A DNA stretch of 64,000 bases from the NCBI RefSeq assembly GCF_001425835.1, contig NZ_LMDP01000001.1, forward strand, positions 63,476-127,475, in the 5' to 3' direction. Both the position numbers and the translations under genes were made by a program. The notes below the pieces were generated by a model, which was not told where the DNA came from, ran no database searches, and saw only the letters and a program-made list of their open reading frames with translations. Of this stretch, positions 1 to 64,000 are shown one piece after another (within the stretch, counting starts at the first letter, position 1; every line of letters begins with the position of its first letter). The DNA is from Afipia sp. Root123D2 (GTDB lineage Bacteria > Pseudomonadota > Alphaproteobacteria > Rhizobiales > Xanthobacteraceae).

Positions 1-93
1 GGCGCCAGCTTCGAAAAGCTTGCGGATGGTCGCGCTGTCGGAGGATGCCGGGCCGAGGGTGGCGAGAATCTTGATACGGCGCAGACGTCTCAT
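1..93 (-). CDS. pyk: Pyruvate kinase, N-terminal 31 residues (runs off window)
   Basis: The minus strand from the ATG at 93 to the window edge encodes 31 residues, beginning MRRLRRIKILATLGPAS. This is the pyruvate kinase N-terminus: the basic start followed by KI-(L/V)-(A/C)-TLGPAS is the family signature that begins the substrate barrel. The enzyme converts phosphoenolpyruvate and ADP to pyruvate and ATP in the cytoplasm. The start overlaps the stop of the DUF1036 gene by four bases (ATGA on the minus strand), so the two are probably one transcript with coupled translation. Everything past residue 31 lies outside the window, so intactness cannot be judged. Confidence 0.9.
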   Translation of the reverse strand, partial: MRRLRRIKILATLGPASSDSATIRKLFEAGA

Positions 94-653
94 TTCGCCT
101 GCCCCGGCACCGGAAGCGTCACACTGGGCGGCTGGCCCGGCGTCGCGGGTGCATTGGGCATTCCCGGCAAGCCTGGCGTGCGCGGTACGGTCTGTTCGCC
201 GGTTTCAGTCAATTGCACAGTCCACGCCCGCTGCTCGCCGGTGTCGACCTCGAAATACCCGGTGCGGTCGAACCCGCGCGCAAGGCAGTTGTCGGTCCCC
301 CGGATGGTGAATTCCTTGTCACGCGAACACATGAAAGCCTGCCCCGACCACTCGCCGCCGCGGTCGTAGTCGATGGCGTAGATGTAATAGTAACGCGCAA
401 TCAGCGTGCCCTTGAGCAGGGTTTCGCAGCCACGCGACGACACGTTCCACCAGCCTTCGGTGACCCAGCCCTCATTGTCCTTGTAGCCCAGCGCGATGCC
501 GACCCGGCTCGATGTGTTGTTGCAGAGCCGGAAATCCGCCGCCGCCGGTTCGGTGAACGCGCACAGCGTGGTGACCATGATCACACACGCCAGCAGCGCG
601 GGGGCGATGCAGCGGAGGGAGAGGCGGGAGGGGCGGGAATCGCTTGTTTTCAT
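90..653 (-). CDS. DUF1036 secreted protein upstream of pyk
   Basis: Protein of 187 residues with a basic N-terminus, a hydrophobic stretch at about residues 15-33 and an Ala-rich cleavage region ending AAAD, so export to the periplasm is predicted. The body (CNNTSSRVGIALGYK, the paired GWVTEGWW element, CETLLKG, YYYIYA, FMCSRDKEF) matches DUF1036, whose function is unknown. Four cysteines could form disulfides outside the cytoplasm. The last 35 residues are Pro/Gly-rich and look disordered. Its stop overlaps the pyk start, an arrangement I recall from related genomes. No clear Shine-Dalgarno precedes the ATG at 653, so the exact start is less certain than the family. Confidence 0.85.
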   Translation of the reverse strand: MKTSDSRPSRLSLRCIAPALLACVIMVTTLCAFTEPAAADFRLCNNTSSRVGIALGYKDNEGWVTEGWWNVSSRGCETLLKGTLIARYYYIYAIDYDRGGEWSGQAFMCSRDKEFTIRGTDNCLARGFDRTGYFEVDTGEQRAWTVQLTETGEQTVPRTPGLPGMPNAPATPGQPPSVTLPVPGQAK

Positions 654-844
654 TTAATCAAGGTATATCAATCGATTGGTGATTTCACGCAACCCTGTCC
701 GGCCTGTCAACGGCGTGGAGGGTGAAATTGGCCTCCAAGGCTCTGTTTGCCACGTGATATGGCAAAATATGTGACAACGGCGCCATGCCGCCCCATGTAT
801 AGGGCACTAAACACCGCAATGTTGGACAGCAGCGAGAGAACGCC

Positions 845-1147
<303 letters not shown>

Positions 1148-1561
1148 TTGGCGGAGGTTGCGCGTCCGCGCTCGGTCCTCTCCGTTGTCATGGCCGGACC
1201 TGTTCCGGCCATCCCGACTAGGGACGCACGGTACCCGCCTTATCGGGATCACCGGGACATAGGCGAGCGAAGCGACGCCGTTCTTCGAACGGCAATGCCC
1301 GGCGGTGACAGTAATGGCCAACCTCGCCACCACGCAAACCGCACAGGCAAGCCAATTCGGGGGGCGCCGTTGCATCAAAATTTTTCCCCTGTGGGTCGCT
1401 GTGGATGAGTGCGGGCGCGTCTTGACGGCAAGCCCGCCACTCCCGAGTGTGAATTTCAGACGACACGTTGCCGACAGGCCGCCGGAGTTTCGCTCCGGCC
1501 CGGCGCGTGCTCGCCTCTAACCCGCGCTCACCTCTAAAATATAGTTGATCAGGAGTACCCG
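1148..1561. other. Intergenic region between the DUF1244 gene and gapR
   Basis: No gene is supported in these 414 bases. The first 165 hold a dispersed hairpin repeat, listed separately. The rest, up to the good ribosome-binding site before gapR (AGGAG at 1551-1555), presumably carries the gapR promoter, but I could not pick a convincing -35/-10 pair. Confidence 0.6.
1186..1311 (-). repeat. Dispersed hairpin repeat, family A, copy 1
   Basis: One end is a perfect hairpin: ATGGCCGGA at 1190-1198, loop CCTGT, TCCGGCCAT at 1204-1212. The other end (1256-1305) carries GGCGAGCGAAGCGACGCCG followed by TTCTTCGA and CGGGC elements. Read on the minus strand, the whole unit aligns with 43440-43565. Its hairpin half also aligns with 40388-40437 and 59567-59618. 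Loop and stem differ between copies while pairing is kept. It is non-coding and probably a mobile REP-like element of the Nitrobacteraceae type. Confidence 0.75.
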
Positions 1562-1834
1562 ATGGCCACTGCTGCCGCCGCCGTCCAGGAAGAGACCGCG
1601 CACCGTTTCGCGAAGGACCAGCTCAAGGCCATCATCGAGCGCATCGAACGGCTGGAAGAGGAGAAGAAGACGATCTCCGACGACATCCGTGACGTTTATG
1701 CCGAAGCCAAGGGCAACGGCTTCGACGTCAAGGCGCTGCGCACCATCGTGCGGATGCGCAAGCAGGACGCCAACGAGCGCGAGGAGCAGGAAACCATCCT
1801 CGAAACCTATATGCAGGCGCTCGGGATGCTGTGA
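1562..1834 (+). CDS. gapR: GapR / DUF2312 nucleoid-associated protein
   Basis: Protein of 90 residues matching DUF2312 (UPF0335) along its length: [20 protein letters not shown] at about residues 17-36, then [16 protein letters not shown] and [11 protein letters not shown]. In Caulobacter this family is GapR, an essential DNA-binding protein that clamps overtwisted DNA ahead of replication and transcription and stimulates topoisomerases. The charged N-terminal half should form a coiled coil and dimerise. AGGAG at 1551-1555 sits 6 bases before the ATG and fixes the start. The gene stands alone and is followed by a repeat and a strong hairpin. Confidence 0.93.
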
Positions 1835-1838
1835 GCGC

Positions 1839-1932
1839 GCTACAGCGTTTTCGAGCGAAGCATGCCCTCGGCTAGACCCGAGGGTGGATACCGGTCGCCT
1901 GAAGAAAACGCGTCAAATAAAAGCCTGGAGCT
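1839..1932. repeat. Dispersed repeat, family B (AGCGTTTTCGAGCGAAG type)
   Basis: Contains AGCGTTTTCGAGCGAAG at 1844-1860, then GTGGATACCGGTCGCCTGAAG and AAAACGCGTCAAATAA. I recall this module as a widespread non-coding repeat in Bradyrhizobium and relatives. Between the two modules lies a short hairpin insert (CCCTCGG, loop, CCGAGGG, about 1864-1883). Only one copy is in this window, so the assignment as a repeat rests on recalled knowledge. Confidence 0.55.
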
Positions 1933-1956
1933 TCGCTTCTGATTTATCAGAAGCGA
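1933..1956. terminator. Strong hairpin between convergent gapR and the TetR gene
   Basis: TCGCTTCTGAT at 1933-1943 and ATCAGAAGCGA at 1946-1956 form a perfect 11-bp stem separated by only TT. It lies between two convergent genes and is symmetrical, so it could stop or protect transcripts from either side. No T-run follows on either strand, so it is not a textbook intrinsic terminator. Confidence 0.5.
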
Positions 1957-1962
1957 GAACCG

Positions 1963-2544
1963 CTAGCCGCGCCCGTTTTCAACGATCGCCCGGTAGGTTG
2001 TCGTAATCAACTCGTCGGCGAGCGGTGGCGGTGGCTCGCGCCGCTCAAGATGAGACTTGATGGCGGCGATCGGTACTTCCGCGAGCACGAATGTCGCTCG
2101 CCGCAATTGCGCGGCACCCGCCCGGCCGAAGGTGGCGCGTGCAAAGGTTGCGAGGCATCCCTCGAACCGTTCGGCTTGTTCCCGCACACCGCGTTTGAGT
2201 TCCGCCGGCCACTCGCCGCGTACGAAGTCGTGCCGGCTGTACAGCAACAGCAGTCGCGCATCGTCGAGGTGACGGCGTGCCCATGACGGCGTGTGCAGCG
2301 CCGCCGCCAGTCCGTCGCCCGACTCGATCGCTGCGACAAATCCTGTCTGATAGGCGAGCACAGTCTCAAGCCAGAGTTCGCCAAGCAGTGCGTCTCGGGA
2401 CGCGAAGCGATGATAAAACGAGCCTTTGGGCGCTTTCAGCCGCTGAATGATCAGATCGACCGTCACCGCGCCCGGGCCGAACTTGCACGCAAGTTCCCGA
2501 GCAGCGGTGAAAAAGTCGTTGTTATCGAAAGACGGTCGGCCCAT
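1963..2544 (-). CDS. TetR/AcrR family transcriptional regulator
   Basis: Protein of 193 residues. Residues about 8-50 form the TetR helix-turn-helix: FFTAARELACKFGPGAVTVDLIIQRLKAPKGSFYHRFASRD, with the KGSFYHRF recognition-helix signature. The C-terminal two-thirds is the variable helical ligand-binding and dimer region. It is divergent from the 2628-4449 acyl-CoA cluster, with a perfect 12-bp palindrome just upstream, so it most likely represses that cluster and itself. The ligand is unknown; an acyl-CoA or aromatic compound would suit the targets. The ATG at 2544 is the natural start for the HTH. Confidence 0.88.
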   Translation of the reverse strand: MGRPSFDNNDFFTAARELACKFGPGAVTVDLIIQRLKAPKGSFYHRFASRDALLGELWLETVLAYQTGFVAAIESGDGLAAALHTPSWARRHLDDARLLLLYSRHDFVRGEWPAELKRGVREQAERFEGCLATFARATFGRAGAAQLRRATFVLAEVPIAAIKSHLERREPPPPLADELITTTYRAIVENGRG

Positions 2545-2558
2545 TGTTTTAAACTATA

Positions 2559-2570
2559 TAGTCTAGACTA
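2559..2570. promoter_or_regulatory. Probable TetR operator (TAGTCTAGACTA)
   Basis: A perfect 12-bp palindrome, TAGTCTAGACTA, lies 15 bp upstream of the TetR start and 58 bp before the divergent flavin-protein gene. It sits in AT-rich sequence (AAACTATATAG) unlike its GC-rich surroundings. Position and symmetry fit an autoregulatory TetR site; binding is inferred, not shown. Confidence 0.55.
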
Positions 2571-2627
2571 ATCGGTCTGCAAGTGTTATGACCCCGGATA
2601 CCGGAAATCTGTTGATAGGTTTGCGTG

Positions 2628-3143
2628 ATGACTGCGGTAAAATATGACGGTGACGATGAAGGCGTTGCTCGGCTCCTTGCCGGCGCCGCTGCGCTGGTCG
2701 GAAGTGTCCGGAATTGCTGGCTGATCACACGACCGGACCGGACTGTGACCGCGCGGCCGATGGGGGTCGTTGCTTTGGAGAACAGCGATCACGACTGGAA
2801 GCTGGTTTTTCTCACCGATGGTCGTTCGCGCAAATCATCGGAGATCGACCGCGCCGGAAACGTGATCGTCATTGTCCAGCGCGAGCCCGGCGAGGCCTAT
2901 GCGACGTTTTCCAGCAGGGCAGCGAAGATCACCGATCCTGCCGTTGTCGCGTCGCGGTGGAAGGAGGCCTATGGCCGCTATTTCCCGAACGAAGCCGACC
3001 GCTTGAACGCCATCTTTATCGAGATCACCATCGAGCGCATGGAACTGTGGATTCGGGGCGTGACGCCTGAACCCTTCGGATTTGTGCCGACAGTGGTCGA
3101 GCGTGTTGGCGGCGTCTGGCGGCTGGACAGCCCGGCCCATTGA
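2628..3143 (+). CDS. Pyridoxamine 5'-phosphate oxidase-like flavin-binding protein
   Basis: About 171 residues with the split-barrel fold of the PNPOx-like / general stress protein 26 group: a first strand ending NCWLITR, then RPMGVV, LVFLTDGRSRKSSEI, NVIVIVQ and late IEITIERMELW. These proteins bind FMN, F420 or haem, and many act on xenobiotics or stress metabolites. True PNPOx substrate residues cannot be assigned, so only a family-level call is made. The ATG at 2628 is preceded by GATAGGT; an in-frame GTG at 2625 would add one residue. It is first in a four-gene block controlled by the adjacent TetR. Confidence 0.75.
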   Translation: MTAVKYDGDDEGVARLLAGAAALVGSVRNCWLITRPDRTVTARPMGVVALENSDHDWKLVFLTDGRSRKSSEIDRAGNVIVIVQREPGEAYATFSSRAAKITDPAVVASRWKEAYGRYFPNEADRLNAIFIEITIERMELWIRGVTPEPFGFVPTVVERVGGVWRLDSPAH

Positions 3144-3191
3144 GCGGGTTGCGTCTACGCAGCTGACCACCGCACCAAGGGAGTTGGTGTC

Positions 3192-4016
3192 ATGACACAT
3201 CGTGTCCTTCTGACGATTGCCGGTGGCGTCGCCGATGTCCGGTTGAATCGCGCCGACAAGATGAACGCGCTCGACCCGGCGATGTTCGAAGCGATCGCCG
3301 ACACTGTCGCCGCGATCGGAAAAGATCCATCAGTGCGCGCGGTCGCGCTTTCCGGGGAAGGCGGAGCCTTTTGCGCCGGCCTTGATGTCGAGAGGATGGC
3401 GGCGTCGGCCGGCGGTGAAGACATCCTGCCGTTCGCCGGTCTGATCAGGCGCACGCATGGCATTGCCAATTTCGTGCAGCATATCGTCTGGGCGTGGCGT
3501 GAGCTGCCGGTGCCGGTGATCGCGGCGGTTCACGGCGTTGCCCTGGGCGGAGGCTTTCAACTCGCTCTCGGTGCTGACCTGCGTTACGTCGCGCCCGGCA
3601 CGCGTCTCGGGATCATCGAAACCAAATGGGGGCTTGTTCCCGATATGGCGGGCACCCAGTTGATGCGCGGGCTTGTTCGTGACGATGTGATCCGCGAGCT
3701 GACCTATACCGCCAGGATATTCTCCGCCGAAGAGGCGATGACCTTCGGCTTTGCCACGCGGCTGGTCGCGGATCCCCGCACGGCGGCGTTGGCGACTGCG
3801 CGCGAGATCGCGGGACGAAGCCCGGACGCCATCCGTGCTGCGAAACGGCTGCTCAATCAGGCCGCGTCGGTCGGCGCCGAGGCGATCCTCGCTGCCGAAA
3901 CCGAGGAACAGAGCAGGCTTCTCCGCAGCCCCAATCATGCGGAAGCAGTCAGGGCCGGTTTCGAAAAGCGCGCACCGGTTTTTGCCGATGCCCTGCCTGT
4001 TTCGATCGGTGCGTGA
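3192..4016 (+). CDS. Crotonase-family protein (enoyl-CoA hydratase/isomerase)
   Basis: Protein of 274 residues with the crotonase fold. The CoA oxyanion-hole elements are present (GAFCAGLDV near 58-66 and VALGGGFQLALGAD near 116-129). Of the two catalytic glutamates of rat enoyl-CoA hydratase, the second is kept (E143, in IIETKWGLVPDMAGTQ) and the first is replaced by Gln123. Isomerases such as delta3,delta2-enoyl-CoA isomerase keep only the second, so isomerase activity is at least as likely as hydration. AAGGGAG precedes the ATG. The gene is 48 bp after the flavin-protein gene and 13 bp before the thioesterase, so the three are probably cotranscribed. Confidence 0.85.
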   Translation: MTHRVLLTIAGGVADVRLNRADKMNALDPAMFEAIADTVAAIGKDPSVRAVALSGEGGAFCAGLDVERMAASAGGEDILPFAGLIRRTHGIANFVQHIVWAWRELPVPVIAAVHGVALGGGFQLALGADLRYVAPGTRLGIIETKWGLVPDMAGTQLMRGLVRDDVIRELTYTARIFSAEEAMTFGFATRLVADPRTAALATAREIAGRSPDAIRAAKRLLNQAASVGAEAILAAETEEQSRLLRSPNHAEAVRAGFEKRAPVFADALPVSIGA

Positions 4017-4029
4017 GAGGGAAGTCGCC

Positions 4030-4449
4030 ATGACCGCGCGCGGATTGACCATGCAGCAACTCGCCGATGCAAACGCGTCCGCCGCTCTGAACAGGCTGGC
4101 GGGATTCGAGGTGACCGCTGCAGGCGGTGGCAGCGCGGAAATCGTGATGATGTGGCACGATGGCCTGACCCAATACGCGGGTCATCTTCATGCCGGAATG
4201 ATCGCGGCTCTTCTGGACACGGCCTGCGGGTTTGCCGCGGCAACCGTTGTCGGCGGCGTGACAGCATCTCATTTCTCGATGAATTGTCTCAAGCCGGCCG
4301 TCGGCGATCGCTTCGTTGCGAAGGGGACGACGATACAAGCCGGGCGTAAGCAGATATTTGCCAGAGCGGAGCTCTTTGCCGTCAACGGCGACGGCGAAGA
4401 GGCTCTTGTTGCAACCGGCGAGACGCTGCTGGTTCCCTTGAACAACTAG
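4030..4449 (+). CDS. PaaI-family hotdog thioesterase
   Basis: Protein of 139 residues from the ATG at 4030. The hotdog-fold signature GHLHAGMIAALLDTACGFAA lies near residues 54-73; in the PaaI/YdiI group the Asp of LLDTACG acts as catalytic base or nucleophile. These enzymes hydrolyse acyl- or aroyl-CoA thioesters to free CoA, often as a release valve in aromatic or fatty acid degradation. A longer open frame extends upstream into the preceding crotonase gene in another frame and is rejected. The start is 13 bp after the crotonase stop, with GAGAGG upstream. The pairing suggests one acyl-CoA pathway. Confidence 0.85.
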   Translation: MTARGLTMQQLADANASAALNRLAGFEVTAAGGGSAEIVMMWHDGLTQYAGHLHAGMIAALLDTACGFAAATVVGGVTASHFSMNCLKPAVGDRFVAKGTTIQAGRKQIFARAELFAVNGDGEEALVATGETLLVPLNN

Positions 4450-4471
4450 AGCGCCGGGCGCCTCTATCGCA

Positions 4472-5284
4472 TTACTTGCCTGTGAAGGCCGGCGCGCGTT
4501 TCTCGACAAAGTGCTTCACGCCCTCCTTGAAATCGTCGCTTGCCAGACTGAGCGCCATCTCGCGATCGGCGACATCCATCGCCTCGTTCAGCGTCTGCAT
4601 CGGGGTTTCCCACAACTGCCGCTTGATGACGCGCAGCGAGCGCGGCGACGACAGCTCGGAGAGGTCCTTGGCATAGGCCATCACAGCAGGCATCAGCTCG
4701 GCTGCGGGATAGACGCGATCGGCGAGCCCAAGCCGCAGCGCTTCGTCCGCCGCCACCCTGCGTCCCGACATCAGAAGATCGGTCGCCGCCGACAGGCCGA
4801 TCAGGCGCGGCAGCGTCCAGCTCATGCCGTGCTCGGCGATCAGGCCGCGCCGTGCGAAGGCGGTGGTGAACACGGCGCCCTCGGCGACAAAGCGCATGTC
4901 GCAGAACAGCGCGAAGCACATGCCGAGTCCGGCGCATGGGCCGTTGACCGCAGCGATCACCGGTTTCGGGATCGCCGGAAAATAAGTGTTCTTGCGCTGG
5001 AAATCCGGCCGCGAATTCGCGTCGAACGGCGGATCGGCCTCTTCCGTGAGACCGCCCGCGGCGCTGATGCCGGACAGACGCTTCATGTCGGCACCGGCGC
5101 AGAAGCCGCGGCCTGCGCCGGTCAGCACGATCACCCGCACATTGTCGTCCGCTGCGGCCCGCTCCATCGCCTTGCGGACCTCCTTGCCCATTACCGCGGT
5201 CCAGGCATTGAGCTGGTCGGGGCGGTTGAGGGTGACGACGGCGACGCGGTCGGTGACGTCGTACTTGATCTCGGTGAAGGACAC
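4472..5284 (-). CDS. Crotonase-family protein lacking both classical glutamates
   Basis: Protein of 270 residues, annotated by fold as enoyl-CoA hydratase-related. The fold markers are clear: VAVVTLNRPDQLNAW at 14-28, GRGFCAGADM at 58-67, GPCAGLGMCFALFCDMRF at 115-132 and LIAEHGMSW at 148-156. Aligning by eye with rat enoyl-CoA hydratase, Glu144 falls on Cys123 and Glu164 on Phe143, so neither catalytic acid is present; Glu151 in the AEHG motif is a candidate replacement. The reaction is therefore uncertain. The gene converges on the thioesterase gene (22 bp apart), is separately transcribed and ends in a typical crotonase tail (EKRAPAFTGK). Confidence 0.85.
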   Translation of the reverse strand: MSFTEIKYDVTDRVAVVTLNRPDQLNAWTAVMGKEVRKAMERAAADDNVRVIVLTGAGRGFCAGADMKRLSGISAAGGLTEEADPPFDANSRPDFQRKNTYFPAIPKPVIAAVNGPCAGLGMCFALFCDMRFVAEGAVFTTAFARRGLIAEHGMSWTLPRLIGLSAATDLLMSGRRVAADEALRLGLADRVYPAAELMPAVMAYAKDLSELSSPRSLRVIKRQLWETPMQTLNEAMDVADREMALSLASDDFKEGVKHFVEKRAPAFTGK

Positions 5285-5389
5285 GGTGCGCTTCTCCTGT
5301 TCGTGGCTTGCGGACAGGTTGCGTCAGCACGGCGGCGCGCGCAATCGTGCTGCAGTTTCAAACGGACGATTGTGGAAGGGGCGGACGGA

Positions 5390-7027
5390 TCAGCGCAGCG
5401 ACGCGGTGCGCTGCAGGAACGTTGTCGTTGACAGCGTGGCCATCGCCGAGCCGGTGAATTGTCCGCAGACGATGCCCATTTGCGGATCGCCGTTGAACGT
5501 CATCGCCACCGCGCGATCCGGCTTGATGAAGTGGACGGCCAACTCCGTCATGTCGCGATCGCCCCAGATCGTGGACGACAGCGATGTGGTGACGTTCGGG
5601 GTCATCATCATCGCCCGCATCCACGTGTGGTTCATCTGCGAGGCGGCGGTGACCTGCGCCATGGTGGCGATGGCGCTCGGCTGTCCGGACCGGCTCTTTG
5701 CGACGACGGTTTCGACGGCAGCGTGGGTGGCGGCGAGGCGCTGGCGCGGAGTCATCGGCATCGGCGCGCGGGCGGCAACGACCTGAGCGCGCTGCTCATG
5801 AGGAGGGGCGTAAGCCAGCGCCTGTGCGACCTCGCGCGGCAGGCTGGCGGTCGATTGCGGATCGGCCTCGGTCACCGCGGTGCGGGCGCGCAGGGCGGCG
5901 ATCTGCTCGGGCGAGGCCTGCTTGGGCATCGCGATGGAATCATCCCAGAAGGCGCGGGTGTTGATGATATCGGCGGGCGTCAGCGGCTGTTTGGCGCTGG
6001 TAGCCTGCCGCTTCGCCGATGGCGGCGGCGTCACGTCCTGCGGCAGGGCGGAGGCGACCTGATAGCTGGCGGTCTGGTAGGTCGCGGTTGCCTTTGCTTC
6101 GAGCGATCTGGGCTTGGCGCGCGGCAGCGGCACAGCTTCGGCGATCCGCTCCCGGATCGTCTCGGCCTTGTCCTTGATGGTCTCGGCGGCCCTGGCGATC
6201 ACGCCCGGCTTCGCCGTGTTGGCGGCAGGCGCATTGCCCTCATCGTCATCCTCGACGGCGGCCGGTTGCTGCTTGCGGCTGAACAGCGAGGCCAGGAAGG
6301 TCGGCTTGCCGGAGCCGGCAGTAGTTTCGCCGCTCTTGCGCCGCTCGATTTCGGCCATGGCGATCTCATAGCCCGGCAGCGGCTTGCCGTCGGACGGCAC
6401 ATGCACGGTGCGGCCGTTGGGGAAGACGCGCGCGAGCTGGTCGTGGGTCATGCGCGGCCAGTGGCGCACGCGGCCGGTGTCGAGATGGACGAACGGCGAT
6501 CCCGATGTCGGGTAGAAGCCGACGCCGCCGCGCTGCAGGCGCAGGCCGGCGAAACGAATCCGCTCCAGCGGCACGCCGGGAATGAAGAAGTCCATCGCAT
6601 GGCCGAGCATATGCTGGCTGGATCGCGCGACGCCGGACGATCGTCGGCGTAGCATGGCGTTGGTTGAGGGGGAGCGGTAGGCGGAAATGATCTGGATCGG
6701 CTGCTTGGCGTCGACGTCGCGATAGACTTCCCAGAGGATGTCGAACAGATGCGGGTCCATCGTGGTGGAGTCCTGGCTGCGCCAGTCCCGCAGGAAGTGA
6801 TTGAGCTTTTTCAAGCTATCGGAGTCGTAGCGGCCGCTCTGCTTGAAGGTGACGGTGAGGTTTTCGCCGGAATGGGTGTGGTGGAAGGACAGGGTGCGGG
6901 TGTCGCCGACAGCGGAGGCGTCATGCACGGTCCCGGCGCCTGCCAGAAGCAGCGCCGTCGCAAGGCCCGCGCGCAACGAGTCGCGCCGCGGCACAAAACC
7001 AAAGCTGCGTGGAAAGCGGCCCGCCAC
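5390..7027 (-). CDS. DUF882 (YcbK-like) M15-type peptidase-like exported protein
   Basis: Protein of 545 residues. An N-terminal RRDSLRAG and hydrophobic ALLLAGAG stretch (residues 13-33) looks like a signal peptide, possibly Tat-type. Residues about 45-215 are the DUF882 domain, related to YcbK and the LAS zinc peptidases. Likely metal ligands are in SSQHMLGHAMDFF and in SPFVHLDTGRVRHW. The fold points to cleavage or binding of peptidoglycan cross-links. The C-terminal 300 residues are low-complexity, rich in Ala, Lys and Pro, and probably disordered. It lies next to an L,D-transpeptidase on the same strand, which fits a cell-wall role. The substrate is not determined. Confidence 0.82.
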   Translation of the reverse strand: MAGRFPRSFGFVPRRDSLRAGLATALLLAGAGTVHDASAVGDTRTLSFHHTHSGENLTVTFKQSGRYDSDSLKKLNHFLRDWRSQDSTTMDPHLFDILWEVYRDVDAKQPIQIISAYRSPSTNAMLRRRSSGVARSSQHMLGHAMDFFIPGVPLERIRFAGLRLQRGGVGFYPTSGSPFVHLDTGRVRHWPRMTHDQLARVFPNGRTVHVPSDGKPLPGYEIAMAEIERRKSGETTAGSGKPTFLASLFSRKQQPAAVEDDDEGNAPAANTAKPGVIARAAETIKDKAETIRERIAEAVPLPRAKPRSLEAKATATYQTASYQVASALPQDVTPPPSAKRQATSAKQPLTPADIINTRAFWDDSIAMPKQASPEQIAALRARTAVTEADPQSTASLPREVAQALAYAPPHEQRAQVVAARAPMPMTPRQRLAATHAAVETVVAKSRSGQPSAIATMAQVTAASQMNHTWMRAMMMTPNVTTSLSSTIWGDRDMTELAVHFIKPDRAVAMTFNGDPQMGIVCGQFTGSAMATLSTTTFLQRTASLR

Positions 7028-7386
7028 TTAAAATCCCGTTTGGACGTCTGTCTGTCGAGGTCTCTTCCGCAACCCCACGCAACGGAAGAGGATGAATACG
7101 GTCTTAACGCCGGACGGTTAACGGATTTCTACGGCCCCGCACCGCTCGCACTGTGAGCTAACGCGCCGAGTATGGCAAAAAAGCGCCTTGATGACAGCCT
7201 CTTGGCCGGTTCCGGCGGTCGATGGTGGACGACAGGTTAACAAACGGCGCCCTGATACTCGTTGAAGCCTGTTTTGGCGCTAAATCCCCATATATTTCAA
7301 AATGTTAAAGGCCCCGTCGGTTGGCGGGGCCTTTTGGTCCGGTATTCACCGGAAATTTCGTCCGGCCGATCCGGCCGGATCGCGGG
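7028..7386. other. Intergenic region between two cell-wall genes
   Basis: No gene is supported in these 359 bases. The right end holds the terminator of the L,D-transpeptidase gene (7308-7335). The rest should contain the promoter of the DUF882 gene, which starts at 7027. I see TTAACGCCGGACGGTTAA at 7103-7120, two TTAA boxes 10 bases apart, but this does not match the CtrA TTAA-N7-TTAA spacing. Confidence 0.5.
7308..7335 (-). terminator. Intrinsic terminator after the L,D-transpeptidase gene
   Basis: AAAGGCCCCG and CGGGGCCTTT pair around the short loop TCGGTTGG. T-rich flanks on both sides allow function in either direction. It lies about 50 bp downstream of the minus-strand gene ending at 7387. 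Confidence 0.8.
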
Positions 7387-9507
7387 TCAGCGATAGACCC
7401 GGCGGCGGGTCTGGGGTTCCTCACGCTGCGGCCGCCCGCCACCGAACAGCATTTCGAACAGGTTCGGCCCCGAACTGTCGGCGAAGCTCTCGCCGGGGAC
7501 GCGGACATTGGTCGGCCGGGTGTAGGTCGGCTGCGAATGGGCGATGACCGTCTCGAGGTTCTTGCCGGATCCGTTGAGCAGCGAGATCATCTTGGCGTCG
7601 CGGCCGTAGATGTCGTTGCGGAATTCCAGTTTGCCCGCGTCATCGACGAAAGCGGTCTGGTAGACGATGTTGACCGGAATCGGGGTCGGCAAGTTGATGT
7701 TGACCTCGCCGCGGCCGTACATGCTGCGGATCTTCTCGGGCGTATAGTTTTCCTTCGGCAGTGCGATGCCGAGCAGGGTCGCGGCGTACTGGTCCGGATT
7801 CTGCACGCGCATGCAGCCATGGCTGTAGGCGCGTGTTTCCTTCGCGAACAGGTTCTTGTCCGGCGTGTCGTGCTGATAGACCAGGAACTTGTTCGGGAAG
7901 TTGAAGCGGATGCGGCCGAGCGCGTTCGCTTCGCCAGGCGGCTGCGAAATCCGGATGCTGCCGTCGGAGTTGCGGCTCATCTTGAGGCCCATGCGGTCGA
8001 GCACTGTCGGATCCTGTTGCAGGGCCGGCAGATACTCGTTGTAGATGATCGACGGCGGCACGTTCCAGGTCGGATTGACCGTGATGTACTTCATCGTCTC
8101 GGTCAGCAGCGGGGTCGCATGTTTGCCGACCTTGCCGACCACGACGCGGGTCTTCCAGGCCTGCTTGCCGTTGTGCATGACCTTCAGCGAGTAGTCCGGA
8201 ATGTTGAGGATGACATAGGCATCGCCGAGCGACTTGGCGCCGAGATGACGCGGCAGCCAGCGCAGGCGCTCCATGTTGACGCGCACGATGTCGACCTTGC
8301 GATCTTTCCGCTCGCCGTTCAGCGCGCGGATCGTGTTCTGCGCGACGATGCCATCCGCCTTCAGGCCATTCTGGGCCTGAAATTTGCGGACCGCGGCGTC
8401 AACGGTGGCGTCGTAGTGCGTATCGTTCGGATTCTCGGTGATGCCGAGCCGGGCGCGCAGCGCCGGCACGCGTGGATCGTCCATCGGCTCTGCGTCCGAG
8501 CCCTTGCGCGGCTTGACGTAGCGCAACGTCGCACCGTCTTCGAACTTGTGCTGGGGCGTTTCGGTGACGCCGCGCAATTCGGCGAGCTTCGCCTTCAGCG
8601 CCTGATAGTCGCGGCTCGGAGGGTTGTAGGAATCGAGCGCGGCGGAGGCATCTTTCGCGGTCGAAACATTGACCAGAACTTCGGCCGGCTCGGGATTGTG
8701 TTCGGGATACAGGATGTCGCCGCTGACCTGCGACCAGTGCATCCGGCCGGCCTGGGCATGGCGCGCGTAGTCGAGGATGCTGGCGGTGATCTTGAGTTCA
8801 GCTTCGGCCTGGGCCTCCGGCGTGTTGGCTGCGGCGAAATTCGGCACCGGATAATCGGCGGGATCAAGACCGTCAGAAGCGGCGTCCTTCAGCCGGCTGA
8901 TAGCGCCGTTGGCCTGTGCCGAGGGTGCGCTGCCTGCGGTCCACAGCGGTGCGTAATTGCGATCCTTGTAGAACGCCTCGACGGCAACGCGCTCGGCCTT
9001 GCGATCGAAATATTTGGCACTCTTGGTGGTGACCAGATCGCGCAGCTTGTCGGCGAATGGCTGATCGGCGGCGGCAATCGATGACGTTGCCTCGGCGGGA
9101 GACGCCGCAGCGGACGGGGTCGCTGCCGGTGCAGCTGCGGGCGCGGTGGCGGTTTCGTTCGCAGGGGGAGCAGAAGAGGGGGCGGTGGCGGTCGCCGCCG
9201 GAGCCTTCGATGTATCGGCGGCAGGCGTCTCAGCAGTCTTGGGTGCCTCAGTGGTCTTGGGCGCCTCAGTGGTCTTGGGTGCTTCGGATGCGACGGGCGC
9301 AACGGGGTTGAAATCGGCGGCGGTTGGAGGCGGAACGTTGGCCGGTTCGGGCATCGGCACTGCGGCGTCGATGGCGAGGTCGGCCGAGGTCTTGGCCGGG
9401 TCGGCGTGGGCCAGCGACGCTGCGCCGATCGACAGGAAGGTCGCGGCAATCGCCGCCAGCGTCCGATCGAAGCCGGAACGGCGATTCAGGTAGTTCCGCA
9501 TTCTCAC
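7387..9507 (-). CDS. YcbB-type L,D-transpeptidase with long Ala/Pro/Thr-rich N-terminus
   Basis: Protein of 706 residues. It has a basic, hydrophobic signal region (about 1-36) and then a roughly 110-residue Ala/Pro/Thr-rich stretch with near-exact TTEAPK repeats. Next come a scaffold region, a peptidoglycan-binding domain near 340-390 (FQAQNGLKADGIVAQNTIRALN) and the YkuD catalytic domain. The catalytic motif SHGCMRV places the nucleophile at Cys565 with His563. Enzymes of this type make 3-3 cross-links between peptidoglycan stems in the periplasm and resist most beta-lactams. The next gene downstream encodes a DUF882 protein on the same strand, but a terminator separates them. The ATG at 9507 leads directly into the signal peptide. 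Confidence 0.9.
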   Translation of the reverse strand: MRMRNYLNRRSGFDRTLAAIAATFLSIGAASLAHADPAKTSADLAIDAAVPMPEPANVPPPTAADFNPVAPVASEAPKTTEAPKTTEAPKTAETPAADTSKAPAATATAPSSAPPANETATAPAAAPAATPSAAASPAEATSSIAAADQPFADKLRDLVTTKSAKYFDRKAERVAVEAFYKDRNYAPLWTAGSAPSAQANGAISRLKDAASDGLDPADYPVPNFAAANTPEAQAEAELKITASILDYARHAQAGRMHWSQVSGDILYPEHNPEPAEVLVNVSTAKDASAALDSYNPPSRDYQALKAKLAELRGVTETPQHKFEDGATLRYVKPRKGSDAEPMDDPRVPALRARLGITENPNDTHYDATVDAAVRKFQAQNGLKADGIVAQNTIRALNGERKDRKVDIVRVNMERLRWLPRHLGAKSLGDAYVILNIPDYSLKVMHNGKQAWKTRVVVGKVGKHATPLLTETMKYITVNPTWNVPPSIIYNEYLPALQQDPTVLDRMGLKMSRNSDGSIRISQPPGEANALGRIRFNFPNKFLVYQHDTPDKNLFAKETRAYSHGCMRVQNPDQYAATLLGIALPKENYTPEKIRSMYGRGEVNINLPTPIPVNIVYQTAFVDDAGKLEFRNDIYGRDAKMISLLNGSGKNLETVIAHSQPTYTRPTNVRVPGESFADSSGPNLFEMLFGGGRPQREEPQTRRRVYR

Positions 9508-9810
9508 ACCCCTTCTGCGAAACTGCTCCCTGATGGAACAGTTCGTGTTGCTTCCGTCAGAACTTGTTGCAAAAGCGCCGGCAAACGCACCGCAAAATCG
9601 GTTTGCCGCGGATTCCGCATCCGGACGATTCAGCGAAAAGATAACACGCGACGCGAAGAATCGGCTAGCGCAGCGCTGCCAAAGTCACGGGAAACTGACT
9701 TCAATTGGCGACCCTCGCAACGCGTTGCGCACATTGCCGCATGTTTTCTTTGGGTCTGTCACCGCGCCGCAACGGTTCAACCGCCGCGAAATTCCTAAAC
9801 CGATTCCAGA
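9508..9810. other. Intergenic region upstream of the L,D-transpeptidase gene
   Basis: Both flanking genes are on the minus strand, so these 303 bases hold the end of the NtrC-type regulator transcript and the promoter and leader of the L,D-transpeptidase. An 8-bp inverted repeat (CGGCAAAC at 9579-9586, GTTTGCCG at 9601-9608, 14-base spacer) is present; its role is unknown. No gene is seen. Confidence 0.5.
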
Positions 9811-11340
<1,530 letters not shown>

Positions 11341-11487
11341 GGCATTCCCCGGAAAACACAACTATCTGTGTCGAATCGGGGCACTCTCGCCGATGCCGAT
11401 TAACGAGCTCTTAAGGGTTGGCGTCTGGCTGCGGTCACGTTATCGCTGCATGGTGGCTGAAGCGCACAAACACAGGTTGGAACAGTA

Positions 11488-13368
11488 ATGGCTGCTCGCT
11501 CGTCTTCCGCTCTTCGTAAATCGTCCACAGCTAAATCTTCAGCTAAGTCGAAACCGGCTGCCAAACCGAAGGCCAAGGCAGCACCGAAGGCGATGAAGCT
11601 GCCCGAGTGGAATCTGGCCGATCTTTATCCCTCGATCGACGCGCCGGAGATCGCGCGCGATCTCGACAAGCTCGATGCCGACTGCGTCGCGTTCGAAACC
11701 TCCTACAAGGGCCGGATTGCGGAAGAAGTGGCGAAGCCGAGCGGCGGCGAATGGCTTGCCGGCGCGGTGAAAAGCTATGAGGCGATCGACGATCTCGCCG
11801 GGCGGCTTGTGTCCTATGCCGGCCTGATCCACGCGGGCGACACCGTCGATCCGGCGATCTCGAAATTCTACGGTGACGTGTCGGAGCGCATTACCGCGGC
11901 ATCGCTCCACCTTTTGTTCTTCACTCTCGAACTCAACCGGGTCGACGATGCGGTGATCGAGCGGGCGATGCAGACGCCGTCGCTGGGCCATTACCGGCCG
12001 TGGCTCGAGGACATCCGCAAGGACAAGCCCTACCAGCTCGAGGATCGCGTCGAGCAGCTTTTCCATGAAAAATCGATCAGCGGCTATGCCGCCTGGAACC
12101 GGCAGTTCGACCAGACCATTTCGGGGCTGCGCTTCAAGGTCGGCGGCAAGGAGCTGGCGATCGAGCCGACGCTGAACCTGCTGCAGGACCGTTCGCCCGA
12201 CAAGCGCAAGGCGGCGGCGCAGGCGCTGGCGAAAACCTTCAAGGCCAACGAGCGCACCTTCGCGCTGGTCACCAATACGCTCGCCAAGGACAAGGAAATC
12301 TCCGACCGCTGGCGCGGCTTCGAGGATGTCGCGGATTCGCGCCATCTTGCGAACCGGGTCGAGCGTGAAGTCGTCGATGCGCTGGTCGCCTCGGTGCGCG
12401 CTGCCTATCCGCGGATCTCGCATCGCTATTACGCGCTGAAGGCGAGCTGGTTCAAAAAGAAGAAGCTCGCGCACTGGGACCGCAACGCGCCGCTGCCGTT
12501 CGCGGCCACAGGCAGCATCGCGTGGGGCGATGCCAAGAGCACGATCCTGAAAGCCTATGGCGACTTCTCGCCGGAGATGGCGACCATCGCCAGGCGCTTC
12601 TTTGACGACCGCTGGATCGATGCGCCGGTGCGGCCGGGCAAGGCGCCGGGTGCGTTCTCGCATCCGACCACGCCGTCGGCGCATCCCTATGTGCTGATGA
12701 ATTATCAGGGCAAGCCGCGCGACGTGATGACGCTCGCCCATGAACTCGGCCACGGCGTCCATCAGGTTCTCGCCGCGAAGCAGGGCGCGCTGATGGCGCC
12801 GACGCCGCTGACGCTGGCGGAGACCGCCAGCGTGTTCGGCGAGATGCTGACCTTCAAGCGCCTCCTGGCCGAGACCAAGAACGTCAAGCAGCGTCAGGCG
12901 CTGCTCGCCGGCAAGGTCGAGGACATGATCAATACGGTGGTGCGCCAGATCGCGTTCTATTCGTTCGAGCGCGCGATCCACACCGAGCGCCGCAATGGCG
13001 AACTCACCGCGCAGCGCATCGGCGAGATCTGGCTCAGCGTGCAGGGTGAAAGCCTCGGACCGGCAATCGAGATCAAGCCGGGCTACGAGACGTTCTGGAT
13101 GTACATCCCGCACTTCATCCATTCGCCGTTCTACGTCTATGCCTATGCGTTCGGCGATTGCCTCGTGAACTCGCTGTACGCGGTGTACGAGAACGCATCC
13201 GCCGGTTTCGCGGAGCGTTATCTGGAGATGCTCGCCGCCGGCGGCACCAAGCATTATTCCGAGTTGTTGCTTCAGCCGTTCGGACTCGACGCCAAGGACC
13301 CGACATTCTGGGACGGGGGCCTGTCGGTGATCGAGAGCCTGATCGCCGAACTGGAGGCGATGGGATAA
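11488..13368 (+). CDS. M3 family oligoendopeptidase (PepF-like)
   Basis: Protein of 626 residues. The first 35 are Lys/Ala/Ser-rich and look like a disordered tail. The rest is an M3 oligoendopeptidase of the PepF type, with the zinc motif HELGH (His418, Glu419, His422) and the downstream ETASVFGEM helix supplying the third ligand. Such cytoplasmic enzymes cut short peptides internally, in peptide turnover or signal-peptide disposal. The start follows a GGAACAG site. The gene stands alone and is divergent from the NtrC-type regulator, with 147 bp between them, and ends 41 bp before a strong terminator. Confidence 0.92.
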   Translation: MAARSSSALRKSSTAKSSAKSKPAAKPKAKAAPKAMKLPEWNLADLYPSIDAPEIARDLDKLDADCVAFETSYKGRIAEEVAKPSGGEWLAGAVKSYEAIDDLAGRLVSYAGLIHAGDTVDPAISKFYGDVSERITAASLHLLFFTLELNRVDDAVIERAMQTPSLGHYRPWLEDIRKDKPYQLEDRVEQLFHEKSISGYAAWNRQFDQTISGLRFKVGGKELAIEPTLNLLQDRSPDKRKAAAQALAKTFKANERTFALVTNTLAKDKEISDRWRGFEDVADSRHLANRVEREVVDALVASVRAAYPRISHRYYALKASWFKKKKLAHWDRNAPLPFAATGSIAWGDAKSTILKAYGDFSPEMATIARRFFDDRWIDAPVRPGKAPGAFSHPTTPSAHPYVLMNYQGKPRDVMTLAHELGHGVHQVLAAKQGALMAPTPLTLAETASVFGEMLTFKRLLAETKNVKQRQALLAGKVEDMINTVVRQIAFYSFERAIHTERRNGELTAQRIGEIWLSVQGESLGPAIEIKPGYETFWMYIPHFIHSPFYVYAYAFGDCLVNSLYAVYENASAGFAERYLEMLAAGGTKHYSELLLQPFGLDAKDPTFWDGGLSVIESLIAELEAMG

Positions 13369-13408
13369 GCCGCCGCCCGCGAGGGCGGGCAAGGGATCGC
13401 AGAAAAGA

Positions 13409-13436
13409 AAAGACCGGCCTTGCGGCCGGTCTTTTT
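13409..13436. terminator. Bidirectional terminator between pepF-like gene and dctM
   Basis: AAAGACCGGCC (13409-13419) and GGCCGGTCTTT (13424-13434) form an 11-bp stem around TTGC. It is flanked by an A-rich tract on the left and a T-run on the right, so it can serve the plus-strand peptidase and the minus-strand TRAP operon. Confidence 0.88.
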
Positions 13437-13459
13437 GTTTTAAAGCTGTGTGCCGCCCG

Positions 13460-14827
13460 CTAGCGCGCGTACAGCAACCCCGGCAGCCAGAGAATGATCT
13501 GCGGGAAGATGATGCAAACCGCCAGACCCAAGGCCTGCAGCACCATGAACTGCACCGCGCCGCGGAAGATCGTGGCCATGCTGACCTCGGGGGGCGCGAC
13601 GCTCTTCAGATAGAACAGCGAGTAGCCGAATGGCGGACTGAGGAACGCCATCTGCATGTTGATCATGAAGATCACGCCGTACCACAGCGCGACGTCGCTC
13701 GACTTGACGCCGGGCAGGCCGAATACGCCGTTCCATTCCAAGCCCTGCATGATCGGAAGGAAGATCGGCACGGTCAGCAGCAGGATGCCGACCCAGTCGA
13801 TGAACATTCCGAGCACGAACAGGATGAACATCATCAGGAACAGGATGCCGTAGGGCGGCAGGCCCGTCCCCAAGATCGATTCCGACACGAATTGCTGGCC
13901 GCCCTTGATGATGAAGAAGCCGACAAACATCGTCGCGCCGAAGAAGATCCACATCACCATCGCGGTGGCCTTCAAGGTCGCCAGTGCGGCTTCCTGAATC
14001 GCCGGCCAGGTCAGCCTGCGATGCAGCGCCGATACGAACAAGGCGCCGAAGGTGCCGATGCCGGCCGCCTCCACCGGCGTTGCGATGCCGAGGAAGATGA
14101 CGCCGAGCACGAGGGTGATGAGCAGCAGCGGCGCGATCGTATTCTTGAGCAACCGCAGTTTTTCGCGTCCATCCACCCGGTCCTTGAGCGGCAATGCCGG
14201 GCCGAGGCTTGGGTCGATGTAGCAGCGGATCGTGATGTAGGCGATATACATGCCCGACAGCAGGAAGCCGGGGAAGATCGAGCCGACCAGCAGTTCGCCG
14301 AGCGACTGCTGGGCGACCACCGCATAGACGATCGCCATGACCGAGGGCGGAATCAGGATGCCGAGCGTGCCGCCCGCCAATAGCGCGCCGCAAGCGAGCT
14401 TCTGGTCATATCCGCGCTTGAGCATTGCCGGCAGGGCGATCATGCCCATCGTCACTTCGGTCGCGCCGACGACACCGACCATGGCGGCGAGCGCCGTGCA
14501 GGCGATCACGGTCGCCGAGGCAAGTCCGCCCTTGAGCGATCCCAGCCACTTATAAACCGCGTCGAACAACTCCTCGATGATGCCGGCTTTCTCCAGCATC
14601 GCCGCCATGAAGATGAACAATGGCACCGCCGACAGCTGATAGTCGGTCATGAACGGGAAGATGCGCGACGGCATCATGTTCAGGATGGCGGAATTGCCGA
14701 ACAGGAACAGGAAGATGGTTGCGAGGCTTCCTGTGCAGAACGCCATCGGCAAGCCGAGCGCCAGCAGGACGGCCAACGATCCGAACATCAGGACGGTCAG
14801 CCATGCGATATCGATTTCCCAGCCCAT
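13460..14827 (-). CDS. dctM: TRAP transporter large permease (DctM)
   Basis: Protein of 455 residues with about 11-12 hydrophobic segments and no soluble domain, matching the DctM family. Characteristic elements are AVPLFIFMAAMLEKAG near 66-81, GVVGATEVTMGMIALPAMLKRGY near 118-140, and GGTLGILIPPSVMAIVYAVV. DctM forms the ion-coupled channel of a TRAP transporter and imports an organic acid with sodium or protons, working with DctQ and a periplasmic binding protein. It starts 3 bp after the dctQ stop, so the genes are cotranscribed. The substrate cannot be read from this subunit. Confidence 0.93.
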   Translation of the reverse strand: MGWEIDIAWLTVLMFGSLAVLLALGLPMAFCTGSLATIFLFLFGNSAILNMMPSRIFPFMTDYQLSAVPLFIFMAAMLEKAGIIEELFDAVYKWLGSLKGGLASATVIACTALAAMVGVVGATEVTMGMIALPAMLKRGYDQKLACGALLAGGTLGILIPPSVMAIVYAVVAQQSLGELLVGSIFPGFLLSGMYIAYITIRCYIDPSLGPALPLKDRVDGREKLRLLKNTIAPLLLITLVLGVIFLGIATPVEAAGIGTFGALFVSALHRRLTWPAIQEAALATLKATAMVMWIFFGATMFVGFFIIKGGQQFVSESILGTGLPPYGILFLMMFILFVLGMFIDWVGILLLTVPIFLPIMQGLEWNGVFGLPGVKSSDVALWYGVIFMINMQMAFLSPPFGYSLFYLKSVAPPEVSMATIFRGAVQFMVLQALGLAVCIIFPQIILWLPGLLYAR

Positions 14828-14830
14828 GGC

Positions 14831-15952
14831 TCAGGCTCTCCCGCGCGTCAGAAATACAATGTCTTTGATAAGCTTCGCGACACCTTGCAGAAGCAGCAGC
14901 CCGGCGCCGATCGGCATCATCAGCTTGATCGGCCAGTACTGCACTTGCCACTCGGTGAAAGAGCGCTCGCCGTTGGCGACCGAATCGGCCGCGAACCGCC
15001 AGCTCGTCCAGAACATCACGCCGATGAAGATGAAGAAGAAGATGGATGTGAAGATATCGGCCATCGCTTTGCCGCGTGGCGAGAACTTCGTGTAGAACAC
15101 ATCGACCCTGACATGCTGGTCTTCGCGGTAGGCGTAGGCGCCCGCAAGCATGTACTGCATGCCGTACATCAGGAACATGCTCTCGTGCACCCAGTTGGTC
15201 GGGGAGTTGAAGGCATAGCGTGCGATGACTTCGTAGTAGTAGACGAACACCGAAATCACCGCCCAGTAGGCGACGAATTCGCCGGTGCGGACGTTCACCC
15301 ATTCGATCTTGTCAGTCAGCCAGGTATGGACCTCCTTGGCGGGGTCCTCGCCGGTGCCTTGCGCTGGGATGTCCGGAATTTCCGCCAACTCTATCTGGCT
15401 TTCGCTCGCTTCCCGGGCTGCCGTGCGCCGCACGAGCCCCGGCAGCAGGATCGCGTCCACGACCATCATCGCGGCCATCAGAATCGCGAGCCAGCGCGAA
15501 TAACCGTAGGTGTCGTCGAGCCGCTGTTCCTCGACCTTGAACTGTGCTTCCGCGTCCTTGCCGGCAGCGGTGGCCTTGGCAAGGCGCTCGGTTGCTTCCG
15601 GCGTCGCCGTCTCGTTCGGAGAAATTCTGGCACGCGATATTTCGATGTGCGAGGTCTCGACCGCGGCGCGGGTGCGCGAGACATCCTCGCGCCGGTCGCC
15701 GATCAGGCCGTTGACGTAAAGGAGCGCCAGGAAGACCGGCACGAACGCGAAGCCCCACCGGCTTTTCAGATAGAAGCGGTGCAAGCCCATAAATCCGGCG
15801 AAGAGCCAGAACATGTAGGCGATGAACACCGACGGACCCCGCGGAACGCCCCGCTGGAGCTGACGGTTCACCAGATAGATGGCGATCAGCGGAAACACGA
15901 TTAACGTGCCCCAGTAAAGCCAATGGGGCAGCACAAAATATAAGTTCGGCAT
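14831..15952 (-). CDS. dctQ: TRAP transporter small permease (DctQ) with TM2-like N-terminal extension
   Basis: Protein of 373 residues, about twice the usual DctQ length. The C-terminal half (about 205-373) is a normal DctQ domain with four hydrophobic segments and the conserved REDQHVRVDVFY. The N-terminal half has two or three membrane segments including FWLFAGFMGLHRFYL (residues 49-63), which resembles the TM2 domain motif. A charged, probably helical stretch follows (about 88-145), then another membrane segment. A fusion or insertion is inferred. No stop or frameshift interrupts it, and the ATG at 15952 is plausible. It sits between dctP and dctM in the operon. Confidence 0.85.
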   Translation of the reverse strand: MPNLYFVLPHWLYWGTLIVFPLIAIYLVNRQLQRGVPRGPSVFIAYMFWLFAGFMGLHRFYLKSRWGFAFVPVFLALLYVNGLIGDRREDVSRTRAAVETSHIEISRARISPNETATPEATERLAKATAAGKDAEAQFKVEEQRLDDTYGYSRWLAILMAAMMVVDAILLPGLVRRTAAREASESQIELAEIPDIPAQGTGEDPAKEVHTWLTDKIEWVNVRTGEFVAYWAVISVFVYYYEVIARYAFNSPTNWVHESMFLMYGMQYMLAGAYAYREDQHVRVDVFYTKFSPRGKAMADIFTSIFFFIFIGVMFWTSWRFAADSVANGERSFTEWQVQYWPIKLMMPIGAGLLLLQGVAKLIKDIVFLTRGRA

Positions 15953-15995
15953 TGACGCCTCGAACGGGAGAGTCGGTGGGTGCCTGCGGACAATG

Positions 15996-16023
15996 GAGGG
16001 AGATGCCGCGTGGCATCTCCCTC
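15996..16023 (-). promoter_or_regulatory. 12-bp hairpin between dctP and dctQ
   Basis: GAGGGAGATGCC (15996-16007) and GGCATCTCCCTC (16012-16023) form a perfect stem with a GCGT loop. It lies in the 92-bp gap after dctP within the TRAP operon. No T-run follows, so it is more likely an mRNA-stabilising or partial-attenuation hairpin that keeps the binding protein in excess over the permeases. That role is inferred from position. Confidence 0.6.
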
Positions 16024-16044
16024 ATCGATTCCGGCCGGAGCGGC

Positions 16045-17157
16045 TCAGAGATCCAGTTTCTGGCCTTTGTACATATCCGGCGTGACGTAGCCGATGCTCG
16101 GAGATTCCATGATATCGAGCTGCGCCTTGAACACGCGGGCGGCGTCCTTGTCCTTGTTGGCCCACTTGAACCAGATCGGCACGGCCACCTTCTGGAATTT
16201 TTCAAGATCCTCCGTAGGCAACCGGTTGATCGTGGTGCCGGCCTTGAGGAACTTCGGCCATGCTTCCATGTCGGCCTTCTGGATCGCGCCGTGATGAACA
16301 GCGGAATAGGACTGAACTTCGTTCTCCACCCACAGCTTCATCTTGGGGTTCAGCTTGTTCCAGTGGTTTATGCCGACGCAGAAGTCCATCAAGTCGACCG
16401 GCTGATACACTGACATAAGGCCGGGAGGGCCCATCCAGATGAATTTCGAGACCTGCTGGAAGCCGAGATCCCAGTTCACCGCCGGACCGGTGTAGTCGGC
16501 GGCTTCGATCGTTCCCTTTTCGAGCGCAGAGAACACTTCGCCGCCCGGAAGCAGCGTCGTCTTGGCGCCGATCGCCGCGAAGCCTTCGGCAATCATGCCG
16601 CCGGGGACGCGCAGCTTCAGACCCTTGAAATCCTCGATCGAGCGAATTGGCTTCTTGGAGTGGATGATGTTGGCGCCGTGATGGATGCGGCCGACATACA
16701 TCAGGCCCTGCTTGGCGAAGATCTCCCGCGCCATTTTCAGGCCGCCGCCGCTGTAGAAAAACACGTCCCATTCGTGCGGATAACGCAGGCCCATCAGATA
16801 TGACGACAGGAACGCGGTCGCCGGGATCTTGCCGACCCAGTACACCGTGAACGAGTTCATCGCTTCGAGCACGCCGTTCTTCACGCCGTCGAGAAGCTCG
16901 AAGTCGCCGACGACCTCCTTCGCGGCGAATGGCTTGAACTCAAGTTCGCCGCCGGTCTTTTCCTTGATGCTGTTGCACCATTCCTTGAAAGTGTTGAGGC
17001 CTACACCGGCGGGCCAGGACGTCTGCACTTTCCATGTCGTGGTTTCGGCCGCCTCCGCGTTGCGGATGTAGGGCGAACTGACGATCGCGGCTCCAGCGAC
17101 TGCGGCTCCTCCCAGAAGGGCGCGGCGGGTCGTCGGTGTTTTGGTGTCGGTTTTCAT
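16045..17157 (-). CDS. dctP: TRAP transporter substrate-binding protein (DctP family, TakP-like)
   Basis: Protein of 370 residues. The N-terminus has a twin-arginine signal (TTRRALLGG, Arg11-Arg12), a hydrophobic stretch and a likely cleavage site near AEAA, residues 33-36. The mature part (TTWKVQTSWPAG, LRVPGGMIAEGFAAIGAKTTLLPGGEVFSALEKGTIEAAD, GFQQVSKF) matches DctP proteins, particularly the group containing the 2-oxoacid binder TakP. It captures a carboxylate in the periplasm and hands it to DctQM. The Arg in KLRVPGG is the usual carboxylate-binding residue. GGGAGG lies just before the ATG. The substrate is probably an organic acid but not determined. Confidence 0.9.
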   Translation of the reverse strand: MKTDTKTPTTRRALLGGAAVAGAAIVSSPYIRNAEAAETTTWKVQTSWPAGVGLNTFKEWCNSIKEKTGGELEFKPFAAKEVVGDFELLDGVKNGVLEAMNSFTVYWVGKIPATAFLSSYLMGLRYPHEWDVFFYSGGGLKMAREIFAKQGLMYVGRIHHGANIIHSKKPIRSIEDFKGLKLRVPGGMIAEGFAAIGAKTTLLPGGEVFSALEKGTIEAADYTGPAVNWDLGFQQVSKFIWMGPPGLMSVYQPVDLMDFCVGINHWNKLNPKMKLWVENEVQSYSAVHHGAIQKADMEAWPKFLKAGTTINRLPTEDLEKFQKVAVPIWFKWANKDKDAARVFKAQLDIMESPSIGYVTPDMYKGQKLDL

Positions 17158-17508
17158 TTTTGACCTCCCAAGCTTTTTTGCTGTTTGTAATTTTCTTGTT
17201 GTTGCGCTGAGTGTGAGGCCGCTTCACAAAAGCCACAATCAGAAAGGCGGGGGTGCGCCAAATCAGCGCACCCACCGGGAGCCCTTACATTTCGGGAGAA
17301 ATTCCCGCATTCTCATTATCTTAGACTAAAGGCTAATAGGCGATAATGCAGCCTGCGCGTGTTTTTTGAAGGTTTGCAATCGGCGCATTTTCCGGCAGTC
17401 GGGCCGTCGATTTCCTTGGCCCAACGCCGGTGACCGGCGATTTCGTGCCGTTGCCCTGACCGGCCAATTAAGGTAATTCCGCGTCCAATCGGGACTCTGG
17501 AGGCATGA
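17158..17508. other. Intergenic region upstream of dctP and the oxidase subunit IV gene
   Basis: This is a divergent promoter region of 351 bases with no gene. It holds a hairpin GGGTGCGC (17251-17258) / GCGCACCC (17266-17273) within the likely dctP leader. Nearer the plus-strand gene is the short inverted repeat CGCCGG-TGA-CCGGCG (17425-17439). Promoters for both directions must lie here, but I could not assign them. Confidence 0.5.
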
Positions 17509-17661
17509 ATGGCTGAGCATAAAGAAGTCGCTTACACCACAGCGGATGGCATGGATTACCCCGCGCACGAGCAGACTTATGAGGGATTCCTTGCGCTGAT
17601 TAAATACAGCTCGCTGGCGGTGATCGCGGTCGTCGCCCTGATGGCGCTTTTTCTTCTCTGA
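17509..17661 (+). CDS. aa3-type cytochrome c oxidase subunit IV (50 residues)
   Basis: A short gene with an excellent ribosome-binding site (GGAGG, 17499-17503). Translation gives 50 residues: a hydrophilic N-terminus (MAEHKEVAYTTADGMDYPAH), the motif EQTYEGFLALIKYSS and one C-terminal membrane helix. This matches the alphaproteobacterial aa3 oxidase subunit IV family, a single-helix subunit first seen in the Paracoccus enzyme and not needed for catalysis. It lies 74 bp upstream of pntAA on the same strand, away from any main cox operon. An ATG at 17505 in another frame stops after three codons and is not used. Confidence 0.88.
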   Translation: MAEHKEVAYTTADGMDYPAHEQTYEGFLALIKYSSLAVIAVVALMALFLL

Positions 17662-17735
17662 ACAATGAATCGTTGTTCGCCGGCGACGCTGCCGGTGCTT
17701 TAGTCATGCGCGGCTGACGGGTCGCGGGAGGACTT

Positions 17736-18863
17736 ATGAAAATTGCTATCGCGAAAGAAGTCGACGCCGGCGAGCCGCGCGTCGCGGCGACGCCCGATAC
17801 CGTGAAGAAATTCAAGGCGCTCGGAATCGATGTCGCCATTGAACCGGGAGCCGGCATCAAGTCCGGCCTCCTCGATGCGGATTTCACCGCCGCCGGTGCT
17901 GTTGTCAGCGCCGATGCGGTCAAGGACGCGGACATCGTGATCAAGGTGAAGCGGCCCGAGGCCGCCGAGCTTGCCAAATACAAGAAGGGCGCGCTCGTCA
18001 TCGCGATCATGGACCCGTATGGCAACGACGCCGCGCTTAAAGTGATGGCCGACGCCGGCGTCTCCGCGTTCGCGATGGAGCTGATGCCGCGCATCACCCG
18101 CGCGCAGGTGATGGACGTGCTGTCGTCGCAGGCCAACCTCGCCGGCTATCGCGCGGTGATCGAGGCCGCGGAAGAATTCGGCCGTGCTTTCCCGATGATG
18201 ATGACCGCGGCCGGTACCGTGCCCGCCGCCAAGGTGTTCGTGATGGGCGTCGGCGTTGCCGGCCTGCAGGCGATCGCAACCGCCCGCCGCCTCGGCGCCG
18301 TGGTCACCGCGACCGACGTTCGCCCCGCCGTGAAAGAGCAGGTCGAATCGCTCGGCGCTAAATTCCTCGCTGTCGAGGACGAGGAGTTCAAGCAGGCGGA
18401 GACCGCCGGCGGCTACGCCAAGGAAATGTCGAAAGAGTATCAGGCCAAGCAAGCCGCCCTGACGGCAGAGCACATCAAGAAGCAGGACATCATCATCACC
18501 ACGGCTTTGATTCCGGGCCGGCCCGCGCCGAAGCTGGTCAGCGCCGAGATGGTGAAATCCATGAAGCCCGGCTCCGTGCTGGTCGATCTCGCGGTCGAAC
18601 GCGGCGGCAACGTCGAGGGCGTCAAGTCCGGCGAAGTCACCAGCGTCGATGGCGTCAAGATCGTCGGCTTCCCGAACCTCGCGGGCCGGGTCGCGACGTC
18701 GGCCTCGAGCCTTTATGCGCGCAACCTGCTGTCGTTCATCGAAACGATGTTCGACAAGGAGAGCAAGTCGCTCGCGGTGAAATGGGACGACGAACTCGTG
18801 AAAGCCACGGCGCTGACCAGGGATGGCGCCGTCATTCATCCGAACTTCCTGCCGAAAGCATAG
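17736..18863 (+). CDS. pntAA: NAD(P) transhydrogenase alpha subunit part 1 (PntAA)
   Basis: Protein of 375 residues forming domain I, the soluble NAD(H)-binding part of proton-translocating transhydrogenase. Features are the N-terminal KIAIAKEVDAGEPRVAATPDTV, the Rossmann GxGVAGLQAIATARRLGAVV near 170-190 and the mobile-loop region ending near DGVKIVGFPNLAGRVATSAS. The complex transfers hydride between NADH and NADP+, driven by proton flow, and supplies NADPH. The alpha chain is split into two genes, as in Rhodospirillum rubrum. GGGAGG lies before the ATG. It is followed by pntAB after 9 bp. Confidence 0.95.
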   Translation: MKIAIAKEVDAGEPRVAATPDTVKKFKALGIDVAIEPGAGIKSGLLDADFTAAGAVVSADAVKDADIVIKVKRPEAAELAKYKKGALVIAIMDPYGNDAALKVMADAGVSAFAMELMPRITRAQVMDVLSSQANLAGYRAVIEAAEEFGRAFPMMMTAAGTVPAAKVFVMGVGVAGLQAIATARRLGAVVTATDVRPAVKEQVESLGAKFLAVEDEEFKQAETAGGYAKEMSKEYQAKQAALTAEHIKKQDIIITTALIPGRPAPKLVSAEMVKSMKPGSVLVDLAVERGGNVEGVKSGEVTSVDGVKIVGFPNLAGRVATSASSLYARNLLSFIETMFDKESKSLAVKWDDELVKATALTRDGAVIHPNFLPKA

Positions 18864-18872
18864 GAGAGCGCC

Positions 18873-19193
18873 ATGCACGGGATTGAGGCTGTCGATCCGT
18901 TTGTCTTTCGGTTGTCGATTTTCGTACTCGCCGTTTTCGTCGGCTATTTCGTGGTGTGGTCGGTGACGCCCGCGCTGCACACACCGCTGATGTCGGTGAC
19001 CAACGCGATTTCGTCGGTCATCGTGGTCGGCGCGCTGCTGGCCGTCGGTGTCGCCCTCGTCGGCAGCGACGAAGGTCCGCTATGGGCCCGCGCGTTCGGT
19101 TTTGTCGCGCTGATCTTCGCGTGCGTAAATATCTTTGGCGGTTTCCTTGTCACCCAGCGCATGCTGGCGATGTACAAGAAGAAGCAGAAGTGA
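18873..19193 (+). CDS. pntAB: NAD(P) transhydrogenase alpha subunit part 2 (PntAB)
   Basis: Protein of 106 residues with three membrane helices and the conserved VWSVTPALHTPLMSVTNAISSV and NIFGGFLVTQRMLAMYKKK elements of the domain II half carried by PntAB. It forms the proton channel with the membrane part of PntB. The start follows GGAGAGCGCC, 9 bp after pntAA. It ends 13 bp before pntB, so the three genes form one operon. The length is normal for the split-subunit form. Confidence 0.95.
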   Translation: MHGIEAVDPFVFRLSIFVLAVFVGYFVVWSVTPALHTPLMSVTNAISSVIVVGALLAVGVALVGSDEGPLWARAFGFVALIFACVNIFGGFLVTQRMLAMYKKKQK

Positions 19194-19206
19194 CGGGGCA
19201 GGGCAC

Positions 19207-20607
19207 ATGAACGCGAATATCTCGGCGCTGCTCTATCTGGTCGCAGGCGTCCTTTTCATTATGTCTCTGCGCGGGCTGTCGAGCCCGGCTTCCAGCCGTC
19301 AGGGCAATTTCTTCGGCATGATCGGCATGGCGATCGCGGTGGGCACCACGCTCGCCGCGCATCCGCCGGCCAGTGCGACGGGCTGGATCCTCGTGATCCT
19401 CGGCATTGCGATCGGCGGCGGCATCGGCGCGGTGATCGCCCGCCGGGTGCCGATGACCTCGATGCCCGAACTGGTCGCCGCCTTCCACTCGCTGGTCGGC
19501 ATGGCGGCGGTGCTGGTCGCGGCCGGTGCGTTCTACGCACCCGCGGCATTCGACATCGGCACGCGCGGCAACATCCACGCCTCCAGCCTCGTTGAAATGT
19601 CGCTCGGCGTCGCCATCGGCGCTCTGACCTTCACCGGTTCGGTGATCGCGTTCCTCAAGCTGTCGGGCCGGATGAGCGGCGCACCGATCATCCTGCCGGC
19701 GCGTCACATCATCAACATCGTGCTGGCGCTGGCGCTGGTGTTCTTCATCTACGGGCTGGTGTCGTCGCAGAGCCAGGTCGACTTCTGGTTGATCACCGTT
19801 ATCGCGCTGGTGCTCGGCGGCCTGCTGATTATCCCGATCGGCGGCGCCGACATGCCGGTCGTGATCTCGATGCTCAACTCGTATTCGGGCTGGGCGGCGG
19901 CCGGTATCGGCTTCACGTTGGGCAACTCGGCGCTGATCATTACCGGCGCGCTGGTCGGCTCGTCGGGCGCGATCCTGTCCTATATCATGTGCCACGCGAT
20001 GAACCGCTCCTTCATCTCGGTGATCCTCGGCGGCTTCGGCGGCGAGAGCGGCGGCCCTGCCGCGGCCGCCGGCGGCGAAGCGAGGCCGGTCAAGCTCGGC
20101 TCGGCGGACGACGCGGCCTTCATCATGAAGAACGCGCAGAAGGTTATCATCGTGCCGGGATACGGCATGGCGGTGGCGCAGGCCCAGCATGCCCTTCGTG
20201 AAATGGCCGACACGCTGAAGAAGGAAGGCGTCGAGGTGAAGTACGCGATTCATCCGGTCGCGGGCCGTATGCCCGGACACATGAACGTGCTGCTCGCCGA
20301 AGCCAACGTGCCTTACGACGAGGTGTTCGAACTCGAGGATATCAACTCGGAGTTTGCCCAGGCCGACGTCGCCTTCGTCATCGGCGCCAACGACGTCACC
20401 AACCCGGCGGCGGAAGAAGATCCGAAGTCGCCGATCTACGGCATGCCGGTTCTTCAGGTCTGGAAGGCCGGCACAGTGATGTTCATCAAGCGCTCGCTGG
20501 CGTCCGGCTATGCCGGCGTCGATAACCCGCTGTTCTATCGTGACAACACGATGATGCTGCTGGGCGATGCCAAGAAGATGGCCGAGAACATCGTCAAGGG
20601 AATGTAA
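19207..20607 (+). CDS. pntB: NAD(P) transhydrogenase beta subunit (PntB)
   Basis: Protein of 466 residues from the ATG at 19207; a longer frame upstream overlaps pntAB and is rejected because GGGGCAGG sits just before this ATG. The N-terminal half holds about nine membrane helices (domain II: GLSSPASSRQGNFFGMIGM, MPELVAAFHSLVGMAAVLVA, GGADMPVVISMLNSYSGWAAA). The C-terminal 180 residues are the NADP(H)-binding domain III, with VIIVPGYGMAVAQAQ, IHPVAGRMPGHMNVLLAEA and the GANDVTNPAA loop. It completes the proton-pumping transhydrogenase. A terminator follows directly. Confidence 0.96.
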   Translation: MNANISALLYLVAGVLFIMSLRGLSSPASSRQGNFFGMIGMAIAVGTTLAAHPPASATGWILVILGIAIGGGIGAVIARRVPMTSMPELVAAFHSLVGMAAVLVAAGAFYAPAAFDIGTRGNIHASSLVEMSLGVAIGALTFTGSVIAFLKLSGRMSGAPIILPARHIINIVLALALVFFIYGLVSSQSQVDFWLITVIALVLGGLLIIPIGGADMPVVISMLNSYSGWAAAGIGFTLGNSALIITGALVGSSGAILSYIMCHAMNRSFISVILGGFGGESGGPAAAAGGEARPVKLGSADDAAFIMKNAQKVIIVPGYGMAVAQAQHALREMADTLKKEGVEVKYAIHPVAGRMPGHMNVLLAEANVPYDEVFELEDINSEFAQADVAFVIGANDVTNPAAEEDPKSPIYGMPVLQVWKAGTVMFIKRSLASGYAGVDNPLFYRDNTMMLLGDAKKMAENIVKGM

Positions 20608-20636
20608 ACTAACCCCGCCTTTTACTCGCGGAAGTA

Positions 20637-20669
20637 AAAGAGGCCGTGCACAGCGCACGGCCTCTTTTT
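20637..20669. terminator. Terminator shared by pntB and the VOC gene
   Basis: A 13-bp perfect stem (20637-20649 with 20655-20667, loop ACAGC) ends in a T-run touching the stop codon of the opposite-strand gene at 20671. An A-rich left flank makes it usable in both directions. Confidence 0.9.
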
Positions 20670-20670
20670 G

Positions 20671-21054
20671 TTACGCCTTTGGTACCCGGTACAGTGCGCA
20701 AATCTTGTTGCCGTCCAGGTCGCGCAGATAGGCAAGATGCATCTTGACGCCGTTCATCTCGCGGATGCCGGGCGGATCCTCGCATGTTGTGGCACCATTC
20801 GCGATCCCCGTTGCATGCCAGGCATTGGCGTCTTCCGGCGAGTTCGCAAGAAAGCCGATGGTGCCGCCATTGGCAGGAGTGGCAGGTTTGCCGTCGATCG
20901 GCTTCGATACGGAAAACGTGCCGGTTTTGGTGCGATAAAAGACACGATGGCGATCGACAGCCCCCGGTGGCACCCCAAGCGTGCCCAGCAGTTTGTCGTA
21001 AAATGCTTTGGCTTTGTCGAGATCGTTCGTCCCGATCATGACGTGTGAGAACAT
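20671..21054 (-). CDS. VOC (glyoxalase/bleomycin resistance) family protein
   Basis: Protein of 127 residues from the ATG at 21054, with GGAAGG upstream; an in-frame TTG 18 bp earlier is less likely. It has the paired beta-alpha-beta-beta-beta modules of the vicinal oxygen chelate fold: FSHVMIGTNDLDKAKAFYDKLLG at the start and HLAYLRDLDGNKICALYRV at the end. Likely metal ligands include His4 and the late Glu/His positions, though not all are conserved. Members are glyoxalases, dioxygenases or resistance proteins; no specific activity is supported. It is alone and separated from pntB by the shared terminator. Confidence 0.85.
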   Translation of the reverse strand: MFSHVMIGTNDLDKAKAFYDKLLGTLGVPPGAVDRHRVFYRTKTGTFSVSKPIDGKPATPANGGTIGFLANSPEDANAWHATGIANGATTCEDPPGIREMNGVKMHLAYLRDLDGNKICALYRVPKA

Positions 21055-21174
21055 TTTTGCGCTTCCTTCCAAAAATAGTTCTTTTGGTTAAGGCATCCCG
21101 CTCCCGGGTGCAAATTTCCTCTGCGCTAGCCAGGCCCCTATGCCTTTTGCGATCGTGCCATTAGTGTTGAGCGT

Positions 21175-22275
21175 ATGAGCGCACAAACACATGTCCCGCG
21201 GTCAGCATGGATATTTCCCATGCTGGCCGTTTTGCTTGTGACGGCGACCCTGATCCCGTCGCTCGGCATTGGCTTCACGAATTCGCCTGCCGGGCTCGTG
21301 TTCGCGGCCGTGCTGCTGGTGATCCTGTTCGGCACGGTGTTCGCCGCAGTCTATCATGCCGAGGTGATCGCGCACCGCATCGGCGAGCCCTATGGCACGC
21401 TGCTGCTGACGATGGCCGTGACGATCATCGAAGTGGCGATGATTGCCACCATCATGCTCGGCGAGAAGGACGTCCCGACGCTGGCGCGCGACACGGTGTT
21501 CGCAGTGGTGATGATCGTGTGCAACGGCCTCGTCGGCCTTTGCATCCTGTCGGGCGGCCTGCGGTTTCGCGAGCAGACGTTTCAGGTCACCGGCGTCAAC
21601 GTCTTTCTCTGCGTTCTCATCGTGTTCGCGACCATCACGCTGATCCTGCCGAACTACACCCTGACCACGCCAGGTCCGGTCTATTCCCAGCTTCAGCTGG
21701 CTTTCGTCAGCGTGGTGACGATCATTCTCTACGGCGTGTTTCTCTATACCCAGACGATTCTCCATCGCGATTTCTTCATCGTCGAGAGCGATGACGATGA
21801 TGCTCACGCCCCGGCGAATTCGCGAATGATGGTGGTAAGCCTGGTGCTGCTGCTGGTCTCGCTGGGTGCCGTGGTGATGATGGCCAAGAAATTCTCGCTG
21901 GTGGTCGATGCCGGAGCGGCGCTGATCGGCGCGCCGCCGGCGTTCGCGGGTATCGTCGTTGCGCTGCTGGTGCTGTTGCCGGAGAGCGTGGCGGCGGTGG
22001 CCGCGGCCCGGAAAAACCAACTGCAAAAGAGCATCAATCTCGCGCTCGGCTCGTCGCTTGCGACCATCGGCCTGACCGTGCCCGCCGTTGCGGTGATGGC
22101 TTATGTGCTCGACAAAAATCTGGTACTCGGGCTTGGCCCTCAGGAAATGGTGCTGCTCATCATGACGATCCTGCTGAGCACCCTCACGCTCGGAACCGGC
22201 CGCAGCAACATCCTGTTCGGGATGGTCCATGTTCTGGTTTTTGCTGTTTTCATTTTTCTGGTGTTCGCTCCGTGA
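21175..22275 (+). CDS. ChaA-type calcium/sodium:proton antiporter
   Basis: Integral membrane protein of 366 residues with about 11 hydrophobic segments. It contains the two cation-exchanger alpha repeats: GEPYGTLLLTMAVTIIEVAMIATIML near 75-100, and LLPESVAAVAAARKNQLQKSINLALGSSLATIGLTVP near 265-300. An acidic loop (ESDDDDAH) separates the halves. The family (ChaA, CaCA superfamily) exports Ca2+, Na+ or K+ in exchange for protons and aids pH and salt tolerance. The start at 21175 has a weak upstream site (TTGAGCG). It is followed 13 bp later by a cupin gene, possibly cotranscribed. Confidence 0.88.
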   Translation: MSAQTHVPRSAWIFPMLAVLLVTATLIPSLGIGFTNSPAGLVFAAVLLVILFGTVFAAVYHAEVIAHRIGEPYGTLLLTMAVTIIEVAMIATIMLGEKDVPTLARDTVFAVVMIVCNGLVGLCILSGGLRFREQTFQVTGVNVFLCVLIVFATITLILPNYTLTTPGPVYSQLQLAFVSVVTIILYGVFLYTQTILHRDFFIVESDDDDAHAPANSRMMVVSLVLLLVSLGAVVMMAKKFSLVVDAGAALIGAPPAFAGIVVALLVLLPESVAAVAAARKNQLQKSINLALGSSLATIGLTVPAVAVMAYVLDKNLVLGLGPQEMVLLIMTILLSTLTLGTGRSNILFGMVHVLVFAVFIFLVFAP

Positions 22276-22288
22276 TGGAGGATGAGAC

Positions 22289-22573
22289 ATGACCCCTGCA
22301 AAATCGAACGTTCAGCACGATACGGCCGAGGTCCGCGTCACCGAATGGCGTCTCGCGCCGGGCAGCGCCACCGGCCGTCATATCCATGAGATGGACTACG
22401 TGATCGTTCCGATCACCACGGGCGAGATGACGATCGTCGGGCCTGACGGTGCGCGGTCGAAGGCGCCGATCACCACTGGGCAATCCTATGTCCGGAAAGC
22501 CGGTGTCGAACACGACGTTCTCAACGAGACCGGCAGTGAAATCGTGTTCCTCGAAATCGAGCTGAAGCCCTGA
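22289..22573 (+). CDS. Small cupin-domain protein
   Basis: Protein of 94 residues forming one cupin barrel. Motif 1 is recognisable (GSATGRHIHEMDYVIVPITTGEMTI) with metal-ligand candidates His31, His33 and Asp36 in place of the usual Glu; motif 2 is GVEHDVLNETGSEIVFLEI. The spacing fits the small single-domain cupins found in many bacteria, whose substrates are largely unknown. A GGAGGATGAG site precedes the ATG. It lies 13 bp after the ChaA-type gene, so they may share a transcript, but no functional link is evident. Confidence 0.8.
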   Translation: MTPAKSNVQHDTAEVRVTEWRLAPGSATGRHIHEMDYVIVPITTGEMTIVGPDGARSKAPITTGQSYVRKAGVEHDVLNETGSEIVFLEIELKP

Positions 22574-22672
22574 TTGTGATGACAGGCTCAGGCCGGGTCT
22601 GGCCGTTGGTCGGCACATGACGGTGCCGTCGGCTTCCACTTCAAGGCCACTCAAGCTGCTGTGATGGAAAAC

Positions 22673-22709
22673 CGCGATGGATCGGTCGGTTTGCCACCGA
22701 TCCGTCGCG
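22673..22709. repeat. Long inverted repeat between the cupin gene and the anchored hypothetical gene
   Basis: CGCGATGGATCGGT (22673-22686) pairs with ACCGATCCGTCGCG (22696-22709) over 14 positions with one T-G wobble, around a 9-base loop. No T-run follows, so termination is doubtful. It lies about 65 bp before the next start and could be a leader structure or a protein-binding palindrome. Confidence 0.55.
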
Positions 22710-22775
22710 ATTGATCCCTCAATCGGCCCTAAAGTTCCAGCATCTGATCGCTGGACCGGGGGAGTGCGGTTGGCA

Positions 22776-23636
22776 ATGATCAAGAAGTTTCTATCGAAGT
22801 ACATTTTGGAAGTGATACCGTCGATCGTGGCGACGGTGGTCGGCGCGTACATCGTCACGCACTACATCAACAACAAGCCGGACGCCGATAAGCCGCCGGC
22901 GACGGTCTCGGCCCCGGCAAAAGCCGTACCCGAGCTGGCCAAGAACACGGACGTGAAGGCGGCTGACGTCAAAAAAACTGACATTGCCAAAGCCGAACCT
23001 AAATCCGAGCCGGCAAAGCCGGCGGTAAAATCTGCGAGCCGCTCCTCCGACAAGCTTTCTGACAAAGCAGAGAAGTCAGAGGAGAAGTCCGGGGACGCCG
23101 CGAGCCTGCGTCATCGTCAGCCTGTCCGCGAGGTGAAGGACGAGGCCCGGGAGAAGGCAGCCGTCAGGGCACCGGCCGAGCCCGCCCGCGAGGCCGAGGG
23201 CCGCGATGCCAATGACCTCGCCCGCGATGCGCTGGCGCGGCTGCGCGGCAGCACCGAGCCGCCCAAGCCCGCCGGCGTTGCACGCACACCGGAGGCTCCG
23301 CGTGTCGAGGAGGCTGCGCGTTCGCAGCCCGAGCGGTCGCCGGTGAAAGTGGTCTACGCACCGGCCGGCAATGCGACACAGGCTCCGGCATTGCCGGCGG
23401 TACCGACCGCGCGGCAGGAAGCGGCCGTCCCGCCGATGGCGCCGCCGGTGACCATCGCACCGCCGCCACAGCAGATCCCGTCATACGCCAGCGATCCGGT
23501 TGCGAGGCTGGACGATTCACCCCGATTGGTGCCGCCGGCGGATGTCCCGATCCGGACGGGTGAGCGCTCCACGTCAGTCGCGGAGGATGTGATGTCGGCC
23601 GCGGAGTCGGTGTTCCAGGCGATGGTGCCGCACTAG
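22776..23636 (+). CDS. Membrane-anchored Lys/Ala/Pro-rich hypothetical protein
   Basis: I do not recognise a family. From the ATG at 22776 (GGGGGAG about 12 bases upstream) the protein has 286 residues; GTG or TTG starts a few codons earlier are possible. Residues about 8-30 (YILEVIPSIVATVVGAYIV) form a membrane helix after a basic start, so the rest should face the periplasm. The next 110 residues are rich in Lys, Ala, Asp and Ser, the middle in Ala and Arg, the end in Pro and Ala. No cysteines, catalytic motif or repeat with a fixed period is visible. A structural or envelope role is possible but unproved. Confidence 0.7.
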   Translation: MIKKFLSKYILEVIPSIVATVVGAYIVTHYINNKPDADKPPATVSAPAKAVPELAKNTDVKAADVKKTDIAKAEPKSEPAKPAVKSASRSSDKLSDKAEKSEEKSGDAASLRHRQPVREVKDEAREKAAVRAPAEPAREAEGRDANDLARDALARLRGSTEPPKPAGVARTPEAPRVEEAARSQPERSPVKVVYAPAGNATQAPALPAVPTARQEAAVPPMAPPVTIAPPPQQIPSYASDPVARLDDSPRLVPPADVPIRTGERSTSVAEDVMSAAESVFQAMVPH

Positions 23637-23673
23637 CTGCCCACACCGGTCGCTTGCCGCTTTCACCGAGAAC

Positions 23674-24792
23674 TCAGGTCCGGCGCGGCGCGGCCTTCTC
23701 GGGGATGGTGTTGGTCTCGACGTCGACGGTGTCGAGAAATTCCCGCACCGTGAATACCTGGCCGATATTGACAGGCACATAGCCCGGCAGATCGGCGACG
23801 GCGTTGTGGAATTCGTCGCCCTTCATGACATCGAGCACGCGCTGCATCGCCTCGGTCTCGAGGAACGAGCGGCGACAGACGAAAAAATAATCCTCGGTCA
23901 GCAGACGAACGAAATCGAGCCCGAACAGTCGTGCCGCGGCCTCGACGCCGAAGGCGACATCGGCCATGTCGCTTGCGACATAGGCCGCGACGGCGGCATG
24001 GGTAAACTCGATCCGCTGCGCACCGTTGATTTTGCCCTCCTCGATGTTGCTGGCACCGAGTAATTGATTGAACAACTGGCGCGTGCCTGAATCGGGATCG
24101 CGGTTGACGAAGCGCGCCTTGCACTCGACCAGCTCCTTCAGCGACGTGATGCCGAGCGGATTGCCGGGCTTCACCATCAGTCCCATCTCGCGGGTCACGA
24201 AGCTGATCACGCGATGCTCGCGCAGGTCGAGCCATTCCTTGCAGTCGGTCACGGCCTCATGGCGCAGCTTGCCGCGCGGCAGATGAACGCCGGACAGGTC
24301 GCAGGCGTCCTGCGCCAGCGAGATCAGGGAATTCTGGTTGGAGACATAGCGCAGATCGACGCCGATGCCGGGTGTGCGGTCGAGCAATTCGCGCAGCTTG
24401 GGCACCGCGAAACCGTGGCTGGCGTGAACGCGGATCACGGATGGATGCTGATGCAGGAACGGTTTGATCTCGGTGACGAGTTCCTGTGACAGGTTCTGGA
24501 GCTGCGGGCCGAGACGCGCTTCGAGGCGCTGGCCGGCCCAGACCAGTTTTTCACCAAAGGCGGTGAGCGTTGTGCCCTTGCCGCGATGACGCTCGACCAG
24601 CGGCACGCCAAAAAAGTCCGACCACTGCTCGATCAGATTCCACACGTGCCGATAGGACAGGTGGGCGTGATCGGCCGCGCTGGTGAGTTTTCCGGTTTTC
24701 CGGATCTCATTGAGAATGCCGAGCATGACGATGGCGGTCTGCGGACTGCCATCCTTATGGAAACGCCAGATGGTCTCGATTTCAATATGCAT
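23674..24792 (-). CDS. ModE-like HTH regulator with periplasmic-binding-protein-like domain
   Basis: Protein of 372 residues. Residues about 1-95 form a ModE/LysR-type winged helix (GILNEIRKTGKLTSAADHAHLSYRHVWNLIEQW, then FGVPLVERHRGKGTTLTAFGEKL). Residues about 110-350 resemble a type II periplasmic-binding-protein fold used as a sensor (RVHASHGFAVPKLRELL, FVNRDPDSGTRQLFNQLL, DMADVAFGVEAAA). Relatives respond to oxyanions such as molybdate or to small ligands. The gene is divergent from an aldehyde dehydrogenase gene, with an 18-bp palindrome between the starts, so it likely controls that gene. The ligand is not determined. Confidence 0.85.
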   Translation of the reverse strand: MHIEIETIWRFHKDGSPQTAIVMLGILNEIRKTGKLTSAADHAHLSYRHVWNLIEQWSDFFGVPLVERHRGKGTTLTAFGEKLVWAGQRLEARLGPQLQNLSQELVTEIKPFLHQHPSVIRVHASHGFAVPKLRELLDRTPGIGVDLRYVSNQNSLISLAQDACDLSGVHLPRGKLRHEAVTDCKEWLDLREHRVISFVTREMGLMVKPGNPLGITSLKELVECKARFVNRDPDSGTRQLFNQLLGASNIEEGKINGAQRIEFTHAAVAAYVASDMADVAFGVEAAARLFGLDFVRLLTEDYFFVCRRSFLETEAMQRVLDVMKGDEFHNAVADLPGYVPVNIGQVFTVREFLDTVDVETNTIPEKAAPRRT

Positions 24793-24804
24793 CGGGCACC
24801 ATAT

Positions 24805-24822
24805 TATGAAATTGATTTCATA
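24805..24822. promoter_or_regulatory. 18-bp palindromic operator between regulator and aldehyde dehydrogenase
   Basis: TATGAAAT-TG-ATTTCATA is a perfect inverted repeat in an AT-rich island, 12 bp upstream of the regulator start and 81 bp before the dehydrogenase start. Position and symmetry fit the binding site of the adjacent ModE-like protein. The sequence is not the classical ModE box, so specificity is inferred only from location. Confidence 0.6.
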
Positions 24823-24903
24823 TTAGAGGCGGTTTATCTCACATCTTTTCATATTTACTCTGGCATATTCAATACCCATTTTAGGATGAGATGCGGAGGA
24901 AAT

Positions 24904-26391
24904 ATGATGTCAATTGCATATGACGATGACCAAACCACATCCGTCCCGGCCGTTGTCGAGCACAAGCTGCTGCTGATCGACGGACGCCACGTCGAGCCTG
25001 CGTCCGGGCGCTTCTTCAAGACCCTGAACCCGGCGACCGGCGAGGTGATCGCCACCGTCGCGGAAGGCGACGAGGTCGACGTTGATCGCGCCGTCGCCGC
25101 GGCACGCCGCGCCTTCGAGGGACCGTGGCGGACGATGCGCGCCGCCGAGCGCGGCCACATCCTGTTCAGGCTTGCCGAATTGATGAAGCAGCACGCCGAT
25201 GAAATCGCCGACCTGGAGAGCCGCGACGCCGGCAAGCCGATCGCCGGTGTGCTGCGGCAGGATCTTCCCGCCGCTATCGACACGCTGACCTATTACGCCG
25301 GATGGGCCGACAAGATTCACGGCGAGGTGGTGTCCACCCGCAGCGACGCGCTGACCTATACGATGCGCGAGCCGGTCGGTGTCGTGGGTGCCATCGTGCC
25401 GTGGAATTTCCCGCTGATGATCGGGATGTGGAAACTCGCGCCGGCGCTCGCCTGCGGCTGTACCATTGTCATGAAGCCTGCCGAACTCACGTCGCTGTCG
25501 GCGCTGCTGATCGGCGAACTGGCGCTCGAGGCCGGATTGCCACCGGGCGTGCTCAACATCGTCACCGGTCCGGGTCGCGTCGTCGGCGACGCGATGGTCA
25601 ATCACCCGGACATCGACAAGATCACCTTCACCGGCTCGCCCGGGGTGGGGCGCGGAATCATGCGCGGCGCCGCCGGCAACTTCAAACGCGTGTCGCTGGA
25701 GCTTGGCGGCAAGTCGGCCAACGTGATTTTCGACGATGCCGATCTCGATGCCGCGACCAAGGCCGCGGCTTCCGGCATCTTTTTCAACGCCGGCCAGGTC
25801 TGTTCGGCGGGGTCGCGCGTGCTCGCGCACGAGAAGGTCTATGACGAAGTGGTCGAACGGCTGACCGCGCGCGCGAAGTCGATTCGCATGGGCGATCCGG
25901 CAGATCGCGCCACCGCGCTCGGTCCGGTGATTTCCGAGAAGCAGATGAAGAGCATTCTCGACTATGTCGATATCGGCCGGAACGAAGGCGCGACGCTGAC
26001 TACTGGTGGCAAGCGCATCGGCGAGCGCGGCTACTTCATCAGCCCCGCGGTGTTCGCCAACGTCAAACACGAGATGCGGATTTCGCAGGAGGAGATCTTC
26101 GGCCCCGTCGTTAGCGTCATCAAGTTCAAGGATGAAGCGGACGCGCTGCGGATCGCCAACGGCACGGCGTACAGCCTCGCCGCCGGCGTCTGGAGCCGCG
26201 ACATCGGCCGTGTCCAGCGTTTCGCCAGGAAGGTTCGTGCCGGCACGGTTTGGATCAACACTTACGGCTACACCGATGTGCGGTTGCCGTGGGGCGGTGA
26301 GCGCGATTCAGGTCTGGGCCGTGAACACGGCACCGCCGCGATCGAGAATTTCACCGAGCCGAAAGCGGTGTGGATGAATCTGAACGTCTGA
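24904..26391 (+). CDS. NAD(P)-dependent aldehyde dehydrogenase
   Basis: Protein of 495 residues from the ATG at 24904, set by GGAGGA at 24895-24900. It shows the full ALDH pattern: VPWNFPLMIGMWKLAPAL, the FTGSPGVGRGI nucleotide loop, LELGGKSAN with the general-base Glu, and FNAGQVCSAGSRVL with the catalytic Cys. The C-terminal PWGGERDSGLGREHG is also typical. It oxidises an aldehyde to a carboxylate with NAD(P)+. Sequence features are closest to broad-range or betaine/phenylacetaldehyde-type enzymes, so no substrate is claimed. A palindrome and a divergent ModE-like regulator upstream suggest inducible control. The stop lies inside a tandem repeat. Confidence 0.92.
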   Translation: MMSIAYDDDQTTSVPAVVEHKLLLIDGRHVEPASGRFFKTLNPATGEVIATVAEGDEVDVDRAVAAARRAFEGPWRTMRAAERGHILFRLAELMKQHADEIADLESRDAGKPIAGVLRQDLPAAIDTLTYYAGWADKIHGEVVSTRSDALTYTMREPVGVVGAIVPWNFPLMIGMWKLAPALACGCTIVMKPAELTSLSALLIGELALEAGLPPGVLNIVTGPGRVVGDAMVNHPDIDKITFTGSPGVGRGIMRGAAGNFKRVSLELGGKSANVIFDDADLDAATKAAASGIFFNAGQVCSAGSRVLAHEKVYDEVVERLTARAKSIRMGDPADRATALGPVISEKQMKSILDYVDIGRNEGATLTTGGKRIGERGYFISPAVFANVKHEMRISQEEIFGPVVSVIKFKDEADALRIANGTAYSLAAGVWSRDIGRVQRFARKVRAGTVWINTYGYTDVRLPWGGERDSGLGREHGTAAIENFTEPKAVWMNLNV

Positions 26392-26435
26392 GCCAGAACG
26401 TCTGAGCCAGAACGTCTGAGCCAGAACGTCTGAGC
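26382..26435 (+). repeat. 14-bp tandem repeat spanning the aldehyde dehydrogenase stop codon
   Basis: The unit GAACGTCTGAGCCA occurs at 26382, 26396 and 26410, with a 12-base partial copy at 26424. The first copy contains the last codons and the TGA stop; later copies lie downstream of it. The copies are identical, which implies recent slippage or a sequencing/assembly artefact. Confidence 0.92.
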
Positions 26436-26464
26436 ATTGTCTCCTCCCGGAGATGCTCAAAACT

Positions 26465-26492
26465 AAAACGCGGACCGTGAGGCCCGCGTTTT
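26465..26492. terminator. Terminator between aldehyde dehydrogenase and rpsU
   Basis: AAAACGCGG (26465-26473) and CCGCGTTTT (26484-26492) form the stem, followed by TCTTT. Convergent genes on both sides could use it. Confidence 0.8.
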
Positions 26493-26516
26493 CTTTATCT
26501 GAATTCGTTTGATTGC

Positions 26517-26813
26517 TTAGCGCGGTCCGCGCGGACCAGCACCCGGGGCGCCAGCGCCGGCGCCACGCGCGCCGCGGTCGGCGCCGAACACGGGCTTCGG
26601 CTTCATCGGTAGCAGGCCTTCGCGCTGCAGCTTCTTGCGCGCCAGCTTGCGGGCGCGGCGAACGGCTTCCGCCTTCTCGCGGGCCTTCTTTTCGGACGGC
26701 TTTTCGTAATGGCCGCGGAGCTTCATCTCGCGGAAAATGCCCTCGCGCTGCATCTTCTTCTTCAGCGCCTTGAGAGCCTGGTCGACATTGTTATCGCGGA
26801 CGAGAACCTGCAC
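26517..26813 (-). CDS. rpsU: 30S ribosomal protein S21
   Basis: Protein of 98 residues. The first 70 match S21: [20 protein letters not shown], then [22 protein letters not shown] and a Lys/Arg-rich helix. S21 sits on the small-subunit platform near the 16S 3' end and helps initiation. The last 20 residues form a Gly/Ala/Pro/Arg tail that is longer than the E. coli protein, common in this group and probably disordered. It is transcribed singly between purK and the aldehyde dehydrogenase gene. Confidence 0.95.
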
Positions 26814-26971
26814 GCGGCATCCTCTTTTCTATCGGTTTGGAATTCTGTCGTCGCCAAGGGGCCGGCAAGGCCATACCCCCGGACGTTCAAGGGCGCGGAT
26901 GTACCAGATCAAACCGGGAATGTCCACCAGCGGGGCGGGATTTCAGGCCGCGCGAATAGCTATTTCCCGGC

Positions 26972-28081
26972 TTATTTCGCTGCCGGACCGGCCGGTTTGA
27001 CCTCGGTCACATGGCCCATTTTGCGGCCCGGGCGCGGTGCCCCTTTACCGTATAAATGGACCGTGGCGCCGGGAACCGTCAGCCATTTGCCGTGATCGAG
27101 GATCTCGTCCCCGATCAAATTGGTCATAGTGACTGTCCCGTGGCGCACCGGATGGGCCAGCGGCCAGCCGGCGATCGCCCGGATATGCTGCTCGAACTGC
27201 GACACCGAGGCGCCGTCCAGCGTCCAGTGGCCCGAATTGTGCACCCGGGGGGCGATCTCGTTGACCAGCAAAGTAGGGCCGTCAGCGCCGGGGACCACGA
27301 ACATCTCCACCGCCAGCACCCCGACATAGCCGAGGGCGGTGGCGATGGTCTTGGTGATGGTCCGCGCCTGTTCGGCCAGCGTCTCGGGAATCCGGGCCGG
27401 GGCGTAGGAGAATTTCAGGATGTGGTCCTGATGTTCGTTCTCGGTGACGTCGTAGCAGACGACCTCGCCGCCGGAGCCGCGCGCGGCGATCACCGAAATC
27501 TCGCGCTCGAACGGCACGAAGGCCTCGAGGATCGCGGCCTTGGTTTCGAGGTCGGCCCAGATCGCGTCGGGATCGTCGCCCTCGCGGATGATCGCCTGGC
27601 CCTTGCCGTCATAGCCGAAGCGTCGCGTCTTGATCACGGCGGGAAGGCCGATCTTGCCGATCGCGGCACGCAGTGTGGCGGCGGAATTGACGTCGGCGTA
27701 ACGAGCTGTCGGGATTCCGAGCTTGCTGACGAAGTCCTTCTCGGCGAGGCGGTCCTGCGTGGTTTCCAGCACCTTCGGGTCCGGCAGCACCGGGCGGCGC
27801 GCGGCGAGGATCATCGCGGTCGCGGACGGCACGTTTTCGAATTCATAGGTGATGACGCTGACGTCGGAGGCGAACAGCTCCAGCGCCTCGACATCGGCGT
27901 ATTCGGCGCAGGTCGCGTTCTGCACCACATCGAACGCCGGCGAATCCGGGTCAGGCGAAAACACCTGCGCCCTCAGGCCGAGGCGCGCCGCTGCCAGCGC
28001 CAGCATCCGGCCCAGCTGTCCGCCGCCGAGAATTCCGATGGTGTCGCCCGGCTTGAGCGGCACCCACTGCGATGATGTCAC
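26972..28081 (-). CDS. purK: N5-carboxyaminoimidazole ribonucleotide synthase (PurK)
   Basis: ATP-grasp enzyme of 369 residues that carboxylates AIR with ATP and bicarbonate in purine synthesis. Visible are the N-terminal [24 protein letters not shown], the ATP-grasp elements ([26 protein letters not shown]) and the metal-site [13 protein letters not shown]. The chosen start is the GTG at 28081, because its GTGA overlaps the purE stop by four bases. A longer in-frame ATG at 28132 would lie inside purE and is less likely. PurE acts on its product, so the pair forms one functional and transcriptional unit. Confidence 0.93.
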
Positions 28082-28566
28082 GCCGTTCCCTCCGGCCGCT
28101 CGCTGACGGCCTCGGTCTGTTGCTTGCGCCATGCGGCAAGCCTTGTCGCAAGACCGGCATCGTTGAGCGCCAGCACGCTGGCGGCCAGCAATGCCGCGTT
28201 GATGGCGCCGGGCTTGCCGATCGCCAATGTGCCGACCGGAATGCCCGCGGGCATCTGGACGATCGAATAGAGCGAATCGACGCCGGCCAGCGCCTTCGAT
28301 TCCACAGGCACGCCGAACACCGGAAGTTCCGTCAACGAGGCGGTCATGCCCGGAAGATGGGCGGCCCCGCCGGCGCCCGCGATCACCACCTTAAAGCCGG
28401 CGGCCTTGGCGCCCTTGGCGAATTTGAACAGCCGTTCCGGCGTACGGTGGGCCGATACGATCAGCTTCTCGTGGGTCACGCCCAGCGCGGTCAGCGTCTC
28501 GGCGGCGTGGCGCATGGTCTCCCAGTCAGACTGGCTTCCCATGATAATGGCGACGGGGGGACTCAT
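28078..28566 (-). CDS. purE: N5-CAIR mutase (PurE, class I)
   Basis: Protein of 162 residues matching class I Pur[15 protein letters not shown] at the start, the catalytic-loop region [13 protein letters not shown] and [17 protein letters not shown]. It converts N5-CAIR to CAIR and pairs with PurK for the two-step route to CAIR. The usual octamer-forming length is kept. The stop overlaps the purK GTG. It is followed upstream (28567-28856) by about 290 bp with no supported gene, presumably holding the promoter. Confidence 0.95.
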
Positions 28567-28856
28567 GACGATGCTTCAAACCATGCGCAAAGAGGCCGGA
28601 TTATAAGGGTGGCCTTTTGGCTGGCAACCGGCCGGGAACGGCTCACCTTTCATGATCAAAGCGGCCGAGTGCAAGCGAATTTGTTCGAAAAAGGCAGCCG
28701 GGGACGGATTGTTTTGAACGGGACATATGCAGCGGGGCAACAGGCGTTGGTGATGCAATTACGGTCAAGGCGGGTTCCAAGGATGTCATCGACCGGCCGG
28801 CATACGTCTTTCGTTGGCGGTCGAATGCCGCAGGTCGATCGCCGATCAGGGTCTCC

Positions 28857-29063
28857 TCAGGCGATGATGTCGGGCGTGATCTGATCTTCGAGGAAGGAAA
28901 TGCGGTCACGCAATTGCAGCTTGCGCTTTTTCAACCGTTGCAATCGCAGAAGATCCGGCGCCGGAGAATGATGCAGCGCGTCGATTGCTGCATCGAGGTC
29001 ACGGTGCTCCTGTTGCAACTTTGCAAGCTCCAGAGCGAACTCGTTGTTGTCCTGTTCCGTCAT
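28857..29063 (-). CDS. YdcH-type DUF465 protein, copy 1
   Basis: Protein of 68 residues predicted to be mostly helical and coiled-coil. The core LAKLQQEHRDLDAAIDALHH followed by LLRLQRLKKRKLQLRDRISFLED is typical of DUF465 (YdcH), a family of unknown function. It is divergent from a second DUF465 gene at 29335, with 271 bp between them. The two are about 30-35% alike by eye in the LKKRKLQLRD/LKRRKLFLKD helix, so they are paralogues rather than a recent duplication. The first residues are polar, with no membrane segment. Confidence 0.85.
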   Translation of the reverse strand: MTEQDNNEFALELAKLQQEHRDLDAAIDALHHSPAPDLLRLQRLKKRKLQLRDRISFLEDQITPDIIA

Positions 29064-29334
29064 GACCGCCGAGATTTACTTCGAGACGCGAGACCTGCCG
29101 ATCAGGCCGATCCGTTCACAGCCTCATTCTCTTCGCAGAAAATAGCGGACAGTTCCAGCGGCGGTATCGGGACCGACGTATCGTTAATCGGATATTCGCT
29201 CCATCACAATTCGTTTCACCTAACACCAAAATTTCAACGGGCCGTCTGCGAACGACATCGACAGATGATGCCTGTCGTGTAAACTCAACTGTCCAGATCC
29301 AAGTCTGAGGTCCACTGAAAGAGGAGACTTCATT

Positions 29335-29520
29335 ATGGCGATTGAGGCGCATCTCGTTGAACTGGAACGGAAACACCGCACCCTGGAAAACGAATTGCAC
29401 GAGGCTCTGCTCCATCTCTCCATTGACGATCTGCAGATCATCGAACTGAAACGCCGCAAACTCTTTCTCAAAGACGAAATCGAACGCATCAAACAATCGT
29501 CGAGCGCGACAGTTCACTGA
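29335..29520 (+). CDS. YdcH-type DUF465 protein, copy 2
   Basis: Protein of 61 residues with the DUF465 helix pair: LVELERKHRTLENELHEALLH, then LQIIELKRRKLFLKDEIERIK. It has a good start context (GAGGAGA about 10 bases before the ATG). Function is unknown; such small proteins are soluble and coiled-coil. It faces away from the first copy. The shared interval presumably holds both promoters, which I could not assign. Confidence 0.85.
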   Translation: MAIEAHLVELERKHRTLENELHEALLHLSIDDLQIIELKRRKLFLKDEIERIKQSSSATVH

Positions 29521-29653
29521 CGCAATCCTTCACCTGACATCTCGTCGGCGCAACGGTTTTCACCGACTGCGAGGCTATGCGTCCTGCAACCGGGATTGGT
29601 GCGGTGATGCACCATGTCTCGCGGGTTGCGATGCCATCCTGTGATGTTTTGTC

Positions 29654-30754
29654 TCAGGCCGCGAACTCGCCGACATAGTCGGCGATGGCGAGCGACGAGG
29701 TCAGGCCGGGGGATTCGATCCCGAACAGGTTGATCAGTCCGGTGACGCCGTGGTCCTGCGGCCCCTGGATCATGAAGTCCTGCACGGCGACGGCGGGCGG
29801 CACGATCTTGGGCCGGATTCCCGAATAGCTCGGCAGCAGCGCGTTGTCCGGCAGCGTCGGCCAGTAACGCCGGATCGCTGGATAGAACCGCTCCGCGCGT
29901 GACGGATCGACGGCATAATCGATCGCCTCGATCCATTCGACGTCGGGGCCGAAGCGAGCCTGCCCCGCCATGTCGAGAGTGAGATGGACGCCGAGGCCGC
30001 CCGGCTCGGGCACCGGATAGATCAGGTGCGAGAACGGCGCACGCGCGCTGCAACTGAAGTAATTGCCTTTGGCAAGATAGTTCGCGGGAATGCGATCCGC
30101 TGGCATGCCGTCGATCGCACGGGCGAGCGCGGGTGCGTAGAGACCGGCGGCGTTGACGAGAAGCCCGCATGCCATGGTCATCGGCGCTTCGCCACCAACC
30201 TCGGCGACAATGCCGTCGGCCGTCACTGTCGCGCGCAGCAGCGGTGCATGGAAGGCGAGAGCCGCACCGGCGCTTTCGGCATCGCCGCGCAGTGCCAGCA
30301 TGTAGGCGTGGCTGTCGATGATTCCGGTCGACGGCGACAGCAGCGCGCCGACGCAGTTCAGCGCCGGTTCCAGCGCGCATGCCTCGGCGCCGCTCAGCGG
30401 CTGCAGATCGAACACCCCGTTGGCGGCGGCGCGGACCTTGATCGAAGCGAGCTTCTCGCTCTCGGCCTCGGTGGTGGCGACGATCAGCTTGCCGCAGCGT
30501 TTGTGCGGCACGCCGTGATCGGCGCAATAGTCGTACAGTGCCTTTTTGCCATCGACGCACATCCGCGCCATCAGGCTGCCGGCCGCATAGTAGATGCCGG
30601 CATGGATAACTTCGCTGTTGCGCGATGAGGTACCGGTGCCGATGTCCTCGGCGCTTTCCAGCACGATCACCTCGCGTCCCGCCTGCGCAAGCTTGCGCGC
30701 GATCGCCAGACCGACCACGCCGGCGCCGACAACAATACAGTCAATGCGATCCAT
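29654..30754 (-). CDS. lhgO: FAD-dependent oxidoreductase, L-2-hydroxyglutarate oxidase-like
   Basis: Protein of 366 residues with the DAO-type FAD fold: the N-terminal [29 protein letters not shown], then the [25 protein letters not shown] motif typical of the LhgO / L2HGDH group. The C-terminus returns to the cofactor with SYSGIRPKI and [23 protein letters not shown]. LhgO oxidises L-2-hydroxyglutarate to 2-oxoglutarate, passing electrons to quinone. The family call is firm; the substrate is inferred from similarity. It is transcribed alone, with about 130 bp before the divergent DUF465 gene's stop and 203 bp to the next gene. Confidence 0.8.
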
Positions 30755-30957
30755 GGGCAGTCCGGAACGGGAAGCGATCGGGGCGGGTGATTATTTGGAA
30801 GGCAGACGGGCGCCGCGCGCGCGAGCTTGTTAGGGCTTCATTAAGCATGACCGACCAATTGCCCGAATTTAAGTCATAATCCTGAGGGGGCCGGGTAGGC
30901 GTTTACCCGATTCAAACGGCTGCAGCCAGACAGTATCTGCGAAGAATTCCGTAGGTA

Positions 30958-33666
30958 ATGATGACAGGCTGGCAGAAGCAGGCTGGGAAGAAGACCGCGA
31001 CGTGCGTGATGGCCGTGGCGTGCCTTGTCGTCATTGCTGCCACGTGCGGGCAGGCTGTCGCTCAAGCTGCTGGCGCGACAGATGGCACTCCAGTCACTGC
31101 TCAATACGCTATCGAAAAGAAGGCGATGATATGGCAGATGCTGGTTAGCGGCTTTATCGTCGTGGCATTCCTGACATCGATCATTCTCTGGATCGTCGCG
31201 GCGTTGCGCCGGACGCGCCGCGCAAACATGCGCCGCGAGACGTTCGTCACATCGGCGCTGAACAATCTGTCCCAGGGCATTCTCATGGTGAACGCCCAGC
31301 GGCGCGTCACCTATTGCAACAATCGTTATCTTGAACTTTACGGGCTGACGCGCGCCGATATTCGCAGGGGCATAACTGGCCGCGAACTCGCTGAATTGCG
31401 TCATGCGCGCGGGACGCTCGGCTGCGACATCGAGGCCTATTACAGGAATGCCGCGGCGGCGAACGGTTACATTGCCGAACTCGAGGATGGGCGCGCGATC
31501 CACATCAAGCACACCTATCTGCCGAATGGCGGTGTGGTCGCGACCCATGAAGATTGCACCGAGCAGCGCAAGATGTCGAAGGAACTGGCGCGCGCCAAGA
31601 CCTTCCTCGAATCCGTCATCGACAACATCCCGGTGTGCGTCGCCGCCAAGAACATCGAGGACGGCCGTTACATCCTCGCCAACCGCGCTTTCGAGCAGTT
31701 CTCCAACATTCCGCGCGAGCGTATCGTCGGACATCGGGCCGAGGAAATCTTCACGGCCAGGACGGCGAAGACCATCGCCGAAAACGACCGCGCCGTGATG
31801 GAATCCCCGAACGGTGAGGTCCGCACCGAGTTCATCATCGAACTCGGCAGGGGCGACCGCATTCTCGCCAGCAATCGCGTGATCGCGCGCGGCGAGAACG
31901 GCAGGCCGGAGTATCTGGTCGCGTTGTTCGAGGACGTCACCGGCCATCGCGAGATGTCGCTTGAGCTTCAGAGAACCAAAAAATTCCTCGAATTGATCGT
32001 CGACAACATTCCGGCGGCGCTGGTGGTCAAGCGGGTCGACGACGGCAGGTACGTTCTGGCCAATCGTGCCGCGGAAACGATCCTGAATCGCCGCCGCGAA
32101 GACGTGATCGGCTATACCGTCGAGGACGTTCATCCGGAGGCCGCTGCACGTTTCGTGGGAATGCGCGACAATGCCGCGATCCTCAAGGGCGGTCTTGTCA
32201 CCGAGGAGCATCCGGTTCCGACCGATGTCGGGCTGCGGCTGTTCACGACGCGGCGGGTGACGGTCACCGACGATTCAGGCAAGCCGCAATATCTCATCAA
32301 GACCAGCGAAGACATCACCGATCGGCGCGAAACGGAATCGCGCATGGCCCACATGGCCTATCACGATATCCTGACCGGCCTTCCGAACCGGGCCGCATTC
32401 CTGCAGGCGCTGACCCAGTTGATCGATGCCTGCGGCGGGACCGATGAGGAATTCGCGGTGGTTTCGGTCGACCTCGACCGGCTGAAGGAAATCAACGACG
32501 TGTTCGGGCACGCCGTCGGCGACAAGCTGCTGATCGAGGTCGCCAAGCGGATCGAGAAAGCCGCGCATGGCGGCGTGGTGGCGCGGCTCAGCGGCGACGA
32601 ATACGGCCTGATCATCGATGGCATTCAGCCGGAGGCCGCGCGGATCGTGGCGCAGCGCCTGATCGAGTCGATGCGTGAGGAGTTCCTGATCGACGGCAAG
32701 GCCGTTCACGTCGGCGCCACCGTCGGTGTCGCTATTTTCCCGCACAACGGCAAGGACGGGGCGTCGCTGCTCGCCAACGCGGACGCCGCGCTGTTTCGCG
32801 CCAAGGACAAGTCGCGCGGTTCGGTCAACTTCTTCGATGCCGCGACCGACCAGCAGATCCGCGATCGCCGGGCACTGCATCAGGATCTGTCCAACGCGAT
32901 CCGCAACGGCGAATTGTCGCTGCACTATCAGCCGCAGACCCATGCGAGACACACCGTCACCGGCGATGATGTTATCGGCTTCGAGGCGCTGGCGCGGTGG
33001 ATTCATCCGACCCGCGGCTTCATTCCGCCCGGCGACTTCATTCCGCTGGCAGAGGAAAGCGGCCTGATCGTCGAGATGGGCGAGTGGATCCTGCGCATGG
33101 CCTGCCGCGAGGCGTCGTCGTGGCCAAAGCATCTGCAGATCGCCGTCAACCTGTCGCCGGCGCAGTTCATGCACGGCGATCTCGTCGGCCTCGTCCATTC
33201 GATCCTGCTGGAAACCGGCCTGACGCCGGGGCGGCTGGAGCTTGAAATCACCGAAGGCGTGCTGATCGAGGATTTCGACCGCGGCCTGTCATTGCTGCGG
33301 CGGCTGAAGGCGCTCGGCGTACGCATCGCGATGGACGATTTCGGCAGTGGCTACTCGTCGCTGACCTATCTGCAGGCGTTCCCGTTCGACAAGATCAAGA
33401 TCGACCGGGCGTTCGTGATGAATCTCGGCCGCAATCCGCAGTCCGCGGCGATCATTCGCGCGATGATCGGGCTCGGCCACGGCCTAGATATTTCCATCGT
33501 CGCTGAAGGCGTCGAGACCCAGGAACAACTGAGCTTCCTTGCCGTCGAAGCTTGCGACCAGGTGCAGGGCTATTTCCTCGGCAAGCCTGCGCCGATCGCG
33601 CAATACGACGCCTGGGTCGGCCGCGACGCGCGGGTCGACGCCGTGCAGGTCCGTAAGCGCGGCTGA
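30958..33666 (+). CDS. PAS-PAS-PAS-GGDEF-EAL signalling protein
   Basis: Protein of 902 residues. It has an N-terminal signal-like segment (about 13-36) and a membrane helix (about 60-80), then three PAS domains (about 95-205, 215-335, 340-455). GGDEF (about 460-620) and EAL (about 640-890) domains follow. The diguanylate cyclase active site reads SGDEY (545-549), a weak match to GG(D/E)EF. The EAL site is intact (EAL at 676-678, DDFGSGYSSL), so phosphodiesterase activity on c-di-GMP looks likelier than synthesis. Two adjacent ATG codons begin the frame; no strong Shine-Dalgarno is visible. It is transcribed alone, 162 bp upstream of a polyamine-type ABC operon. Confidence 0.9.
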   Translation: MMTGWQKQAGKKTATCVMAVACLVVIAATCGQAVAQAAGATDGTPVTAQYAIEKKAMIWQMLVSGFIVVAFLTSIILWIVAALRRTRRANMRRETFVTSALNNLSQGILMVNAQRRVTYCNNRYLELYGLTRADIRRGITGRELAELRHARGTLGCDIEAYYRNAAAANGYIAELEDGRAIHIKHTYLPNGGVVATHEDCTEQRKMSKELARAKTFLESVIDNIPVCVAAKNIEDGRYILANRAFEQFSNIPRERIVGHRAEEIFTARTAKTIAENDRAVMESPNGEVRTEFIIELGRGDRILASNRVIARGENGRPEYLVALFEDVTGHREMSLELQRTKKFLELIVDNIPAALVVKRVDDGRYVLANRAAETILNRRREDVIGYTVEDVHPEAAARFVGMRDNAAILKGGLVTEEHPVPTDVGLRLFTTRRVTVTDDSGKPQYLIKTSEDITDRRETESRMAHMAYHDILTGLPNRAAFLQALTQLIDACGGTDEEFAVVSVDLDRLKEINDVFGHAVGDKLLIEVAKRIEKAAHGGVVARLSGDEYGLIIDGIQPEAARIVAQRLIESMREEFLIDGKAVHVGATVGVAIFPHNGKDGASLLANADAALFRAKDKSRGSVNFFDAATDQQIRDRRALHQDLSNAIRNGELSLHYQPQTHARHTVTGDDVIGFEALARWIHPTRGFIPPGDFIPLAEESGLIVEMGEWILRMACREASSWPKHLQIAVNLSPAQFMHGDLVGLVHSILLETGLTPGRLELEITEGVLIEDFDRGLSLLRRLKALGVRIAMDDFGSGYSSLTYLQAFPFDKIKIDRAFVMNLGRNPQSAAIIRAMIGLGHGLDISIVAEGVETQEQLSFLAVEACDQVQGYFLGKPAPIAQYDAWVGRDARVDAVQVRKRG

Positions 33667-33828
33667 AGCCGCGCGGCGCAAGGTCGCTGCCTGCGCCCTT
33701 GCATTTCGCCCCAAATCCGGGTTCATCACCGCGCCCGTTCGGCCACAGGCCGCACGGAGCCGTGCCGGCGCGTTCATGACGCCGGCGAAAGCGCTGCTAT
33801 ACTGAGTAGCGAATTCGGGCGGGAGGCA

Positions 33829-34944
33829 ATGACGGACAATCTGGGGAACTCGCGCGGCGCATCGTCGCCGTTGCTGCGCGTCGCAAACGTGACCAAACGC
33901 TTCGGCGGCTTCACGGCGGTCGATGATCTGTCGCTCGACATCGTGCCCGGCGAGTTTTTCGCGTTGCTCGGCCCGAGCGGCTGCGGAAAGACGACGCTGT
34001 TGCGGATGCTGGCGGGTTTCGAGACGCCGGATGCCGGCGATATCCTGCTCGACGGCAGCAGCATCGCACAAGTCGCGCCGCATCAGCGGCCCGTCAACAT
34101 GATGTTCCAGAACTATGCGCTGTTTCCGCATCTCACTGTCGCGGACAACATCGCGTTCGGGCTGAAGCGCGCGGGATTGCCGAAGCCGGACATCGACGCG
34201 CGGGTCGAAGAGATGGTCGCGCTGGCCCGGCTGCAAGGCATGGAGGCGCGACGTCCCGATCAGCTGTCCGGCGGACAACGGCAGCGCGTTGCGCTGGCGC
34301 GTTCTCTGGCCCCGCGGCCGCGGATGTTGCTGCTCGACGAGCCGCTTGCCGCGCTCGACAAGAAACTGCGCGAGACGACCCAGGCGGAATTGCTCGAAGT
34401 GCAGCGTAGGCTCGGCATGACCTTCATCATCGTCACCCACGATCAGGAGGAGGCGATGACCGTCGCCGATCGGATCGGCGTGATGAATCAGGGACGACTG
34501 GTGCAGGTGGCGACGCCGCGCGCGCTGTACGAGGCGCCGAACTCGCGCTGGGTTGCGGGCTTTGTCGGCAACATCAACATGATCGAAGGCCAAGTGACGT
34601 CGAGCGACGGCGGCTGCATCACGGTTGCGGCAGCCGATGCCGGCAAGATCGTCGTGGCAGGCTCGGCATCGGCGCCGTCGGTCTGTATTGCGATCCGGCC
34701 GGAGAAGATCGCGCTGTCCCGCGCCGACGAGGACGCGGCGGGTGGCGTCAATGCGTTGAGGGGAACGCTGCTCGACATCAGTTATCTCGGTGGCACGTCG
34801 ACGATCAGGGTCCAGCTCGACGGCGGTGCGGTGTTGCGTGTTGCCGTCGCCAACGCGACCCGGACCGATGTCGAGACTTTTGCATCCGGCCAGCGCATCA
34901 CGGCGTCGTTCGCGCCAGCCGATTGTGTGGTGCTCGAATCATGA
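33829..34944 (+). CDS. potG: Putrescine-type ABC transporter ATP-binding protein (PotG-like)
   Basis: ATPase of 371 residues from the ATG at 33829, set by GGGAGG. All motifs are present: Walker A GPSGCGKTT near 50-58, Q-loop QNYALFP, signature LSGGQRQRVALARS, Walker B LLLDEPLAAL and H-loop VTHDQEEAMT. A TOBE-type C-terminal domain follows from about residue 250. It powers import with the two permeases that follow (4-bp overlap at ATGA). Permease sequences place it with PotG/PotGHI, but PotA-like spermidine or other cation substrates are not excluded. No binding-protein gene follows. Confidence 0.88.
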   Translation: MTDNLGNSRGASSPLLRVANVTKRFGGFTAVDDLSLDIVPGEFFALLGPSGCGKTTLLRMLAGFETPDAGDILLDGSSIAQVAPHQRPVNMMFQNYALFPHLTVADNIAFGLKRAGLPKPDIDARVEEMVALARLQGMEARRPDQLSGGQRQRVALARSLAPRPRMLLLDEPLAALDKKLRETTQAELLEVQRRLGMTFIIVTHDQEEAMTVADRIGVMNQGRLVQVATPRALYEAPNSRWVAGFVGNINMIEGQVTSSDGGCITVAAADAGKIVVAGSASAPSVCIAIRPEKIALSRADEDAAGGVNALRGTLLDISYLGGTSTIRVQLDGGAVLRVAVANATRTDVETFASGQRITASFAPADCVVLES

Positions 34945-35858
34945 GCGCGCGCGGGCTGTTCACGCGTCCGGCGCGCCTTGCGGCACTGGCACCCTATCTG
35001 TGGATGGTGCTGTTCTTTCTGGTGCCGTTCGGCTTCGTGCTGAAGATCGCGTTGTCGCAGACGGCGATTGCGCAGCCGCCTTACGTGCCGGTGTTCGACA
35101 TCGCTGCCGGGTGGGAGGCGATCAAGGTTGCCGCCGCGCAATTGTCGCTCGACAATTTCCGGCTGCTGGCGTCGGACGATCTCTATTTCATGTCCTACGT
35201 GCGCAGCGTCACCGTGGCGCTGGCCTCGACCGCGATGCTGCTCGTCATCGGCTATCCGATCGCTTACGGCATGGCGCGGCTGCCGCAGCGCTGGCAGCCC
35301 ATCGCGATGATGTTGGTCATCATCCCATTCTGGACTTCGTTCCTGATCCGCATCTACGCCTGGATCAATATTCTGCAGCATGACGGGCTGCTCAACACCG
35401 TGCTGCTGGCGCTCGGTATCGTCGACAAGCCGGTGGTGTGGCTCGCGACCGATGCGGCGATGTATCTCGGCATCGTCTATTCGTATCTGCCGTTCATGAT
35501 CCTCCCGCTGTACGCGACGCTGGCGAAATCGGATGCGTCCTTGCTCGAAGCGGCCGCCGATCTCGGCTGTTCGCGGCTCAAGGCATTCTGGCTGGTGACG
35601 TTTCCGCTGTCGTTGCCGGGCATCGGCGCGGGCGCGTTGCTGTGTTTCATCCCGATCGTCGGCGAATTCGTGATTCCCGATTTGCTCGCAGGCTCGGACC
35701 GGATGATGATCGGCCAGACGCTGTGGCTCGAATTCTTCACCAACCGCGACTGGCCGGTGGCGTCCGCCACCGCCGCCGTGCTGCTGGTACTGCTGCTGGT
35801 GCCGCTTCTGATCTACGAGAAGCTGCAACGCCGTCAGCTCGACGGAGAGCGCGCATGA
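34941..35858 (+). CDS. potH: Putrescine-type ABC permease (PotH-like)
   Basis: Permease of 305 residues with six membrane helices. Long stretches match E. coli PotH as I recall it, for example DDLYF, LVIIPFWTSFLIRIYAW, YLGIVYSYLPFMILPLYA and FIPIVGEFVIPDLL. The EAA loop (EAAADLGCSRLKAFWLVTFPLSLPG) docks with the ATPase. The ATG overlaps the potG stop, and its own stop overlaps the potI start, so translation is coupled through all three genes. Confidence 0.88.
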   Translation: MSARGLFTRPARLAALAPYLWMVLFFLVPFGFVLKIALSQTAIAQPPYVPVFDIAAGWEAIKVAAAQLSLDNFRLLASDDLYFMSYVRSVTVALASTAMLLVIGYPIAYGMARLPQRWQPIAMMLVIIPFWTSFLIRIYAWINILQHDGLLNTVLLALGIVDKPVVWLATDAAMYLGIVYSYLPFMILPLYATLAKSDASLLEAAADLGCSRLKAFWLVTFPLSLPGIGAGALLCFIPIVGEFVIPDLLAGSDRMMIGQTLWLEFFTNRDWPVASATAAVLLVLLLVPLLIYEKLQRRQLDGERA

Positions 35859-36673
35859 GCACACGCGCTGTCACCAAGGTCTCGCCGTTCAACGCCGTGT
35901 CGCTGGCGCTCGGCGTTGCGTTTCTCTACCTGCCGATCCTCATTCTGGTGATCTATTCGTTCAACGCCTCGCAACTCGTGACGGTGTGGGGCGGCTGGTC
36001 GCTGCGGTGGTACACGGAGTTTTTCAACGACAGCGCGATGTTGTCGGCGGCGTGGATCAGCCTGCGGGTCGCGGCGGTGTCGGCGACGGCAGCGGCGGTT
36101 CTCGGCACGCTCGCCGCGGTGGCGTTGTCGCGCGGCCGGAATTTCGCCGGACGCACGCTGTTTTCCGGGATGCTCTACGCGCCGCTGGTGATGCCGGAAG
36201 TCATCACCGGGCTGTCGCTGCTGCTGCTGTTCGTCGCCATCGAGGCGGAGCGCGGCTTCTGGACCGTCACTATCGCCCATACCACGCTGACGATGTGCTT
36301 CGTCGCGGTGGTGGTGCAGTCGCGGCTGGGCGGGCTCGATCGCAGCATAGAGGAGGCGGCGATGGATCTCGGCTGCGGCCCGGTGCGCGCTTTCGCCTCG
36401 GTAACACTGCCGCTGATCTGGCCGTCGATCGCAGCGGGCTGGCTGCTGGCGTTCACGCTGTCGCTGGACGATCTGGTGATCGCGAGTTTCACCACCGGCC
36501 CGGGCTCCGCCACGCTGCCGATCCGGATTTATTCGGAAGTGCGTCTCGGCGTGAAGCCGGAGATTAACGCGATCTGCACGCTGGTGGTGGCTGCGGTGGC
36601 GATGGTGATTGTCGCGGCGTCACTGGCTTCGAAGCTGTCGCGCGCGCAGGGCGAAAGCGCCGCGCCACTCTAG
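35855..36673 (+). CDS. potI: Putrescine-type ABC permease (PotI-like)
   Basis: Permease of 272 residues, six helices, resembling PotI: LVIYSFNASQLVTVWGGWSLRWY, the APLVMPEVITGLSLLLLFVA helix, SIEEAAMDLGCGPVRAFASVTLPL (EAA loop) and LAFTLSLDDLVIASFTTGPG. It starts in a 4-bp overlap with potH. Its TAG stop shares the palindrome CTAG (36670-36673) with the stop of the convergent asmA-like gene, so no room is left for a terminator between them. Confidence 0.88.
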   Translation: MSTRAVTKVSPFNAVSLALGVAFLYLPILILVIYSFNASQLVTVWGGWSLRWYTEFFNDSAMLSAAWISLRVAAVSATAAAVLGTLAAVALSRGRNFAGRTLFSGMLYAPLVMPEVITGLSLLLLFVAIEAERGFWTVTIAHTTLTMCFVAVVVQSRLGGLDRSIEEAAMDLGCGPVRAFASVTLPLIWPSIAAGWLLAFTLSLDDLVIASFTTGPGSATLPIRIYSEVRLGVKPEINAICTLVVAAVAMVIVAASLASKLSRAQGESAAPL

Positions 36674-38715
36674 TTCGACGTCTTCGTTCTCTGGCCCTGC
36701 GTGGCCGCGGTGGGCGGAGATGCCGCAGGCGGGGTCGCCGCCGATGGCTTGGCCGCCGGCGTGTCGGTGGGCGTTTCCACGGCGGCTTCCGATCCGTTGC
36801 CGGCCGGAGCGGCGGGCTTCTTCGCCCCGGTGAGACGGTCGATCACCGACTGCACCTTGTCGCGGGTCTTCTGGTCCTTCAGCGAATTGAGCAGCGGCGC
36901 GGTGAAGGTCGAGCGCCGGATCAGGATGTCGGAATCCGGGAAGATCAGCGGATCGTCCCACGGGCCTTGCACGACGAACGGCAGCTGGAACGACGGCGGC
37001 GTGCCTGGCGCTGACACCAGGCTGGCGATGCCCTTCAGATCGTATTCGCGGGCGGGAACGGACGCGGTGCCGGTCATCGTCAGGCGCGTGGCCGGGCTGT
37101 TGATCTCGATTTTCTCGGCGGTGGCGATGCCATCGTTGATGCGCAGCGCGACGTCCATCCGGTCGAACGGTGTCGAGCCGCTGCGCAGGCTCCCGGCGCC
37201 GGACAGAGGGCGGCGTTCCAGCCGCTTCAATAGCCGCTCCACGTTGAAGCCGGCCAGCGTGCCGTCATGGGCGCGCAGCGTCGCGGTGCCGTCGACCGAT
37301 TGCGCCAGCGCGAATGCGCTGCCGCCATTGGCTTCCAGCGCGACGTTGACGTTGCCGCGCCCGGTCAGCTTGCGATAGCCGAACAGTTCGGACGCCGCCG
37401 CTTCGAGATCGACATCGGTGAACTGGAACTGAGCGCGGATATCGGCGACCGCATTGGCAGTCGCCACGTTGAACGTGCCCTTGACGATGCCGCCGTAAAT
37501 CTGCGCCTCGCCGACGCTGAGCGCCAGCGTGCCGTCGCGCAGATTGGCGCCGAGCGCGGTGCGCCCGAGCCGGGACTGGCCGAGCGTCGCCTTGGCGGCG
37601 GACAGCCGGATGTCGAGATCGGTGGTGGAGAGACTGCGCAGGTCGAACAACTGCCGGTTCCAGTCGCGCGCGCCGGTCGCGAGCAGGCGGACCGTGCTGA
37701 CGTAAGGCGTGAGATCGAGCTGGTCGGCGGCAAGCGTGCCCTGCAGCGTCTGCCGGCCGTTGTTGTCGTAGGTCAGCACACCTTCGGCGATATTGCCGTC
37801 AAGTTCGACATTGACGTTGGTGAGCGCGACCGACTGTCCGACCACGTTGGCGCGCGCCTTGAGCGCGAAGCGTCCGAAGCCGCTGCTGCCCGGCGGTTTC
37901 TGCCCGGCCCATCGCAAAGCGTTGCGCAGCGCCGGACTGTCCGCTGTCACCGTGCCTTCCAGCATCAGGCTGGTGCGGTTGGCGATCGCGCCGTCGAAGG
38001 CGAATTTCAGCGGCGCGCTGGAAATGCGCGTCTTGAAGCCGGAGCGCTCGCCGGAAATCGCCGAGACGAAATCCGCGACGCTGACGCTGCCGTCGACGCG
38101 TTCGCCGCGCCAGCCGAATTGCCCGGTGGCCGCGAATGAGCGCGAGATCGACGGCCAGGCCAGCGACAGATCGATGCTGTCGATGGTTTCGTCGATGTGA
38201 TGTCCGCTATCCTTGTAGGTGAGCAGGCCGTCCTTGATGCGGATTTCGGAGAACGATACCGGGCTGTCGGCTCCGGGCTTCAGGGTCCGCGCCAGCGTTT
38301 CGATGATCGGTGCCCAGTTGCTGTTTCCTTCGGCATCGCGCGTCACATTGATCCGGGGACTGGTCAGGGTGATGTCGGCGATCTGGAAACGCTGCGCCAG
38401 AAGCGGCAGCAGGCGCAAATTCGCGGTCAGGTCGTCGACCGTCAGCGCACTGTCGGTGGCGCCGCCCTTGAGCGACACCTGATGCAGCCGGACGTAGCTT
38501 GCCGGAAAAACCGAAATCTCGGTGGCGCCGTGGACCGCCAGATCGAGCCCGGTAGCGGCACGAATCTGCGCTTCCACAGCCTGCCGGACGGCGTCGCGGT
38601 CGACCAGCCAGGACACCGCGAACAGCCCGATCAACAATATTCCAAGAAATGCCGCAATGGGCATCCCCAGGCGCTTTATCCCTTGGGCTATCGTCAACTG
38701 GTTATCCGGTCGCAA
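36670..38715 (-). CDS. AsmA family outer-membrane biogenesis protein
   Basis: Protein of 681 residues. An N-terminal membrane helix (about 18-38) anchors a large periplasmic part with the AsmA signature: the N-terminal AATGLDLAVHG element, the IKDGLLTYKDS repeat region and a C-terminal part ending near SLKDQKTRDKVQSVIDRL. AsmA-like proteins are thought to bridge or move phospholipids toward the outer membrane. The last 60 residues are Pro/Ala/Thr-rich. The gene converges on potI with overlapping stops. The start at 38715 precedes the basic N-terminal segment. Confidence 0.86.
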   Translation of the reverse strand: MRPDNQLTIAQGIKRLGMPIAAFLGILLIGLFAVSWLVDRDAVRQAVEAQIRAATGLDLAVHGATEISVFPASYVRLHQVSLKGGATDSALTVDDLTANLRLLPLLAQRFQIADITLTSPRINVTRDAEGNSNWAPIIETLARTLKPGADSPVSFSEIRIKDGLLTYKDSGHHIDETIDSIDLSLAWPSISRSFAATGQFGWRGERVDGSVSVADFVSAISGERSGFKTRISSAPLKFAFDGAIANRTSLMLEGTVTADSPALRNALRWAGQKPPGSSGFGRFALKARANVVGQSVALTNVNVELDGNIAEGVLTYDNNGRQTLQGTLAADQLDLTPYVSTVRLLATGARDWNRQLFDLRSLSTTDLDIRLSAAKATLGQSRLGRTALGANLRDGTLALSVGEAQIYGGIVKGTFNVATANAVADIRAQFQFTDVDLEAAASELFGYRKLTGRGNVNVALEANGGSAFALAQSVDGTATLRAHDGTLAGFNVERLLKRLERRPLSGAGSLRSGSTPFDRMDVALRINDGIATAEKIEINSPATRLTMTGTASVPAREYDLKGIASLVSAPGTPPSFQLPFVVQGPWDDPLIFPDSDILIRRSTFTAPLLNSLKDQKTRDKVQSVIDRLTGAKKPAAPAGNGSEAAVETPTDTPAAKPSAATPPAASPPTAATQGQRTKTSN

Positions 38716-38950
38716 CGGGGCTGGAGGGGCAGGCGGGTATCCCGCTGCTGCCGTCTGGCCGCAACTTGATCAATTTTCTTGACGCTTTCAAGGCCGTTGC
38801 CGTTCCACAAGGGGTATCAAAGGTTTGGCGGCAGGGTACGGCTGCCGTTGTGGGTCCGATTGACGGCTCTTTGCGATTTCGCCTAATACTCCGTCGATCC
38901 TCCGCGAACGGTCGCGTTCGCCCCTCCTCCCTCACCAGGTTTGTCACGCT

Positions 38951-39652
38951 ATGAACAAGGTCTATCCCGACGCGAAATCGGCGCTCGCCGGTGTCCTCAA
39001 GGACGGCATGATGGTGATGTCGGGCGGCTTCGGCCTGTGCGGCATCGCCGAAACGTTGTCGGATGCGTTGCGCGAATCCGGCGTGAAGAACCTGACCGTG
39101 GTGTCGAATAATGCGGGCGTCGACGGCATCGGCCTCAGCCGCCTGCTCGAAACCCGGCAGATCAAGAAAATGATCTCGTCCTATGTCGGCGAGAACAAGC
39201 TGTTCGCCCAGCAGTTCCTCGCCGGCGAACTGGAACTCGAATTCAATCCGCAAGGCACGCTGGCCGAGCGCATCCGCGCCGGCGGCGCGGGCATCCCGGC
39301 ATTCTTCACCAAGACCGGCGTCGGCACGCTGATCGCCGAAGGCAAGGAAATCCGCGAGTTCAACGGCGAGAAGTACGTGATGGAAACCGGCCTCGTCGGC
39401 GACCTCGCGATCGTTCACGCCTGGAAGGGCGACACCGCCGGCAACCTCGTCTACCGCAAGACCGCGCGCAACTTTAACCCGATGATGGCGACCGCCGCGA
39501 AGGTCACCATCGCCGAGGTTGAGCACCTGGTACCGGCCGGCGAGATCGATCCCGATCACATCCATACCCCTGGCATTTTCGTAAAGCGCATCATCCAGGT
39601 CGATCCGAAGCTGAAGCGGATCGAGCAGCGCACCCTGCGCAAGCGCGCCTAA
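38951..39652 (+). CDS. scoA: 3-oxoacid CoA-transferase subunit A
   Basis: Protein of 233 residues matching the alpha subunit of class I CoA-transferases: DGMMVMSGGFGLCGIAETLSDAL near 19-41, the SNNAGVDGIGLSRLL motif, GTLAERIRAGGAGIPAFFTKTG and a late VEHLVPAGEIDPDHIHTPGIFV. It works with subunit B to transfer CoA from succinyl-CoA to acetoacetate or a similar 3-oxoacid, feeding ketone bodies or PHB breakdown products into the TCA cycle. The start follows a weak site. Subunit B begins 22 bp downstream. Confidence 0.92.
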   Translation: MNKVYPDAKSALAGVLKDGMMVMSGGFGLCGIAETLSDALRESGVKNLTVVSNNAGVDGIGLSRLLETRQIKKMISSYVGENKLFAQQFLAGELELEFNPQGTLAERIRAGGAGIPAFFTKTGVGTLIAEGKEIREFNGEKYVMETGLVGDLAIVHAWKGDTAGNLVYRKTARNFNPMMATAAKVTIAEVEHLVPAGEIDPDHIHTPGIFVKRIIQVDPKLKRIEQRTLRKRA

Positions 39653-39674
39653 CCGATAATCACAGGAGAGCCAC

Positions 39675-40325
<651 letters not shown>

Positions 40326-40350
40326 GCTTCATCCCTGTCGTTTCAATGTG

Positions 40351-40379
40351 AAATGCCCGGCCTTGTGCCGGGCATTTCA
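40351..40379 (+). terminator. scoB terminator, identical to a family A repeat arm
   Basis: AAATGCCCGGC (40351-40361) and GCCGGGCATTT (40367-40377) form an 11-bp stem around CTTGT. The T-run is only three bases long. The 23 bases from 40353 are the exact reverse complement of 43539-43561, the hairpin end of a dispersed repeat. A further repeat copy starts about ten bases downstream. Confidence 0.65.
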
Positions 40380-40387
40380 GTTCATTG

Positions 40388-40437
40388 GCACGGTGCGTCC
40401 CCAAGCGGGATGGCCGGAATGAATCCGGCCATGATGG
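40388..40437 (+). repeat. Dispersed hairpin repeat, family A, copy 2 (partial)
   Basis: Holds CGGTGCGTCCC, a five-base variable patch, then GGGATGGCCGGA and a hairpin ATGGCCGGA (40410-40418) / TCCGGCCAT (40424-40432). It matches the minus-strand sequence of copy 1 (1190-1232), with loop ATGAA in place of AGGAC. The region from here to 40642 (317-bp gap with the terminator) has no supported gene. Confidence 0.7.
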
Positions 40438-40642
40438 TTCCTGGCTCACCATGAGGCTGGGTATATGTGCCCCGGACGCTGCGCAGCAGCGCTTGCGCGC
40501 GACATGGCGGTCTGGGTTGTTTCAACCGGCATACGTTGTCGGGAAACTACTGCCTTCCGCTGGCGTTCTCGCTTTGCCCACATTGAGGCTCTTGCGTTTT
40601 TATCCCGGACGGGTCGGTATCGGATCGAACAAGGACAGCCAC

Positions 40643-41707
40643 ATGCGCGATCGTATTGAAGACAAGGCCTTCTTGATACTGATCGTCGTGGTGTCACTGG
40701 CCTTTGGCTGGATTCTCAGGTCGTTCTACGGGGCGATCCTCTGGGGCGTCGTCATCGCCATCCTGTTCGCGCCGTTGTACCGGCAGCTGCTGCGGAAGAT
40801 TCCGCAGCGGCCGACCCTGGCGGCGCTGGCCATGGTCGTGCTTGTGATCATGATCGTTATCCTGCCGCTGACGCTGATCGCCGCGTCGTTGACGCAGCAG
40901 GCGGCCGCCGTATTCGGAAAGGTGCAGTCCGGCGAGCTCGATTTCGTCAAACTGTTTCAGCAGATTCTCGATGCGCTGCCGCAATGGATGAGCGGCATGC
41001 TCGATCACTTCGGCGTCGCCAGCCTTGGCGGAATGCAGGAGAAGATTTCCGCCGGGCTGCTCAAGGGCAGCCAGCAGATCGCCGCCCAGGCGCTGAACAT
41101 CGGCCAGAGCACGTTCGAATTCATCGTCAGCGTCACGATCATGCTGTATCTGCTGTTCTTCCTGTTCCGCGACGGCAACGCGCTGTCGCGGCGCATCAAG
41201 GACAGCATTCCGCTGCGCGCCGAGTTGCGCGATGCGCTGCTGGAGAAATTCACCGTCGTGATCCGCGCCACGGTGAAGGGCAGTCTTCTGGTTGCCCTGG
41301 CGCAGGGCGCGCTCGGCGGACTGATCTTCTGGTTGCTTGGCATCAACGCGGCGTTGCTGTGGGCGGTGCTGATGGCATTTCTGTCGCTGTTGCCGGCGAT
41401 CGGCGCGGGGCTGGTCTGGATGCCAGTCGCGCTTTACTTGCTGGCCACGGGGTCGTTCCTTTATGGCGTGATCCTGATTGCCTACGGCTTTCTGGTCATC
41501 GGGCTGGTCGACAATCTGCTTCGCCCGATGCTGGTGGGCAAGGACACCAAGCTGCCGGATTATGTGGTGCTGATCTCGACGCTGGGCGGTATCGAAGTTT
41601 TCGGACTCAACGGCTTCGTCATCGGCCCGGTCATCGCTGCGATGTTCATCACGGTGTGGGACATTTTTTCGGTATCGCGGAAGAACGATCAACCCGGAAC
41701 GGCCTGA
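40643..41707 (+). CDS. AI-2E family transporter (YdiK/TqsA-type)
   Basis: Protein of 354 residues from the ATG at 40643 (AAGGACAG upstream); a longer in-frame reading begins inside the repeat region and is not believed. It has about eight membrane segments and the family elements LRSFYGAILWGVVIAILFAPLYRQL near the start, VTIMLYLLFFLFRDG and the C-terminal LVDNLLRPMLVGKDTKLPDYVVLISTLGGIEVFGLNGFVIGP. The family name comes from TqsA and AI-2; other members move different solutes or cations, so the cargo is unknown here. Confidence 0.87.
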   Translation: MRDRIEDKAFLILIVVVSLAFGWILRSFYGAILWGVVIAILFAPLYRQLLRKIPQRPTLAALAMVVLVIMIVILPLTLIAASLTQQAAAVFGKVQSGELDFVKLFQQILDALPQWMSGMLDHFGVASLGGMQEKISAGLLKGSQQIAAQALNIGQSTFEFIVSVTIMLYLLFFLFRDGNALSRRIKDSIPLRAELRDALLEKFTVVIRATVKGSLLVALAQGALGGLIFWLLGINAALLWAVLMAFLSLLPAIGAGLVWMPVALYLLATGSFLYGVILIAYGFLVIGLVDNLLRPMLVGKDTKLPDYVVLISTLGGIEVFGLNGFVIGPVIAAMFITVWDIFSVSRKNDQPGTA

Positions 41708-41733
41708 TCGCCGCAGAGGTGTTCTGCCGACGC

Positions 41734-43380
41734 CTAGGCCGGCCCCTGCGGCATGTCCGAAAATCGCGTCAGCCAGATCACCGGCCCGATGCTGACGGCG
41801 ACGATTAGCAACGCTGCGAGTGCGCCGTCCTCGAAACTGCCGCGGCTGGCGTGCTGGTAGATCGACGTCGCCAGCGTCTCGACATTGAGCGGCCGCAGCA
41901 GCAGCGTCGCCGGCAGCTCCTTCAGGCAATCGACGAAGACCACGATGACTGCGCCGAGCAGCGCCGGGCGGAGCAATGGCAGATAGATGCGCCGCATCGA
42001 CGTCATTTGGCTCGCGCCCGCCGCACGGGCGCTGTCGTCGTAGTCGCGTGGAATACGCTCGAAGCCGGCCCTGATGAATCCGGTCGGGATCGCGAGAAAC
42101 CGGATGACATAGGCGATCACCAGCGCCGCACCTGAGCCCATCACCACGAGGCCGGGCAGTGGGGCGCCAAGCCCTCCGGCGACGGCGTTCAATGCGTTGT
42201 CGAACGCGAGCACCGGCGTCAGCAGCCCGAGCGCAAGCACCAGTCCGGGCAGGGCGTAGCCGGTCTGCGCGACATGCGACGCGAACGACGTCAACGGTGT
42301 GGGCCGCCACCGGACGGCGAGCGTGGTGGCGAAGCCCAGTCCGAGCGCGATCAGCGTGGCGAGAACAGCGAAGGTGACGGAATGCAGCGTATTGTGCCAC
42401 AGCGCATTGTCGAAGTGCGCGAACAGCCCGCGTTGCAGGCTTTGCCGGGTCAGAAACAGCAGCGGCACGAGAAAGCCGAGCAGCACCGGCACAAGACAGG
42501 CGGCCGTCGCCGCCCAGCCTTTGAGGCCATGAAACGTGGTGCGCGGCATCAGCCGCGGGCTTTCGGCGGAAAATTCGGTGATGGCATTGCGGCGGCCGTA
42601 ACGTTCGATTGCGATCAGCCCGGCCGCGATGACGAGCAGGAGGCAGGACAGTTGCGCCGCGCCGGCGAGACTGCCGCGATTGAGCCAAGTGGTGAAGATC
42701 GACAGCGTCAGGGTGCGGACGCCGAGATATTCGCTGGCGCCGATGTCGTTCAGCGTTTCCAGCGACACCAGCGCAAGCCCGACCGCAAGCGCCGGGCGCG
42801 CCATCGGCAGCGAGATACGCCACAGCCGATCCCAGAGATTGGCGCCGAGGGTTTTCGCGGCTTCCGTGAACTCCGCGCTTTGCAACTGGAACATCGCCCG
42901 CGCCGACAGATAGACATAAGGGTAGAGCACGATGCCGAACACGAACACCGCGCCGGGCAGCGAGCGCAATCGCGGCAGTGCCGCCATGGCCTCGGTGGGC
43001 GAAAGCCACGACGTCAATGCGCGGTGGGCGAGGCCGAGCGGCTCGAACAGATCGGCATAGACGTAGGCCGCGATGTAGGTCGGAATCGCCAGCGGCAGCG
43101 GCATCAGCCACACCAGCATGGCGCGGCCGGGAAAGTCGTGCAACGAGATCAGCCATGCGGTGCCGGCGCCGAGCAGCAACGTGATCACACCGACTCCTGC
43201 CAGCAGCAGTGCAGTATCGACAATCGCCTGCGGCAATACATAGGCGACGAGATGCGGCCACAGATCCGCTACCGGTTGCAGCGCGAGAATGACGATCGCA
43301 ATGACCGGCAACGCAACGGCGGCCGCAGTGAGAAGTGCGATGGCAGCGACAAGCGGCTCCGCGCCGCGCGCGCGGGTCAT
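41734..43380 (-). CDS. Fused iron(III)-type ABC transporter permease (FbpB-like)
   Basis: Permease of 548 residues from the ATG at 43380 (GGGAGCG upstream); the longer upstream reading runs into a repeat. It contains two binding-protein-dependent permease halves of about 270 residues each, as in FbpB/SfuB. EAA-type loops are seen in both (EAAKTLGANLWDRLWRISLP and ARAAGASQMTSMRRIYLPLLRP). The helix-rich pattern (about 12 segments) fits ferric iron uptake from the periplasm. The binding-protein gene lies 201 bp upstream on the same strand with a dispersed repeat between. No ATPase gene is next to it. Confidence 0.85.
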   Translation of the reverse strand: MTRARGAEPLVAAIALLTAAAVALPVIAIVILALQPVADLWPHLVAYVLPQAIVDTALLLAGVGVITLLLGAGTAWLISLHDFPGRAMLVWLMPLPLAIPTYIAAYVYADLFEPLGLAHRALTSWLSPTEAMAALPRLRSLPGAVFVFGIVLYPYVYLSARAMFQLQSAEFTEAAKTLGANLWDRLWRISLPMARPALAVGLALVSLETLNDIGASEYLGVRTLTLSIFTTWLNRGSLAGAAQLSCLLLVIAAGLIAIERYGRRNAITEFSAESPRLMPRTTFHGLKGWAATAACLVPVLLGFLVPLLFLTRQSLQRGLFAHFDNALWHNTLHSVTFAVLATLIALGLGFATTLAVRWRPTPLTSFASHVAQTGYALPGLVLALGLLTPVLAFDNALNAVAGGLGAPLPGLVVMGSGAALVIAYVIRFLAIPTGFIRAGFERIPRDYDDSARAAGASQMTSMRRIYLPLLRPALLGAVIVVFVDCLKELPATLLLRPLNVETLATSIYQHASRGSFEDGALAALLIVAVSIGPVIWLTRFSDMPQGPA

Positions 43381-43439
43381 ACTGGATCGCTCCCACGCCC
43401 CGTTTGCGGGGAGTGAGACAGGATGATGGACAATCTTCC

Positions 43440-43565
43440 TGTCATGACCGGGCGTAGCCGCTCGAAGAACGGCGTCGCTTCGCTCGCCCATGTCCCGGCC
43501 ATCCATGTTTTCTTCGCGTTGGATACGGAAAGACGTGGATGCCCGGCACAAGGCCGGGCATGACG
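43440..43565 (+). repeat. Dispersed hairpin repeat, family A, copy 3
   Basis: The most complete copy. It has CGAAGAACGGCGTCGCTTCG at 43463-43482, CGCCCATGTCCCGG, then a middle region. It ends with the hairpin ATGCCCGGC (43539-43547) / GCCGGGCAT (43553-43561), loop ACAAG. It aligns end to end with the minus-strand sequence of copy 1 at 1186-1311. It sits between the binding-protein and permease genes of one uptake system. Confidence 0.78.
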
Positions 43566-43581
43566 AACTTCTATCTGTGGC

Positions 43582-44601
43582 TCACTGATCGAACCCGACC
43601 TTGTCGACCAGCGTAGACGCTGTTTTGCGGCTTGTGGCAATCTTGCTGACCGGCAGCGCGTCGGCATTCAGTTTGCCGTACCCGGCGATCACGGGATTGA
43701 CCGCGACGCCGGCGCGGACCGGATATTCATAATTGGCGTCGGCATAAAGTTGCTGGGCGTGTTCGCCGGCGAGCCATTCGATCAGCTTGATGCCGTTGGC
43801 CTTGTTCGGCGCGTTCTTCGCCAGCAGCACGCCGGACAGGTTCACGTGGGTGCCGCCGCCGGCGAAGGTCGGCAGGATGACCTTGGTCGCTTCGGCCCAT
43901 GCCTTCTTGTCCGGGTCCTTCATCATCAGCGCCCAGTAATAGGTGTTGCCGATGCCGAGATCGCATTTGCCCGCCGCGACATCGCGCGCGGTTTCACGGT
44001 CGCCGCCCGACGGCTTCTGCGCGAGATTGGCCTTGACGCCGCGTAGCCACTCCTCGGCTTTCGCTTCACCGTGATGGGCGACGTAAGCCGCGAACAACGC
44101 GTTGTTGTAGATGTGCTGTCCGGAGCGGATGCAGATCTTGCCCTTCCATTTCGGATCGGCGAGTTCTTCGTAGGTGATCGCGTCCTGCTTGACGCGATCC
44201 TTCGAGGCGTAGATCACGCGTGCGCGCATCGAGATGCCGGCCCAATGGCCGTTGGGATCGCGATACTGCGCGGGTACGGTGCTGTCGATGACACCGGAGG
44301 TGATCGGCTGGGTTACGCCGGCCTGCACCGCTTCGTCGATGCGGCCGATGTCGACCGTCAGCAGCACGTCGGCCGGGCTGTTGGTGCCCTCGGCCTTGAT
44401 GCGCTGTTCAAGACCCGAACTTGCCGACACGACATTGACCTTGATGCCGGTGTCCTTGGTGAAGGCGTCGAACAGCGGCTGCACCAGCCTGGTCTCACGA
44501 TAGGTGTAGACGTTGACCTCGCCGGCTTGGGCCAGCGCTTCGTGAGCGGATAACGGCGTTGCGAGCGCAATGAGGGCAGCAACGGTGCGGAATCGGGACA
44601 T
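43582..44601 (-). CDS. Iron(III)-type ABC substrate-binding protein (FbpA/FutA-like)
   Basis: Protein of 339 residues from the ATG at 44601. The signal peptide spans about 1-25 (ALIALATPLSAHEALAQA). The mature part begins GEVNVYTYRETRLVQPLFDAFTKDTGIKVNV, as in ferric-binding proteins. Late tyrosines (YADANYEYPVR) and the IGNTYYWALM pair resemble the tyrosine-rich iron site of the FutA/FbpA class. It would bind ferric iron in the periplasm for the permease gene downstream. Metal identity is inferred from the family. Confidence 0.87.
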   Translation of the reverse strand: MSRFRTVAALIALATPLSAHEALAQAGEVNVYTYRETRLVQPLFDAFTKDTGIKVNVVSASSGLEQRIKAEGTNSPADVLLTVDIGRIDEAVQAGVTQPITSGVIDSTVPAQYRDPNGHWAGISMRARVIYASKDRVKQDAITYEELADPKWKGKICIRSGQHIYNNALFAAYVAHHGEAKAEEWLRGVKANLAQKPSGGDRETARDVAAGKCDLGIGNTYYWALMMKDPDKKAWAEATKVILPTFAGGGTHVNLSGVLLAKNAPNKANGIKLIEWLAGEHAQQLYADANYEYPVRAGVAVNPVIAGYGKLNADALPVSKIATSRKTASTLVDKVGFDQ

Positions 44602-44732
44602 ATGATGTGCTCCGGCAAAGACGATGGCGCGAAGCTCAGTCGTAGCGCAGCGCATACGGTGCGCTTGCGCGGCGCGTTGTCGCGATGCGTGTGATTTAGA
44701 GTTATTCCAATGTCAGGACGACGAAGCGCCGA

Positions 44733-47700
44733 TCATGCGATCGCTGCCGCGCGCGAGAACACGATCTCGATCAGCGTGCCCGAGTTCGGCGCGCTCTTGA
44801 TGTGGAATTGGGCGCGATTGGCTTCGACCAGCGCCTTGGTCAGCGACAGGTTCGATCCTGAATTGTCGTCGATCAGGTCGGCCGCCGCCGGGGTGCGGAA
44901 CGGCGCCATCGCCGCCGCGATCTCGTTGTCGTTCATGCCATGGCCGGTGTCGCGCACCCGCAGCACCACGTCGCCGTGATCGGTGACGGCGGTGGAGACG
45001 ATCACCTGTCCGCCGGCATTGGCGAGATGGATCGAATTGCCGATAAGGTTGAGCGCGATCTGGCGCAGCGCGCGGGCATCGGCGTTGATGCTGGGCAGTG
45101 CGTGCGCCAGCGAGGTGCGAATGATGATGCGCTCGCGGTTGGCGTGGGCCTGCATCGCGGCAACACACTGCTCAAGCATGCCGTTGAGATCCTGGCTCGC
45201 GAACGAAAGGTCGAGCTTGCCGGATTCGATCCGCGACAGGTTGAGCAGGTCGTCGATGATCGCGATCACGCGCTCGCCGGATGCGCGAATGTCTTTCATG
45301 TAGTCGACATAGCGTTCGTTGCCGAGCGTGCCGAAACGCTCCTCGATCATCACCTCGGCGAAGCCGATGATGGCGTTGAGCGGAGTGCGGACCTCGTGGC
45401 TTATCCGCGCCAGCACGTCGGCCTTGGCGGTCGCGATGCGTTCGCGCGATCGCCGGGTTTGCAGAACGTCGCTTTCGTTCGGCCGTAGCGGAGCCCGATC
45501 GCGGAAGATCGCGAAGTAGCGCGCGCCGTCAGCGCGCGTCCGCCCTATCGTCACCGAGAGGGGAATGGCGCCACCGTCGCGGGCATGGGCCAGCACGTCG
45601 CGGCCATGATCGAGCAGGCTCGCAACGCTGGCATCCCGGACAGCGTGCAGATAGTCGAGAATGGCGGGCTGGCTTTCCGGCGCGAACAGATCGGCGAGAG
45701 GACGCCTGTTGATCTCGCTGTCGCTGAGGCCGAACAGCGCTTCGGCGCTGCGGTTGCAGGAATGGATTTTTCCTTCGCCGTCGAAAATCAGGATGCCTTC
45801 GGCGGCGGTGTCGAGGATTGCCGACAGTTCGTCGGCACCGACCTGATCTGCGGGCGGGTCTTGCATCAGGGCGGCAGCTTCGACGTCCGGCGGCGTGTCG
45901 GGCTGTGGCGCGGCCGGGGCTTCGTCGGTGTTGATCTCCATTGCCGCATCGAGGTCGTCGGCGGCGATATCCGGCGCGGCGGGCGCCGCGTTGGTGTTGT
46001 CGCCCTCGAGGCGCGCCGACAATTGCCGCGCGATCTCGGCGAAGGCGTTGTTTTCGACCGGCGTCAGGGTGGGCGATTTCGCGTCGCCCGCGGGGCGGAA
46101 CGGCACGACATTGATCGGTGGTTCCACGGCGCGGTCCGGCTCGTCTGGTGGTGATGTGGGTTCGGTCACGGTGTCAGTTTCCCGTTCCGGTTGGACCGTC
46201 GCATGGTTGTCCGCCGCTGTCTCGTGGGCCGGGGCCGGCCCTGTGGATTGCTGTGTACCGTACAAAAGATCGTCACGCCGCTGCGCGGCGAGCTGCGCCA
46301 GGCCGTCGACATCGCGGCAGACGCCGAATCCGCGATAGCCCCGGAACTGCTGGTTGCGATCGTTGATCGGCAGGCCGGACAGTTCGACCGGCAATCGCGC
46401 GCCCGTTCCGTCGACCGGCCAATCGAGCGTGATGCCACTCCAGGTATCGCGGGTCGCGATGGCCGCCGCCACCTTGCCTTCGGGATCGAGGCCCAGCACA
46501 TCGTTGATCTCGCTCCACAGCCGTCCGAACGCCGCTGCGGTGTGGATGCCGATCAGGCGGGTGAATTCGTCGGAGCCGAACGAGAAGCGGCCATGCTCGT
46601 CCATCTGCCACATGAAGCGCAGCGGATGGCGTCGCGGCGACAGCGGCGGCTCGTTGGCGAGAAGATGTTCGGGGGATTGATGCGCGTCGGGGGCGGGCTC
46701 CGGCGCGTCAGGCGTTACAGAGGGCTCGATCGCGGTGGGCGCCGCCGGAATGTCATCCGCAGGCGTTTCCGCTGCGGCGGAATCTGATGGCGACTCGACG
46801 TCTGCATCCGCGCTGTCGTCCGTCTGCCCGGCGTGCACCGGCTGCGCCACGTCCGTTGAGAACTGCGCAACGACTGGAACGTCATCGCCGATACCCTCGA
46901 CATCGGCGGCGCTGATGTCCGGCAACGCATCGCCCTCCGGTGCGTCGGCGAGCAGCGCGATGGTCTGGTCCGGTTCGGGCGGATCGAGTGTCGCGGCGGG
47001 CAGGTCGTCGGGTGGCGCGCTTGCTTCGGCAGGCGCCCTCGCCGCCACGACCGGCGCGATCTCCGGCGGCAGTTCGGGCTGCTCGACCAGCGTCTCCGGC
47101 GCGGGCTCGATCACCAGCGGCGGTACAACGATCACCGGCGAAATCAGTGCGACGATGCCGGTATCGGCGCCGATGCCGACGCGATGCAGGGCGATCCGTC
47201 CGAGGTCGCTGCGCATGTCGGCGCGGCCTTCGGTCATCACCTCGCGGCGGACGCTGTCGGTGACAAGATCGGCGGTCGCGTTGAAAACATTCGGCAGGGC
47301 TTTTGAGCTGTCGCTCGCGCCGGCGAATGCACCATCGCCGGAAAATGCCACGGCTGGAGTCTCGAACGCCTCGACCAGACGCGTGAGGCGTTCCGCCAGC
47401 GGCATCGTCCGTCCGGCGAATTCGGTGGCCACGACCAAAACGGCCGCGTCTCCGTCAAAGGTAAGCCGGGCACAAGCGCAAGTGACGAGGCGGCCAAGCG
47501 TCGCGCCGAATCCGCTCAGGCGCTCCAGCCGTGTCGCGCCCGAGGGCGACAGCCGTCCGGCCAGCCGCATCACCTGACGGCGGTGCGGATCGGCCGGCCC
47601 GACCGGTTTCGCGGCAAGGACGCTGGTATTGGGCGCGCCGAACAGGCGGGCCGCGACGGGATTGGCCCACAGGATGCGCGCGCCGTCCGTCGACCACAGC

Positions 47701-47780
47701 CATGCCGGCAGGGCGCTCGCCGCATGAACCGCCAGTCGCGGGTCGCGGATCGCCAGCAGTTGAAAGTCGAGGTCGGTCAT
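44733..47780 (-). CDS. PAS-domain sensor histidine kinase with long acidic linker
   Basis: Protein of 1015 residues with no membrane segment. An N-terminal PAS-like region (about 15-130) is followed by a long Ala/Pro/Asp/Glu-rich disordered stretch (about 225-370). A PAS-like region lies near 375-500, then a second acidic linker and a PAS domain near 650-760 (LDTAAEGILIFDGEGKIHSCNRSAEALFGLSDSE). HisKA has the phospho-acceptor His795 in ISHEVRTPLNAIIGF. In the ATPase domain the N box and G1 box (DTGHG) are present, but the G2 box reads GSNLSL rather than GxGLGL and is two residues short. Overall layout resembles PleC/DivJ-type cell-cycle kinases. No response regulator is adjacent. Confidence 0.87.
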   Translation of the reverse strand: MTDLDFQLLAIRDPRLAVHAASALPAWLWSTDGARILWANPVAARLFGAPNTSVLAAKPVGPADPHRRQVMRLAGRLSPSGATRLERLSGFGATLGRLVTCACARLTFDGDAAVLVVATEFAGRTMPLAERLTRLVEAFETPAVAFSGDGAFAGASDSSKALPNVFNATADLVTDSVRREVMTEGRADMRSDLGRIALHRVGIGADTGIVALISPVIVVPPLVIEPAPETLVEQPELPPEIAPVVAARAPAEASAPPDDLPAATLDPPEPDQTIALLADAPEGDALPDISAADVEGIGDDVPVVAQFSTDVAQPVHAGQTDDSADADVESPSDSAAAETPADDIPAAPTAIEPSVTPDAPEPAPDAHQSPEHLLANEPPLSPRRHPLRFMWQMDEHGRFSFGSDEFTRLIGIHTAAAFGRLWSEINDVLGLDPEGKVAAAIATRDTWSGITLDWPVDGTGARLPVELSGLPINDRNQQFRGYRGFGVCRDVDGLAQLAAQRRDDLLYGTQQSTGPAPAHETAADNHATVQPERETDTVTEPTSPPDEPDRAVEPPINVVPFRPAGDAKSPTLTPVENNAFAEIARQLSARLEGDNTNAAPAAPDIAADDLDAAMEINTDEAPAAPQPDTPPDVEAAALMQDPPADQVGADELSAILDTAAEGILIFDGEGKIHSCNRSAEALFGLSDSEINRRPLADLFAPESQPAILDYLHAVRDASVASLLDHGRDVLAHARDGGAIPLSVTIGRTRADGARYFAIFRDRAPLRPNESDVLQTRRSRERIATAKADVLARISHEVRTPLNAIIGFAEVMIEERFGTLGNERYVDYMKDIRASGERVIAIIDDLLNLSRIESGKLDLSFASQDLNGMLEQCVAAMQAHANRERIIIRTSLAHALPSINADARALRQIALNLIGNSIHLANAGGQVIVSTAVTDHGDVVLRVRDTGHGMNDNEIAAAMAPFRTPAAADLIDDNSGSNLSLTKALVEANRAQFHIKSAPNSGTLIEIVFSRAAAIA

Positions 47781-48112
47781 GCCGTTTTACTTCCCGCGCT
47801 GTCGCTTTCATTGGCACCGGATACCGGCGGCCATAAGGGGCGACAGCCTTAACAAATGATTATTATGGGGCGGCTGCCAGCGGGTCCACGGGGTTACGCC
47901 AGCCATGCCGCTGAAACCCCAGATAACCTTAATTCGGCGCGGTGCTGTGAACCTTAACGCGCGCTGCGGCGTTGGCCGTGTTGCAAAAGAAATTCAAAAG
48001 GTCACGATAGGCATCATGGGAACTGTCATCGCGACAGGCCATGCTGACGCAGGCAGGGCGGATTCGGCGGAATGCCGCGGCGACCTCACCGGACATCAAC
48101 AGGAGTGCTCAA
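47781..48112. other. Divergent intergenic region between the kinase and phasin genes
   Basis: No gene is supported in these 332 bases. CCTTAA(C/T) occurs three times (about 47848, 47927 and 47952), the last two as AACCTTAA direct repeats 25 bp apart. They resemble CtrA half-sites only loosely. Promoters for both genes must lie here. Confidence 0.5.
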
Positions 48113-48490
48113 ATGGCTGAAGGCAACGACCGCTTCGAAATCCCCAAGGAAATGCGCTCCATGGCTGAGGCCAGCTTCGACCAGGCCCGCAAGGCATTTG
48201 AGAGCTTCATCGGCAGCGCCCAGCAGACCGCGAGTTCGTTCGGCGGTACCGGCGAGGCGGCCCGCGCCAGTGCACGGGACATCAGTACCAAGGCGATTTC
48301 GTTCGCCGAGAAGAATGTGCAGGCCTCGCTGGCCTACGCCCAGCAGCTGATCCACGCCAAGGACCTGACCGAGGTAATGCGTCTCCACACCGAATATGTG
48401 CAGGCTCAGATGCGGGCCCTGGCCGAGCAGGCCAGCGAAATGGGGCAGGCCGTCACCAAGGCGGCGCTGGATTCGACCAAGCTGAAATAG
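48113..48490 (+). CDS. Phasin (PHB granule-associated protein), copy 1
   Basis: Protein of 125 residues from the ATG at 48113, set by AGGAG at 48101-48105. It is almost all helix and has the phasin pattern: FEIPKEMRSMAEASFDQARKAFESFIG, AISFAEKNVQASLAYAQQLIHAKDLTEVMRLHTEYVQAQM and a C-terminal EQASEMGQAVTKAA. Phasins coat polyhydroxybutyrate granules and affect their size and number. A second phasin gene follows 220 bp downstream on the same strand. No signal peptide is present, as expected. Confidence 0.92.
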   Translation: MAEGNDRFEIPKEMRSMAEASFDQARKAFESFIGSAQQTASSFGGTGEAARASARDISTKAISFAEKNVQASLAYAQQLIHAKDLTEVMRLHTEYVQAQMRALAEQASEMGQAVTKAALDSTKLK

Positions 48491-48584
48491 CCCGGGTTGG
48501 CCGCCAGCCGCCCTTGGTGGTCATCTGGAAAAGTTCCAACGGTATCTGCGTATTAGCCATGCGCTATTGGGCCGCAGATTATGT

Positions 48585-48593
48585 TGCGTCGCA
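48585..48593. promoter_or_regulatory. Short palindrome before the second phasin (possible PhaR site)
   Basis: TGCG-T-CGCA at 48585-48593 is a perfect palindrome 117 bp before the second phasin start, in TTATGTTGCGTCGCACAAG. PhaR repressors of phasin genes bind TGC/GCA-type palindromes, which makes it a candidate. The evidence is positional only. Confidence 0.3.
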
Positions 48594-48709
48594 CAAGTCC
48601 GGACCTATAATCCGGTCTTCCGTGCGGTACCCGAGGTGCCGTGATCGATTCCGGGCGGTGATCCGCCGGCCCGGATCAGCCCATCTGAACCCTTCAGAGG
48701 AAGCCAATC

Positions 48710-49135
48710 ATGAGCACCGATCCGTTTTCCACCGTCGTCCCGCTCCAGGTTCCCGAGCAGGTTCGGGCATTCGCGGAGCAGGGCGTGACGCAGGCGCGCG
48801 ACGGCTACCAGAAACTCAAATTTGCCGCTGAAGCCAACAATGAGGCCATCGAGGCCGCCTGTTCCTCCGCCACCAGGGGCGCGGCCGATCTGACCGCCAA
48901 GCTGGTCGAGATCGCCCGGGTCAACACCACCTCGGCGTTCGATTTCGCGCAGTCCCTGTTCGGCGTGACGTCGCTGCCGGAGGCTTTCGAGCTGGTGAAC
49001 AGCCACGCCCGCAAGCAATTCGAGGTCCTGACGGCGCAATCGACCGACCTCGCCGAATTCGGCCAGAAGGTCGCGGCCGAAGCGGTCGAGCCGATCAAGG
49101 CCAGCGCGTCGAAGATGTTCACGACCGTCGCCTGA
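48710..49135 (+). CDS. Phasin, copy 2
   Basis: Protein of 141 residues, soluble and helical, with the phasin core: VPEQVRAFAEQGVTQARDGYQKLKFAAEANNEAIEAA, then TTSAFDFAQSLFGVTSLPEAFELVNSHARKQFEVLTAQ and a final helix. It shares family and layout with the upstream phasin but is clearly divergent, so an old duplication. GAGGAAG precedes the ATG. It has its own 219-bp upstream region and an 11-bp stem terminator, so separate transcription is likely. Confidence 0.92.
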   Translation: MSTDPFSTVVPLQVPEQVRAFAEQGVTQARDGYQKLKFAAEANNEAIEAACSSATRGAADLTAKLVEIARVNTTSAFDFAQSLFGVTSLPEAFELVNSHARKQFEVLTAQSTDLAEFGQKVAAEAVEPIKASASKMFTTVA

Positions 49136-49154
49136 CGGCGGTTCGCAGATACTG

Positions 49155-49184
49155 AAATCCGGGCCGGGTGGCCCGGATTTTTTA
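49155..49184 (+). terminator. Terminator after the second phasin
   Basis: AAATCCGGGCC (49155-49165) and GGCCCGGATTT (49170-49180) form a perfect 11-bp stem with loop GGGT, followed by a T-run. Confidence 0.92.
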
Positions 49185-49241
49185 TTGGCCGGATATCCGA
49201 AATGACGGTGGAAGCACCGGGCTGAAACCGGCTTAGCGGTC

Positions 49242-49270
49242 TTGCCAAAGCGCGGCGTTGCACCTAGTTT
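49242..49270 (+). promoter_or_regulatory. Candidate promoter of tRNA-His
   Basis: TTGCCA (49242-49247), a 17-bp spacer and TAGTTT (49265-49270) lie about 40 bp before the tRNA. The spacing is right and the -35 fits the alphaproteobacterial CTTG pattern; the -10 is weak. Confidence 0.4.
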
Positions 49271-49310
49271 CCCGCGAATTCGGGCAGCCCCTCAGCGGGC
49301 GCCAGAACAT

Positions 49311-49387
49311 GCAGTTGTAGCTCAGTTGGTTAGAGCGCCGGATTGTGGATCCGGAGGTCGGTGGTTCGAGCCCACCCAACTGTACCA
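49311..49387 (+). tRNA. tRNA-His (anticodon GTG)
   Basis: Cloverleaf: acceptor GCAGTTG with CAACTGT, D-arm GCTC/GAGC, anticodon stem CCGGA/TCCGG around loop TTGTGGA (anticodon GTG at 49345-49347), T-arm GGTGG-TTCGAGC-CCACC, and an encoded CCA at 49385-49387. The base before the acceptor is T and the discriminator is A. There is therefore no genomic G at -1 and no C73, the form known for alphaproteobacterial tRNA-His. A single tRNA gene, between a phasin and a signalling gene. Confidence 0.96.
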
Positions 49388-49430
49388 CCCTTGATCGCCT
49401 TTGATCACTCGTGGCCAAAACCGGCTGTCC

Positions 49431-51836
49431 TCACGCGATTTTCATCTCGATCACGGTGTCATCGACATCGAGCGCCGACCAGTCGCCGTCATGGGTCAGG
49501 TCGCGGAATTTCTCGATCGCCGCCGGACGCCCGATCAGATAGCCCTGAATCTCGTCGCAGTCCTGCTCGCGCAGGAACTGCATTTCGCCGGGTGTCTCGA
49601 CGCCCTCGGCGAGCACCGGAAGACCGAGTCCGCGTCCGAGGCCGAGCACCGTGCGTACGATCGCCGCTGCCTGCTCGTTGCTGTCCACCGACTTGATGAA
49701 CGAGCCGTCGATCTTGATCTTGTCGAACGGGAAGGCGCGCAGGTTGGACAGCGACGAATAGCCGGTGCCGAAATCATCCATCGCGATACGGACGCCGAGC
49801 GCCTTGATCTGGCGCAGGGTCGCAAGGGCGCGATTGAGATCGCGCACCAGTGCGGTTTCGGTGATCTCGAGTTCGAGGCGGCTCGGCGGAAGGCCGGTCT
49901 CGAGCAGAATACCGTGAACCGTCTGCGCGAAACTGGCATCGTAGATCTGCAGCGTCGAGACGTTGACCGCGATGGTCAGCGGCTGCGGCCACGTTGCGGC
50001 TTCCTGGCAAGCGGTTCGCAGCACCCACTCGCCGATGTTGAGGATCGCGCCGGCTTCCTCGGCGATCGGAATGAAGATCGTCGGCGAGATGTCGCCGCGG
50101 GTGGCGTGCTTCCAGCGCAGCAGGGCCTCGAACCCGCTGACGTCGCCGGTCTTGAGATCCTTCTGGGGCTGATAGACCAGCCGCATTTCGCCGCGCGCGA
50201 TCGCGTGGCGCAGATCGTGCTCGATCAGCCGCCGCTCGCGGACCGCCGCGCCCATTTTGGCTTCGAACACGCGATAGGTGTTCCGTCCGTCGGTCTTGGC
50301 GCGGTAGAGCGCGGTGTCGGCATGGGTCAGGAGGGTTTCGCGGTCGTCGGCGTCATCGGGATACATCGCGATGCCGACGCTGCATGAGATGCTGTCGGTT
50401 TCCGGCGTGTCGCCCTGGACGCGCAGCGCGCCGAGAACGCGATCGGCGAAGCGCCGCGCCGCGTTCACGTCCGGCACGCCGGGCAACAGGATGGCGAATT
50501 CGTCGCCGCCGAGACGCGCCATGATCTGGCCCTCGTCAAGCAGGGCGCTGATCCGGGTCGCAACCGTCTGCAGCACCTTGTCGCCTGCGGCATGGCCGAA
50601 CAGGTCGTTGATTTCCTTGAAGCGGTCGAGGTCGAGACAGAGCACGGCGAGCTTGCTGTTACCGGCAAGTGCCTCGATCTCGCGGGCAATCGCGGAGTTG
50701 AAACGATTGCGGTTCGGCAGCGACGTCAGTGCGTCGTGGTGCGCAAGATAGCGGATGTGCTGCTCGCTCTTCCTGCGCGCGCGCAGGTCGCGAACGGCGA
50801 TCACGTGATGCGGCTGGCCGGCATAGTCGATCGGCCGCCGGATCATTTCGACCGGGATCGTCGATCCGTCGCGATGATGCAGGGCAAGTTCGATCGGCTG
50901 GTTCGACGATGTCAGCAGCCTGGTGCGTGACGCGTTGTCCGGAAGGCAGCTTTCCAGCGCGGCGCCGGTCAGTTCAGCGGGCTGCGCGCCGGCCAGATGT
51001 GCGAAGCTGTCATTGACCGTAACGACCGTATCGCCATTGCAAACCACGAGCCCTTCGATCGCGGCGTTGGCGAGGCCGTGCATCCGGTCGGTTTCGAGCT
51101 CGGTGCGCCGCTTCTCGCGAATGTCGAGCGCAATCGCCGTGAGTGCGAGCAGGATAATGGCAAGGCTGACCACGCCGACCACGATCGCGAGCAGGGTGGT
51201 CGGCAGCGCCGCCAGCGACACGTGTATGGTGGAATCGGGGATGATCGACACCGCCGCCATTGCCGTGAAGTGATGGCTGCAGATCGCCAGTGTCAGCAGG
51301 ACGGCGCCGATGGCTTTCCATTTTTCCGTTTCGCCGTGAAGGCCGGCCGGCAGAGCGGCGGCGCCGACCACCGCGCCGACAATGATTGAAGCTGCGACCA
51401 GCGTCGGATCCCACAGGATCACGCCGGCGATCTCGAAAGCGGCCATGCCGATGTAGTGCATGGCGGCGATGCCGCCGGCGACGACGGCGCCGCCGATCCA
51501 CGGTCCGGCACGCCAGCCGGGGATCATCGAGATTGCAAACCCGGCGGCGGTGAGCAGGATCGCGGCGATCAGCGACAGGAACGTCAGCCCGATATTGTAG
51601 CCCGAGGGAATTCCCGGCGAAAAAGCCAGCATTGCGATGAAGTGCGTCGCCCAGATGCCGAATCCGATCGCAACGGCGGCGACCACGAGCCAGATGTGGC
51701 GCATCTGCCCCCGCGCGGCGCGCGCGTGGCGCAACAGCCGGATGGCGGCGAATGATGACAGCGAGCAAACGATCGCGGCGAGGGCGACCAGCTTCAGATC
51801 ATGAGCGGTCGCGATGCAATTATAAATTTTCAGCAT
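49431..51836 (-). CDS. MHYT-PAS-GGDEF-EAL signalling protein
   Basis: Protein of 801 residues from the ATG at 51836; a start 13 codons earlier is possible. The N-terminal 240 residues form an MHYT membrane sensor with three copies of the motif (ATHFIAMLAF, AMHYIGMAAF, SHHFTAMAAV) in seven helices, proposed to bind copper and sense a gas. A PAS domain (about 265-365), GGDEF (about 370-530, intact GGDEF at 443-447) and EAL (about 545-790, FEALLRW and MDDFGTGYSSL) follow. Both c-di-GMP synthesis and breakdown are chemically possible. It is convergent with tRNA-His and about 250 bp from the copper module. Confidence 0.93.
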   Translation of the reverse strand: MLKIYNCIATAHDLKLVALAAIVCSLSSFAAIRLLRHARAARGQMRHIWLVVAAVAIGFGIWATHFIAMLAFSPGIPSGYNIGLTFLSLIAAILLTAAGFAISMIPGWRAGPWIGGAVVAGGIAAMHYIGMAAFEIAGVILWDPTLVAASIIVGAVVGAAALPAGLHGETEKWKAIGAVLLTLAICSHHFTAMAAVSIIPDSTIHVSLAALPTTLLAIVVGVVSLAIILLALTAIALDIREKRRTELETDRMHGLANAAIEGLVVCNGDTVVTVNDSFAHLAGAQPAELTGAALESCLPDNASRTRLLTSSNQPIELALHHRDGSTIPVEMIRRPIDYAGQPHHVIAVRDLRARRKSEQHIRYLAHHDALTSLPNRNRFNSAIAREIEALAGNSKLAVLCLDLDRFKEINDLFGHAAGDKVLQTVATRISALLDEGQIMARLGGDEFAILLPGVPDVNAARRFADRVLGALRVQGDTPETDSISCSVGIAMYPDDADDRETLLTHADTALYRAKTDGRNTYRVFEAKMGAAVRERRLIEHDLRHAIARGEMRLVYQPQKDLKTGDVSGFEALLRWKHATRGDISPTIFIPIAEEAGAILNIGEWVLRTACQEAATWPQPLTIAVNVSTLQIYDASFAQTVHGILLETGLPPSRLELEITETALVRDLNRALATLRQIKALGVRIAMDDFGTGYSSLSNLRAFPFDKIKIDGSFIKSVDSNEQAAAIVRTVLGLGRGLGLPVLAEGVETPGEMQFLREQDCDEIQGYLIGRPAAIEKFRDLTHDGDWSALDVDDTVIEMKIA

Positions 51837-52103
51837 GGCATTCTGCACGGGCGGGAATACGCTATTACCCGGCAATCTACCCGAACGAGGTGTAAGGGCA
51901 TTTAAAAACCCGGCCCGGCATGCGAGCAGTGCCTGTTAAGGCTACGAAATCGTTGCTTCGCGGAATTCAGCAAACATCGGGGGTTTGGCGTGCATCGTTC
52001 GACATTGCGTGCATTTACGCGTCAGGCGCGTAACCCGCCATCAACCATTTCGCGAACGTCCCGCGTTACAATCGAGCGATCGATCATTTGCGCGGCGGAA
52101 GAT

Positions 52104-52379
52104 TCACCTGTCGGCGCGGCTGACGACGTCCATCAGTTCGGCGATCTTGCGGCGCTGGTCGGCCTTGTCCCCTGACGAGATCGCGTGCTCGACGCAGTGC
52201 GCGACGTGATCGCGCAGGATTTCTTCCTCGACCCGGCGCAAGGCGGCACGGGCCGCCGCGATCTGGGTGACCACGTCGATGCAATAGCGGTCGGCTTCAA
52301 TCATGTCGGCGAGGCCGCGCACCTGGCCTTCGATCCGCTTCAGCCGTTTCCGGCACGATGTCTTGATCTCGTCTCGCAT
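52104..52379 (-). CDS. csoR: CsoR-type copper-sensing repressor
   Basis: Protein of 91 residues from the ATG at 52379; longer in-frame readings cross the operator and are rejected. It is an all-helical member of the CsoR/RcnR/FrmR family. The Cu(I) ligands of CsoR are present with exact spacing: Cys33, His58 and Cys62 (25 and 4 apart), which separates it from FrmR and RcnR types. Apo-CsoR represses; Cu(I) binding releases DNA. It is divergent from the copA-type gene with a G/C-tract inverted repeat between them, the standard copper-export switch. Confidence 0.92.
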   Translation of the reverse strand: MRDEIKTSCRKRLKRIEGQVRGLADMIEADRYCIDVVTQIAAARAALRRVEEEILRDHVAHCVEHAISSGDKADQRRKIAELMDVVSRADR

Positions 52380-52388
52380 GATTGATAT

Positions 52389-52405
52389 ATACCCCCCTAG
52401 GGTAT
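52389..52405. promoter_or_regulatory. CsoR operator
   Basis: ATACCC-CCCTA-GGGTAT at 52389-52405 is an inverted repeat with the C/G tract typical of CsoR sites. It lies 10 bp upstream of csoR and 29 bp before the copA start, so it can control both. Confidence 0.8.
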
Positions 52406-52433
52406 CAATGGCAAGAGCATCGGTGAAACGAAA

Positions 52434-54794
52434 ATGAGTTGCTGTCAGACGGGTGACGATCACGAAAAGCATCAGCACCATCATCATGGCGCTGCCGCGC
52501 CGGATGACGGGCGGGTGACCGATCCGGTGTGCGGTATGAGGGTCGATCCGCAGACCGCCAAGGGCGGTCACTTCACCTACAAGGACAACGACTATTCGTT
52601 CTGCTCGCAGCGTTGCCACGACCGCTTCGAAGCCGAGCCGGAAAAATTTCTCGCACCGAAACAGCCGGAGCCGGAAGCCGCGCCGGGCACCATCTACACC
52701 TGTCCGATGCATCCGGAGGTGCGGCAGGAGGGGCCGGGCAGTTGTCCCAAATGCGGAATGGCGCTCGAGCCGGAAACGGTGTCGCTCGACGACAAGCCCG
52801 ATCCCGAACTGATCGACATGACGCGCCGGTTCTGGATCGGTCTAGCGCTGGCGCTGCCGATATTCGTCATCGAAATGACGCCGCATGTGTTCGGCATCCA
52901 TCTGCTGTCGCCGACGGTGTCGAACTGGCTTTCGCTGGTGCTGGCGACGCCGGCGGTGCTGTGGGCCGGTGCGCCGTTCTTTGAGCGCGGCTGGCGCTCG
53001 GTGGTGACGCGCAATCTCAACATGTTCACCCTGATCGCGATGGGGACCGGGGTCGCTTACGTCTATAGCGTGGTGGCGACGGTCGCGCCGGATCTGTTCC
53101 CGGATGCGTTTCGCGACATGCACGGCGCGGTGGCAGTGTATTTCGAATCCGCTGCGGTCATCACGGTACTTGTGTTGCTCGGGCAAGTGCTCGAACTGCG
53201 GGCGCGCGCCCGCACCTCTGGCGCAATCCGCTCGCTGCTCGGCCTGGCGCCGAAGACGGCGCGGCGGATCGGCAAGGATGGCGACGAGGACGTCGCGATC
53301 GAGGCGATTGCGGTCGGTAACTTGCTGCGGGTGCGGCCGGGCGAGAGCGTTCCGGTCGATGGCGTCGTCACCGAGGGGAAATCGTCGGTCGATGAATCGA
53401 TGGTGACCGGTGAATCGATGCCGGTGTCCAAGGCGAAGGATGCCCGCGTCATCGGCGGCACGCTGAACCAGAGCGGCGCGCTGATCATTCGTGCCGACAA
53501 GGTCGGCCGCGATACCATGCTGGCGCGCATCGTCGATCTGGTGGCCAAGGCGCAACGCTCACGTGCGCCGGTGCAGCGGCTGGCCGATCAGGTCGCGGGC
53601 TGGTTCGTGCCGGCGGTGATCGCCGCCGCCGTGCTGGCGTTTGCCGCCTGGGCGACGTTCGGCCCCGAACCGCGCTTCACCTTCGCCATGGTCGCGGCGG
53701 TGACAGTGCTGATCATTGCCTGTCCGTGTGCGCTCGGTCTTGCGACGCCGATGTCGATCATGGTCGGCGTCGGCCGTGGCGCGCGCTCCGGCATCCTGAT
53801 CCGCGACGCCGAGGCGCTGGAGCGAATGGAGCGCATCGACACACTGGTGATCGACAAGACCGGGACGCTAACCGAAGGCAAGCCGAAGGTCGTCGCGGTC
53901 ATTCCGGCGAAAGGCTTCGAGGAAAAAGAAGTGTTGCGTCTGGCTGCCAGTGTCGAGCGCGCCAGCGAGCATCCGCTGGCGTTCGCCATCGTCAATGCCG
54001 CGAAGGCGCGCGATCTCGCGTCTGCCGATGCCGCCGATTTCGACTCGCCCTCGGGCAAGGGCGCGGTCGCAACTGTTGAGGGTCGCGCCGTGGCACTTGG
54101 CAATGCCAAGCTGATGGCCGACCTGAAGGTGGATACGCGCGAACTGGATGCCATCGCGGACCAGCAGCGGGCGCAGGGCGCGACCGCGATCTATGTCGTG
54201 GTCGATCGCACGCCGGCAGGCGTGATCGCGATTGCCGATCCGGTGAAGCCCAGTGCCCGGGCCGCGCTCGACGCCTTGCGCACCTCCGGTTTGCGCATCG
54301 TGATGCTGACGGGCGACAATGCGACCACCGCGCAGGCGGTGGCGAAGACGCTGGGCATCGCTGACGTGAAGGCCGACGTGCTGCCCGAACACAAGAACGA
54401 GGTCGTCCAGCAGTTGCAGAAGGAAGGCCGCCGCGTCGCGATGGCCGGTGACGGCGTCAATGATGCGCCGGCGCTTGCTGCGGCCGATGTCGGCATCGCC
54501 ATGGGCGGCGGCACCGACGCCGCGATCGAAAGCGCGGGCATTACATTGTTGCGCGGCGACCTGATGGGGCTGGTGCAGGCCCGCGATCTGTCGGTCGCGA
54601 CCATGCGCAACATCCGTCAGAACCTCGTTTTCGCATTTGTGTATAACGCGGCGGGCATCCCGCTTGCCGCCGGTGTGCTCTATCCGGTCTTTGGATGGCT
54701 GTTGTCGCCGATGGTGGGGGCCGCGGCGATGGCGCTGTCGTCGGTCAGCGTGATCGGCAACGCATTGCGCCTGTCGCGGATCAAGCTGCGGTAG
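52434..54794 (+). CDS. copA: Copper-exporting P1B-type ATPase with YHS and heavy-metal-binding N-terminus
   Basis: Protein of 786 residues. In place of the usual CxxC HMA domain, the N-terminus has a His-rich stretch (10-18), a YHS domain (28-74: DPVCGM, CSQRC) and a short heavy-metal-binding module (87-114: [15 protein letters not shown]). The P-type core is complete: TGES, CPC (430-432), phosphorylation D474 in DKTGT, HP in ASEHPLAF and GDGVNDAP (672-679). It pumps Cu(I) out of the cytoplasm. AACGAAA precedes the ATG weakly. Divergent csoR and the shared operator make it copper-inducible. Confidence 0.93.
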
Positions 54795-54823
54795 TCGTCA
54801 CCAGAAACTCCGAAATCCGAACG

Positions 54824-54851
54824 AAAAAAAGCCGGGCTCAAAGAGCCCGGC
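54824..54851 (-). terminator. Hairpin between copA and the LysR-trxB side
   Basis: GCCGGGCTC (54831-54839) and GAGCCCGGC (54843-54851) pair around AAA. Seven A residues lie on the left, giving a clean T-run on the minus strand. The plus-strand tail (TTGTTAG) is weaker. It is probably bidirectional, serving copA and the minus-strand lysR transcript. Confidence 0.75.
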
Positions 54852-54937
54852 TTGTTAGTCTGTGGCCTGGTGAGGCCGACACAATCACCTTCCAAGAGGG
54901 ATAACTGAGCGCCCGTAGTCGCTGGAGGAGGGGGACA

Positions 54938-55066
54938 ATGCGCAACCGCGAACTCTCAGTGTACAAACAGTATGGGCCCCGTTCTCGGTGTGCAGCAACC
55001 ACACCTTTGTCATGTCTGACATGCGGGAAGCGAAGGCTGACCAGACATGCAGCAGCGGAGGACTGA
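54938..55066 (+). CDS. Possible small ORF (42 residues) with strong ribosome-binding site
   Basis: An ATG at 54938 sits 6 bases after GGAGGAGGGGG, the strongest purine tract in this stretch, and opens 42 residues ending at TGA 55064-55066. The product is basic, with three cysteines in the second half (CLTC and an earlier Cys) and no membrane segment. I recognise no family. It lies in a 293-bp interval between copA and the lysR stop, on the plus strand, so it would be transcribed alone or from copA read-through. It could be chance. Confidence 0.35.
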   Translation: MRNRELSVYKQYGPRSRCAATTPLSCLTCGKRRLTRHAAAED

Positions 55067-55087
55067 TTGTGGCTTTTTAAAGCAAGC

Positions 55088-56011
55088 CTATGATGGCCAG
55101 CGTTGCGCCTTGCTCACGATGAAGTCGCGAAACACCTGCACGCGGGCGACCGTCTTCAACTCTTCCGGATAAACAAAATAAGTATCGAGTTGAATCGAAT
55201 CGGATTCGCCGAAGAGTTGTACGAGCCGGTTGTTTTCCTCGATCAGGTAATCCGGCAGCGCCGCGATGCCGAGACCCTGCCGGCACGCCTGTACGAGGCC
55301 GAGGATATTGTTGACCTTGAAGAACGGCTCGCGCGGGCCGGAGCCGTTGCGTCCGGCTTCGATCAGCCACATCCGGTTCTGCAGGTGCGGCGGCACATTG
55401 GCGTCGCTCAGCACGATCAGCCGGTGGCCGTCGAGTTCTTCGAGCGTGCGCGGCGTACCGAAGCGCTTGACGTATTCCGGCGAGCAGTAGGCGTGAAAGC
55501 CCATCGAAAACAGCTTGCGCTGGATCAGGTCCGGCTGCGTCGGCTTGCGCGTGCGGATCGCGACATCCGCCTCGCGCATCGACAGGTCGAGCTCCTCGTC
55601 GGTGACCACCAGCGAGATGCGGATCTCGGGATAGAGCGAGGTGAATTCGCCGAGCCGCGGGATCAGCCAGTTGATGCCGACGCCCGGCGTGGTGGTGACC
55701 TTGAGATCGCCGCTCGGCCGCTCGCGGCTATCGGTGAGCTTGGCGCGCGCCGCCTGAAGCTGCATGAACACGTCATGCGCGGTGCGGAACAGCAGGTCGC
55801 CCTGCTCGGTGAGGATCAGGCCCCGGGCATGGCGATGAAACAGCGAGACCGAAAGCTCCTGCTCCAGCGCGCTGACCTGGCGCGAGACTGCCGATTGCGA
55901 CAGTCCGAGCTGCTCGCCGGCATGCGTGAAGCTTCCGGCTTCCGCTGCCGCGTGAAACACCTTGAGCTTGTCCCAGTCCATGTCGCTCAATCCATCGCGT
56001 GTTCGAGCCAT
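55088..56011 (-). CDS. LysR-family transcriptional regulator
   Basis: Protein of 307 residues. Residues about 12-72 form the LysR winged HTH (LKVFHAAAEAGSFTHAGEQLGLSQSAVSRQVSALEQEL). The rest is a two-lobed effector domain (LKVTTTPGVGINWLIPRLGEF, GIAALPDYLIEE). LysR proteins usually control a neighbouring gene, but here trxB is upstream on the same strand only 2 bp away, so the two are probably cotranscribed. The ligand and targets are unknown. Confidence 0.92.
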   Translation of the reverse strand: MARTRDGLSDMDWDKLKVFHAAAEAGSFTHAGEQLGLSQSAVSRQVSALEQELSVSLFHRHARGLILTEQGDLLFRTAHDVFMQLQAARAKLTDSRERPSGDLKVTTTPGVGINWLIPRLGEFTSLYPEIRISLVVTDEELDLSMREADVAIRTRKPTQPDLIQRKLFSMGFHAYCSPEYVKRFGTPRTLEELDGHRLIVLSDANVPPHLQNRMWLIEAGRNGSGPREPFFKVNNILGLVQACRQGLGIAALPDYLIEENNRLVQLFGESDSIQLDTYFVYPEELKTVARVQVFRDFIVSKAQRWPS

Positions 56012-56013
56012 AT

Positions 56014-57012
<999 letters not shown>

Positions 57013-57245
57013 TCAGCGAAAAGGCGGAAAGTGCCCGCAAAGGCATCGCTGGAGCATCTAATCTGACCCCATTAACTTTAGGTCATCTGTGGAGCTATGC
57101 AAGATATGCAACCCATATCTCGAGATTTTCCCCAGCAGGCGTAAAAAGAGAACACTCGCGCAATAAAATTGCGCAATCGCTCGCCGGTGGCTACAACCGT
57201 GTCGAAATTTCTCGCCACCATCGTGAGTGTAGGATTCGAGCGGCC

Positions 57246-57728
57246 GTGTTGAAGAACCTCGATGAAATCGACCTGAAAATTCTGAGTGAAATCCAGGCTG
57301 ACGGCCGAATCACCAATGTCGAACTGGCGAAACGGGTCGGCATTTCGCCGCCGCCCTGCCTGCGCCGCGTCCGGACCCTGGAGGAGGGCGGCTACATCCA
57401 GGGCTACCGCGGGTTGCTCGATCCGGGACTGCTCGGATTCGACGTCACGGTGTTTGCCTCCGTTCACCTGTCGAGCCAGGCCGACGCCGACCTGCGCGCC
57501 TTCGAGGACTTCGTGCGCAAGGAGCCGCTGGTGCGCGAATGCTGGATGCTGTCGGGAGAAGTGGACTTCATCCTCAAATGCGTCGCGCCCGACATGGCGA
57601 CGTTCCAGGATTTCGTCTCCGATCTCACGGCCGCGCCCCATGTCCGCAACGTCCGCACCTCGCTGGTGCTGCACAATTCCAAATACGAGCCGGCGGTGCC
57701 GCTCGAACTGAAATCGCCGCGCGGCTGA
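57246..57728 (+). CDS. lrp: Lrp/AsnC family transcriptional regulator
   Basis: Protein of 160 residues from the GTG at 57246, with AGGA upstream; an in-frame ATG further upstream gives an unlikely leader. The HTH spans about 4-60 (LDEIDLKILSEIQADGRITNVELAKRVGISPPPCLRRVRTLEEGGYI). The RAM/AsnC ligand-binding domain follows (VTVFASVHLSSQ, CWMLSGEVDFILKCVAPDM). Such proteins form octamers and respond to amino acids. It is divergent from trxB, but no direct control is shown. Confidence 0.9.
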   Translation: MLKNLDEIDLKILSEIQADGRITNVELAKRVGISPPPCLRRVRTLEEGGYIQGYRGLLDPGLLGFDVTVFASVHLSSQADADLRAFEDFVRKEPLVRECWMLSGEVDFILKCVAPDMATFQDFVSDLTAAPHVRNVRTSLVLHNSKYEPAVPLELKSPRG

Positions 57729-57871
57729 GCCCGGCCGGTCCCGGATACCTCACGCGCTATCGCATGAGGGCGCTGCGCTGACGCGCTTTCCCTCGCGGCT
57801 GGCGATGTTCTAGAACCGCCGGGCCGGGCGCTTCCCTCGCGCCCTTTTGCTTTTCCGCGTGAAGGATTGTC

Positions 57872-58627
57872 GTGACCCTGCTTGATATCATCGTGCTCGC
57901 GGTGGCGGGATTCGCCGCCGGCACGATCAACGCCATTGCCGGTGGCGGGACGTTCATTTCATTCGCGGCACTGGTGTTCACCGGGCTGAATACCCTCGAG
58001 GCCAATGCCACGAGCGCCGTGGCGCTGACGCCTGCGAACCTCGCCAGCGTCGCCGCCTATCGCTCGGAAGTCCGCACCCATTTCCGCGAGATGATTCCGT
58101 TCATGGTCATCGGCCTGTTCGGCGGCGGCATCGGCGCGCTGCTGCTGATCTGGCTCGGCGATGGCGGTTTCCGTCCACTGGTGCCGTGGCTGCTGCTGGT
58201 CGCGACGCTGCTGTTTGCGTTCAGCACGAACATCCGGCGCTTCACCGAACCATGGTCCAAGGGCGATCGTCCCGGCGCGCGCATCGCCGCCTATGTGTTG
58301 ATGAGCGTGGTTGCGATCTATGGCGGCTTCTTCGGCGCCGGCATCGGCATCATGATGCTGGCCGCGCTCTCGATCATCGAAGGCGGCGATTATCACAAGG
58401 CGAATTCGGTCAAGATCCTGGTCGCGTTCCTGATCCAGGTGGTGTCAGCCGCGCTGCTGATCGCCGGTGGGCTGGTGCACTGGCCGCACGCGGTCATCAC
58501 CATGCTGGCGTCGGCGGCAGGCGGTTATCTCGGTGTCGGCGTTGCGCGACGGGTGCCGGAAAAAGCAATCCGCGCCACGGTGGTAACCGTTGGCGCGGTG
58601 CTGACTGTTATCTTCTTCCTGAAGTAG
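57872..58627 (+). CDS. TauE/SafE family sulfite/anion exporter
   Basis: Membrane protein of 251 residues with about eight helices, starting at GTG 57872 (GAAGGATT upstream). The N-terminal AGFAAGTINAIAGGGTFISFAAL is the signature of TauE/SafE (TSUP) exporters; the repeated half has GGFFGAGIGIMMLAALS. Members move sulfite, sulfoacetate or other organosulfur anions. No sulfur-metabolism gene is adjacent, so the substrate is open. The stop is 4 bp from the convergent DoxX gene, with no terminator between. Confidence 0.88.
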   Translation: MTLLDIIVLAVAGFAAGTINAIAGGGTFISFAALVFTGLNTLEANATSAVALTPANLASVAAYRSEVRTHFREMIPFMVIGLFGGGIGALLLIWLGDGGFRPLVPWLLLVATLLFAFSTNIRRFTEPWSKGDRPGARIAAYVLMSVVAIYGGFFGAGIGIMMLAALSIIEGGDYHKANSVKILVAFLIQVVSAALLIAGGLVHWPHAVITMLASAAGGYLGVGVARRVPEKAIRATVVTVGAVLTVIFFLK

Positions 58628-58631
58628 GCGA

Positions 58632-59039
58632 TCAGGTCTTGTTGCGCATCGACGCGTCGAGGCTCCACGGGCCCGGTCCGGCGCTCGCCAGATAAAGACA
58701 GGCGAAGCAAAACAGGATCGCAGCGGTGCCCCCATTGTTGAGCGGATGCCAGACCGGCGCTCCGGTCTTGAACATGTGGCCGATGAAATAGGCGAACGCC
58801 ATTTCGCCGGACAGAACGAACGCACTGAGGCGGCTGAACAAGCCGATCATCAGGAGACCGCCGAGGATCAACTCGATCGTGCCGGCGGTGAAGGTCAGCG
58901 GTGGAATGTTTGCGAAGTAAGGCAGCACCGGAATTTTGAACAGCTTCGCGACGCCGTACTGGAACAGCAACAAGCCGGTGATGAAGCGGAAAACGCTGAG
59001 AATCCGCGGACGCCAGGCCGCAAGAAAGTTCTCGTTCAT
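58632..59039 (-). CDS. DoxX family membrane protein
   Basis: Protein of 135 residues from the ATG at 59039. Four helices match the DoxX family: SVFRFITGLLLFQYGVAKLF near 15-34, FTAGTIELILGGLLMIGLFSRLSAFVLSGEMAFAYFIGHM and NNGGTAAILFCFACLYLASAG. DoxX proteins are linked to quinone- or thiosulfate-related redox reactions in some species but are mostly uncharacterised. GGGGGG at about 59049 lies before the ATG. It is transcribed alone toward the TauE/SafE gene. Confidence 0.88.
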   Translation of the reverse strand: MNENFLAAWRPRILSVFRFITGLLLFQYGVAKLFKIPVLPYFANIPPLTFTAGTIELILGGLLMIGLFSRLSAFVLSGEMAFAYFIGHMFKTGAPVWHPLNNGGTAAILFCFACLYLASAGPGPWSLDASMRNKT

Positions 59040-59205
59040 TGGATAGACCCCCCTTTGATTGGTAGCAGCGAGCTTCATAACGTGCCGGTTGCGCGACGGA
59101 AAGCAAGCGATCCGCAGGATCAGATGACGTTTTCGCGAGGCGACTGGATCAATTCCGAACAAGGAATGTTGCGTCCATGCGGCGTCTTGGCGCAGCGCAA
59201 GGATG

Positions 59206-59508
59206 CTACTTGCCCGGCGCGGCCTGCGGAATGTCGTCGCCGAGGCAGCGGTTCTCGCGCGGCTGGCAGGCGATGCCGATGTTCGAGCACATAGGCATCG
59301 CGCCCGGCGTCTCGCGGGTGCATGTGATGCATTCGTCGGTCCAGCGGCTGCAGTTCGGCAGGTCGGTGCGAACCGGAGCATTCTCCGACGGTGCGTGCGG
59401 CGGCGTGAGGTCGAGATCGGCTGCTGCCGATGTCCGCGGCATGGCGAGAACGATGGCCGCGGCAAGTGCAGCGCTTCGTGCCGTTCTTGTGATGCGCTTT
59501 CGTGCCAT
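59206..59508 (-). CDS. Small cysteine-rich secreted protein
   Basis: Protein of 100 residues from the ATG at 59508. A signal peptide is clear (basic RKRITRTAR, hydrophobic SAALAAAIVLAM, cleavage near TSAAA, about residue 30). The mature part has six cysteines in 36 residues (CSRWTDECITC, MCSNIGIAC, RC), suggesting disulfides in the periplasm. No known domain is recognised. It is unrelated to the DUF1036 protein at the left end, which also has cysteines. Weak upstream CAGG precedes the start. The role is unknown. Confidence 0.72.
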   Translation of the reverse strand: MARKRITRTARSAALAAAIVLAMPRTSAAADLDLTPPHAPSENAPVRTDLPNCSRWTDECITCTRETPGAMPMCSNIGIACQPRENRCLGDDIPQAAPGK

Positions 59509-59566
59509 TGCCTGATTGTACCGGGTTTGTGCGGGCATGTGAGAGCGCGTATTTGAATTTTCTGCC

Positions 59567-59618
59567 TGTCATGCCCGGGCTTGTCCCGGGCATCCCGATC
59601 AGGGACGAACAGTGCCGG
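59567..59618 (-). repeat. Dispersed hairpin repeat, family A, copy 4 (partial)
   Basis: ATGCCCGGG (59571-59579), loop CTTGT, CCCGGGCAT (59585-59593), then CCCGATCAGGGACG. It matches the plus-strand sequence of copy 1 from 1190, including the CCCGA-AGGGACG block. Only the hairpin half is present. Confidence 0.72.
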
Positions 59619-59633
59619 CACATCACAAACGAA

Positions 59634-59657
59634 AACGACCGGGAATACCCGGCCGTT
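59634..59657 (-). terminator. greA terminator
   Basis: AACGACCGGG (59634-59643) and CCCGGCCGTT (59648-59657) pair around AATA with one wobble. On the minus strand it is followed by TTTTCGTTT, 30 bp after the greA stop. Confidence 0.85.
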
Positions 59658-59687
59658 GTCGTCGAATGAATCGTCAGGTCGTACGAC

Positions 59688-60164
59688 TTACTTCCAGTCG
59701 ACCTTGGTGATCTCGTAGGCCTTGGCGCCGCCGGGGGCGACGACCTCGACGGAGGCGCCTTTCTTCTTGCCGATCAGCGCGCGCGCAAGCGGCGAGGTGA
59801 TCGAGATGCGGCCTTTCTTGGCGTCGGCTTCCGGCTCGCCGACGATCTGCCACACCGCCTTCTTCTCGGTGTCCTCGTCGATCAGCGTGACCGTGGCGCC
59901 GAACTTGATGGTGTCGCCGGAGAGCTTCGACACATCGATGATGTCGGCGCGCGCGAGCTTGTCCTCGATCTCGGCGATGCGGCCCTCGTTGTGCGACTGT
60001 GCTTCCTTGGCTGCGTGATATTCCGCATTTTCGGACAGGTCGCCATGCGAGCGCGCCTCTGCGATCGCCTCGATGATTCGAGGGCGCTCCACAGACTGGC
60101 GCTGCTTCAATTCGTCTTCCAGGGCGGTGTGTCCAGCCTGGGTCATGGGCACCTTGTCGACCAT
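59688..60164 (-). CDS. greA: Transcription elongation factor GreA
   Basis: Protein of 158 residues, the normal length. The N-terminal coiled coil contains [48 protein letters not shown], whose acidic tip (DLSENAEY) enters the RNA polymerase secondary channel and triggers transcript cleavage in stalled complexes. The C-terminal FKBP-like domain ([36 protein letters not shown]) binds polymerase. An AGGACGAGA site precedes the ATG. It has its own terminator. Confidence 0.96.
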
Positions 60165-60319
60165 TCTTTCTCGTCCTTTAAAATCTCATCGTGCGCCGTC
60201 AGACTTGCGAACACACGAAATACTTCGGAGGTTCGCGGCCGGTTTGTCGGCGGCCGCGCGGCAACGAAAGAGAACAAGATTGCGACCGGACGGTTCCCGC
60301 CGCAGTTCCCACATTACAA

Positions 60320-60340
60320 AGCCGGACGCGAAGGCCGGCT
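60320..60340 (-). terminator. Possible carB terminator
   Basis: AGCCGG (60320-60325) and CCGGCT (60335-60340) pair around a 9-base loop just beyond the carB stop. On the minus strand the hairpin is followed by TTGTAATG, a poor T-run, so it is a weak terminator. Confidence 0.5.
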
Positions 60341-60346
60341 CACACT

Positions 60347-63811
<3,465 letters not shown>

Positions 63812-63838
63812 TCAGTCTCACGGGCAGGAATTCGGCAT

Positions 63839-63866
63839 AAAAAAAGGGCGCGCATCCGCGCGTCCC
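63839..63866 (-). terminator. Terminator upstream of carB (for a minus-strand gene beyond the window)
   Basis: On the minus strand GGGACGCGC and GCGCGCCC pair with one bulge (63846-63866) and are followed by seven T (63839-63845). It lies just before the carB start, so it should end the transcript of an upstream minus-strand gene, possibly carA, making carB separately transcribed or attenuated. Confidence 0.6.
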
Positions 63867-64000
63867 TCGAGCCAAGAGCGCTAGGTATCCCTCGCGCGCG
63901 AGGTGTCTTTAGACCAGATTCCGACGTGGTGAAAGGCCTTTAAGGCCGTGATCAACCGTCAATTTTGCCCAGTTTCGGGCTTTCTGGCGGGTACGCCTGA

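Follow-up and report, generated by a model that had tools for sequence, protein, structure and literature searches.

A predicted two-operator switch between an FdsR-type regulator and a divergent aldehyde dehydrogenase gene in Afipia

Introduction

The locus considered here raises the question of what an 18-bp palindrome does between a regulator gene and a divergently oriented aldehyde dehydrogenase (ALDH) gene, and of what signal the regulator responds to. In a first-pass annotation of the 64,000-nucleotide stretch of DNA that was analysed (the window), the locus had been read as a self-contained switch in which an unknown small ligand controls the oxidation of an aldehyde. The comparison that turned out to matter most is FdsR of Cupriavidus necator, which is reportedly the regulator of the fdsGBACD formate dehydrogenase operon, is said to have been introduced in a 1999 paper with "dual control" in its title, and which we take to be encoded divergently from that operon. 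Our analysis suggests that the window quite probably holds an autoregulated divergent switch, in which a regulator of the FdsR type controls a metal-free ALDH through two operators, O1 and O2, with a small anion as effector. A literature search found no paper on an operator of the form TATG-N10-CATA, nor on the pairing of such a regulator with an ALDH.

Results

The palindrome is one of a pair

The palindrome seen in the first-pass annotation is real: O1 reads TATGAAAT-TG-ATTTCATA, both 8-bp arms are exact, and as the central TG is not self-complementary, 16 of the 18 positions are symmetric. It also lies, as had been stated, in an AT-rich island, with a GC fraction of 0.44 around O1 and of about 0.57-0.70 in the flanks. 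When the window was searched with the O1 pattern at up to three mismatches, three matches were obtained (24805-24822 on both strands, and 24903-24920), compared with 0.02 expected from shuffles. A search for the same 18-mer elsewhere in the genome had been suggested, and the arm pattern TATGAAATNNATTTCATA occurs exactly only once in the whole 4.8-Mb genome, with five further places at three mismatches, one of which is again 24903-24920. The palindrome thus stands, and the view of the operator as one 18-mer does not, as there is a pair of dyads, O1 and O2, with a half-site, TCATATTT, between them (Table 1). The third dyad of the same form was absent from the other 21 loci of the genus alignment, which spans only part of 24786-24803. 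No sigma-70-like promoter was found by a scan between the regulator and the ALDH gene, and repression by promoter overlap is therefore only a proposal.

Table 1. Coordinates of the features discussed, in window positions.
Feature	Position	Strand	Remarks
Regulator gene, 372 aa, ModE-type HTH + PBP_like	23674..24792	-	ORF, translation, domain searches
PBP_like effector domain, residues 135-324	23821..24390	-	Pfam; hhalign to TupA profile
Anion-loop codons, R231-D-P-D-S-G-T-R238	24079..24102	-	aligned with TupA R118...T124
HTH, residues 24-81	24550..24723	-	S46 Y47 R48 ... W51 motif kept through the family
Third TATG-N10-CATA	24786..24803		over regulator start codon; significance uncertain
Operator O1 (predicted), TATG-N10-CATA	24805..24822		12 bp upstream of regulator start codon
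Half-site TCATATTT between O1 and O2	24849..24856		intact in 22/22 genus-level loci
Operator O2 (predicted), TATG-N10-CATA	24903..24920		overlaps ALDH start codon (ATG at 24904)
NAD(P)-dependent-type ALDH, 495 aa, PF00171	24904..26391	+	predicted controlled gene

The regulator and its class

The domain make-up of the regulator (P0001) is established by Pfam, in which PBP_like (PF12727) matched with 188 bits (E 1.2e-55) and HTH_1 (PF00126) passed its cut-off with 38.2 bits (E 1.4e-9), and in which TOBE was not among the matches up to E 1. A probable ModE-type HTH is coupled to a binding-protein-like domain in place of TOBE domains, as had been read from the letters. The TIGR00637 ModE domain model reached 42.6 bits on residues 24-105, below its cut-off of 98.5, and ModE itself (PDB 1b9m) matched with E 0.019. 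LysR_substrate reached 22.4 bits, under the cut-off of 28, so that the domain pair of LysR-type regulators is not present. In seven other family members, PF12727 passed in all seven and HTH_1 fell below the Pfam cut-off in four. Y47, R48 and W51 are found in 53 of the 53 family proteins that were grouped, a grouping that left out six "other" rows of 59 proteins.

Several known regulators invite comparison. TunR, reportedly described by Kazakov in 2013, is said to be a one-component regulator that is likewise linked to tungstate and molybdate, with a Xer-recombinase-type DNA-binding domain and TOBE; neither a Xer-type domain nor TOBE was among the Pfam matches of P0001 up to E 1. ModE probably shares the type of HTH with the window regulator and has an operator of the same 18-bp TAT...ATA geometry, its consensus being given as TATATA-N6-TATATA and, for E. 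coli, as ATCGNTATATA-N6-TATATANCGAT, which contains TATA-N10-TATA (PMC545781). The window regulator differs from ModE in that no TOBE was found, in that its operator has TATG/CATA and not TATA/TATA, and in that its partner is not a molybdate transporter. TaoR, described as the regulator of a tungsten aldehyde oxidoreductase, has a PBP-like effector domain as well, combined with HTH_17 (PMC11980592), for which P0001 gave no Pfam match, so that the architecture of P0001 is not that of TaoR. A protein of that architecture is separate here (P0004); in the same genome, a regulator with HTH_17 and PBP_like lies beside modABC-like genes (L037 5053-6006, G000:C5). PF12727 is also reported for MoeA of Desulfovibrio (PMC10102598).

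The best match is with FdsR. P0001 has an HTH_1/ModE-type HTH followed by PF12727, and dyads lie between the regulator and its partner gene, as in the FdsR type. In G564 and G631, which belong to a single genus, a family member is encoded directly divergent from fdsGBA-fdhD, one of them with an exact TATG-N10-CATA at the start codon and the other with two sites at 7 of 8. We take this genus to be Cupriavidus, because DNA taken from G631's second large contig aligns in colinear order with Cupriavidus campinensis and with further Cupriavidus genomes (coverage 62%, identity 79%), and from the synteny in these two Cupriavidus-like genomes we infer that FdsR of C. necator belongs to the family of the window regulator. 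By that synteny, the two share the domain family and the divergent position relative to the controlled operon. They differ in the target, which is a molybdenum/tungsten formate dehydrogenase for FdsR and, by prediction, a metal-free ALDH for the window member, and in substitutions near the pocket of the latter. As the partner is an ALDH and not a divergent fdsGBA, the window regulator is a variant and not an FdsR orthologue.

The wider family and the origin of the ALDH-linked branch

Gene neighbourhoods were compared in more distant genomes. Among 398 sampled Pseudomonadota genomes, 32 have a regulator match at E 1e-30 or better. At the 30 loci compared, the neighbour is formate dehydrogenase in 18 (fdsGB or a diverged homologue in 17, with an MFS gene in between in the other), TupB or TupA in six, and ALDH in five, the window's own included; no such neighbour was found in one. 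Three relatives from Afipia and a related genus, 36-37% identical, are encoded close to fdsGBA and have a dyad upstream; in two of them a LysR-type ORF separates the regulator from fdsG. In a plasmid collection, a Halomonas member (46%) is divergent from fdsGBA-fdhD, as identified from translations, an Aquabacterium member (40%) from an FdhF/YdeP oxidoreductase and fdhD, and a Microvirga member (31%) from a Tup-like transporter. A Diaphorobacter member (29%) belongs to a molybdopterin/formate dehydrogenase cluster in which sites precede both a TupA-like gene and the formate dehydrogenase, and a Methylobacterium bullatum member (30%) has unannotated neighbours and no site.

In a tree of 59 proteins, the ALDH-linked proteins and those of ALDH-less loci (see below) form a group nested among the formate dehydrogenase-linked proteins, with a regulator of G615 beside it; the key forks are weak (90/52, 93/73), and the root was placed at midpoint. 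G615, a 1.9-Mb genome related at the level of the phylum only, carries fdsGBA-REG1-ALDH-REG2, each regulator being preceded by two exact sites (L207 818-11150), and its ALDH is 64% identical to the window ALDH over the 315 residues compared. This arrangement looks like a step between the formate dehydrogenase-linked and the ALDH-linked state, and a regulator of formate dehydrogenase was probably duplicated and then co-opted by an adjacent ALDH gene, giving rise to the ALDH clade.

The effector pocket and the candidate signals

Aligning the PBP_like domain by hhalign to a profile of six TupA proteins gave a probability of 62.4 and E 7.3e-5, and paired R231, T237 and H170 of the regulator with R118, T124 and H59 of TupA, the TupA numbering being carried onto the genome's own TupA by hand count. 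These TupA residues have been named for tungstate binding (PMC5517513). In the grouped family proteins, R231, G236 and T237 are invariant (53 of 53, including all 21 that are ALDH-linked), and H170 is 98% conserved. The RxxxSGT loop is general to other anion-binding proteins as well. The ALDH clade differs from the rest near the pocket, with N152 for S, S155 and S158 for A, D232 for Q and D234 for G, and the effector may therefore have changed. An AlphaFold2 model of the regulator, built with 31 sequences, had a mean pLDDT of 63.1, a pTM of 0.52 and values under 50 over much of the presumed pocket.

No equivalog cut-off was reached among the 25 NCBIfam matches listed for the ALDH, and the solved structures that resemble it most come from ALDHs of various kinds. 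A 14-bp unit, GAACGTCTGAGCCA, is repeated over the ALDH stop codon (26382-26435; 3.9 copies, 100% identity). The other neighbours in the window are, by eye, housekeeping-like genes with no metal link.

FdsR with its promoter was described as formate-inducible, by 4.5-fold and with a Km of 130 uM, and as active in E. coli, and in one set-up of the same biosensor study the formate promoter was without significant induction (PMC7057948). The small ligand of the first-pass annotation is kept, and the range of candidates for it can be narrowed, because relatives lie beside formate dehydrogenase or tungstate transport genes, FdsR, linked by synteny, is reported to be formate-inducible, and the pocket loop matches that of TupA. 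The effector is probably a small anion, either formate (or a carboxylate akin to it) or tungstate/molybdate. We lean to formate or a relative, since FdsR is reportedly formate-inducible and the ALDH clade lies among formate dehydrogenase-linked members.

Alternatively, the locus could be a molybdate/tungstate isoenzyme switch, in which the PBP_like domain reads the metal and the metal-free ALDH is made when the metal is scarce, replacing a molybdenum or tungsten aldehyde or formate oxidoreductase. The pocket residues aligned with R118, T124 and H59 of TupA (PMC5517513), the family members beside tupA/tupB and molybdenum-cofactor genes, the occurrence of PF12727 in the Desulfovibrio MoeA (PMC10102598) and of a PBP-like domain in TaoR (PMC11980592), and the presence of tupABC, modABC (both named by eye) and the TaoR-architecture protein in the same genome speak for this possibility, which we nevertheless regard with some doubt, as the reported response of FdsR to formate (PMC7057948) is in keeping with a metabolite being sensed by the closest, formate dehydrogenase-linked relatives, the window neighbours show no metal link, and residues near the pocket are substituted in the ALDH clade. 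Its more specific form, a Mo/W-sensing regulator that was rewired to a metal-independent ALDH, so that tungstate/molybdate supply would choose between metal-dependent and metal-free oxidation through an operator in the enzyme's start codon, appears unlikely.

Equally unlikely is an ordinary substrate induction of the LysR type, with the aldehyde or acid of the ALDH as effector and the likeness to formate and tungstate regulators reflecting ancestry only. The divergent layout of regulator and enzyme, the weak LysR_substrate match and the changed residues near the pocket would agree with it, but the 188 bits of PBP_like, the LysR_substrate score below its cut-off, and the invariance of R231, G236 and T237 in all 21 ALDH-linked proteins argue against it.

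The sites in the genome and in the regulator family

TATG-N10-CATA occurs only eight times in the whole genome, compared with 12 in a reversed control, and since three of the eight lie inside the regulator-ALDH intergenic region, the switch is considered a local one. Across 29 genomes of the genus, the counts per genome (1-17) were of the same order as those of the reversed control (2-16). The site as a genome-wide regulon element was thus rejected, given the eight versus 12 in the G000 genome.

One exact site, at G000:C1:411096-411113 (L036 11097-11114), precedes an MFS-formate dehydrogenase operon (MFS and a fused fdsGB-fdsA) and has a small sulfur-carrier-like ORF on its other side; the cluster also includes tupABC, moeA-like genes, mobA, fdhD and mobB, all named by eye. 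Among eight other MFS loci at 78-86% identity, an exact site is present in one (L131), with different-looking surroundings, and eight more loci at 55-60% have no exact site; a search at 7 of 8 placed the gene in six of nine loci and left out the three closest. The site at C1:411096 is a possible target in trans. The description of the switch as self-contained may thus be too strong, because this site lies upstream of the MFS-formate dehydrogenase operon, though it is unconserved; the local character of the switch, with three of the eight genomic sites here and a divergent ALDH, is retained.

Outside the set of closely related loci described below, the 250 bp upstream contain an exact site in 27 of 47 family members, against a mean of 0.34 and a maximum of 2 in dinucleotide shuffles, and a site matching at 7 or all 8 positions in 37 of 47 (shuffles: 5.88, at most 12), in a set that contains some near relatives. 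An in-gene control of the 47 members gave none, neither exact nor at 7 of 8 or better, and ten members lack an upstream site at 7 of 8 or better. In 14 of the 47, with start codons chosen by script, the site (7 of 8 or better) begins exactly at -17 and ends on the A of the regulator ATG, and this register over the regulator's own start codon points to autoregulation. A leaderless or nearly leaderless transcript would be possible in these 14 members.

As far as can be judged from such comparisons, the TATG-N10-CATA operator tracks the regulator family in distant genomes and differing contexts. Short AT-rich dyads are recognised by many proteins, and the binding of the regulator to the sites is predicted from sequence, so the palindromes could belong to a different, global DNA-binding protein; this is very improbable, as the genome count is not above that of the reversed control and the sites travel with the regulator family.

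Conservation of the two-operator arrangement

Conservation in orthologous intergenic regions was the test that the first-pass annotation had named for its palindrome. Of 29 genus genomes that were scanned, 22 have a regulator orthologue, one of them cut by a contig end; seven lack it, several of these genomes being incomplete and one holding a 64-residue fragment. The ALDH is the divergent neighbour in all 22 loci, O2 and the TCATATTT half-site are intact in all 22 intergenic regions, and the O1 dyad is exact in 21, with one base off in the remaining one; the loss of conservation that would have refuted the proposal was not seen. No equally close regulator orthologue was found among 32 further family and order genomes. 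In 297 order genomes, eight regulator matches at E 1e-40 or better were found, including the window's own, and the ALDH adjoins the regulator in seven of seven loci, two of which (L167, L171) have only one exact site. In three loci from other families (L168-L170), the site near the ALDH lies upstream of the ribosome-binding site and not over the start codon.

A larger named set comprises the best 80 of 147 loci from a genome scan of Afipia, Bradyrhizobium and related assemblies. The ALDH is the divergent neighbour in 73 of these best 80 of 147, which establishes the gene pairing and agrees with the first proposal of the ALDH as the switch partner. Within 200 bp of the regulator, at least two exact sites are present in 74 of the best 80, one in five, and none in one, which has just 52 bp of upstream DNA. 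The spacing from start to start is 97-100 bp in 67 of the best 80, and 85, 88, 89, 96, 102 and 110 bp in others, in addition to one three-site locus. Between O1 and O2, TCATATT is found in 70 of the 74 two-site loci and TCATATTT in 66. In a comparison that took in loci selected for two exact sites, O1 is represented by 61 distinct 18-mers in the 74 loci, with the outer TATG and CATA fixed, and the conserved unit is therefore TATG-N10-CATA and not the full 18-mer. The interior of O2 is nearly fixed across the two-site loci.

Six of the best 80 loci have no ALDH next door, and for one of them (L044) the upstream DNA available is just 322 bp long. Two sites are retained in every one of the six, with a spacing of 98 bp in four and of 96 and 89 bp in the other two. 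No close ALDH was found elsewhere in the six assemblies (best 42-49%), all of which are metagenomic and possibly incomplete, and one has a broken ALDH remnant beside the regulator. The two operators persist without the ALDH, and part of their role must therefore be autoregulation or another target. In four of the ALDH-less loci (L042, L044, L045, L047), extra half-site-like repeats lie between the operators, for example TTATGAAG...CTTCAATA and GAATATGAAATGCTGG. A second ModE-type HTH is encoded directly downstream of the regulator at L098 7084-7533, a 149-aa ORF that resembles an HTH-only ModE-like protein, and in similar places of nine other Bradyrhizobium loci.

The position of O2 within a coding sequence and its nearly fixed interior would also be expected if O2 simply followed from the conserved MMSIAYD at the ALDH N-terminus and O1 were a chance AT-rich palindrome. 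This can hardly be maintained and is contradicted by the codon usage, with GCA at ALDH codon 5 in 72 of 72 genes (related and thus not independent, one of 73 having been dropped as it lacks an ATG at the aligned start) versus 313 of 4728 other Ala codons of the same genes, by the second site kept in the six ALDH-less loci, by the site upstream of the ALDH gene in L168-L170, and by the variety of O1. O2 is under constraint at the DNA level, as these patterns in the sequences indicate, and is not a coding by-product. The paired sites and their conservation are thereby established, and the two-operator arrangement is, by the sequence comparisons, real and conserved, an FdsR-type variant with a new kind of predicted target.

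Discussion

In the model that we prefer, an FdsR-type regulator governs its own gene and the divergent ALDH gene, and a dimer of the regulator would bind each TATG-N10-CATA dyad. A dimer at O1, 12 bp ahead of the regulator start codon, would shut down the regulator gene, and a dimer at O2, over the ALDH start codon and about 9.4 helical turns from O1, would block ALDH expression. The two dimers would probably touch across the intervening DNA. A small anion in the PBP_like pocket would then rearrange the complex, possibly onto the central half-site, and ALDH expression would be switched on. Formate, or a small carboxylate close to it, would be the most likely effector, and tungstate/molybdate the main alternative. 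We infer repression as the sign of regulation from the positions of the sites and from the "dual control" in the title of the FdsR paper; binding by the regulator, looping and the effector are likewise predictions. Helical phasing of the sites is modestly supported: spacings compared with a 10.5-bp repeat gave a Rayleigh p of about 0.007 (n=19, with 14 near copies counted as one), and spacings such as 50, 53 and 104 in the family are off this repeat.

A regulator with an unassigned "substrate-binding domain" in many Bradyrhizobium and Afipia genomes is now tied to a family associated with formate dehydrogenase and tungstate uptake. The family gains an operator, TATG-N10-CATA, with the layout of a ModE box, which makes regulon prediction possible in many genomes, and the question of the effector, formate versus tungstate/molybdate, can be put to a straightforward binding test. 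The ALDH-linked branch would illustrate the recruitment of a one-carbon/metal regulator to a new enzyme.
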